From positions 1-33,005 of the forward strand of contig JAYEJS010000083.1 in assembly GCA_034660695.1 (NCBI GenBank): DNA of 33,005 nt, in the 5' to 3' direction. Positions 1 through 33,005 of the stretch are shown here, piece by piece. Position numbers and translations under genes: made by a program. Positions within the stretch are counted from its first letter, which is position 1. Each line of letters starts with the position of its first letter. The stretch comes from Candidatus Thermoplasmatota archaeon (GTDB taxonomy: Archaea; Thermoplasmatota; E2; UBA202; DSCA01). Under the pieces are notes generated by a model, which was not told the DNA's origin, did not search any database, and saw only the letters and a list, made by a program, of their open reading frames with translations.

Positions 1-2
1 TA

Positions 3-158
3 AGGCCCGACAATGAATTTTTTGTCAAGACATGCGTTAGAGAAAATATTGTAGAGGCAACAATAGAAGCGAATTCAGTACCCTCGCTATTGCATACAAT
101 GGACGATTTCCTTTCATGCCTTTCTGTGGCGGAAAAAATACACAGATTTTTCAGATAG
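3..158 (+). CDS. C-terminal fragment of a Pcc1-like KEOPS subunit (partial at window edge)
   Basis: An open frame enters from the left edge and ends at TAG 156-158, giving 51 visible residues. The stretch around residues 8-45 (FVKTCVRENIVEATIEANS, then a leucine-rich helix with DDFLSCLSVAEKI) resembles the C-terminal half of Pcc1. Pcc1 is the small dimerising subunit of the KEOPS complex that makes t6A37 on ANN-decoding tRNAs; its family pattern is a beta strand, an RAxLNS-like turn and a helix containing Y/FLRxI..A.EV. The upstream part is outside the window, so length and start cannot be judged. It is co-oriented with the HicB-like gene that follows. The assignment is by remembered family pattern only and a Pcc1 paralogue is equally possible. 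Confidence 0.55.
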   Translation, partial: RPDNEFFVKTCVRENIVEATIEANSVPSLLHTMDDFLSCLSVAEKIHRFFR

Positions 159-219
159 CAGGTTAAGCCCTACCGAGGCTAAAGCCAAAATAAAGAAAAA
201 AGCGAATGGATCAGCAAAC

Positions 220-227
220 TATAAATA
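220..227 (+). promoter_or_regulatory. TATA box for the HicB-like gene
   Basis: TATAAATA lies about 25 nt upstream of the ACG at 248, the position where the family start codon is expected. This is the leaderless spacing seen at many genes in this window. It argues that transcription begins at or next to 248 rather than being placed to serve the internal ATG at 287. Confidence 0.5.
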
Positions 228-247
228 GAGAGATTTTTTAATATCAT

Positions 248-532
248 ACGAAATTTAGGATTATAATCCAGCAGGATGAGGATGGCATGTTCGTTGCTGA
301 ATGTCCTTCTTTACCCGGGTGTATTTCCCAGGGAAAAAGCAGAAAAGAAGCATTGAAAAACATAAAAGATGTTATAGTGGGATACATAGAAAGCTTGAAA
401 AAGCATGGCGAAGGAATTCCACCGCCAATTGATGAGGAAATAGTGGAAGTAAATTTTCGGAGACAGGAAGAGAGACCGCCCTCTTATGCATCCTCTCTAT
501 TTTATGATACATTTAACCAAATCTTCAGTTGA
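248..532 (+). CDS. HicB-like antitoxin, orphan, with ACG at the expected start
   Basis: The protein has the HicB N-terminal RNase H-like fold signature. The strand IIIQQDEDGMFVAE is followed by CPSLPGC and SQGKSRKEALKNI, then a helix ending IESLKKHGE. Family members begin M-K-F-R just before the first strand. Here the K-F-R-I-I-I codons are present, but the codon before them is ACG (248-250), and the first canonical ATG is at 287, inside the first strand. Either ACG initiates, the gene is decayed, or there is a base error. No hicA toxin gene lies on either side. The last roughly 25 residues after EVNF look unlike the family and run into the 3' end of the convergent vapC gene, so the C-terminus may be altered. 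HicB normally neutralises the HicA mRNA interferase; a solitary copy may act alone or be a remnant. Confidence 0.7.
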   Translation, partial: TKFRIIIQQDEDGMFVAECPSLPGCISQGKSRKEALKNIKDVIVGYIESLKKHGEGIPPPIDEEIVEVNFRRQEERPPSYASSLFYDTFNQIFS

Positions 533-916
533 ATATATCATTACAATGCTCTGCTTCTTCAACTCTTTATCGTTAGACCAAATAGCACAGTTTAATTTTA
601 ATGCCACCGCGAAATACATGAAATCATCAGGATCAGGGGAAATACTCTTTGCTTTGCCAATAAATGACCGAAGTTCATCCTTTGGAATAATGTTAATATC
701 AGATTGCAAAATTAGTTCTATTATTTTTTCTTTGAGCATTCCCTTTCTCGCATGTGTTTTCTTTTCTAATTCATCGATATGCCCCAAGAATTCTCCCAAT
801 ATGAATTCCGGTGTGCGCAGAAGAAGTTCGTCATTGAGCATCAATTCTCTGGTAGTACTTTCCTTAATCAAAGCTGAAAAAAGTATATTGGCATCAACGA
901 CCAACTCCATTTTCAA
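497..916 (-). CDS. PIN-domain ribonuclease toxin (VapC-like)
   Basis: This 139-residue protein has the PIN-domain layout: D8 in the first strand (VVDANIL), E42 in EFLGH, the acidic cluster D95/D97/D98 in SPDPDDFMYFAVA and D116 in WSNDK. These residues form the metal-binding site of VapC-type endoribonucleases, which cleave tRNA or rRNA when released from antitoxin. Length is normal for the family. It overlaps the upstream gene by 4 nt (ATGA arrangement), so it is translationally coupled to the ribbon-helix-helix protein before it. Its 3' end overlaps the tail of the convergent HicB-like frame by 36 nt. The RNA target cannot be inferred from sequence. Confidence 0.85.
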   Translation of the reverse strand: MKMELVVDANILFSALIKESTTRELMLNDELLLRTPEFILGEFLGHIDELEKKTHARKGMLKEKIIELILQSDINIIPKDELRSFIGKAKSISPDPDDFMYFAVALKLNCAIWSNDKELKKQSIVMIYSTEDLVKCIIK

Positions 917-1137
917 TTCCTTCCATATTTTCTGGCAACACTCCTAGTTATCTTTTTGCCTAATTTGATGGCATCTTTCTCTGTAAGCTCACTTTCGGCC
1001 AATATTTTATCCATTTCATTTAAGATAGTGATTTTGCTTTTTATTGCTTTTCTGGCTACCGCTGACCAGTTTATCTCTGGAAATTTTTCCATTTCCTTTT
1101 TCATTTCTTTTGGCACCGAGAGCGTCAGGCTCACCAT
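913..1137 (-). CDS. Ribbon-helix-helix antitoxin (VapB-like)
   Basis: This 74-residue protein starts with an N-terminal beta strand (VSLTLSVPKEM) followed by two short helices (NWSAVARKAI), the pattern of a ribbon-helix-helix DNA-binding domain. A charged C-terminal helix would wrap the toxin. It is immediately upstream of and overlaps vapC by 4 nt, giving the usual antitoxin-toxin order. A good Shine-Dalgarno (AGGTGAT) precedes the ATG at 1137, so this gene is leadered, unlike many neighbours. A perfect tandem repeat upstream (1158-1175) is a candidate operator for autorepression. Confidence 0.82.
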   Translation of the reverse strand: MVSLTLSVPKEMKKEMEKFPEINWSAVARKAIKSKITILNEMDKILAESELTEKDAIKLGKKITRSVARKYGRN

Positions 1138-1157
1138 TTCATATCACCTCGTCTGTC

Positions 1158-1195
1158 ACGTTTAATACGTTTAATATGTGCATTGTGTTTAAATA
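1158..1195 (-). promoter_or_regulatory. vapBC promoter with tandem 9-bp operator-like repeat
   Basis: Two exact copies of ACGTTTAAT lie head to tail at 1158-1166 and 1167-1175. A TATA-like TATTTAAA (minus strand) is at 1188-1195. The expected transcription start would fall inside the repeats, so a bound VapBC complex would block initiation. Ribbon-helix-helix dimers commonly bind such short repeats; the regulatory role is inferred. Confidence 0.45.
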
Positions 1196-1596
1196 GTTTG
1201 TGCTCATTACAAATTCAGCCTCCCAATGCCAAAGTCAAAATAAAGAAGACATGAGGAAAACATGAAAAGCCCCGAATTCTGGAAAAATTTGTGGGTTTTT
1301 GGATGCTCGTGTCTCATATTTTGGATGACTGTTGATACGTGGGCATCTTTTGAGCTTTGTTTTGTTTGAATGGCTAAGAACAAAAATTTCATCAAAAACT
1401 TTAATATGGAAAATTAGGCATGCTCCTTTTGGTTGTAATGCGTTCTTTTGTTGTGATGGAGATGAAAGATGTAGAGCAGAGCCAACAGGCAACATAGCAA
1501 CTGATGAGCAACGAGTCTGGATATTCAACGCATAATCCCCTCTCAGGGGGTATAACTTGAGGATTACTTGCGGAATTTGCGGAAATAATGGAAGTG
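1196..1596. other. Intergenic stretch without a recognised gene
   Basis: About 400 bases between vapB and the SerRS promoter. Frames on both strands are short, overlapping and without recognisable domains. The only structure seen is a GC hairpin CCCC-TCTC-AGGGG near 1537-1549. No tRNA, C/D-box RNA or repeat could be supported. Confidence 0.4.
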
Positions 1597-1608
1597 CTTA
1601 AATAAAAA
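1597..1608 (+). promoter_or_regulatory. TATA box for the seryl-tRNA synthetase gene
   Basis: CTTAAATAAAAA is centred about 26 nt before the ATG at 1628 and only about 14 nt before the ATG at 1616. This supports 1628 as the start of a leaderless transcript. Confidence 0.55.
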
Positions 1609-1627
1609 GGATACTATGCCATCTGCA

Positions 1628-3130
1628 ATGAAATTTGACTTGAAATGCAGATTCATGCTCAGTAAGGAAGTAGGTAGAATAGATGAATTTTTAAAAAATT
1701 TTGTAGAAGGGGCAAATGAAGGCATTTTGAGAAGAGGGGCAATAGACGAAGGAGCAAGAATTGTTGAGTGGAATGCGGAAGGCGATTCCATAACTATGGG
1801 GATACTATCTGAGGGAAACATAAGGAGTCATGAGGGGGCCATTAGAATAAGGAAGGCTTTAAGCAATGCTCTGGGAAAAGAATACAGGGTAGGAGTTAGG
1901 GAAATCGTTCTTATTGACTATATAATAAATCTCGAGGTTGAACAGAAACCGCTCAAAGAATTCAGCATACCTTTTGCCGAATTAAAGATAGACGGAAATA
2001 TGGTCGAGATGAGAATACGGGATAAAGGGGAAGAGTTCTTGAGGGAGAATTATATTGACAGAATGATACACCTCGTAAAAGAAAAAATAAAATCCCAGTA
2101 TTACGAGGGAAAAAAGGAGTACTGGGAGCTTATATGGAAATCGGATGAAAAAAATCCTGTATGGCATGAAGACCCGTCTGAAGAAATGCAAAAGCTTGGA
2201 TGGATTGTACCCGGCTCGACAAAGGGCAAGTGGTTTTACCGCCCGCCCGCTGCCGCCATAATGAGGGCGATGGAAAAAATTGCCCTAGAGGAAGTTGTAT
2301 TACCCTTAGGATTCAATGAAGTCATAGAGCCAATGCATGTCTCACTGGAAATGTGGCTCAAGACGGGTCATCTTGAAGGCATGCCTGGGGAAATGTATTA
2401 TCTCTGCGAGCCGTCCTCAAGGGATCAAAATCAGTGGGAGCGTTTCATCGACCTTGTAAAAATAACTAAGGAAGTGCCTGAGGAAGAGCTGAAAAAAAAT
2501 CTGAAATCGCCAAAGGCCGGGGTATGCTATGCCCAGTGCCCTAACATATACTTTTCATTTTCGGGAAAGACAATATCTGATGACTCACTTCCCATTTTGT
2601 TATTCGAAAGATCAGTCCCTTCCAACAGATACGAATCCGGGGGCAGGCATGGAATAGAAAGGGTTGACGAGTTTCATAGAATCGAGGTTGTATGCATCGG
2701 AACGAGGGCCCAACTTATTTCGTTGCGGGAAAAACTCATGGAAAGATACAGCCATGTATTCAATGACGTCCTGGAGCTTGAGTGGAGAATGGCGAAAGTA
2801 ACACCGTTTTACATGCAGCAGGCGGGAGTGGTGGGGCAGGAGGAGGAGGCAGATAAAGGGACAATAGATTTTGAAGTGTGGCTGCCTTATGGGGGGGACA
2901 GAAGCAAAGAATGGCTTGAAATACAGAATATTTCCATCATCGGAGATAAATACACCAAAGCGTTCAACATCAAGGGGCAGAAAAGCCAGCTATGGTCTGG
3001 ATGTTCTGGAATCGGCTTGGAGAGATTGACGATAGCGTTCCTGTCGCAAAAGGGAATAGACCCCGATAAATGGCCCACAGCATTCAAAAAATATTTGCCA
3101 GAGTTGCCGGGCATGACGGAGTTTTTATGA
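1628..3130 (+). CDS. serS: Seryl-tRNA synthetase, zinc-dependent archaeal (methanogen-type, class 2) form
   Basis: The enzyme charges tRNA-Ser with serine. This is the rare archaeal SerRS with an active-site zinc, not the common coiled-coil form. Landmarks match the Methanosarcina barkeri enzyme throughout: WHxDP..xMxxxGWI..GSTKGKW, CYAQCPN, the motif-2 region GIERVDEFHRIEVV, INGDKY-like IIGDKYTKAFN, and the C-terminal LWSGCSGIGLERL. The three zinc ligands are present as C304, E353 and C459, numbered from 1628. Length (500 residues) is normal. I chose the ATG at 1628 (MKFDLK, as in homologues) over 1616 because of TATA spacing. A cognate tRNA-Ser(CGA) gene is at 28.2 kb. The gene appears monocistronic. 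Confidence 0.95.
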   Translation: MKFDLKCRFMLSKEVGRIDEFLKNFVEGANEGILRRGAIDEGARIVEWNAEGDSITMGILSEGNIRSHEGAIRIRKALSNALGKEYRVGVREIVLIDYIINLEVEQKPLKEFSIPFAELKIDGNMVEMRIRDKGEEFLRENYIDRMIHLVKEKIKSQYYEGKKEYWELIWKSDEKNPVWHEDPSEEMQKLGWIVPGSTKGKWFYRPPAAAIMRAMEKIALEEVVLPLGFNEVIEPMHVSLEMWLKTGHLEGMPGEMYYLCEPSSRDQNQWERFIDLVKITKEVPEEELKKNLKSPKAGVCYAQCPNIYFSFSGKTISDDSLPILLFERSVPSNRYESGGRHGIERVDEFHRIEVVCIGTRAQLISLREKLMERYSHVFNDVLELEWRMAKVTPFYMQQAGVVGQEEEADKGTIDFEVWLPYGGDRSKEWLEIQNISIIGDKYTKAFNIKGQKSQLWSGCSGIGLERLTIAFLSQKGIDPDKWPTAFKKYLPELPGMTEFL

Positions 3131-3249
3131 AAAGAAGGTTATTCATAATTTCTTTCGGGAAGTACTACAGGGTCTGAAGTAAAACATCTGTCTGTAAGAT
3201 ATGGCTCAATAAAGGAGGGGCTTCAGATGGCTGACCTCTATCAAAACAA

Positions 3250-3258
3250 AATTTATAT
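3250..3258 (+). promoter_or_regulatory. TATA box upstream of the CNNM-like gene
   Basis: A TTTATATA element lies about 35-40 nt before the ATG at 3291. The transcript would carry a short leader of about 10 nt. It probably drives both this gene and the overlapping dph6-like gene. Confidence 0.45.
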
Positions 3259-3290
3259 ACAGGAAAGTATTTATCCATGAAATAAAAAAC

Positions 3291-4277
3291 ATGATATGGG
3301 TAGCAATTGGCATAATAACCATAATTTTTCTCATAGGCATTTCTGCTTTTTTTTCTGGCTCTGAAATGGCATTTGTTTCTGTCAGCAGGGCGATGGTGAG
3401 GGAGAAAGCCAAGAATGAGAATGCAAAGGCAAAACTTTTGGACGGGCTGCTTAAAAAGCCTGATGATGTTGTGAGTGCAATAGTTGTTGGGAACAACCTC
3501 GTTAATATTCTTGCTTCTGTCATGGCTGGATCGATCGCTGTCAAAATTTTTGGGGACATTGGCATAGGAATAGCAACCGCACTAATGACGTTGGCCCTTG
3601 TTATATTTGGTGAAGTTACCCCAAAGGCTTTTGGAATAAAGAATGAAAAAATGGCATTGAAGATAGCGAAGCCGTTGTATATAATAACCAAAATATTTTA
3701 TCCCATCTCAGTTTTTTTAGCAACCGTTTCCAATGGCATCATAAAAATTGCGGGAGGTGAAAGAAAGAACAAAACGGCGGTTACGGAAGGGGAAATAAGG
3801 GCAATGCTTGAATTGGGCGAGGAAGATGGAGCAATAGAGATAGACGAGAAAGAGATGGTCAAAGAAGTTCTTGATTTTGATGATACAATGGCTTGGGAAG
3901 TGAAAGTGCCACGTGAAGAGATAGTATATTTAAACGAAAATGAGAGCATAGATGCTCTTATCAAAAAGTCAATAGAGACAGGATATTCACGATTCCCCAT
4001 TTACAGGGATAACATTGACGACATAGTAGGCATGGTGCATGTCAAGGATACACTCACCATCGAAGATAAAAATACGCCACTAAAGGAAACACTCAGAGAC
4101 ATATTAAAAATAAGGGCAGGAATGAAGGCGGATGACGTTCTAAGGGAAATGCAAAGAAGAAAAATCCATCTGGCCATACTGCAGGGAGAGGATGGCAGGA
4201 CGCTGGGATTGGTCACACTTGAAGACTTGATAGAAGAAGTGTTTGGGGAAATATCGGACGAGCATGATATAAAATGA
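3291..4277 (+). CDS. CNNM/CorC-type membrane protein (DUF21 plus CBS pair)
   Basis: The 328-residue protein has an N-terminal DUF21 transmembrane domain with about four helices (residues 1-30, 62-90, 93-120 and 125-155). It carries the hallmark SGSEMAF in helix 1 and FGEVTPKAFG after helix 3. A cytoplasmic CBS pair follows: the first repeat contains SRFPIYRDNIDDIVGMVHVKD and the second ends with LGLVTLEDLIEEVFGEI. Proteins of this family are linked to magnesium/cobalt efflux or homeostasis; the older name hemolysin is misleading. The C-terminal CorC_HlyC domain found in many relatives is absent, so this is the short form. Its stop overlaps the next start by 4 nt, indicating an operon. Confidence 0.88.
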   Translation: MIWVAIGIITIIFLIGISAFFSGSEMAFVSVSRAMVREKAKNENAKAKLLDGLLKKPDDVVSAIVVGNNLVNILASVMAGSIAVKIFGDIGIGIATALMTLALVIFGEVTPKAFGIKNEKMALKIAKPLYIITKIFYPISVFLATVSNGIIKIAGGERKNKTAVTEGEIRAMLELGEEDGAIEIDEKEMVKEVLDFDDTMAWEVKVPREEIVYLNENESIDALIKKSIETGYSRFPIYRDNIDDIVGMVHVKDTLTIEDKNTPLKETLRDILKIRAGMKADDVLREMQRRKIHLAILQGEDGRTLGLVTLEDLIEEVFGEISDEHDIK

Positions 4278-4945
4278 AAATAGCATGTCTAATTTCTGGA
4301 GGGAAGGATTCACTGTATGCATTGTATATTGCCCTCCAGTACGGCTGGGATATAACGCATATCGTAACCATCAGCCCAAAAAAACTTTCATGGATGTATC
4401 ATACAGAAAATATTCACCTCGTAGATTCGGTTGCAGAGAGTATGAGAATCCCTCTTATAAAAAAAGAAAGTTATGCGAATAAGGAAGAGGAACTGGAGGA
4501 TTTAAAGTCAGCATTGAATGGACTTGCCATTGATGGCATTGTCAGCGGTGCAATAGCAAGCGAATATCAAAGAACAAGGATAGAAAAAGTATGCCATGAA
4601 TTAAACATAAAATCTTTTATGCCTCTCTGGCATAAGAAAGAAGAAATCCTCATGGAAGAAATGATAGAAGCAGGATTTGATATAATGATTGTGGCGGTGG
4701 CGGCCGAGGGACTTGGAGAAAAATGGCTGGGAAGAATAATAGATAAAGATTGTCTTGAAGAATTGATACAAATTCGTGAGAGATATGATATAAATGTTTC
4801 CGGAGAGGGAGGGGAATATGAAACTTTTGTTCTTGACTGCCCGCTTTACAGGAAAAAGTTGGTTATTGAGGAATCTGAAAAAGAGCGGGACGGCGAAAGA
4901 GTAACTTTGAACATAAAAAAGGTGGGAATGAAAAGCAAGGAATAA
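4274..4945 (+). CDS. Diphthine--ammonia ligase-like ATP pyrophosphatase (Dph6 family)
   Basis: The N-terminus carries the PP-loop SGGKDS at residues 8-13, which binds ATP, and the C-terminal half has GEGGEYETFVLDCPLY, the signature of the Dph6/MJ0570 family. Family members amidate diphthine on elongation factor 2, the last step of diphthamide synthesis, or belong to closely related ATP-binding subgroups. Length (223 residues) is typical of archaeal single-domain members; eukaryotic fusions with RidA domains are longer. The ATG overlaps the stop of the CNNM gene (ATGA), so the two are probably cotranslated, although no functional link is obvious. Confidence 0.85.
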   Translation: MKIACLISGGKDSLYALYIALQYGWDITHIVTISPKKLSWMYHTENIHLVDSVAESMRIPLIKKESYANKEEELEDLKSALNGLAIDGIVSGAIASEYQRTRIEKVCHELNIKSFMPLWHKKEEILMEEMIEAGFDIMIVAVAAEGLGEKWLGRIIDKDCLEELIQIRERYDINVSGEGGEYETFVLDCPLYRKKLVIEESEKERDGERVTLNIKKVGMKSKE

Positions 4946-5134
4946 GAAAATACCTTCTTCTCTTGTAAACACTACGTTTTTCCTGAAGTCATGGTTGCTG
5001 CAACGGCAGTTCCAATCAGGTTATTGCCAAACCGATAGGACTTTAAGTTGATTTCTGGCATACACTTATATAGCAACTACAATTTAACAGAAGATTGAGA
5101 GTCGGGTTTAAGTACCAATTCTGCTTTTAATTGC
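4946..5134 (+). promoter_or_regulatory. Intergenic region with two TATA-like elements before gck
   Basis: No gene is seen here. CTTATATAG near 5065-5073 is a strong TATA match but would give a leader of about 40 nt. A weaker TTTAAGTA near 5106-5113 sits at leaderless distance from the ATG at 5135. Which one is used cannot be decided from sequence. Confidence 0.35.
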
Positions 5135-6448
5135 ATGCTCATTAAAAATTCCGATGAAATCCTTTCACATGCCCTGGCAGGCTCATTGAATGCTAGGAGG
5201 GATGCCCTTAAAATATTCGAGGAGACAATGAAAGCAATTGATGCCTATACCGTTACAAAATCTTCATTGGCAAAGGATGACAATATTCTTTCCGTTAAGG
5301 GGGAGAGAATCAATTTATCGCATTTTAGAGATATATACGTGATTGGTTTCGGTAAGGCAAGCACGGGAATGGCAAGAGCAGTAGAGGAAATTTTGCCGAT
5401 AAAAAAGGGTATTGTAATATCCAATAAGGAAGAAAGTTTGTCGACCATTAAAATTTTAAGTGGCTCTCATCCATTGCCAACAGAAAAAAATATTGAGGCA
5501 ACAGAAGAGATGCTTAAAATAGTAGAGGGAGCTGGAAAGCATGACCTCATAATTGTTCTGATATCCGGCGGCGGTTCCTCTTTTTTATGCAAACCAAAAG
5601 TTTCACTAAAAAGCTTGAGGGAAGTTACTGATAGGCTGTTGAAGGCCGGATGCACGATAAATGAATTGAATACGGTAAGGAAACACATTTCCTACGTTAA
5701 AGGGGGGCAACTCGTCCGCATGAGCAAGGCAACAATGCTATCTCTCATAATATCTGATGTTATGGGGAGTCCAATCGAATTTATTGCATCTGGCCCGACA
5801 GCCCCTGACAGCACAACGTACATGGATGCAAAAAATATTCTCGAAAAATACGGCATGTGGGACAGTATTGAAGAAGTGAAAAGCGTAATAAATAGTGGCA
5901 TTGAAGGAAAAATTGACGATACGCCCAAGAAAGTGGATAATGCCCGTAATATCATTATCGCCAGCAACGAGACGGCATGCGATGGGGCAAGAGAAGTTGC
6001 CTCCAGAAAAGGATATCACTCAAAGGTTGTGAGCACATCGCTTTCCGGGGAAGCCAGATATGCTGGAATTGACATCGCAAAATATGCAAAGCTTTTTCCC
6101 AGGAGGAGGACGGCACTTATTTTTGGGGGGGAAACCACCGTAACCGTCAGTGGAAAAGGCGTGGGGGGGAGAAACCAGGAACTTGTTCTGGGGACAATAA
6201 AGGAAATAGAAAATGAATGCATAGTGATTTTATCATGCGGGACGGACGGGATAGATGGGAACAGCGATGCAGCCGGGGCGATAGGTGACGGGCTGAGTCT
6301 TGAGAGGGGGGGAAAATTGGGTATGAACGTGGACGATTACCTGCGCAACAATGACTCCTATCACTTCTTCAAAAATTTGGGTGATCTGATTATGACGGGG
6401 CCAACAGGAACAAATGTTATGGACATTCAGATAGTGATTAAGTATTAA
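5135..6448 (+). CDS. gck: Glycerate 2-kinase (MOFRL family)
   Basis: This 437-residue protein has the two-domain architecture of archaeal glycerate 2-kinases. The N-terminal DUF4147 Rossmann-like domain includes GFGKASTGMARA near residue 70 and LISGGGSSFLCKP near 143-155. The C-terminal MOFRL domain has FGGETTVTVSGKGVGGRNQE and SCGTDGIDGNSDAAGA, ending in the TGTNVMD motif. The enzyme phosphorylates D-glycerate to 2-phosphoglycerate and feeds the lower branch of the non-phosphorylating or semi-phosphorylating Entner-Doudoroff route used by Thermoplasmatales and relatives. The stop overlaps the convergent NifU-like gene by 4 nt. Confidence 0.93.
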   Translation: MLIKNSDEILSHALAGSLNARRDALKIFEETMKAIDAYTVTKSSLAKDDNILSVKGERINLSHFRDIYVIGFGKASTGMARAVEEILPIKKGIVISNKEESLSTIKILSGSHPLPTEKNIEATEEMLKIVEGAGKHDLIIVLISGGGSSFLCKPKVSLKSLREVTDRLLKAGCTINELNTVRKHISYVKGGQLVRMSKATMLSLIISDVMGSPIEFIASGPTAPDSTTYMDAKNILEKYGMWDSIEEVKSVINSGIEGKIDDTPKKVDNARNIIIASNETACDGAREVASRKGYHSKVVSTSLSGEARYAGIDIAKYAKLFPRRRTALIFGGETTVTVSGKGVGGRNQELVLGTIKEIENECIVILSCGTDGIDGNSDAAGAIGDGLSLERGGKLGMNVDDYLRNNDSYHFFKNLGDLIMTGPTGTNVMDIQIVIKY

Positions 6449-6669
6449 ACAGAGATGACTTTCTTAACTTCGGGAATTTTGTTTTTCAACTCGCGTTCTA
6501 TGCCCATTTGCAATGTGAGCTGAGACATCGGGCATCCGTGGCATGCTCCTTTGAGACGGACTTTGACTATGCCGTTCTTTTCATCTATTTCCGCGATTTC
6601 GATGTCTCCGCCGTCCGCCTGCAGGGCTGGGCGGATGGAATCTATTATTTCTTTTACTTTTTCTTTCAT
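6445..6669 (-). CDS. NifU C-terminal domain protein (Fe-S scaffold)
   Basis: This 74-residue protein consists only of the NifU C-terminal (Nfu) domain: an N-terminal helix (VKEIIDSIRPALQADGGDIE), a beta strand and the conserved CHGCPMSQLTLQ loop, whose CxxC holds a transient iron-sulfur cluster. It would deliver clusters to apoproteins, of which the ferredoxin subunits at 24.1-24.8 kb are examples. A Shine-Dalgarno GGAAGGTG lies a few bases upstream of the ATG at 6669. It is convergent with gck (4-nt overlap) and divergent from the nikR remnant. Confidence 0.9.
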   Translation of the reverse strand: MKEKVKEIIDSIRPALQADGGDIEIAEIDEKNGIVKVRLKGACHGCPMSQLTLQMGIERELKNKIPEVKKVISV

Positions 6670-6783
6670 TTTTCACCTTCCTGCGAGCTAAATTAGGCAG
6701 GCTATTTTGTATTTGGACGGATTATTTATTATTATCGGCCCGGCAGACTAAAAAAGTTACGTACTCTTGCAGGATATGCTTTT

Positions 6784-7153
6784 ATGAGAAAGGCGAGGAT
6801 AAGCGTTTCCATACCGGCAGATATCCTGAAAAATTTGACGAGGTATGCAATAAAACGGGGCAGCCAAATCGTTCTAATGCACGATTACATAATAAACAAT
6901 AAATGGGTCGAAAAAAAGGGAAGAGCTGCAGGAGTAGTGCTTCTCACATATCACCATGACGTTAGAGGAATAAATGCAGCGATTACGGCTGTTCAGCATT
7001 CCTATGGAAATATTATAAATGCATCTCTTCACTATGCATCAGTGCCTGGAAATAATAGCAGTGGATAGGAACATAAAAGAAATCAACGAACTTGTAAGGG
7101 GGCTGCAGGGAAAGAAAGGCGTTCTATCTATAAAGGTGGTGACCGCTGCGTAA
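6784..7153 (+). pseudogene. nikR: NikR-like nickel-responsive regulator, interrupted by frameshifts
   Basis: The open frame 6784-7068 encodes a ribbon-helix-helix start (ARISVSIPADILKNL) and a NikR-type metal-binding core (AGVVLLTYHHDVRGIN.AITAVQHSYGNIINASLH), then stops after unrelated residues. A second frame resumes near 7033 with MHQCLEIIAVDRNIKEINELV and ends at TAA 7151-7153. This is the normal NikR C-terminus with the conserved CLE metal-site motif. An earlier lesion is also visible: between about 6865 and 6882 the expected N-R-S-x-A signature is encoded in another frame (AAT CGT TCT AAT GCA), and reading then returns to the first frame. At least two indel events therefore separate it from an intact gene. 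Decay or sequencing error can both explain this. Confidence 0.75.
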
Positions 7154-7154
7154 G

Positions 7155-7165
7155 ATTTTAAATTT
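7155..7165 (+). promoter_or_regulatory. TATA box for the pncC-rtcA operon
   Basis: ATTTTAAATTT is centred about 25 nt before the ATG at 7184, the leaderless spacing. Confidence 0.5.
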
Positions 7166-7183
7166 ACTGCCCTATTATCCGGT

Positions 7184-7651
7184 ATGGAAAATATCGCATC
7201 ACTCCTTAAAAAAAGGAATCTTAAGATTGCCACCGCAGAGTCATGTACTGGAGGGCTGATAGGGCATACAATAACAAACGTCCCGGGAAGTTCATATTAT
7301 TATGAAGGGGGAGTAATATCATACAGTAATGCCATAAAGATGAAATTTTTGGGGGTAAATGAAGAAACTTTAAAAAAATACGGTGCTGTTTCCGAGCAGA
7401 CGGCGAAAGAAATGGCCGAGGGGATAAAAAATAGGGCTAGCGTAAACATCGGAATTGCCACAACTGGAATCGCTGGGCCCGGGGGCGGTACAACTGAAAA
7501 GCCCGTGGGGCTTGTATATGTTGCACTGGCGGGAAATGAAGGAACATATGTAAAGAAATTCAATTTTCACGGTAATAGGGGGGAAAATAAAAAATCGACA
7601 TGTGATGCCGCCATCAACATGCTCCTAAATTATCTGGAACAATATGATTGA
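7184..7651 (+). CDS. pncC: Nicotinamide-nucleotide amidohydrolase (CinA C-terminal domain, PncC)
   Basis: This 155-residue protein corresponds to the stand-alone C-terminal domain of CinA. It has the conserved TAESCTGGLIGHTITNVPGS start, SYSNAIKMKFLGV, VSEQTAKEMAEG and TTGIAGPGGGTTEKPVGLVY. The family deamidates NMN to nicotinate mononucleotide, recycling the pyridine nucleotide released for example by NAD-dependent reactions. Length is normal. The 3' end overlaps rtcA by 8 nt, so the two genes form an operon; a link through RNA-ligation-type nucleotide chemistry is possible but unproven. Confidence 0.9.
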   Translation: MENIASLLKKRNLKIATAESCTGGLIGHTITNVPGSSYYYEGGVISYSNAIKMKFLGVNEETLKKYGAVSEQTAKEMAEGIKNRASVNIGIATTGIAGPGGGTTEKPVGLVYVALAGNEGTYVKKFNFHGNRGENKKSTCDAAINMLLNYLEQYD

Positions 7652-8684
7652 AATAGACGGTTCTCATGGAGAAGGCGGCGGGCAAATACTCCGTATGGCC
7701 GTTGCGTTATCTGCATTGACTGGCAGCGATGTGAAGATAAGGAATATAAGGGCGGGCAGACCCAATCCCGGGCTGAGAAGGCAGCACATGATCGCAATTG
7801 AATCGGTGAGAAAAATATGCAACGGTAAAGTGAACGGACTGCACGAAAATTCACTCGAAATAGAATTTTTTTCAGGGGATATGAAAGGTGGCACGTATAG
7901 TTTCGATATCGGGACGGCCGGCAGCATAACCCTCGTATTTCAGGCATGCATACTTCCTTCTCTTTTTGCAGAAAACGAAACCATAATTTCATTGAAAGGA
8001 GGAACGGATGTGAGATGGTCTCCCCCTTGGGATTATTTCAATAATGTATTCCTAAAATTGCTTCGCCGGATGGGTATATCGGCTGATGGAAAACTTTACA
8101 GAAGAGGATACTACCCGAAAGGAGGGGGGATGGCAGAAATAGCCATAAAGCCGTGCAGGGATTTGCATCCAATTAATTTTGGTACCGAGGAAGAATTGAA
8201 AATAGAGGGCATTGTGAATATAGCAAATCTGCCATTAAAAATAGCCGAGCGGATGAGAAATGCCGCAGAGAAAGAATTTAGGGAAAAAGAAATGGAAACG
8301 GATATAACCATAAGTGAGGGAGATTCATCCTCGCCGGGCATCGGTATCGTGCTCTGGACAGCCGATAAAAAAATTCTGGGCTCTGACAGCCTTGGAAAAA
8401 AAGGCAGGCCGGCAGAGCAGGTTGGCAGAGAAGCTGCCAGTACATTGCTAGACAAAATCGAATCCGGGGCGGATATTGATAGATGGGCGGTCGACCAGAT
8501 TTTACCCTATGCAGCCATTTCCGGTAAGCCGTTTTCTTTCAGATGCATGGAGTTGAGCGGGCATGCAGAAACTGAAATGTGGCTTCTTGAGAAATTTCTG
8601 GATGTGAAATTTGGAAAAAAGGTAAGCAATAAACTTATAGAACTCGTCACTATCCCTAAGGAATGTAAACCAGAACAAACATGA
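7644..8684 (+). CDS. rtcA: RNA 3'-terminal phosphate cyclase
   Basis: This 346-residue protein has the RtcA signature at the N-terminus (IDGSHGEGGGQILRMAVALS), RAGRPNPGLRRQH and SFDIGTAGSITLVFQ. The catalytic histidine is in the C-terminal SGHAETEMW; it is the residue that becomes adenylylated. The enzyme converts RNA 3'-phosphate ends to 2',3'-cyclic phosphates, a substrate for RtcB-type ligation and repair. It may also relate to tRNA splicing, which this genome must do often given its tRNA introns (inference). It is cotranscribed with pncC. Its 3' end overlaps the convergent DUF2116 gene by 29 nt. Confidence 0.95.
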   Translation: MIEIDGSHGEGGGQILRMAVALSALTGSDVKIRNIRAGRPNPGLRRQHMIAIESVRKICNGKVNGLHENSLEIEFFSGDMKGGTYSFDIGTAGSITLVFQACILPSLFAENETIISLKGGTDVRWSPPWDYFNNVFLKLLRRMGISADGKLYRRGYYPKGGGMAEIAIKPCRDLHPINFGTEEELKIEGIVNIANLPLKIAERMRNAAEKEFREKEMETDITISEGDSSSPGIGIVLWTADKKILGSDSLGKKGRPAEQVGREAASTLLDKIESGADIDRWAVDQILPYAAISGKPFSFRCMELSGHAETEMWLLEKFLDVKFGKKVSNKLIELVTIPKECKPEQT

Positions 8685-8847
8685 CAATCAGCAGTGCCAG
8701 TGCTATATACATGAAATACATGTACATCTTCCTTTTTTTTACTATTGAATCATATTTCTCCCTGCATGCATCAGAGCAAACAATCTCCCCATACGGGACT
8801 GCTTTACCGCATATCTGACAGTGGGCATGTTGTGGAACCCTATCCAT
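8656..8847 (-). CDS. DUF2116-type zinc-ribbon protein with C-terminal membrane anchor
   Basis: This 63-residue protein carries four cysteines in two knuckles, C-Q-I-C near residues 10-13 and C-S-D-A-C near 24-28, followed by a basic KKRK and one transmembrane helix (MYFMYIALALLIVMFVLVYI). This matches the small archaeal DUF2116 family, whose function is unknown. It begins 1 nt after the stop of pyrH and so is the last gene of the thiL-to-here operon. The 3' end overlaps the 3' end of rtcA on the other strand. Confidence 0.85.
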   Translation of the reverse strand: MDRVPQHAHCQICGKAVPYGEIVCSDACREKYDSIVKKRKMYMYFMYIALALLIVMFVLVYIP

Positions 8848-8848
8848 T

Positions 8849-9508
8849 TTACACCTCTATTCTCGTCCCTTTAAACTCTCTTCCGTATATAGCATTTTCT
8901 AATAATTCCAGATTTCTTCCATTGACCACATACGTGGGCATCTTTTCTTCATCTATGATTTTGCATGCAATACCATCTACGACTGAATTTTTACCTGCCA
9001 TATCCCATTTATTCGGTACCATTTCCCGCAATTCTTTTATTGAAATCGAATCATATTTTTTTGCCGTTGGATTCTTTTTCGGGTCTTTGTCGTAGATTCC
9101 GTCAACGTCGGTTGCTATCACAAACCTATCCGCCTTTATTTCCCTAGCGAGCATCGCCCCAACCGTATCGGTGGAATGTCCGGGGATTGTTCCCCCCATT
9201 ATTACAGGGGTACGCATACCGGCTGCCTCCTCAACAGTCTTTGGTACAGGAGTTTCATCTTTGAGAGATGCTTTGATGAGCATGGCATTTAAACGCGTGA
9301 CAGCTATTCCCATCTCGTCTAAAAATTTTTCATCTGCCCCAAGAAAGCGTGCCGCCCCTATGTATTTTCTCGAGGTTTTTCCGCCCCCAACAATAATGTA
9401 AATGCCTATATCGCGTGTGCATTTATCTAGAACTTTTCCAACTTTCTTTATGGATTCGGGCTCTTCTGCCGAGATGAGAGACCCTCCAAAGGCAACAACT
9501 ACTTTCAT
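8849..9508 (-). CDS. pyrH: UMP kinase, archaeal type
   Basis: This 219-residue amino-acid-kinase-fold protein aligns along its length with archaeal UMP kinases. It has AFGGSLI at the N-terminus, IIVGGGKTSRKYIG, MGIAVTRLNAMLI, PVIMGGTIPGHSTDTVGAMLA and ATDVDGIYDKDPKKNPTA. It phosphorylates UMP to UDP in pyrimidine nucleotide synthesis. Length matches the short archaeal class. It starts 5 nt after the stop of the upstream PGF-anchored protein gene. Confidence 0.94.
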   Translation of the reverse strand: MKVVVAFGGSLISAEEPESIKKVGKVLDKCTRDIGIYIIVGGGKTSRKYIGAARFLGADEKFLDEMGIAVTRLNAMLIKASLKDETPVPKTVEEAAGMRTPVIMGGTIPGHSTDTVGAMLAREIKADRFVIATDVDGIYDKDPKKNPTAKKYDSISIKELREMVPNKWDMAGKNSVVDGIACKIIDEEKMPTYVVNGRNLELLENAIYGREFKGTRIEV

Positions 9509-9513
9509 GCTCG

Positions 9514-10635
9514 TTAAATATTCCCCTGGTTATAGACTTTTCTTCTTTTCATGAGCAATACGGCAGCTAAGGCAACGAGTAAAGCAGGCAATTCAAAGCC
9601 CGGCACCTGCTGCAAAGGCCTGGGCTGAGGAAGATTTTCTACTGGCGGGGATTTTACGGTTCCGATGCTGCTGTCACTGGTTGTATTAAATGTATATGTC
9701 CCACCAACAACGTCATTAACATATTTTTTTTCTACCCCAACAAAGTAGTGAATGACTTCTGCGAATATGCTGACATTCATGGAGCTTTTTTCTTTCCATC
9801 CCTCGTATTCCGGCGAAGTTGTGTATACTTTATACTTTTTATTGCCTATTGTTATCTCTCCAGAATAGGTTGCATTCACTTTCTCTCCGTCGATTGTGTA
9901 ATAAACTCTGAAATTTTCGTCGCTTATGCCTTTAATAACCCTTATCTCGATATCATCTGATGCATCCATCTTTTTTGAAGGATAATTTACCAGTATTGCA
10001 TTATGGATGAAAGAAAAGTTTCCATTGTACGTACTTTCTCTGCCTTTCCTGTCACTGGCGGTTATCGTATAATTGCATGTGACGCTTTCATTACCTGTAT
10101 ATTCACAGACATATACATTTCCGTCTTTTTGCATGTCGTGTATTTCCCAATTGCTGCCAGCTGTTATATTTGCTTTAGCGTATTTAACACCCACGTTATC
10201 GGTTATTTTGGCAGCAATAAGAACGCTTTCGCCAACTTCCTGAACACATGGCAATGCAACAGCATCTATTTTCGGAGGTGATGCATCATAGAACGGCGGA
10301 TTTATAGAAAGTATAAAAACTGCAAGACCCGTAAAAAAATAGAAGGATATGGAACCAAGCCATTCCTTTTTACCAAATTTCGAGATGTCTACTTTAAGTA
10401 TCTGAAGAAGTTTTCCCAGAAAACCTATTGAGCAGATGGCAAGAAGAAATGTCAGCCCCCATCTCAGTTGCGGTGAGATAGATACCCACGCAAAATGGCA
10501 TATAATTCCCATCACGATGCCAAAGCCGAACGATATTAAGGATGTCTTTGCCTTTCTCTTTTCTTTCTTTATAAATTCCTCCCTGTCAAATTTTGGCATT
10601 TTGAATTCGTACTTTTCGCCTTTTTTATCTTTCAT
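9514..10635 (-). CDS. Membrane protein with Ig-like region and PGF-CTERM-like anchor
   Basis: I do not recognise a named family for the whole protein (373 residues). The N-terminus is charged and cytoplasmic, followed by three predicted helices (about residues 30-52, 56-82 and 90-112). A 200-residue extracytoplasmic beta-rich part follows, with Ig/cadherin-like wording such as KITDNVGVKYAKANI and ITASDRKGRESTYNGNFSF. The C-terminus has a proline-rich linker, VPGFELPALLVALAAVLL and then KRRK. That tripartite end (PGF, helix, basic cluster) matches the PGF-CTERM signal processed by archaeosortase ArtA. Having three N-terminal helices instead of a signal peptide is unusual for such substrates. 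It lies in an operon between thiL (24 nt upstream) and pyrH (5 nt downstream). Confidence 0.72.
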   Translation of the reverse strand: MKDKKGEKYEFKMPKFDREEFIKKEKRKAKTSLISFGFGIVMGIICHFAWVSISPQLRWGLTFLLAICSIGFLGKLLQILKVDISKFGKKEWLGSISFYFFTGLAVFILSINPPFYDASPPKIDAVALPCVQEVGESVLIAAKITDNVGVKYAKANITAGSNWEIHDMQKDGNVYVCEYTGNESVTCNYTITASDRKGRESTYNGNFSFIHNAILVNYPSKKMDASDDIEIRVIKGISDENFRVYYTIDGEKVNATYSGEITIGNKKYKVYTTSPEYEGWKEKSSMNVSIFAEVIHYFVGVEKKYVNDVVGGTYTFNTTSDSSIGTVKSPPVENLPQPRPLQQVPGFELPALLVALAAVLLMKRRKVYNQGNI

Positions 10636-10659
10636 TATTTAAACGGATTGCCCAGGGGA

Positions 10660-11601
10660 TTAAAGATTTTTCCCCTGATTTAAAAAATGTTCATATCCCC
10701 TGTTTTCCAATATTTTTTCTTCTTTGTGCTCAATCAGAACAACCTTTTTTTCTTTGGTAACAGTACCAATATCCGTTAGTTTACAACCAGAATTTCCCAC
10801 GGCTTTTTCCACATCTTTAAACTTACCGGGAGAAACGGTGAAAAGGAGTTCGTAATCCCCGCCGGAATAGAGCGAAAAATCATCAGATTTTGCTTCCTCT
10901 GCCGTTGGAATCCTTTCCGCATGTATTTCAAAGCCGACATCATTTATCTTGGAAAGCTGGTAAAGGGAGGAAGCGAGTCCGTCGGATATATCCATAGATG
11001 ATGTTACCCCTCCGGCTGATGCAGCAGCCATTCCTTCCTTAACCCTCGGATTCACAAGGAGGATTTTCTGCAGAGCTTTTTCATCTTCCCTTTTCCTTAA
11101 AGTTCGAATTGCAACACCTGCCCCGCCCAGCTCCCCTGTCACACATATTGTGTCTCCCGGCCTGGCACCCTTCCTTGGCATGAAATCCTTCTTTTTGACT
11201 ATGCCAAGGGCTGTCCCGCACAGGGTGATAGAATCCATCTCCTTGGTATCCCCCCCGATAATTTTTGTTCCAAATTTTTTTGCACAATCGTCTGCTCCGT
11301 CAGAGAATTTTTTAATGAAATTTACATCCTTGTTTTTTGGAAGGCCAAGTGATAGCGTTAGGCCTACAGGTTTTCCTCCTTTGGCCGCTATATCGCTCAA
11401 ATTTATTGCAACAATGAACCAACCCATCTGGTAGGGTGCTGCCCCTTCGGGAAGATGCGTCTTCTCGTTCACCGTATCTGTTGTCACCAAAAAAAATTCA
11501 TCGCCTACATCTACGGTGGCACAATCGTCGAGATTTATGCTGCCATAACGTTCAGCCATTATTTCTATAACCTTTCTTTCCCCCAGATCCTTCAATTCCA
11601 T
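10660..11601 (-). CDS. thiL: Thiamine-monophosphate kinase
   Basis: This protein belongs to the AIR-synthase/PurM-like ATP-binding family. It has DDCATVDVGDEFFLVTTD, the helix FIVAINLSDIAAKGGKPVG and GGDTKEMDSITLCGTALG. The central CVTGELGGAGVAIRTL is followed by MDISDGLASSLYQLS and YSGGDYELLFTV. ThiL phosphorylates thiamine monophosphate to the cofactor thiamine diphosphate. The ATG at 11601 (MELKDLG) is chosen over upstream in-frame ATGs because homologues start there and a TATA element (11623-11635) sits about 27 nt before it; the longer frame would run through that promoter. It is the first gene of a four-gene operon. Confidence 0.93.
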   Translation of the reverse strand: MELKDLGERKVIEIMAERYGSINLDDCATVDVGDEFFLVTTDTVNEKTHLPEGAAPYQMGWFIVAINLSDIAAKGGKPVGLTLSLGLPKNKDVNFIKKFSDGADDCAKKFGTKIIGGDTKEMDSITLCGTALGIVKKKDFMPRKGARPGDTICVTGELGGAGVAIRTLRKREDEKALQKILLVNPRVKEGMAAASAGGVTSSMDISDGLASSLYQLSKINDVGFEIHAERIPTAEEAKSDDFSLYSGGDYELLFTVSPGKFKDVEKAVGNSGCKLTDIGTVTKEKKVVLIEHKEEKILENRGYEHFLNQGKNL

Positions 11602-11622
11602 GAACATGAATAGCAGTATTGG

Positions 11623-11672
11623 GATATAAAATATTTTGAATGGCATCATCATTTCCAAAAGTTTTATTATAT
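11623..11672. promoter_or_regulatory. Divergent promoter region between thiL and the site-2 protease gene
   Basis: A 91-nt gap holds two TATA elements: 11623-11635 (ATATTTTATAT, read on the minus strand) serves thiL at 11601, and 11663-11672 (TTTATTATAT) serves the plus-strand gene at 11693. Both are at leaderless distance. Confidence 0.5.
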
Positions 11673-11692
11673 GCCTGTTCATCATTTCTCAA

Positions 11693-12811
11693 ATGGATGA
11701 GTGGAAGTCGTTCCCACTGGACAGGGATTCAGAGCAGATAAAGCAAAAGGTGGAAAAATATTTCTCAATATATGGGGCAAGAGAGGGAGAGATAGATAGT
11801 TTCTATATCCACATGCCCTCCGGCAGCAAGACACTGGAAGAGAAATTTGAGTGCCTGAGGCTGGAATTAAAGGAGATGGATTTGATTCCTTTCCTGCGAT
11901 ATGATAAAGGAGAATATATATTGCTTGTCACAAAAAAGCCAAAATTGAAAACCCGTCCAAACTGGCTAAATATCATACTTTTTTTTACGACAATCGTAAC
12001 AACAACGCTTTCCGGCTCCATCATTTTTTTACTTCAGTATATGGAATGGGGCATAAAAGAAATGTTTCTTCCACAAAACCTTCTCAACGGCCTTGTTTTT
12101 TTCTCTTTCCCCCTGATGGCCATACTTGGCATCCACGAACTGGGCCATTACTTTGTTTCAAAAAAACATAACGTGGCTGCTTCCCTCCCTTTTTTTATTC
12201 CGATACCTCCAAACCCGATTTTGCCTCTCGGAACACTTGGGGCAGTAATTTCAATGAGGGAACCTATACCAGATAGAAAGGCACTTATCGAAATAGGCAT
12301 TGCAGGGCCAATTGCCGGCTTTCTCGTGTCCATACCTGTCCTCATAGTAGGTTTATACATGTCAGATATAGTTGCAATATCATCCCTTCCAGAAAATGCA
12401 CTCACACTTGGAGACAGTCTCATGACTCTTCTACTTTCAAATATTATGTTCGCCGTTCCAGAAGGATATATCCTCAGTTCCCATCCAACGGCGTTTGCCG
12501 GATGGGTGGGTTTGCTGGTCACCGCCATAAATTTATTGCCCGTTGGTCAGCTAGACGGTGGGCATATTGCAAGAGGGGCACTTAAAGAAAAGCACAAATA
12601 TGCAAGCATTGCAGCCGTAGCTTTACTCATTTTGTCTTCCCTGCTTGGGGGTGGATGGTTATTCATGGCATTCTTTATCGTATTCATCATAGGGGTAGGG
12701 CACCCACCAGCACTGAACGAATTTGTGCCGCTCGATACAAAAATGAAGGGGCTTGTACTTCTTGCAATTCTTATCTTCATTTTGAGTTTTATACCTGTGC
12801 CAATATCATAA
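11693..12811 (+). CDS. Site-2-protease family intramembrane metalloprotease (M50)
   Basis: This 372-residue polytopic protein has a soluble N-terminal domain of about 95 residues and about six to seven membrane helices. The zinc site HELGH is at residues 148-152, and the third ligand is in NLLPVGQLDGGH with D288. Between them is a PIPPNPILPLGTLGAVI segment typical of archaeal and plant EGY-type S2P proteases. These enzymes cut membrane-bound regulators or misfolded proteins within the bilayer; the substrate here is unknown. I chose ATG 11693 (MDEWKSF) because the TATA element at 11663-11672 lies inside the longer frame. Confidence 0.9.
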   Translation: MDEWKSFPLDRDSEQIKQKVEKYFSIYGAREGEIDSFYIHMPSGSKTLEEKFECLRLELKEMDLIPFLRYDKGEYILLVTKKPKLKTRPNWLNIILFFTTIVTTTLSGSIIFLLQYMEWGIKEMFLPQNLLNGLVFFSFPLMAILGIHELGHYFVSKKHNVAASLPFFIPIPPNPILPLGTLGAVISMREPIPDRKALIEIGIAGPIAGFLVSIPVLIVGLYMSDIVAISSLPENALTLGDSLMTLLLSNIMFAVPEGYILSSHPTAFAGWVGLLVTAINLLPVGQLDGGHIARGALKEKHKYASIAAVALLILSSLLGGGWLFMAFFIVFIIGVGHPPALNEFVPLDTKMKGLVLLAILIFILSFIPVPIS

Positions 12812-12890
12812 TGGAAAATAAGGCAGGGTTTTTCAAAGCATTCAAAGCCCCAAAATTAGAAAGCTTTTAATAGGAACGAATCCTTTCCTC

Positions 12891-12903
12891 CTTTTTTATA
12901 AAT
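12891..12903 (+). promoter_or_regulatory. TATA box for the small Cys-rich gene
   Basis: CTTTTTTATAAAT is centred about 27 nt before the ATG at 12924, giving a leaderless transcript. Confidence 0.45.
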
Positions 12904-12923
12904 GCCACGGCGTTTTTTCAGTC

Positions 12924-13130
12924 ATGTTTATGAGCGAGATAGAGAGCAATTGCGAATGCATGTTTTGTCCAAAATATGGGGAGAAAGTAGATATAAAGAC
13001 ATGCATGCTGTGTTTGTGGTATAAAAAATTTCTTTTTACAAGCAATTGGGGGATTAAACATTTTTCAAAAAGAAAGTTACATAGCGGAGATTATGTGCGA
13101 AAAATAGGCATTCCCTCGGTGCACATTTAG
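12924..13130 (+). CDS. Small cysteine-rich protein, function unknown
   Basis: I do not recognise this 68-residue protein. It has five cysteines in an order suggesting a metal-binding knuckle: C-E-C-M-F-C near residues 10-15 and C-M-L-C near 27-30. A basic, aromatic C-terminal half follows (WYKKFLF, HFSKRK, YVRKIG). The gene is supported by a TATA box at leaderless spacing, its own intergenic space on both sides and the arrangement of cysteines. It could be a zinc-ribbon nucleic-acid-binding protein, which is inference only. A second ATG at 12930 is possible. Confidence 0.55.
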   Translation: MFMSEIESNCECMFCPKYGEKVDIKTCMLCLWYKKFLFTSNWGIKHFSKRKLHSGDYVRKIGIPSVHI

Positions 13131-13132
13131 TA

Positions 13133-13146
13133 ACCTTAAAATATCA
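13133..13146 (+). promoter_or_regulatory. TATA box for the RuvC-like gene
   Basis: ACCTTAAAATATCA sits about 25 nt before the ATG at 13165. Confidence 0.45.
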
Positions 13147-13164
13147 GAATATGTTAAAAAAGCA

Positions 13165-13902
13165 ATGATAGGAGTGCTCACGTCAAATTTCGTACTTTAT
13201 CATGACCTGATCCATGCCCTGCAAAAAAGAGGAGTGTGTTTCACCTCGCTTACATTTGACGGCCCCATTCCTCCGAATATAGACGTGGTCATAACTTCTG
13301 ATGAAGAGAGAAGTAGGATACACTTTGACAACATAATGTCTCCAGAGCCAGGACGGAGTATGGATGAACTCATTGACAGGATTCTTTTTGCTGCCCATAG
13401 AAAAAGCCCTTCCCCAAAAATAGTGATTGGAATAGACCCGGGCTCAACCCCTGGAATAGCCATATTCAGCGACGGCGCGCTATTCCGGCGGTTTACTGCT
13501 GGATCTCCACAGGATGCATTAAGTTTTATCAAGTCCTTCGTGAAAAACTGGGAAGGATATGACATCGTACTACGCATCGGGCACGGGGCAAGACTGGTAA
13601 GAAACAGAATGATAAATATGCTCCTTGGCATAGCCCCGCGGATAGAAATTGTAAATGAAACTTCTACCACGCCGCCCAACACTCACGACGATATGTTGGC
13701 CGCCTCCGCTATTGCCTTGACCCCCGGCAGGGCTGTCAACTGCAAGCTTTCGCTCGAGCCCAGGGATGGCGAAATAAGGGACACACAGAGAAAAAGCAGG
13801 ATATTGAGTAAAGATGTTACTATATCCAAAGAACTTGCAAAAAAAGTCCTAAAAGGGGAGATAGAGATAAAAAAAGCTATAGAAAAACAGAGAGGGAAGT
13901 GA
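13165..13902 (+). CDS. RuvC-like RNase H-fold protein, uncharacterised
   Basis: The central part of this 245-residue protein carries IGIDPGSTPGIAIF with D91, the first catalytic strand of the RuvC/RNase H fold. It then has a second acidic strand, EIVNE (residues 161-165), and THDDMLAASAIAL with D175/D176, resembling the last catalytic helix of RuvC resolvases. The catalytic triad therefore seems intact. An 80-residue N-terminal domain, containing LTFDGPIPPNIDVVITSDEE, looks like a Rossmann-type receiver. The C-terminal 60 residues are basic and helical. It could be a structure-specific nuclease in replication or repair, consistent with the nearby recJ and topA, but it is not Hjc or canonical RuvC. 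It is convergent with rpsO (2-nt gap). Confidence 0.7.
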   Translation: MIGVLTSNFVLYHDLIHALQKRGVCFTSLTFDGPIPPNIDVVITSDEERSRIHFDNIMSPEPGRSMDELIDRILFAAHRKSPSPKIVIGIDPGSTPGIAIFSDGALFRRFTAGSPQDALSFIKSFVKNWEGYDIVLRIGHGARLVRNRMINMLLGIAPRIEIVNETSTTPPNTHDDMLAASAIALTPGRAVNCKLSLEPRDGEIRDTQRKSRILSKDVTISKELAKKVLKGEIEIKKAIEKQRGK

Positions 13903-13904
13903 TT

Positions 13905-14327
13905 TTACAGAGAAACTTTATCCGAAATTCTGCCTTCTCTACTATAGTACTTAATAAGACGCCTTATCTTGGATTCTATGAGTTGGAGTTTTCTTTTGTT
14001 GTGAATGTCCCTTGGATTTGCCGATAAATGATCTTTAAGTTTTTCTCTTTTGGTGAGGAGATTATCTAGATCTTCGGGCACATCTGGCAACAGGTCATGT
14101 TCTTTCAAGATTTTATCGAGTTTTTTCCCGGTTGCAGCCTTTATATCTGGCACGCCATATCCATCTCTGAGAACGATCCCTATCATGGACGGACTTTTTC
14201 CTTCTTCTGCCATCTTGATTATCTTTTTCTCGATTTCCTTTGGGCCAAGTCCCCACTGAGGGTGCTTCCTTTCTATGGGATGCTTTGAAGATGACTTTCC
14301 CTTTTTCCTTGAATGCATCCTTGCCAT
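13905..14327 (-). CDS. rpsO: 30S ribosomal protein S15 (archaeal/eukaryotic uS15 form)
   Basis: The 140-residue product starts MARMHSRKKGKSSSKHP and contains WGLGPKEIEKKIIKMAEEG, SMIGIVLRDGYGVPDIKA and a C-terminal S15 core ending RLIKYYSREGRI. This is the longer archaeal form with the S13e-like N-terminal extension. The ATG at 14327 is set by homology and by a TATA box about 28 nt upstream. It is divergently transcribed from the L40e gene, making a small ribosomal-protein hub. Confidence 0.96.
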   Translation of the reverse strand: MARMHSRKKGKSSSKHPIERKHPQWGLGPKEIEKKIIKMAEEGKSPSMIGIVLRDGYGVPDIKAATGKKLDKILKEHDLLPDVPEDLDNLLTKREKLKDHLSANPRDIHNKRKLQLIESKIRRLIKYYSREGRISDKVSL

Positions 14328-14416
14328 GGAAGGCTGAATGAATATTTCATATATAAATATGGTGGAGAAAGTAAAATCAATAAAAAATGTTAAAAAGGGT
14401 GGCCTTTTACCACCCC
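14328..14416. promoter_or_regulatory. Divergent promoter between rpsO and rpl40e, with leader hairpin
   Basis: ATATATAAATATG near 14350-14361 sits about 28 nt from the rpsO start on the minus strand. AT-rich stretches near 14372-14396 can serve rpl40e. A hairpin with the 6-bp stem GGGTGG (14397-14402) and CCACCC (14410-14415) abuts the L40e ATG at 14417, so it would cover the initiation site or sit at the promoter exit. Confidence 0.45.
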
Positions 14417-14557
14417 ATGGCAAAATTTCCAGAGGCAGAAGCAAGACTGCTAAACAAGCTCATATGTATGAAATGTGGCGCCAGAAACGCACCAAGAGCA
14501 GAGAGATGCAGAAAATGCGATTCCAAGGATTTACGTTCGAAATCGAGATGGGCTTAA
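14417..14557 (+). CDS. rpl40e: 50S ribosomal protein L40e
   Basis: This 46-residue reading frame is easily overlooked. It begins [11 protein letters not shown] and carries a four-cysteine zinc finger: C17-M-K-C20 and C31-R-K-C34, with [12 protein letters not shown] between and a basic SKSRWA end. This is the complete archaeal L40e; in eukaryotes the homologue is fused to ubiquitin. It lies between rpsO (divergent) and topA (convergent, 7 nt apart). Length and motif are diagnostic, so confidence is high despite the size. Confidence 0.93.
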
Positions 14558-14564
14558 TTATATC

Positions 14565-16556
14565 TTAACTACTATTGGATTTACACCCGGGATTCACACA
14601 TTTTTTCCATTTTCTCTTATAAATTATCGTTACAATCGGAGCACCGCAATACTGGCAGCAGCCTCCTTCAAAAATTACGTTGCCCTTCTGCGGCAGTGGA
14701 TAGCTGTTATTGCACTTTGGAAAATTAGAACATCCAATAAATCGCTTTCCCTTCCGGGATTTTATTATAGTGAGGTCGCCGCCACATTTATTGCATTTCC
14801 CAGCAAAATTCTGTTTAGACATGGCATCTTTTATGACCTTCCCTATGGCATCTTTCCTCTCTTCCATCATTTTGATTGCTCTCCTCAGCAAATCCCTGGA
14901 CTCATCAACAACTTGTTTCAAACTTTTCTTTCTTTCCGCTATTTCGTTCATTTCTTTCTCCAGCTCAGCTGTCATGTCAGGCTTTGTTATTATTTCCGCA
15001 TTTTTTTCCAGAGCTTCTATAACCGCCCTGCCGGCGAGAGTGGGCATTATTCTTTTCCCTTTTATGTAATTCCTGTAATAAAGCTTCTCTATGATTTCAT
15101 GCCTTGTTGATTTAGTGCCTAGGTTATTCTTTTCCATCTCTGCCAACAGAGAGCCCTGGCTGTACCTGCCCGGAGGTTTGGTCTCCTTCTTCATCTTTTT
15201 TATCGCGATGACATCAATTTCTTCTCCTTCTTTTAATTTCAAAATTTGTTCGCTGGTCTTCAGGTAGGTGTAAATTTCTTTCCAGTTTTTTTCAATGATT
15301 TCATATCCATCGGCCGCAAACTGCTCACCGCCGACATCGATTTCCGCCTTTGATACTTCCACAACAGCATTCTTTGAGAGAGTTGCAAGAAACCTTCTGG
15401 TTATCAGTTCATATAGTTTCCAATCCCTTACGTCCATCTTTGTTTTATCGGCAGCATCTACAGGATGTATGGGCGGATGGTCATGACTTATCTTTTTGCC
15501 CTTCGTGGGCGTCTTTCTGCCGTTTTCAATTACCTTCCTTACCTCCTCAGGAAAGGCATTTCTGAGTTTTCCGAGTATGGCTCTTATCTGCATGCCGGGC
15601 GGATAAACGGTATTATCTGTACGGGGATATGATATCAGCCCCTTCATGTAAAGCGATTCTGCTATTTTCATTGCAGATGCAGCGGTGAAACCGAGCCTGG
15701 ATGCCTCGCGCAGAAAAGAAGTCGTGTCAAAAGGAGATGGCGGATATTCTTCCTTCCTCTCCCTCTGATATAGTGTTACCCTCCCTTTAGTTATTCCCTT
15801 TATTTTATCGTATATCGCATCTGCCTTTTCTTTCTCCCAAAATTTTCCATGGGCGTGATAAGCTGTAAATTGAATTTCATTGGAAATCATATCTGCCCCT
15901 ATCATCCAGTAGGGCACGGGAATAAACTTTTCTATTTCTTTTTCCTTATCCACTATCAATGCGAGGGTTGGAGACTGGACACGCCCAACCGACAAAAAAT
16001 CCCTGCCAAGTTGATTTGATGCAAGGGATATAAACCTCGTCAGGCTTGCCCCCCATGCAAGGTCGATTATCCGTCTTGCCTCTGCGGATTCCGCCAGGTT
16101 GTAATCCACACGGGCAGGGTTGTCAAATGTTTTTTTAATTTCCTGGGGTATAAGAGAACTGAATTTTGCCCTTTCCGCATCAAATTTTTTCGGTAAAATT
16201 TCAAGTCCTTCCACCCCTATAAGCTCGCCTTCCCGGTCATAATCAGTTGCAACTATTACCCTGTCCACCCCTTCAGCCAGCTTTTTGAGAGCATCGGCTA
16301 TATTCCTGTTGCTTACCTTTTTTATCGGCTCTATATCAACCAATTTCAATGGAGAAATTCCGTCCCATCTGTTGTATTGCTGAGGATAATCCAATTTTAT
16401 GATGTGCCCCCTCAATCCTATAACCCTCCATTCATCGCCATTAAACATATAATAGGGGATCCCATTCAACCTCGATGTGCTAACCTTCCCATTTGACAGG
16501 ATATATGCTATTCTTCTGGCAGCCATATCTTTCTCGCATATTACAAGCATCTTCAT
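14565..16556 (-). CDS. topA: DNA topoisomerase I (type IA, archaeal)
   Basis: This 663-residue protein opens with the TOPRIM strand MLVICEKDMAARRIA and has the acidic TOPRIM motif TDYDREGELIG. The catalytic tyrosine lies in MKGLISYPRTDNTVYPPGM. PPGRYSQGSLLAEMEKNNLGTK-type type IA signatures and two C-terminal zinc ribbons follow: C-N-K-C...C-S-N-F-P-K-C and C-Q-Y-C...C-V-N-P-G-C. It relaxes negatively supercoiled DNA and may decatenate intermediates. Its start overlaps the recJ stop by 4 nt, so both are one operon. The next in-frame ATG, two codons downstream, is an alternative start. Confidence 0.95.
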   Translation of the reverse strand: MKMLVICEKDMAARRIAYILSNGKVSTSRLNGIPYYMFNGDEWRVIGLRGHIIKLDYPQQYNRWDGISPLKLVDIEPIKKVSNRNIADALKKLAEGVDRVIVATDYDREGELIGVEGLEILPKKFDAERAKFSSLIPQEIKKTFDNPARVDYNLAESAEARRIIDLAWGASLTRFISLASNQLGRDFLSVGRVQSPTLALIVDKEKEIEKFIPVPYWMIGADMISNEIQFTAYHAHGKFWEKEKADAIYDKIKGITKGRVTLYQRERKEEYPPSPFDTTSFLREASRLGFTAASAMKIAESLYMKGLISYPRTDNTVYPPGMQIRAILGKLRNAFPEEVRKVIENGRKTPTKGKKISHDHPPIHPVDAADKTKMDVRDWKLYELITRRFLATLSKNAVVEVSKAEIDVGGEQFAADGYEIIEKNWKEIYTYLKTSEQILKLKEGEEIDVIAIKKMKKETKPPGRYSQGSLLAEMEKNNLGTKSTRHEIIEKLYYRNYIKGKRIMPTLAGRAVIEALEKNAEIITKPDMTAELEKEMNEIAERKKSLKQVVDESRDLLRRAIKMMEERKDAIGKVIKDAMSKQNFAGKCNKCGGDLTIIKSRKGKRFIGCSNFPKCNNSYPLPQKGNVIFEGGCCQYCGAPIVTIIYKRKWKKCVNPGCKSNSS

Positions 16557-17866
16557 TTTTTCCTCTTCAGAACTTCATTCAATCCTTCCAGAAATTCTTT
16601 TTCTTTCCCGGGCAGTATGCTCGCACCAGCCGCCACGGGATGCCCGCCGCCGCTTCCGCCGACAGAATTTGCTGCTGTATACATGCCTTCTGCCAGGTCA
16701 AATCCTTCATTCACCAATTTTTCGCTGCTTCTCCCAGATACATCAACTTTTTCATCCTTAACGGAAAGAGCGATAACGGGCTTATCCTTGCTGAAGTTGG
16801 GAAGATATTGCATGGCCAATCCAGCAATGACACCGTTAAGCGGGGATTTTTTTGTATGAAAGTAACTTAAATGTGACATTTCCCCCGGCTTTTCTTTTTC
16901 AAGTTCTTTTATTTCATGCCTTATCGTTTCCCTGTATCGTGCCTGTATTTTTTCCACTTTTTTTATGGACTGGCTGTTACCAAGGCATAGTGCAATACCA
17001 ATGGATTCCTCATTCTCGCGAGCACAGGCATTTAATTTTGATGTCAAATCATATAAATTCCCATAATTTTTTCCGTAGGGCACGAAGCGAGTTAAGCTCA
17101 CCGTTTCAGCACCCTGCTCAACAAGTTTGAGTGTTAATGCCGACAGAAGTTTTTTCTTTTCTTTTTCATCCAATTCAATAATTTTTTTTAACGGGTCAAT
17201 TCCCAGATTCTGAAGAAAGCGTATAACTCCGTTACCTGAAAAGCCCGTAAAATACGGTTCAATGGACTGCTCCAGGGCATCCATCAAGCTCTTTTCCTGA
17301 GAAAAAACCACCTCTTCTTTCATCTGTATGTAACCGGCCTCAACAGCATTTTCCAGAATTTTTTTATTGTACCCCGTAAAGCCTCCTTTATCCTGCTTAT
17401 CACCTATCGCACCGGAAATTGCAAGCTGGGCCAGGTCTGCATTGTTGCTGTCCATGGCAAGAGAAAGGACGAAAGTGGCAGTAGCACCGCATACTTCCGT
17501 GCTGCCGTTCATACCGTAAAGGCGCGCGTTCAGGTTTATGCCATTGGACATCTTGCCCTTAGCCATGTGATGGTCGCAGAGTATGACCCTGCATTTCAAT
17601 CTCTCCAGTTCTTCCAGATTTGTACTTCCTATATCGCAAAATATGGCCAGGTCATTTTCTTCATTATCCATTCCATCTGTGATGCTTGGGCCTGTTTTTT
17701 TTATGGATATGTGAAAGCCGTATCCAGCCCTTGCAAGGGAAATGGCCATGATGGCAGCGGAAGCTACACCGTCTGCATCGCAATGGGAAATCACACGGAT
17801 GCAGGAGTTCTTTGGCATTGAGAGCACAAGTTCGGATGCATGCTTTGCTGCCCGCTCAAATTCCAT
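16553..17866 (-). CDS. recJ: Archaeal RecJ-like DHH phosphoesterase (GAN-type nuclease)
   Basis: This 437-residue DHH-family protein has the metal-binding motifs HCDADGVASAA near residue 28, IFCDIGSTN near 76 and LCDHHMAKG near 96. The C-terminal DHHA1 region has SVGGSGGGHPVAAGAS. Archaeal RecJ homologues are single-strand exonucleases; the GINS-associated nuclease GAN is a component of the CMG helicase and, like eukaryotic Cdc45, sits at the fork. A TATA-like GTTTTAAAATG (17889-17899, minus strand) lies 27 nt before the ATG. Coupling to topA by a 4-nt overlap supports a role in replication or repair. Confidence 0.9.
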   Translation of the reverse strand: MEFERAAKHASELVLSMPKNSCIRVISHCDADGVASAAIMAISLARAGYGFHISIKKTGPSITDGMDNEENDLAIFCDIGSTNLEELERLKCRVILCDHHMAKGKMSNGINLNARLYGMNGSTEVCGATATFVLSLAMDSNNADLAQLAISGAIGDKQDKGGFTGYNKKILENAVEAGYIQMKEEVVFSQEKSLMDALEQSIEPYFTGFSGNGVIRFLQNLGIDPLKKIIELDEKEKKKLLSALTLKLVEQGAETVSLTRFVPYGKNYGNLYDLTSKLNACARENEESIGIALCLGNSQSIKKVEKIQARYRETIRHEIKELEKEKPGEMSHLSYFHTKKSPLNGVIAGLAMQYLPNFSKDKPVIALSVKDEKVDVSGRSSEKLVNEGFDLAEGMYTAANSVGGSGGGHPVAAGASILPGKEKEFLEGLNEVLKRKK

Positions 17867-17976
17867 GCGGAGAAAGTATCACCTGCATTTTAAAACTTTG
17901 GGGAGGATAAAAAAATCGAGATGTTCAGGAATTGCTTGAACACAAAAGTTCAAAAACTACAGAAGTATATACGCAT

Positions 17977-18217
17977 ATGAGTACCAGAGATATTAGAAAA
18001 ATAAAAAGTCCTCTGGACAAAATAAGAATGGAAAGAAATGAAAGAGGTGATATAAAGAATGAGTGAAAAATATTTTGGAGAGAAAAGGAGTTCATCCAGA
18101 GGGATGTATATGCGAAGTATTGCAGATATACCGGAGTTATATGAAATTCCCGACCATTTCTTAACGTCCTTCATTTTTCGGGTGAGACTTCTTATCTATA
18201 ACCTCCGCCTCTTTTAA
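17977..18217 (+). other. Two tiny overlapping reading frames, possibly gene remnants
   Basis: Frame 17977-18066 (29 residues, MSTRDIRKIKSPLDKIRM...) and frame 18059-18217 (52 residues, MSEKYFGEKRSS...) overlap by 8 nt through ATGAGTGA. The first is strongly basic and acidic-helical like an antitoxin helix. The second loses coding character where it enters the inverted repeat at 18147-18186. No family is recognised; they may be a degraded antitoxin pair or chance frames. Confidence 0.25.
18147..18186 (+). repeat. Left arm of imperfect inverted repeat flanking the RelE module
   Basis: Contains TTCCCGACCATT (18147-18158), GTCC (18166-18169) and TTTCGGGTGAG (18176-18186). These are the reverse complement, in the same order, of blocks in 18718-18747. 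The two arms differ by about 10 nt of small gaps. A further shared block, rTTATATGAr, lies just outside. Confidence 0.6.
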
Positions 18218-18446
18218 AGGCATTATCTATCCAGACTTTTTCTTCATCTATAAAATATTCAAATCTATAGTCACCCACTCTCAGTCTATACATATCGTGT
18301 TTTTTTCCTTTTAATCTCTTGACGTCAGCACCACTTCTTTTATTATATGGATCATCAGCTAATTTTTTAAGATGTTTTATTAATCTCTCTTTCTCCCCAC
18401 TTTCATCAAGATATTTTTTAACTCGGGGATGGATAAATATTTCCAT
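18192..18446 (-). CDS. RelE/ParE-family toxin
   Basis: This 84-residue basic protein has the RelE pattern: IFIHPRVKKYLDESG, a helical LIKHLKKLADDPYNKRSGADVKRLKG, then the beta strands MYRLRVGDYRFEYFIDEEKVWI. The last strand is followed by NAFKRGGGYR. Such toxins cleave mRNA in the ribosomal A site. It begins directly after the antitoxin stop (no gap), the normal order. The module lies within imperfect inverted repeats and beside small decayed frames, which suggests it moved here as a unit. Confidence 0.85.
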   Translation of the reverse strand: MEIFIHPRVKKYLDESGEKERLIKHLKKLADDPYNKRSGADVKRLKGKKHDMYRLRVGDYRFEYFIDEEKVWIDNAFKRGGGYR

Positions 18447-18644
18447 TTATACCTCATCCAGGGGGATGTATTGATCTTTTTCTTTCTGTAGTCTTTTCCA
18501 CCTTTCGTCTATTAATTCTTCGATGTTTAATTCTTCAAAGTAAGCCATCAATCTTTCGATTATATCATTGTAGGATTCGGCTTTATGTCCAAAGTGTTTT
18601 AATTTTTCTCTTGTTTCTTTTTTAACTTGAATGGTTGTTGCCAT
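18447..18644 (-). CDS. Ribbon-helix-helix antitoxin partner of the RelE-like toxin
   Basis: This 65-residue protein begins MATTIQVKKETREKLKHFG, a beta strand and helix typical of short archaeal antitoxins. It continues with SYNDIIERLMAYFEEL and an acidic/basic C-terminal helix that would bind the toxin. It abuts the toxin gene exactly. Upstream is a palindrome TATAC-GTA-GTATA (18664-18676) next to a TATA box, a likely operator for autoregulation. Confidence 0.82.
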   Translation of the reverse strand: MATTIQVKKETREKLKHFGHKAESYNDIIERLMAYFEELNIEELIDERWKRLQKEKDQYIPLDEV

Positions 18645-18663
18645 ATTATCAATCCATAATAGT

Positions 18664-18684
18664 TATACGTAGTATATAAATTTT
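18664..18684 (-). promoter_or_regulatory. Promoter and palindromic operator of the RelE module
   Basis: TATAC-GTA-GTATA is a perfect 5-bp-arm palindrome at 18664-18676, overlapping a TATA-like TTTATATACT on the minus strand (about 18673-18684). Binding there would block the TATA-binding protein; autorepression is inferred from the family. Confidence 0.45.
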
Positions 18685-18717
18685 ATGTACACCAAACACA
18701 AATTATCATATACTCGC

Positions 18718-18747
18718 CTCACCCGAAAGGACTAAAATGGTCGGGAA
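18718..18747 (+). repeat. Right arm of imperfect inverted repeat flanking the RelE module
   Basis: CTCACCCGAAA (18718-18728), GGAC (18729-18732) and AATGGTCGGGAA (18736-18747) match the reverse complement of 18147-18186. The arms delimit a segment of about 600 bp holding only the toxin-antitoxin pair. Confidence 0.6.
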
Positions 18748-18753
18748 CTCTGT

Positions 18754-18830
18754 GATTTTAACAAGTTAAAATCTTGGTGCTATCGCACTCATATAACATT
18801 CCTTAGAACTCTTTTTCGTTAGGTAACGAA
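18754..18830. repeat. Two short palindromes with 2-nt centres
   Basis: GATTTTAAC-AA-GTTAAAATC (18754-18773, 9-bp arms) and TTCGTTA-GG-TAACGAA (18815-18830, 7-bp arms) lie between the inverted repeat and the 3' end of the large secreted-protein gene. They may be protein-binding sites or transcript ends; neither is followed by a long T-run on the minus strand. Confidence 0.45.
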
Positions 18831-18844
18831 GTTTTATCCCTTAT

Positions 18845-21800
18845 TCATCTATGTATCACCATCGGTTTTACCTTAAAAAATAGAGATACAATGAGTAAAA
18901 GTAATGATACAATGGAGAGGCAATATCCTGAGGCAGGTGACCATTTGCATTCAATCACTTTTTCACTGCTTCCTGGTATTGATATACCCATATTTCCGCT
19001 GCCCCAGAAACTGCCTGTTGTGACTTCCGCAACCTGTGACATTCCGTATGAGAAAATAAGGATGGCTGCAATGATTGATGCAATAGCGATGATATGAACC
19101 CATTTTTGTTCCATCAGGAAAGAAATGATTGCAACAATCACGGCAAATACGGAAACTGCCAGCACCATAGAAAGCATTGTCCCAAATAGTGAAGGCATTG
19201 CCGCAACTTCTCCATTGATGAAGTTATCCGCCCTTCCAATCGTAACCATCTTCGCTGGAACGAGAAAAACATTGGTCGAAATTTTCATTCCTTCACCTTC
19301 TCCCGCCATATGCCACCACGGATAAATCGTTGATAGTATCAACACCGCCACGGAGAGGATCATAAAAATTTGACTGAGTGAAAGCTTTTTAATAAAAATC
19401 GCGAGAAAAACGGCAGCAGAAACAGCAATGGCCGCGGACAAAATTGCGGGGAAGCAAGGACTTTTTGTTGTCACCATGTTTATTGCCGTATCTTCCGTAA
19501 CGAAAACATTCCGTTTGCCTATCACTCTGCCGCCATACATTAATGTAACGGCATAATTTCCCGGCGGAATAAACCTTTCATCAACATCTTTCCCATCTCT
19601 TTTCATCACTACATCAACATCTTTTATCTCCATGCCCCTTGAATCAAATGGCTTTATTTTCAGGGAATAGACTGCAGGAAATAGAACATCTATTTTTCTT
19701 TCATCTGGCACGCTGCAATCCCTGCTTATGGAGAACGACTTGTATCTTATCTGCAGTGTATACGAAGCAGATGGTAAATCTCTGAACAGATATTGTCCCG
19801 GAGAAACTTCTTCGCCGCATATCAGCAATTTTCTTTCCATGGAATTACTTGTGAGAACCGGAGTTATTGCCACACCGGGAGGAAATCCGAGGGCATCTCT
19901 TACAATAACCTTTAAGTCATTGATTTCCACCTCAATTTTTCTATCAAAAAATGTCGGAAGGCGGATATTTTCTTCGTGTATCAAAAACCCCTTGTAAAAT
20001 GCCTTTAACGCATACTTTGACGGTGCCGGGGCATTCAAAACCGCCGCTCCTTTTCCGTCGGTCAAATTGCTTGAATATATTTCACCATCCCTTTCCAGGG
20101 AAATATCAACACCTTTTATTCCCTCCCCCTCCTGATCAAAAACGTTCAACCTCACTTTTCCTTCAAAACCACAGAGAATATGGATGGTTGAATCCCCGTT
20201 AATGTCAACGATTCCCGCCCCCACGTATTTTTTGCTTCCCATACCCCTAAAAATTTTTACAACATATTTTCCCGGCGGCACGCTCGGAAACACCACTTTT
20301 TTTATAATGGTAAAATTTTTCCAGTCAAATATCGGCTTTCCATCGACAGTGGAAGTAAAGGGCAGTCGGCTGAGCACTCCTGAAGATACCACAGTGCCAT
20401 TTCTCCAGAGTTCTGCAGTCAAGGTCGGCAATTTTTTGCCGGTCAGTACGGAGAGTGCCGGAGAAAAAGGCATGGACGGGGCAAAATGGGTAAAAACAAC
20501 CAGTGAATATCTTTCCGCCCGCCCGCCTTCCACGGTCCCTGTAGCGCACGCCCTGTATGGTATGAGCTTGTGGAATATGTCTGCTTCCTTTTTAACGGAT
20601 TGCAGGCCCCCATCGGGGGAAGAAAAAAATTCGGCGGTGAATTTTGCTACAAATCCCTTAGGCATCACAAGATCGTGAGTCCCTCCTGCTTCATAAGAAT
20701 TCCGCCCGCCGCTTACCCCCCCGCCGTCCACCTCCAACCCGGGGATGTTGACCTCCTGGCATTCTGTAGCTGTAACCTGTATGCCGTGGTTGATGGAGAC
20801 AACGCTGTTGTTTTTGAATATAATGGCATATGCCTTGCCAGATGTGCCGTCATCGATGGAGAACCACGGATTGAGTCCGAGGTCTATGTCATCCTTTGCG
20901 GAGAGAAGCCAGTTGTAATCCTCATTTTCTGGATTCTGGTCAAGCATGTACTCATGAACCGTTCCATCTTCGGCATTGATGTGGAGGTAGGGCGGTATAT
21001 AGCCCAGATTTAATTCCTGTATGGAGGAACTTCTGCATCTTACAGTGAGAAGGTATACATAAAGGCCGTCATCTTCTTCCATTCCATATACTCTGCATTC
21101 CTCCAACGCTTCGTGTTTTACCTCGGCCATTAATCTTTTTTCTTTTGAAGGGGAATAGTAGCAGGTATAGAAAGCAGTCGTTTTCATCTTTCCGTCGGAT
21201 GATGTGCTGATTATTCCAACCCTAGCCATCAAATTGCCATCCACTATTATGTTCTTGGATAACAATTTTTCATCTGTCCCCTTGTCACTTCCCTCATACC
21301 AGAACATGGCAAACGATGCAAGCTGCCCCCAGTTAAATGCTTTGAATTCCTTTTTTCCGTCGATCTGCTTTATGACTTTCTGGGACATATCTATTCCAAA
21401 AAAAGAGCCTTCCTGACCTATGCCATATATGCAATAGCCGTCCTCGACCACCCTGTAATAATTTAGGTTGATATGGTAGCCGGGAATGGGCTCGTAATAA
21501 TATGAATCATCTGAAACCTGCACATGGTCAACATAATCTGGCCCTGATGTTTTTTTGCCGCTGTAATAAACATAGTATTTCCCTTTTCCCTGTAATAAAA
21601 AGACGAGATCGCAGGAGTCTATGTGCTCTCCATCCGTATAATGGAAGTTGTATGCCTGCGATTCAATTTCCTTTATTTCCGAACCATCGTCATATACGAC
21701 CCTTATCGAATGGATGTTCTCATTCTCAGCCCAGCATGAATGGATGAACTGTATGTCCATATCTACGGGCTGGTACAGCATGTCATCAGATATGCCAGGA

Positions 21801-21928
21801 AGGCTTATTTCCTGATGAAAAGGAAAATCATTTGGTGGAAATGATGAAGCTTGAAATGAAAAAAAATTTGTGAACAGCATAAGGAAAAGAATTGATGCTG
21901 CAATTTTTTTTATATTCCTTGGGTTCAC
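18845..21928 (-). CDS. Large exported protein with carboxypeptidase-regulatory-like domains and C-terminal membrane helices
   Basis: This 1027-residue protein starts at GTG with a signal peptide (IAASILFLMLFTNFFSF, residues 11-28). Residues about 30-480 are a beta-rich extracellular part of unknown family, with aromatic segments such as HIDSCDLVFLLQGKGKYYVYYSG. Residues about 500-830 look like tandem Ig/carboxypeptidase-regulatory-like repeats: VFDQEGEGIKGVDISLERDG, VIVRDALGFPPGV and IKPFDSRGMEIKDVDVVMKRDG. The C-terminal 200 residues contain four to five membrane helices. A TATA-like element lies near 21947-21955. It probably is a cell-surface protein; function cannot be inferred. It is the only gene of its transcription unit. 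Confidence 0.72.
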   Translation of the reverse strand: MNPRNIKKIAASILFLMLFTNFFSFQASSFPPNDFPFHQEISLPGISDDMLYQPVDMDIQFIHSCWAENENIHSIRVVYDDGSEIKEIESQAYNFHYTDGEHIDSCDLVFLLQGKGKYYVYYSGKKTSGPDYVDHVQVSDDSYYYEPIPGYHINLNYYRVVEDGYCIYGIGQEGSFFGIDMSQKVIKQIDGKKEFKAFNWGQLASFAMFWYEGSDKGTDEKLLSKNIIVDGNLMARVGIISTSSDGKMKTTAFYTCYYSPSKEKRLMAEVKHEALEECRVYGMEEDDGLYVYLLTVRCRSSSIQELNLGYIPPYLHINAEDGTVHEYMLDQNPENEDYNWLLSAKDDIDLGLNPWFSIDDGTSGKAYAIIFKNNSVVSINHGIQVTATECQEVNIPGLEVDGGGVSGGRNSYEAGGTHDLVMPKGFVAKFTAEFFSSPDGGLQSVKKEADIFHKLIPYRACATGTVEGGRAERYSLVVFTHFAPSMPFSPALSVLTGKKLPTLTAELWRNGTVVSSGVLSRLPFTSTVDGKPIFDWKNFTIIKKVVFPSVPPGKYVVKIFRGMGSKKYVGAGIVDINGDSTIHILCGFEGKVRLNVFDQEGEGIKGVDISLERDGEIYSSNLTDGKGAAVLNAPAPSKYALKAFYKGFLIHEENIRLPTFFDRKIEVEINDLKVIVRDALGFPPGVAITPVLTSNSMERKLLICGEEVSPGQYLFRDLPSASYTLQIRYKSFSISRDCSVPDERKIDVLFPAVYSLKIKPFDSRGMEIKDVDVVMKRDGKDVDERFIPPGNYAVTLMYGGRVIGKRNVFVTEDTAINMVTTKSPCFPAILSAAIAVSAAVFLAIFIKKLSLSQIFMILSVAVLILSTIYPWWHMAGEGEGMKISTNVFLVPAKMVTIGRADNFINGEVAAMPSLFGTMLSMVLAVSVFAVIVAIISFLMEQKWVHIIAIASIIAAILIFSYGMSQVAEVTTGSFWGSGNMGISIPGSSEKVIECKWSPASGYCLSIVSLLLLIVSLFFKVKPMVIHR

Positions 21929-21976
21929 ATCTCTTTATTAAAATTTTTATATAAGTATTTTGCTAGGTTTGCTCCA

Positions 21977-21999
21977 GCATTTTCAGCGATTGAAAATGC
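21977..21999. repeat. Perfect 9-bp stem-loop in the 22-kb intergenic region
   Basis: GCATTTTCA (21977-21985), loop GCGAT, TGAAAATGC (21991-21999). The surrounding 21929-22221 contains no supported gene, only a short frame ending VGEEELFEVLREWDLK before TAA near 22166, which could be a remnant. No T-run follows on either strand, so it is not an obvious terminator. Confidence 0.4.
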
Positions 22000-22221
22000 C
22001 GGCATTCGGGCAGGACAAACAACAATATCATGGGACTTACAAGGAAAGATGCAATGGTATGAGGGACATTAAGAATGATAAGACTGCAAAGAAAATGAAT
22101 GCATAAGAACACATAGTTGGTGAGGAAGAATTATTCGAAGTTTTGAGGGAATGGGATTTGAAATAAGAAGCTAACATTGTCAAGGGCAAATAATATATGT
22201 TTTTTTTGTATACCTTTTAGG

Positions 22222-22671
22222 ATGGTAGACGTTGAGGAGATTCTGGAAAACCAGTATATGGAGGGAAAAAAGATAGTAAGCATGAGCAAGACTTCACGAG
22301 AATTGCTGGGAGAGTTAAAGAAAGACTGCCCTCACGTGCCTGAAAAAGAGATTGTAAAGCTTTTCAAGTCGGTCGCTGCCGGGACGAAAATGGTCGATAG
22401 TGCCATAATTGCGGCAGCCCACAACATGGAATATAATGCTACCCACCCATCCCCAAAACACAAACCATGGATAGATATTTTCTTCACCGATACATCAAGA
22501 AAAATTATGCCTCCTGAGAAACTAATTAAAAATAAAAAATTGTATGCTGCATATCTGGAGATGATAAACCACCTGGAAAAAAAATATGATGAAGGTGAAA
22601 TCCCGGACATAGCAATATTTAAGAGAAGAACAACCACATTTTTAAAAGAGCATGCTGGTGGAAAAAAATGA
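22222..22671 (+). CDS. Uncharacterised protein leading the amino-acid dehydrogenase operon
   Basis: This 149-residue, mostly helical soluble protein is not recognised. Visible features are VEEILENQYMEGKKIVSMSK, a heptad-like LLGELKKDCPHVPEKEIVKLFKSVA, a central HNMEYNATHPSPKHKPWIDIFFTD and a basic C-terminal helix. The stop overlaps the start of the FAD/2Fe-2S subunit gene by 4 nt, so it belongs to that operon. It might be a regulator, chaperone or accessory subunit. The ATG at 22222 is chosen because AATAATATATG (about 22189-22199) sits 26 nt upstream; the longer frame starts upstream of that promoter. Confidence 0.6.
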   Translation: MVDVEEILENQYMEGKKIVSMSKTSRELLGELKKDCPHVPEKEIVKLFKSVAAGTKMVDSAIIAAAHNMEYNATHPSPKHKPWIDIFFTDTSRKIMPPEKLIKNKKLYAAYLEMINHLEKKYDEGEIPDIAIFKRRTTTFLKEHAGGKK

Positions 22672-24116
22672 GGATCGACAGCCATCCAATACTTCATTTT
22701 GATAGAACACAACCAATATTTTTTTTTTACAACGGACAGAAAATAAAGGCATTCAAAGGAGAAACCATAGCATCAGCCCTTCATGCATCTGGCATAAAGA
22801 AGTTATCATGCAGTGTGAAATACAATCGCCCTAGAGGGTTCTTCTGCGGGATAGGAAAGTGTTCATCGTGCCTGATGCGCGTTAATGGAATCCCGAATGT
22901 CAGGACATGCATCGTGCCTGCAGAGAACGGCATGACCGTAGAGAGCCGGGAACAACGCAATCTACCTTCCGCCGAATTTTTAAATGGTAAAGGGAAAAGC
23001 ATGGATGTCGAGATACTCGTCGTGGGAGCAGGCCCCGCAGGTGTATCGGCAGCAATAGAAGCAGGTAATCATGGCAGATCAGTTTTGCTTGTCGATGAAA
23101 ATCATGTAACGGGAGGGCAGCTGATAAAACAAACGCACAAGTTTTTCGGTTCTAAAAAGGAGAGGGCTGGAACGAGAGGGATAAAGATAGCCGAGGAACT
23201 GGAGGCGGAAATAAAAGGGATGGCTGAAAAAGGCGGTATAAAAATTTTGCTTGGGACAAGTGTTTTCGGGTATTATGGAAAAAATGGAAAACATGTACTG
23301 GGAGCCGTCGATAAAATGAAAAACATATTGTATACCATAGAAACGGAAAAAGTTATTTTTGCATGTGGTGCACAGGAAAACATGCTTTCGTTTCCAGGAA
23401 ATGACCTGCCGGGGGTGTACGGGGCGGGGGGCGTGCAGACATTGATGAACGTTTATGGGGTTAAACCCGGCAATAAAGTTTTGATGATCGGGGCAGGAAA
23501 CGTCGGCCTCATCGTTTCATATCAGCTCTTGCAGGCAGGCATCGAAGTCGATAGGGTGGTGGAGGCATTGCCCAAAATAGGGGGCTATAGCGTGCATGCC
23601 GCAAAATTGAGGAGATGCGGCGTTCCGATATATACATCTCATTCTGTTAAGGAAGTGTACGGGGAAGAGAGAGTTGAAGGGGCAATCGTGGGAAGATTGG
23701 ACGAAAAATGGAATTTTGTGAGGGGAAGTGAGGAGGACATGAAATGCGATACTGTATGCCTTGCCGTAGGATTAACGCCATCAGCCAGATTGCTCTTTCA
23801 GGCAGGCGTGAAAAGAAAATACATACCGGAAGCGGGAGGATATGTTGCAATTCATAACAATAAAATGGAAACGTCGGTAGATGGAATATATGTGGCGGGT
23901 GATTCCTCGGGTATAGAGGAAGCTTCAACCGCAATGCTCGAAGGCAAAATAGCAGGGCTGTCAGCCGCCTTTTCTCTCGGCCACGTAAAAAATGCGGAAG
24001 AACTTATGGAAGAATATGCCAAAACGCTTGATGGGATGAGAGAAGGGCCGTTTGGCAGTAAAGCAAGAAAAGCGAAGAAAAAAATTCTTCAGGAGGCTTT
24101 AAATGAAGGAATATGA
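22668..24116 (+). CDS. Amino-acid dehydrogenase alpha subunit (2Fe-2S + FAD/NAD domains)
   Basis: This 482-residue flavoprotein has an N-terminal 2Fe-2S domain like sarcosine oxidase alpha: C60, C65, C68 and C81 in RGFFCGIGKCSSC...RTC. It continues with a disulfide-reductase-type FAD fold (GAGPAG at 120-125) and a second dinucleotide motif (MIGAGNVGLIVSYQL, about residue 270). The glycine-cleavage-T domain of true heterotetrameric sarcosine oxidase is absent, leaving the shorter architecture of archaeal L-proline dehydrogenase PDH1 alpha, octopine/nopaline oxidase A and HcnB-type fusions. With the next three genes it would form a membrane-independent dye-linked dehydrogenase passing electrons from an imino or amino acid to ferredoxin or NAD. 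The exact substrate is not determinable. Confidence 0.82.
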   Translation: MRIDSHPILHFDRTQPIFFFYNGQKIKAFKGETIASALHASGIKKLSCSVKYNRPRGFFCGIGKCSSCLMRVNGIPNVRTCIVPAENGMTVESREQRNLPSAEFLNGKGKSMDVEILVVGAGPAGVSAAIEAGNHGRSVLLVDENHVTGGQLIKQTHKFFGSKKERAGTRGIKIAEELEAEIKGMAEKGGIKILLGTSVFGYYGKNGKHVLGAVDKMKNILYTIETEKVIFACGAQENMLSFPGNDLPGVYGAGGVQTLMNVYGVKPGNKVLMIGAGNVGLIVSYQLLQAGIEVDRVVEALPKIGGYSVHAAKLRRCGVPIYTSHSVKEVYGEERVEGAIVGRLDEKWNFVRGSEEDMKCDTVCLAVGLTPSARLLFQAGVKRKYIPEAGGYVAIHNNKMETSVDGIYVAGDSSGIEEASTAMLEGKIAGLSAAFSLGHVKNAEELMEEYAKTLDGMREGPFGSKARKAKKKILQEALNEGI

Positions 24117-24573
24117 AAAAACGGGTATAATTGGCCTGGAAGATTTGCAGATTCCATCGGAAGAACATCTTAAAAAAGGCATTGCAATAACAGAGTGCGT
24201 GCAGGAAATCCCATGCAATCCCTGCGTGGATGCCTGCCCCGTTGATGCCATCTCCATGGAAACAATAAATGCTCTGCCGGTCGTTGACTATGATAGGTGT
24301 ACGGGGTGCGGACGATGCGTTGGTGTTTGTCCCGGACTGGCAATTTTTGTTGTGAAAACGGAAGGGGATAAAGCTTTGATAACCCTGCCATATGAATTCC
24401 TTCACGTTCCAGAGAAAGAAGAGGAGGTGGCAGCACTTGACAGAGAGGGAAAAGAAGCGGGCATGGCCGTAGTAAAGAGGGTTATAAAAAAGAAAGACAA
24501 TACGTGCGTCATAACTATAGAGGTTTCAAAAAATCTTGCAATGACTGTGAGAAACATAAAAGTGGTAAAATGA
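24103..24573 (+). CDS. Dehydrogenase-associated 2x[4Fe-4S] ferredoxin subunit
   Basis: This 156-residue protein holds eight cysteines for two clusters: C32, C38, C41 and C45 in the first half (PCNPCVDACPVDAI) and C66, C69, C72 and C76 in the second (CTGCGRCVGVCPGLAI). A beta-rich C-terminal extension of 70 residues presumably docks on the flavoprotein, as in PdhF-like subunits. A strong AGGAGG ribosome-binding site lies inside the end of the alpha gene, which overlaps by 14 nt. Confidence 0.85.
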   Translation: MKEYEKTGIIGLEDLQIPSEEHLKKGIAITECVQEIPCNPCVDACPVDAISMETINALPVVDYDRCTGCGRCVGVCPGLAIFVVKTEGDKALITLPYEFLHVPEKEEEVAALDREGKEAGMAVVKRVIKKKDNTCVITIEVSKNLAMTVRNIKVVK

Positions 24574-24833
24574 AGGTTATCTGTAGATGCGAGGATATTA
24601 CAGAAGAGGACATAATAAACGAGATAAAAAACGGCTGTACAACTTTAGATGAGTTGAAACATAGACTGCGTCTGGGCATGGGGCCCTGCCAGGGAAGGAC
24701 ATGCATTCCTCTAGCTGCACGCATTCTGGCAAGGGAAACAGGAAAAAAAGTTGAGGATATAAGATTGCAAACGAGCAGGCCACCAGTTGTTCCCATACCT
24801 CTGGGCATACTGTCAAGTGATAAAAATGATTGA
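24570..24833 (+). CDS. BFD-like [2Fe-2S] subunit of the dehydrogenase
   Basis: This 87-residue protein begins MKVICRCEDITEEDI and has the four-cysteine bacterioferritin-associated-ferredoxin-like pattern C5, C7, C40 and C45 (GMGPCQGRTC). The same small domain is found fused or separate in octopine, proline and hydroxyproline dehydrogenases. The ATG at 24570 overlaps the previous stop (ATGA). A longer in-frame start at 24504 would run within the ferredoxin gene and lacks family support. Confidence 0.85.
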   Translation: MKVICRCEDITEEDIINEIKNGCTTLDELKHRLRLGMGPCQGRTCIPLAARILARETGKKVEDIRLQTSRPPVVPIPLGILSSDKND

Positions 24834-25974
24834 GAAAGCAGACGTTGTTATAATCGGCGGCGGTGTTAACGGATGTGCTCTCGCATATGAACTTGCTTCA
24901 AAAGGTATCAATAATGTTGTTATCGAAAAAAATCATCTTGCATCTGGAGCCACCGGAAGGTGTGGTGCAGGCATAAGGCAGCAGTGGTCAACGAAAGAAA
25001 ATGCAACCCTTGCAATAGAAAGTGTTAAAATTTTTGAGAGGCTAAGTGAAGAATTTGGCGAGGGTATAGGATTACGGCAGGGAGGGTATCTGATAGCAAT
25101 TCATGATGAAGATGACATGAAACAGGCCGAAAAGAACGTGAAAATGCAACGTTTTCTGGGGCTGGATGTGGACATTCTGGAAGCAGATGAGATAAAGGAA
25201 GTCGTTCCGATTCTTGATGTGAAAGGAATGGATGCCATAGGTGCAACATTCTGTCCGACTGATGGGCATGCAGATCCATTCAAAACTACATATGCATATG
25301 CACGTGCCGCCACGAAAAAAGGGGCGAAAATATACAGATTCACGGAAGTGCAGGGGATTCTGACAGAAAATGGCAAAATAAAGGGAGTAAAGACGAGCAA
25401 AGGGACAATAAAAGCAGATATTGTCGTAAATGCCGCCGGTGCCTGGTCTAAAAAAATTGCCGAAATGGCTGGAGTCACCCTTCCCAATGTCCCATACAAA
25501 AAAGAAATCATGGTTACTGAAAGAATGACCCATGCATTTGATTCCATGGTTATCTCGTTCAAAGACGGCATCTACTTCAGCCAGCAGGAAGAAGGGCAGA
25601 TTTTAGGAGGCATACCGCCGCCAGAAACAGTAACAGGATATGAAACAACGCCCACGCTTTCATTTCTAAGGCATATGTCCCAAACCCTTACACGGTATGT
25701 CCCGGTATTGAAACACATAAATGTCCTAAGACAGTGGACTGGATTTTATGATGTAACTCCCGATGCGCTGCCGATACTGGGCGAAGTGAAAGGATTAGAA
25801 AGATTTATTCAGTGCAATGGCTTTTCAGGCCACGGGTTTATGCTATCCCCGATGGTTGCAAAATTGCTTGCAGAACTCATAACAGGCGAAAAAACTTCTT
25901 TGCCGATAGGGAGATTGAAACTAGAAAGATTTGAAAAAATGGAATTCGAAAGGGAAAAATCGGTTGTCGGATAA
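24826..25974 (+). CDS. FAD-dependent amino-acid dehydrogenase beta subunit (DAO/SoxB-like)
   Basis: This 382-residue protein has a DadA/sarcosine-oxidase-beta fold. It has the FAD motif GGGVNGCALAYELASKG (residues 11-27), VIEKNHLASGATGRCGAGIRQQW for the isoalloxazine pocket and IVVNAAGAWSKKIAEMAG. The C-terminal WTGFYDVTPDALPILG...GFSGHGFMLSPM is typical of this family. It is the catalytic subunit oxidising a secondary amine or D-amino acid such as proline, hydroxyproline or sarcosine. Together with the three preceding subunits it matches the PDH1-type complex of Thermococcales, although gene order differs. The gene overlaps the BFD-like gene by 8 nt. It is the last gene of the operon. Confidence 0.85.
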   Translation: MIEKADVVIIGGGVNGCALAYELASKGINNVVIEKNHLASGATGRCGAGIRQQWSTKENATLAIESVKIFERLSEEFGEGIGLRQGGYLIAIHDEDDMKQAEKNVKMQRFLGLDVDILEADEIKEVVPILDVKGMDAIGATFCPTDGHADPFKTTYAYARAATKKGAKIYRFTEVQGILTENGKIKGVKTSKGTIKADIVVNAAGAWSKKIAEMAGVTLPNVPYKKEIMVTERMTHAFDSMVISFKDGIYFSQQEEGQILGGIPPPETVTGYETTPTLSFLRHMSQTLTRYVPVLKHINVLRQWTGFYDVTPDALPILGEVKGLERFIQCNGFSGHGFMLSPMVAKLLAELITGEKTSLPIGRLKLERFEKMEFEREKSVVG

Positions 25975-26004
25975 AAATAAAAATTAAAAAAGGAAAAGGA
26001 GGAG

Positions 26005-27657
26005 TTATTTCACTCCAAGCACTAACGGGCCGAGGACAAAGCCGCTAGCTGTTCCCATTGCTCCCCCTGCTGTTACTGTTATTGTTACTTTTCCAATGCC
26101 AAAAATGAAACCGCTCTTGATGGTCTCTTCTCCCCCTACGGGAATGCTCACCGTCCCACTATTTTCTTTTCCAATGAACACTGGCCCGTCAAAAGTAATG
26201 CTCCAATCTATATCGTTTGCATCTGCTCCCCCAGTATTTGTTAGCTTAGCTGTTGCGCCAAAGCCGCCCTTGATTTCTACTATATTTATCACTGGTGCGG
26301 GTACTCCAGTACTGTCGAAGTATATATCACTATTACCGTCTCTATTATCTACCCATATAACATTTCCACCTCTTGTAAGCTCTGAAGTATGCCATCCTGC
26401 CTCTACTGTACCATCTTGATCATTTATTTTAATTGGCTCGCTCCAGGTCACTCCATTATCAGTTGAATGAGTTTCATAAAGATTTCCACTTTTAATAAAA
26501 GTGCATTGTGCAACATCTCCATAGGAAATAATACTTGGATTTGTCTCATCATCTAGAGAATTAGCGATAAGGGTTTTGACGGTAGTGCTAAATCCATCCG
26601 TTGAATGGAAACAAACAATATCTTTATTTCCTTTTTCGTTTGTCTCACATGCTATATACCCGGAACCACTTCTAACGCTGATATCCGGTCGTGAGTAACT
26701 GGCGAAAAAGCCGCCAGAGATTTCATAAGTGTACCAAATCGCATCATCATCCCATATGGTTTCTATAGGATAACTAATTATGGCCATGCTATACGTCCCT
26801 ACCGAATCATTATAGAAATCACACACGGTATATCCTCTTCCTGTACTCTGGTCAATACTAGTTGAAGTAGTGCGTGAATAATTCCACTTCAGGAAAGCAT
26901 CACAAACAGCGTATCCCTCTCCATACCACTTAGTTCCGTCCGTCAGGACCCATGGACACTGGGTTGCGAAATAGTTGATACTCTCATCATTTGAATCGCC
27001 TATGTAACTCATCACGCCCCAGAACTCTGGATACTCTTCCGAATTATAGCCGGCGATTGTGAAGTTGTGCCAGTCAGAAAACTCATAGTTATCTTCCCAT
27101 TGCCATATTGAACCGCCGTATGTCTCCGTGTCGGTAATATCAGGCATAAGATAGACAACATTTCCAGCTTCATACTCACCTAGTGTCCAGCAAGCTACTG
27201 CACTATTTCCGACCCCCCTGTAAGCTACTGCTGGATCGGTATCATACATATCCTCAATTTGACGTTCATAGAGATTCCAAGTACTTCCCATATCTGTGGA
27301 ATACGAAAATAAAATTCCACTTGTGAGTATATCTGGCTGGATGGCATACGCTGCTATAAGATTTTCTCCAGAACATAAAGCTATCGATGGAGCGACTTCA
27401 TCATTAGAACTGTCTGCTATTGGTATATCTGTTCCTAGAATCGATGATACCTGTCTTGGAATACTGATTTTTTGTGCAGTTTTGCATGGCATGGGTTGTG
27501 GGTGATATTCACCTCTTTTAATAATACACTCTCCGACCGTCACATTGTCTGTACTTTTTTCTGTGAAGGATTCTGCTGCCAATGGGATACTTGCTGAAAT
27601 CATCATCGCTGCTATTACCAATACCCCTATAACATATACTGCTTTTTTCATGCTCAT
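26005..27657 (-). CDS. Secreted Asp-box (BNR) repeat protein
   Basis: This 550-residue protein has a signal peptide (VIGVLVIAAMMISASIPLAAE) and no other membrane segment. The middle is a beta-propeller-like region with Asp-box repeats STDMGSTWN, STDGFSTTV and STDNGVTWSEP, plus WVDNRDGNSDIYFD. The last 90 residues form a separate CARDB-like domain (AKLTNTGGADANDIDWSI, SGFIFGIGKVTITVTA) of a kind I remember from Thermoplasmatota secreted proteins. Asp-box propellers occur in sialidases but also many non-enzymes, and no catalytic set is seen. A strong GGAGG lies 5-6 nt before the ATG at 27657. It is isolated, followed by 30 nt to the dehydrogenase operon (convergent). Confidence 0.75.
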   Translation of the reverse strand: MSMKKAVYVIGVLVIAAMMISASIPLAAESFTEKSTDNVTVGECIIKRGEYHPQPMPCKTAQKISIPRQVSSILGTDIPIADSSNDEVAPSIALCSGENLIAAYAIQPDILTSGILFSYSTDMGSTWNLYERQIEDMYDTDPAVAYRGVGNSAVACWTLGEYEAGNVVYLMPDITDTETYGGSIWQWEDNYEFSDWHNFTIAGYNSEEYPEFWGVMSYIGDSNDESINYFATQCPWVLTDGTKWYGEGYAVCDAFLKWNYSRTTSTSIDQSTGRGYTVCDFYNDSVGTYSMAIISYPIETIWDDDAIWYTYEISGGFFASYSRPDISVRSGSGYIACETNEKGNKDIVCFHSTDGFSTTVKTLIANSLDDETNPSIISYGDVAQCTFIKSGNLYETHSTDNGVTWSEPIKINDQDGTVEAGWHTSELTRGGNVIWVDNRDGNSDIYFDSTGVPAPVINIVEIKGGFGATAKLTNTGGADANDIDWSITFDGPVFIGKENSGTVSIPVGGEETIKSGFIFGIGKVTITVTAGGAMGTASGFVLGPLVLGVK

Positions 27658-27729
27658 CTTGCCTCCGAATGTAATTACTTATTCCGTATTTATAGTTTTT
27701 GTATCTATAAAAAAGTGCTCCCGTCGGGA

Positions 27730-27764
27730 TTTTCGATCAGGCTTGCAGGTTTGCAAGCCATATA
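27730..27764 (-). other. T-loop (59/60) intron of tRNA-Glu, 35 nt
   Basis: Bulge-helix-bulge: T-stem TCGGG/CCCGA; 3-nt bulge AAT on the 3' side; central helix TTCG/CGAA; 3-nt bulge AAT on the 5' side; then an 8-bp intron hairpin GGCTTGCA/TGCAAGCC. Cleavage after the second base of each bulge restores TTCGAA+T, a perfect 7-nt T-loop. Confidence 0.88.
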
Positions 27765-27785
27765 TTCGAACCCGAGTCTTCGGCT

Positions 27786-27854
27786 TTCTTTAGAACCGTC
27801 TTTTGAAAGTGTTTCTTTGGGCTGAAGCACTTTCTTTTTAAAGAAAGGGCTCTT
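27786..27854 (-). other. Canonical 37/38 intron of tRNA-Glu, 69 nt
   Basis: Bulge CGA (C36, G37 and first intron base) and bulge AAA (last two intron bases and A38) flank a central helix CTCT/AAAG containing one C-A mismatch. The inner helix is AGAGCC/GGTTCT. The interior also holds a CTTTCTT/AAGAAAG hairpin. This is a slightly relaxed bulge-helix-bulge. Confidence 0.85.
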
Positions 27855-27933
27855 CGAGAGGCCGAGATGATTAGCCGGGCTACACTACGGGAGCATTACC
27901 CAGGTAATACATTTCTATTTTTATCTTTTTGGA

Positions 27934-28134
27934 CTACCCCCTGGAAGCAACCTGCAGTATCTTCACTTTATCGCCGTCATTGAGTTTTATTGTATATGGG
28001 ATTGGCTTATCGTTGACAATCAAAATGACGTCATCGGGAACAAAATTTAAGAGCGATATCAAATCTTTTCCTGTTGCCCCCTCGTCCATCTGTAATTTCT
28101 TTTTTTCTTTCGATATTAAAACTTCTATTTCCAT
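27934..28134 (-). CDS. ThiS/MoaD-like ubiquitin-fold protein (SAMP-like) ending in Arg-Gly
   Basis: This 66-residue beta-grasp protein is built as MEIEVLISKEKKKLQM, GATGKDLISLLNF, DDVILIVNDKPIPY and LNDGDKVKILQVASRG. The fold and the NDGDKVKIL turn match MoaD/ThiS/SAMP sulfur carriers and protein modifiers. Those normally end in Gly-Gly, which is adenylated and thiocarboxylated; this one ends Ser-Arg-Gly. It may therefore be a divergent carrier that keeps only the terminal glycine, or an inactive one. If active it could supply sulfur for tRNA thiolation, fitting its position between two tRNA genes, but that is speculation. It diverges from tRNA-Ser 40 nt away. Confidence 0.8.
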   Translation of the reverse strand: MEIEVLISKEKKKLQMDEGATGKDLISLLNFVPDDVILIVNDKPIPYTIKLNDGDKVKILQVASRG

Positions 28135-28174
28135 CGATATACTAAAAAACAGTCAGCGTATTAACTTTATGTTT

Positions 28175-28308
28175 GCTGGGATGGCCGAGTCAGGACTAAG
28201 GCGGTAGCCTCGAGAGCTACTGGGCTTTTTGTCCGCGCAGGTTCAAACTGCAGCCTGTAAGGCAGATTGCGTTTCCGAGCAGGTTGCTTGAAAATCCTGC
28301 TCCCAGCG
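28175..28308 (+). tRNA. tRNA-Ser (anticodon CGA), T-loop intron
   Basis: The acceptor is GCTGGGA/TCCCAGC with discriminator G at 28308. The anticodon arm GTAGC-CTCGAGA-GCTAC gives anticodon CGA. A long variable arm (TGGGC-TTTTT-GTCC region) identifies a serine tRNA. The T-stem is GCAGG/CCTGC. One intron of 47 nt lies in the T-loop; none is at 37/38. Mature length is 87 nt. CCA is not encoded. The 3' end is followed by GTCTTTTTAG, with a 7-bp GTCTTTT/AAAAGAC hairpin at 28307-28328 that may end transcription. Confidence 0.94.
28248..28294 (+). other. T-loop (59/60) intron of tRNA-Ser, 47 nt
   Basis: Bulge-helix-bulge: T-stem GCAGG/CCTGC; bulge AAT; central helix TTCA/TGAA; bulge AAC; inner helix GCAGCC/GGTTGC (one G-T pair). 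Removal restores TTCAAA+T. Confidence 0.9.
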
Positions 28309-28367
28309 TCTTTTTAGTATCAAAAGACTTTAGTGGTATTGATAGCTTGCAGTCGGGTAAATGAAAC

Positions 28368-28378
28368 AATTTTATATC
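28368..28378 (+). promoter_or_regulatory. TATA box for thrS
   Basis: AATTTTATATC is centred about 26 nt before the ATG at 28398, giving a leaderless transcript. Confidence 0.5.
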
Positions 28379-28397
28379 TCCCCATGCTTTACTTTTA

Positions 28398-30212
28398 ATG
28401 AAAATTCTCTTACTTCATACGGATTATATTGAATACGAGGCAAAAGAAAAGGCGGTAAAGGAAGCAGACGAAATAGAGATTAGGAAGGATAGGCTCGATG
28501 AAGCCCTTGCGGTTTTTGTCGCTGTTGAGAAAGATGATGAGGATGCAATAAATGAAACCGTAAAAAATGCGGCAGAAGAGGTGAAGCAAGTAGCAGAGAA
28601 TGTCAAAGTGGATAAAATAATGCTTTATCCCTACGCTCATCTATCCTCCAATCTTTCAAGTCCCAAATCTGCAAAAGAAGCCCTCAGGAAATTAAAGGAA
28701 GAGTTAAGCAAAAGGTTTGCCGTAAAAAACACACCTTTTGGATGGTACAAGGCATTCAAAATCAGTTGCAAGGGTCATCCGATGGCGGAACTCTCCAGGG
28801 AGATTAAAGGTATCGAAAGGCATGAAGAAGAGAAAAAAATTACATCATCCTGGTTTATATTCACATCGGAAGGGGAACTCATAGAGGCCGAGAAATTTGA
28901 TTTTAGCAATCACAAAGAACTCGAAAAATTTTATGAGTATGAGGCGTACGGCAACAGAAAATCTGAACGTGAGCCAGCCCATATAAAATTAATGAAAGAG
29001 CTAAATCTTGTTGATTACGAGCCCGGCTCCGACCCCGGGAATATGAGATGGTATCCGAAAGGAAAGCTGGTAAAAAAATTATTGGAAAGAAAAGTTGAGG
29101 AAATGTGTTTATCGGCTGGAGCAATGGAAGTCGAAACCCCGCTGATGTACGATGCCCAGCATCCAGCATTGAGCAAATACCTGAAAAAATTTCCCGCAAG
29201 GCAGTATAGGATAAAAGGGAACAAGGACAGAGAGCTTTTTATGAGATTTGCGGCATGCTTCGGGCAGTACCTGATGGCAAGCGACATGGTGATATCCTAC
29301 AAAAACTTGCCTCTACGCATTTTTGAACTGGCAAAGTCTTTCAGGAAGGAACAGCATGGTGAGCTATCGGGAATAAAAAGATTGCGTTCTTTTACGATGC
29401 CGGACATGCATACTCTGTGCGCAGATAAAGAGCAGGCTTTGGAAGAGTTCAAAAAACAATTTTTGCTGTCGATGGAATGGACAAGACTCATAGGTCTGGA
29501 GGGAGAGGTGGCACTCAGATTTGTCAGGCCTTTTTTTGAAGAAAACAGAGAGTTTGCCATGGAAATAGCAAAAGAGGTTGGAAAGCCCATCTTAATGGAA
29601 ATATGGGATAAAAGATATTTCTACTTCATAACAAAATTTGAATTCAACATGAATGACTCCGTTGGAAAATCCTTTGCGTTGTCAACCGTGCAGATAGATG
29701 TGGAAAATCCGGAGTCGTTTGACATTACATATACCGACGAAAACGGGGAAAGGAAGTATCCTCTTCTTCTCCATGCCTCGATATCCGGCGGGATAGATAG
29801 ATGCATCTGTGCCCTTCTCGAGAAAGAAGCAAAAAAAATTGAGAAAGGTGGCAAGGGAATGCTGCCATTCTGGTTGTCTCCGACACAGGTTCGCCTTATT
29901 CCGGTGGGCATCGAATTTTTGGATAATTGTATTGCATTGGCAGAAAAAATAAATGGCAGAGTTGATATTGATGACAGGGATGCAAGTGTTTCCAAGAAGA
30001 TAAGGGAAGCGGAAAAAGAGTGGGTACCGATAATAATTGTTTACGGGGAAAAGGAAAGGAATGGTATATACAGGCCTCGATGCCGTTTCTCATGCGAGAA
30101 AGAATTGTCATTAAAAAATCTAAATAGCATGATATCCGAAAAAATGGAAAAATATCCGTTACAGCCACTTTCCCTTCCAGCATTGTTTAGCAAAAGGCCG
30201 AGCTTTAGATAA
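28398..30212 (+). CDS. thrS: Threonyl-tRNA synthetase, archaeal type
   Basis: This 604-residue enzyme charges tRNA-Thr. The N-terminal 135 residues are the archaeal editing domain of D-aminoacyl-tRNA-deacylase fold (MKILLLHTDYIEYEAKEKA; VDKIMLYPYAHLSSNLSSP). The class II core has PLMYDAQHPALSKYLKKFPARQY, the motif-2 region RIFELAKSFRKEQHGELSG and motif 3 HASISGGIDRCICALLE. The C-terminal anticodon-binding domain begins PFWLSPTQVRLIPVG. Length fits archaeal ThrRS. It is convergent with the DUF3068-like gene, 7 nt apart. Confidence 0.96.
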   Translation: MKILLLHTDYIEYEAKEKAVKEADEIEIRKDRLDEALAVFVAVEKDDEDAINETVKNAAEEVKQVAENVKVDKIMLYPYAHLSSNLSSPKSAKEALRKLKEELSKRFAVKNTPFGWYKAFKISCKGHPMAELSREIKGIERHEEEKKITSSWFIFTSEGELIEAEKFDFSNHKELEKFYEYEAYGNRKSEREPAHIKLMKELNLVDYEPGSDPGNMRWYPKGKLVKKLLERKVEEMCLSAGAMEVETPLMYDAQHPALSKYLKKFPARQYRIKGNKDRELFMRFAACFGQYLMASDMVISYKNLPLRIFELAKSFRKEQHGELSGIKRLRSFTMPDMHTLCADKEQALEEFKKQFLLSMEWTRLIGLEGEVALRFVRPFFEENREFAMEIAKEVGKPILMEIWDKRYFYFITKFEFNMNDSVGKSFALSTVQIDVENPESFDITYTDENGERKYPLLLHASISGGIDRCICALLEKEAKKIEKGGKGMLPFWLSPTQVRLIPVGIEFLDNCIALAEKINGRVDIDDRDASVSKKIREAEKEWVPIIIVYGEKERNGIYRPRCRFSCEKELSLKNLNSMISEKMEKYPLQPLSLPALFSKRPSFR

Positions 30213-30219
30213 TCTGCAA

Positions 30220-32481
30220 TCATCTGGGCTTATTCACAAACCATAACAATATGAGGGATATGCCAAATATTACAAGCAAAATAGGTATTATCGCCTCCAT
30301 GAGCGTGAGCAGGAAGCCGGATGTTTTCGCTTTACCCGCCATTTCCTCTACTGATTGCTCTGTCATCCAGTAATGTAAATCCCCTACCTTTACCTTGTTT
30401 CCGGACAGCTGTTCAACCTGTTTTTTCTGTTGTTCCGCAGCTTTTACGTTATCCAGCAGGTTTGCAGAGGATATATCTACCTGTGTGGCAGGAACTGTTT
30501 TTCCGGAAAGCTGTATCAGTTCAGAAGATTGTTTTCCTTCCTTTACAAGTTCCTTGACCATATCATCAGTAAATGAAAGGGTCAGTGTATATGCCTTTAC
30601 CCATATAGGGCTGCTTATCCCGAATAAATAGTTGAGAATATCTACTTTCTTCTCGGATTGCTTCTCCATATCAATTATCAAACCACTATTGGGCTCGACC
30701 CAGTACTTTGTCGTGGTGGTATATATGACGTTCTGGTTTATGCCCGGCGTCGGGTCAAACACTTTTCTCATCTCTTGCGTTTCATAGAGATATGTATGAA
30801 TGCCTTCATGGTCTTCTTCCCTCATGAAGTCGACCGGCGATGGTGCTCCTATCTCGGAATTCCACATGGAATAATCTCTTTTGTCTACACCTGGGGGAAA
30901 TGTATACAGACCTTCTCTCCTCGTATCTCCATAATTTTGTGCCTCCCCACCGGTATCTGCATATACGCCATGAATTGAAAGGCTGCAGCCTTCCGGTACT
31001 TTTTCACCGGTGCTTGAATCATATGTGGTCGTATTATCCTCCAGTAGGATGACCTTTTTTCCTTCTTCATCGTAGCAGGTGTCCGTGACCTTGACATTTC
31101 TGACCATATCTATATCTTTACTTCCCTGGGAAATAATCCATAATTTTCCCTCCATCTCCACTTTTGCATTTGTGTTTTCGGGAATTGTGTGGAGGTCTGG
31201 GAACTGGGCATTGACCGTTCCTTCCTTCCTTGCATTGACAATAGAACCTGTGGAAGGTTCCACCCAGTATGTCGTGTTGCCCGTGTAGAGGAGGTTTACA
31301 TGGCGGTCACTCATCCCGTCTATATCCTGTATGCCAATTGGACAGTTGTCGGTTCTTATGACATACCTGTAGGTATCCAGCCCCGCTATGTTCTCCTCGC
31401 CTTCAAAGTACGCTGTTGATGCGTTTTTGGTATCAGAATCCCATAGTACATAATCTCTTTTTTCAACACCGATGGGGAAAGTGAGAAGTCCCCGTTTGTC
31501 ACTGAACATACGGTCGTATTCCATCGTGTACGGGTTGACACCATCGATACCTTTTCTCTGCAATTCATCTGGAAGCATACGCCCTGTTTCATTCTTGGCA
31601 ATCACTTCGTTCCCTACCAGGTACATACTGTCCGTCGATGCATCTTCCACCCATATGTGATTTGTTATAACTGCATTGTATCTGTCATACCAATCGTTTT
31701 CTCCGACCTTTGACATGTTGAAAATCGATATATTGCCTGTCAGTTCTGCAGTGATATTCAGATCCGACGGAAGTTTGTGAAGATCCGGAAACTCGAGATA
31801 TTGAATAACGCGCTTGTCATAGTCAATTATCGTACCCGTTTTTATATCTGCCCAGACGGTTTGATCACCGCTGTAGTAAAGTTTAGCTTCAGGGGGTGTT
31901 CCTTCCGGTCCTGGGCCAATATATATTTCATCCTGGTGACCGGCGTATCCATATGTCTTTACACCCGCTATCTTTTTCTCACCGATATAATAAGCTATGC
32001 CAGTTGCATCATCGGTATCAACATATCCCTGCTTGTATATGTCATCCATGTCTGTATTCCAAACAAGATATTCCTCTCCCTTCTTCACTCCAAGCGGGAA
32101 TATCCACTGGCCAATTCTCTCTGTATCCCCATAGCCCGGAACATTCCTCGAGGTATATGGGTCTATACCATATACCTTAGTCATCTTCAGGTCAGGTATA
32201 TCTTTCCCTGTACTTTTATCTTTGACGGATATATCCTCCCTTACCAAAAGTATGTTTCCTTCCTTTTTCATGGCGTTTATTTCCCTCTTTATTTCTATGT
32301 TCTTGTAGTCCATTTTCAGGGTTGTACTGTTAAACATTCCAAATTTTCCCTCGTAGTACACTGTCTCGTGCAAGTTATCTGGGATTTTTTTCATGGAGGG
32401 TGTTAAAACAAACGAAAGTGATGGGGCAACTATGAAAAATACAAGTCCCAAAACGACCATTATATTCCTTTTTCCTCTCAT
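30220..32481 (-). CDS. DUF3068-like membrane protein with three tandem ectodomain repeats
   Basis: The N-terminus has one membrane helix (IMVVLGLVFFIVAPSLSFVL), the C-terminus another (LMEAIIPILLVIFGISLILL), and about 680 extracytoplasmic residues lie between. Three repeats of about 200 residues each carry YGDTERIGQWIFPLGV / SDKRGLLTFPIGVEKRDY / YGDTRREGLYTFPPGV followed by W(N/D)S/TD. Each then has YYSGDQTVWADIKTGTIID / LYTGNTTYWVEPSTGSIV / TTTKYWVEPNSGLIID. This resembles the DUF3068 (PorA-like) family, which usually has one or two copies. I chose ATG 32481 because AGGTG lies 6-7 nt upstream; a GTG three codons earlier is the alternative. Function is unknown, probably a cell-envelope protein. 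Confidence 0.72.
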   Translation of the reverse strand: MRGKRNIMVVLGLVFFIVAPSLSFVLTPSMKKIPDNLHETVYYEGKFGMFNSTTLKMDYKNIEIKREINAMKKEGNILLVREDISVKDKSTGKDIPDLKMTKVYGIDPYTSRNVPGYGDTERIGQWIFPLGVKKGEEYLVWNTDMDDIYKQGYVDTDDATGIAYYIGEKKIAGVKTYGYAGHQDEIYIGPGPEGTPPEAKLYYSGDQTVWADIKTGTIIDYDKRVIQYLEFPDLHKLPSDLNITAELTGNISIFNMSKVGENDWYDRYNAVITNHIWVEDASTDSMYLVGNEVIAKNETGRMLPDELQRKGIDGVNPYTMEYDRMFSDKRGLLTFPIGVEKRDYVLWDSDTKNASTAYFEGEENIAGLDTYRYVIRTDNCPIGIQDIDGMSDRHVNLLYTGNTTYWVEPSTGSIVNARKEGTVNAQFPDLHTIPENTNAKVEMEGKLWIISQGSKDIDMVRNVKVTDTCYDEEGKKVILLEDNTTTYDSSTGEKVPEGCSLSIHGVYADTGGEAQNYGDTRREGLYTFPPGVDKRDYSMWNSEIGAPSPVDFMREEDHEGIHTYLYETQEMRKVFDPTPGINQNVIYTTTTKYWVEPNSGLIIDMEKQSEKKVDILNYLFGISSPIWVKAYTLTLSFTDDMVKELVKEGKQSSELIQLSGKTVPATQVDISSANLLDNVKAAEQQKKQVEQLSGNKVKVGDLHYWMTEQSVEEMAGKAKTSGFLLTLMEAIIPILLVIFGISLILLWFVNKPR

Positions 32482-32577
32482 CCATTTCACCTAATAACTA
32501 GCAAATATCCAATTTTTGTATAAGTAAGTTTCGGGTTTTGCAATTCTAATCCAAAAAGACAGACGCCCCGGCCGAGA

Positions 32578-32608
32578 TTTTCACGTATGCCGAAGCAATC
32601 GGCATGGC
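32578..32608 (-). other. T-loop (59/60) intron of tRNA-Asp, 31 nt
   Basis: Bulge-helix-bulge: T-stem CCGAG/CTCGG; bulge AAT; central helix TTCA/TGAA; bulge AAG; then a 7-bp intron hairpin ATGCCGA/TCGGCAT. Removal restores TTCAAA+T. Confidence 0.9.
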
Positions 32609-32629
32609 TTTGAACTCGGGTCGCGAGCT

Positions 32630-32676
32630 TTCTATAAACCTCTTTAGGGATGAAACACCTTTTCTAAAGGGATTCT
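32630..32676 (-). other. Canonical 37/38 intron of tRNA-Asp, 47 nt
   Basis: Bulges CGA and AAA flank a central helix CTGT/ATAG (one G-T pair). The inner helix begins GAATC/GGTTT with wobble pairs. The interior has CCCTTTAG/CTAAAG-type pairing. Confidence 0.85.
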
Positions 32677-32773
32677 CGACAGGCTCGCATGATAACCGCT
32701 ACACTACCGGGGCTCAGAATAGGTATAACATTTTTCTTAATAATATTTTCCTTTTGATGTTTTACTAAAAAGT

Positions 32774-32837
32774 CCGGGAATGGGGAGGTTGGGAGGCGAA
32801 AAATGAAAATAAAAATTTCATTTTATCCCATCCCCGG
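32774..32837 (-). terminator. Long imperfect hairpin followed by T-run (minus strand)
   Basis: CCGGGAATGGG (32774-32784) pairs with CCCATCCCCGG (32827-32837) with one mismatch. An inner ATTTCATTT/AAATGAAAT arm extends it. On the minus strand the hairpin is followed by CTTTTTAG. It may end the transcript of the gene entering from the right edge; an RNA element is an alternative. Confidence 0.35.
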
Positions 32838-32940
32838 TTTTTGTGGATACGTATTCCACTATAAAAAATTTATGGTAGCAGGATGTTCCTCAGAATGGGT
32901 AACATCATAGATTTTTGAAGCAATATCTCAGCAACCTCTC

Positions 32941-33003
32941 TCAATTTTCAACCAATTTAAAGTCAGCTTTCTGATCGTCGGGATCAAAGTGCGATTTGAT
33001 ATG
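32941..33003 (-). CDS. Possible C-terminal fragment of a gene beyond the right edge
   Basis: On the minus strand a frame enters at the edge and reads HIKSHFDPDDQKADFKLVEN before TGA at 32941-32943. Its charged composition is protein-like and a hairpin terminator candidate lies about 100 nt downstream. Only 20 residues are visible, so no family can be named and it may be chance. Confidence 0.3.
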   Translation of the reverse strand, partial: HIKSHFDPDDQKADFKLVEN

Positions 33004-33005
33004 CA

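Follow-up and report, generated by a model that had tools for sequence, protein, structure and literature searches.

Non-canonical tRNA introns and their large-scale transposition have been described in the Thermoproteales (Sugahara 2008; Fujishima 2010; reviewed in PMC4033280 and PMC4090602). The earlier note on the DNA studied here had held that dense non-canonical introns are established mainly in the Thermoproteales and some other Crenarchaeota, which proved too narrow. Dense sets also occur in the Thaumarchaeota (PMC8450103) and among the Asgard archaea, where introns are found in 92-95% of the tRNA genes of Atabeyarchaeia and Freyarchaeia (PMC11291895). According to a review, euryarchaea whose splicing endonuclease is of the alpha4 or alpha2 type carry only a small number of tRNA introns, all of them canonical in position (PMC4090602). 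One model has introns acquired through an intron-containing attP (Sugahara 2012, PMC3293823; restated in PMC8371274).

The window analysed here is the whole 33,005-nucleotide stretch of Thermoplasmatota DNA. Its tRNA-Glu, tRNA-Ser and tRNA-Asp genes each hold an insert between T-loop positions 59 and 60. These inserts are very probably bulge-helix-bulge (BHB) tRNA introns, predicted to be spliced by proteins and to have spread from one isoacceptor to another within a single order of the Thermoplasmata. Introns at 59/60 and the transposition of tRNA introns are already known elsewhere.

Three interrupted tRNA genes

The pre-tRNA-Glu(CTC) gene (27716..27894, minus strand) contains two introns: a T-loop 59/60 intron of 35 nt (27730..27764, minus strand) and a canonical 37/38 intron of 69 nt (27786..27854, minus strand; ARAGORN i(41,69)). 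The 3′ CGAAAA of the T-loop intron pairs with exon TTCG, and its MFE structure holds the BHB (z -5.8). Pre-tRNA-Ser(CGA) (28175..28308, plus strand) has a single 47-nt T-loop intron (28248..28294, plus strand), whose 3′ TGAAAA pairs with exon TTCA and whose central helix is present in the MFE structure (z -3.8). Pre-tRNA-Asp(GTC) (32564..32713, minus strand), the sole tRNA-Asp detected in the genome, again has two introns. The 31-nt T-loop intron (32578..32608, minus strand) pairs its 3′ TGAAAA with exon TTCA, the central helix being absent from the MFE structure; the 47-nt canonical 37/38 intron (32630..32676, minus strand) was placed by direct reading. The ordinary anticodon-loop introns of Glu and Asp had been left out of the earlier note. 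The core of the Asp 37/38 intron, CCCTTT...AAGGTGTTTCATCCC, is common to the introns of iMet and Glu-TTC.

Re-reading the sequence gave the same insert site, lengths and exon/intron pairings as the earlier note had reported, with GAAAA directly before T60 in all three cases. Because exon and intron both end in AA, the junction could be placed at 57/58, 58/59 or 59/60 without altering the spliced product; a 4-bp helix between two 3-nt bulges results from the 59/60 register. The claimed architecture stands in that register, but the inner helix is mismatched beside the bulge and the intron side is slightly relaxed.

ARAGORN found no tRNAs in the unmodified window, and an Rfam search of the window gave no match even at E<=1. 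Exact splicing had been said to restore a normal 7-nt T-loop. Once the inserts had been deleted in silico, ARAGORN found a tRNA at all three window loci, with correct anticodons for Glu-CTC (called Glu(ctc) with an intron) and Ser-CGA (called Ser(cga)). The anticodon intron of Asp led the program to label this tRNA Ser(aga), and the GTC anticodon was assigned by manual reading. The same procedure applied to 10 shuffles of the window produced no ARAGORN match. Removal also restored tRNAs at 11 of 11 loci in the window's genome (G000), where the called anticodon matches the hand reading except for Asp, and at dozens of loci in relatives. Loci L201 and L205, first called tRNA-Leu by ARAGORN, are actually Thr-CGT; they were mis-typed, like Asp, because anticodon introns confuse the caller. 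Most genes of this kind escape both ARAGORN and the Rfam tRNA model, so such genomes may seem to be without Asp, His or Glu tRNAs.

Census, covariation and predicted splicing

The window's genome is a 1.63-Mb MAG, and its tRNAs were counted with RF00005 and a custom model, R1. T-loop introns were detected in 11 of 44 tRNA genes (about a quarter), and 59/60 was the only intron site found besides 37/38. The expectation that other tRNAs of this genome would also carry T-loop introns was thus borne out. Genome-wide invasion, suggested by three of three genes, was an overstatement: invasion of one site is repeated across the order but in this genome reaches 11 of the 44 genes, not all. Every order genome examined (22 Thermoplasmata MAGs) has T-loop introns at the same 59/60 site, in more than 12 isoacceptors. 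The genome had been described as euryarchaeal-looking, which holds in the old sense of the term, its closest ThrRS relatives being Thermoplasmata MAGs.

These tRNAs could instead be pseudogenes or assembly errors broken by unrelated inserts, as might be suspected of a 164-contig MAG whose genes standard finders miss. However, the insert is present in the sole Asp and His tRNAs detected: Asp-GTC and His-GTG are single-copy and essential, and the RF00005 and R1 census of G000 detected no intact, intron-less copy of these or of any other of the 11 isoacceptors, copies that would have pointed to pseudogenes. The exons are intact, even identical to those of intron-less orthologues, and the same junction with paired ends recurs in 85 distinct introns. 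Broken genes are therefore an exceedingly improbable explanation.

The covariation set comprised these 85 distinct introns of 14-50 nt from ~40 genomes, which are related sequences and not independent. Exon A57 pairs with T, the intron's sixth-last base (-6), in 41 of 42 cases. Opposite exon G57, position -6 is C in 29 of 43, and five G-T pairs raise the paired count to 34/43. Covariation between R57 and intron -6 gave a Fisher p of 5e-16 (C/T cells), a value to be read with the relatedness of the sequences in mind. The 57:-6 pair was already present in the chimeric sequences from which R1 was built, which inflates the covariation count; in G000 alone, a less biased subset, the pair forms in 9/11 and is mismatched in 2/11. 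A separate pair count made on the synthetic training alignment does not enter the evidence. A G.A mismatch at 57 occurs in nine introns, mostly of Lys-TTT. The 3′ end is GAAAA in 78/85 introns, and the central helix appears in the MFE structure of 54/85, against 12/850 (1.4%) with shuffled introns. Several inner helices are mismatched beside the bulge, making 'canonical' an approximate description of the BHB. The compensatory change between Glu and Ser/Asp, put forward earlier as evidence of structure, generalises strongly across the 85 introns. Matches of R1 in Thermococcus and Methanolobus were not tRNAs.

Some organellar tRNAs tolerate small T-loop changes, and the inserts might likewise never be removed, leaving tRNAs that work with an extended T-loop. 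Against this, an insert of this size is expected to disrupt the contact between T-loop and D-loop, the corresponding tRNA of congeners lacks it, and its length and sequence are free to vary, in contrast to the conserved 4-bp BHB helix and GAAAA end. Permanent retention is very unlikely. A self-splicing group I intron was also considered and rejected. Group I introns have a catalytic core and are usually above 200 nt; the inserts are only 14-50 nt, and none in the window has an Rfam match.

We infer from sequence features that the inserts are spliced. Before splicing, TTCR of the exon T-loop would pair with YGAA of the intron 3′ end, between the T-stem and the intron hairpin. The tRNA-splicing endonuclease would cleave on the 3′ side of A59 and on the 5′ side of T60, after which a ligase would join the halves into the T-loop TTCRAAT. 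RtcB is the known archaeal tRNA ligase.

Gain, spread and the splicing endonuclease

Within one genus, the intron-less tRNA-Arg(CCT) of G012 has exactly the same exons as its counterparts in G009, G015 and G020, each of which has an intron of ~46 nt; exons are also closely matched between G006 (no intron) and G010 (45 nt). Such within-genus presence/absence pairs make intron gain and loss datable. Identical 45-nt introns occur in Gly-TCC and Arg-CCT of G010, identical introns in Gly-TCC and Gly-CCC of G000, and related introns in Ala-CGC and Thr-CGT of both G009 and G015. Several families from different parts of the phylum have a 59/60 intron in Lys-TTT. At least one intron is therefore old, and all could be real introns passed down vertically with loss only. 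We consider it rather unlikely that 59/60 introns were not gained repeatedly: intron bodies within a genome, above all the identical pairs of G010 and G000, are more alike between isoacceptors than vertical descent predicts, and presence is patchy inside one genus. On genomic evidence, a single universal tRNA site is open to repeated colonisation by small RNA introns, as the order shows.

The introns, on this reading of repeated gain, would have spread among isoacceptors within the order, always at 59/60, by DNA-level transfer between tRNA genes, possibly aided by integrating viruses with an intron in att. Two other sources were rejected. The intron hairpin GCAACTTG-N-AAGTTGC marks a T-loop intron at every occurrence in the 22 genomes (one lies in a duplicated tRNA 3′ half), and a genome-wide dispersed repeat was discarded because the pattern matched T-loop introns only. 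Transfer of the T-stem along with the intron, by gene conversion of the whole T-arm, at first seemed probable for Arg-CCT of G010 but was dismissed: G006 lacks the intron and shares that T-stem, whose presence in G010 therefore does not require the intron.

A tailed provirus in G004 has a 75-bp att repeat that is the intron-bearing 3′ half of a tRNA-Arg, whole 30-nt intron included, and the att copies sit inside a split SSV-type integrase gene. Elements evidently recombine here, and the inserts might be scars of integration (att remnants) rather than introns. That reading is highly implausible, since both copies of the repeat enclose the insert, which thus precedes or travels with integration, an integrase-like ORF runs through few of the intron genes examined, and covariation with R57 is not expected of scars. 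With the inserts taken as introns, the G004 provirus may be a vehicle for one of them. More speculatively, viruses could ferry T-loop introns between tRNA genes and species: an SSV-type (suicidal) integrase with an intron-bearing attP would replace the tRNA 3′ half, G004 would exemplify this directly, and the sole use of 59/60 under a strict endonuclease would follow from the invariant T-loop. We hold this scheme tentatively, as an unlikely but serious candidate. In G012 and G014, related suicidal integrases target a tRNA-Leu att that has no intron, and neither related proviruses nor intron-bearing att sites were found in IMG/VR. Thanks to the intron-bearing provirus of G004, the attP-vector model can be put to the test.

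The type of splicing endonuclease was a suggested check, answered here from relatives of the window's genome. In 16/22 order members EndA is of the alpha'2 type, one chain with two PF01974 repeats rather than a heterotetrameric (alpha beta)2 enzyme; its Y/H/K triad lies in the C-terminal repeat only, and it has full-length matches to alpha'2 structures, including that of A. fulgidus. EndA was not found in the G000 assembly, where its usual neighbour purQ is also missing; an assembly gap is the likely reason. The alpha'2 type is reported to be strict for canonical BHB motifs. Site 59/60 may be favoured because TTCRAA is nearly invariant across all tRNAs, so that an intron ending in YGAAAA would build an acceptable BHB in any tRNA, acceptable even to a strict alpha'2 endonuclease. 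The suggested rule is that a strict enzyme permits mass intron gain if the exon half of the site is the same in every tRNA. An order with an alpha'2 enzyme in relatives and many 59/60 introns breaks the correlation drawn in PMC4090602.

Comparison with known systems

The order resembles the Thermoproteales in its short BHB introns away from the anticodon, similar introns across isoacceptors and several introns per gene; 59/60 is already among the archaeal sites listed there (PMC4033280, PMC4090602). Thermoproteales use many sites and a broad (alpha beta)2 endonuclease, whereas the order has a near-strict motif and alpha'2 in relatives, and the window's genome has only 59/60 and 37/38. Atabeyarchaeia and Freyarchaeia likewise have many non-canonical tRNA introns outside the Crenarchaeota. 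They differ in having introns in nearly all tRNA genes and at multiple positions, and the available text of that study does not describe a single-site pattern (PMC11291895). The permuted tRNAs of Thermofilum pendens and Cyanidioschyzon merolae (PMC3218864) share the same BHB-processed 59/60 T-loop junction, but their gene halves are swapped, whereas the order's tRNAs keep the normal gene order. Finally, the arrangement required by the model of Sugahara 2012 is found in the G004 provirus, whose SSV-type integrase gene encloses att copies that carry the intron; the model case concerned a plasmid-like element in Caldiarchaeum and another intron position, whereas G004 pairs a tailed provirus with a T-loop intron.

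T-loop introns in the window and its genome

Three tRNA genes at 27716-32713 of the window were read from the sequence, and their T-loop inserts were cut out in silico. With the inserts in place, neither ARAGORN nor Rfam found any tRNA in the window. Once they were removed, ARAGORN found a tRNA at all three places, naming Glu-CTC and Ser-CGA correctly; the anticodon intron of Asp led it to call that gene Ser. The same procedure yielded no match in shuffled windows (n = 10). The inserts measure 35, 47 and 31 nt (Glu, Ser and Asp), and each ends in GAAAA. The pairing between exon T-loop and intron 3′ end claimed for Glu, Ser and Asp in an earlier note matches the sequence exactly.

The Glu and Asp genes additionally carry ordinary anticodon-loop (37/38) introns. 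These 37/38 introns include a second intron family with a common core (CCCTTT...AAGGTGTTTCATCCC), present in Asp, iMet and Glu-TTC and, more loosely, in Glu-CTC (window 32630-32676 and 27786-27854; loci L046 and L261). Elsewhere in the window, 1616-3130 and 7644-8684 hold a class II tRNA synthetase with a tRNA_bind_4 domain, which is probably a SerRS of the rare methanogen type, and an RNA 3′-phosphate cyclase.

In the window genome (1.63 Mb, 164 contigs, estimated completeness 99.6%; the window is contig C83), a manual count of matches to two models gave 44 tRNA genes: the Rfam tRNA model RF00005 and R1, a purpose-built covariance model whose training set of chimeric T-arms makes it favour the motif. 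The T-loop (59/60) intron occurs in 11 of them: Glu-CTC, Ser-CGA, Asp-GTC, Ser-GGA, Ala-TGC, Ala-CGC, Gly-TCC, Gly-CCC, Arg-TCT, His-GTG and Lys-TTT. The ‘three of three’ density noted earlier thus falls to a quarter genome-wide, the window holding three carriers by chance. No intron-less copies of the 11 carrier isoacceptors were found in this genome by RF00005 and R1. The 21-nt intron of tRNA-Ala(TGC) has a weaker motif (AGAATA end), and its gene lies immediately downstream of an apparent 16S rRNA 3′ end. Near 9.6 kb on contig C60, a T-arm and the 3′ strand of an acceptor stem stand alone, with no 5′ half to be recognised; they are either a tRNA fragment or a remnant.

Evidence that the inserts are introns

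The evidence that the inserts are introns comes from the sequences. Across 85 distinct introns, exon base R57 covaries with the intron's sixth-last base (A-T in 41/42; among 43 with G, 29 G-C, 5 G-T and 9 G.A). The central helix of the bulge-helix-bulge (BHB) is predicted in 54/85 introns versus 12/850 shuffled ones. These counts are to be read knowing that R1 rewards this pair of bases and that the sequences are related. Two further lines do not depend on R1. The tRNA-Arg(CCT) exons are identical among congeners lacking the intron (G012) and bearing it (G009, G015 and G020), and those of G006 (no intron) and G010 (intron) closely resemble each other; and a search for the intron hairpin pattern, blind to exons, matched T-loop introns only.

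Distribution, site choice and splicing enzyme

By ThrRS, Thermoplasmata archaeon M8_bin1702 comes closest (83% identity), followed by further Thermoplasmata MAGs. Of the 22 genomes of the order that were searched, 21 gave R1 matches to T-loop introns; the remaining one (G005) has a 13-nt insert at this position of tRNA-Arg(CCT), which R1 missed. Elsewhere in the class, R1 gave only two marginal matches, neither confirmed as a tRNA on scanning. Phylum-wide (390 genomes), matches outside the order were mostly single, and most of those inspected were tRNA-Lys(TTT) genes interrupted a second time, in the D-loop. This combination of D-loop insert and 59/60 intron in tRNA-Lys(TTT) occurs in several other Thermoplasmatota families (L234-L248). 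At least three tRNAs of GLR72, a MAG labelled Nanohaloarchaea, have T-loop introns of a different sequence family (L085, L324, L336 and L341); the label may be wrong.

One intron family (TGCAACTTG...AAGTTGC...YGAAAA) recurs in Arg, Cys, Glu, Lys, Met, Gly, Ser, Ala, Gln, His and Val tRNAs of different species, a few of these isotypes resting on ARAGORN calls alone. Identical or near-identical introns also occupy different isoacceptors within one genome (Gly-TCC/Arg-CCT in G010; Ala-CGC/Thr-CGT in G009 and G015), and shared introns mostly fit R57 of their own host tRNA. The T-loop sequence TTCRAA would offer the same BHB exon half in nearly all tRNAs, and an intron with a YGAAAA end and hairpin would be a ready substrate wherever it landed. 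We infer that colonisation of one site under a strict enzyme follows from this common exon half.

In relatives, the tRNA-splicing endonuclease (EndA) is a single chain in which the PF01974 repeat occurs twice. An alignment of four order members shows the Y/H/K triad in the C-terminal repeat only; these residues presumably have the roles they have in A. fulgidus EndA. Full-length matches include the A. fulgidus alpha′2 structures 1r0v and 2gjw. According to reviews, alpha4 and alpha2 endonucleases accept canonical BHB motifs only (PMC4033280, PMC4090602). The assembly of the window genome yielded neither EndA nor the neighbouring purQ; their joint absence, repeated in five other assemblies, points to assembly gaps rather than loss.

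A provirus as possible vehicle

A tailed provirus in one relative (G004, contig C4, 16.8-38.9 kb; L262 and L263) encodes terminase, portal, MuF-like, capsid and tape measure proteins. An intact intron-bearing tRNA-Arg(CCT) borders it on one side and a duplicate of that gene's 3′ half on the other; the 75-bp repeat (att) contains the entire 30-nt T-loop intron and splits the integrase (PF00589) in frame. The provirus is a possible intron vehicle, the virus having either brought the intron or taken it from its host. A second, partial case may exist in G001 (contig C71, L356), where an antisense ORF (minus-strand frame 749-1183) extends across tRNA-Ala(CGC), the 50-nt T-loop intron included. At its start this ORF is similar to the N-terminal piece of the split G004 integrase; a matching C-terminal part was not found.

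The split G004 integrase resembles the SSV-type suicidal integrases (PMC8371274), and intron-containing attP sites were proposed as vectors by Sugahara 2012 (PMC3293823). The attP idea, 59/60 introns and tRNA-intron transposition are already known. Judged by the openly accessible literature searched, what is new is the invasion of a single T-loop site across a whole Thermoplasmata order with an alpha′2 endonuclease, together with an att site that has the intron inside it.
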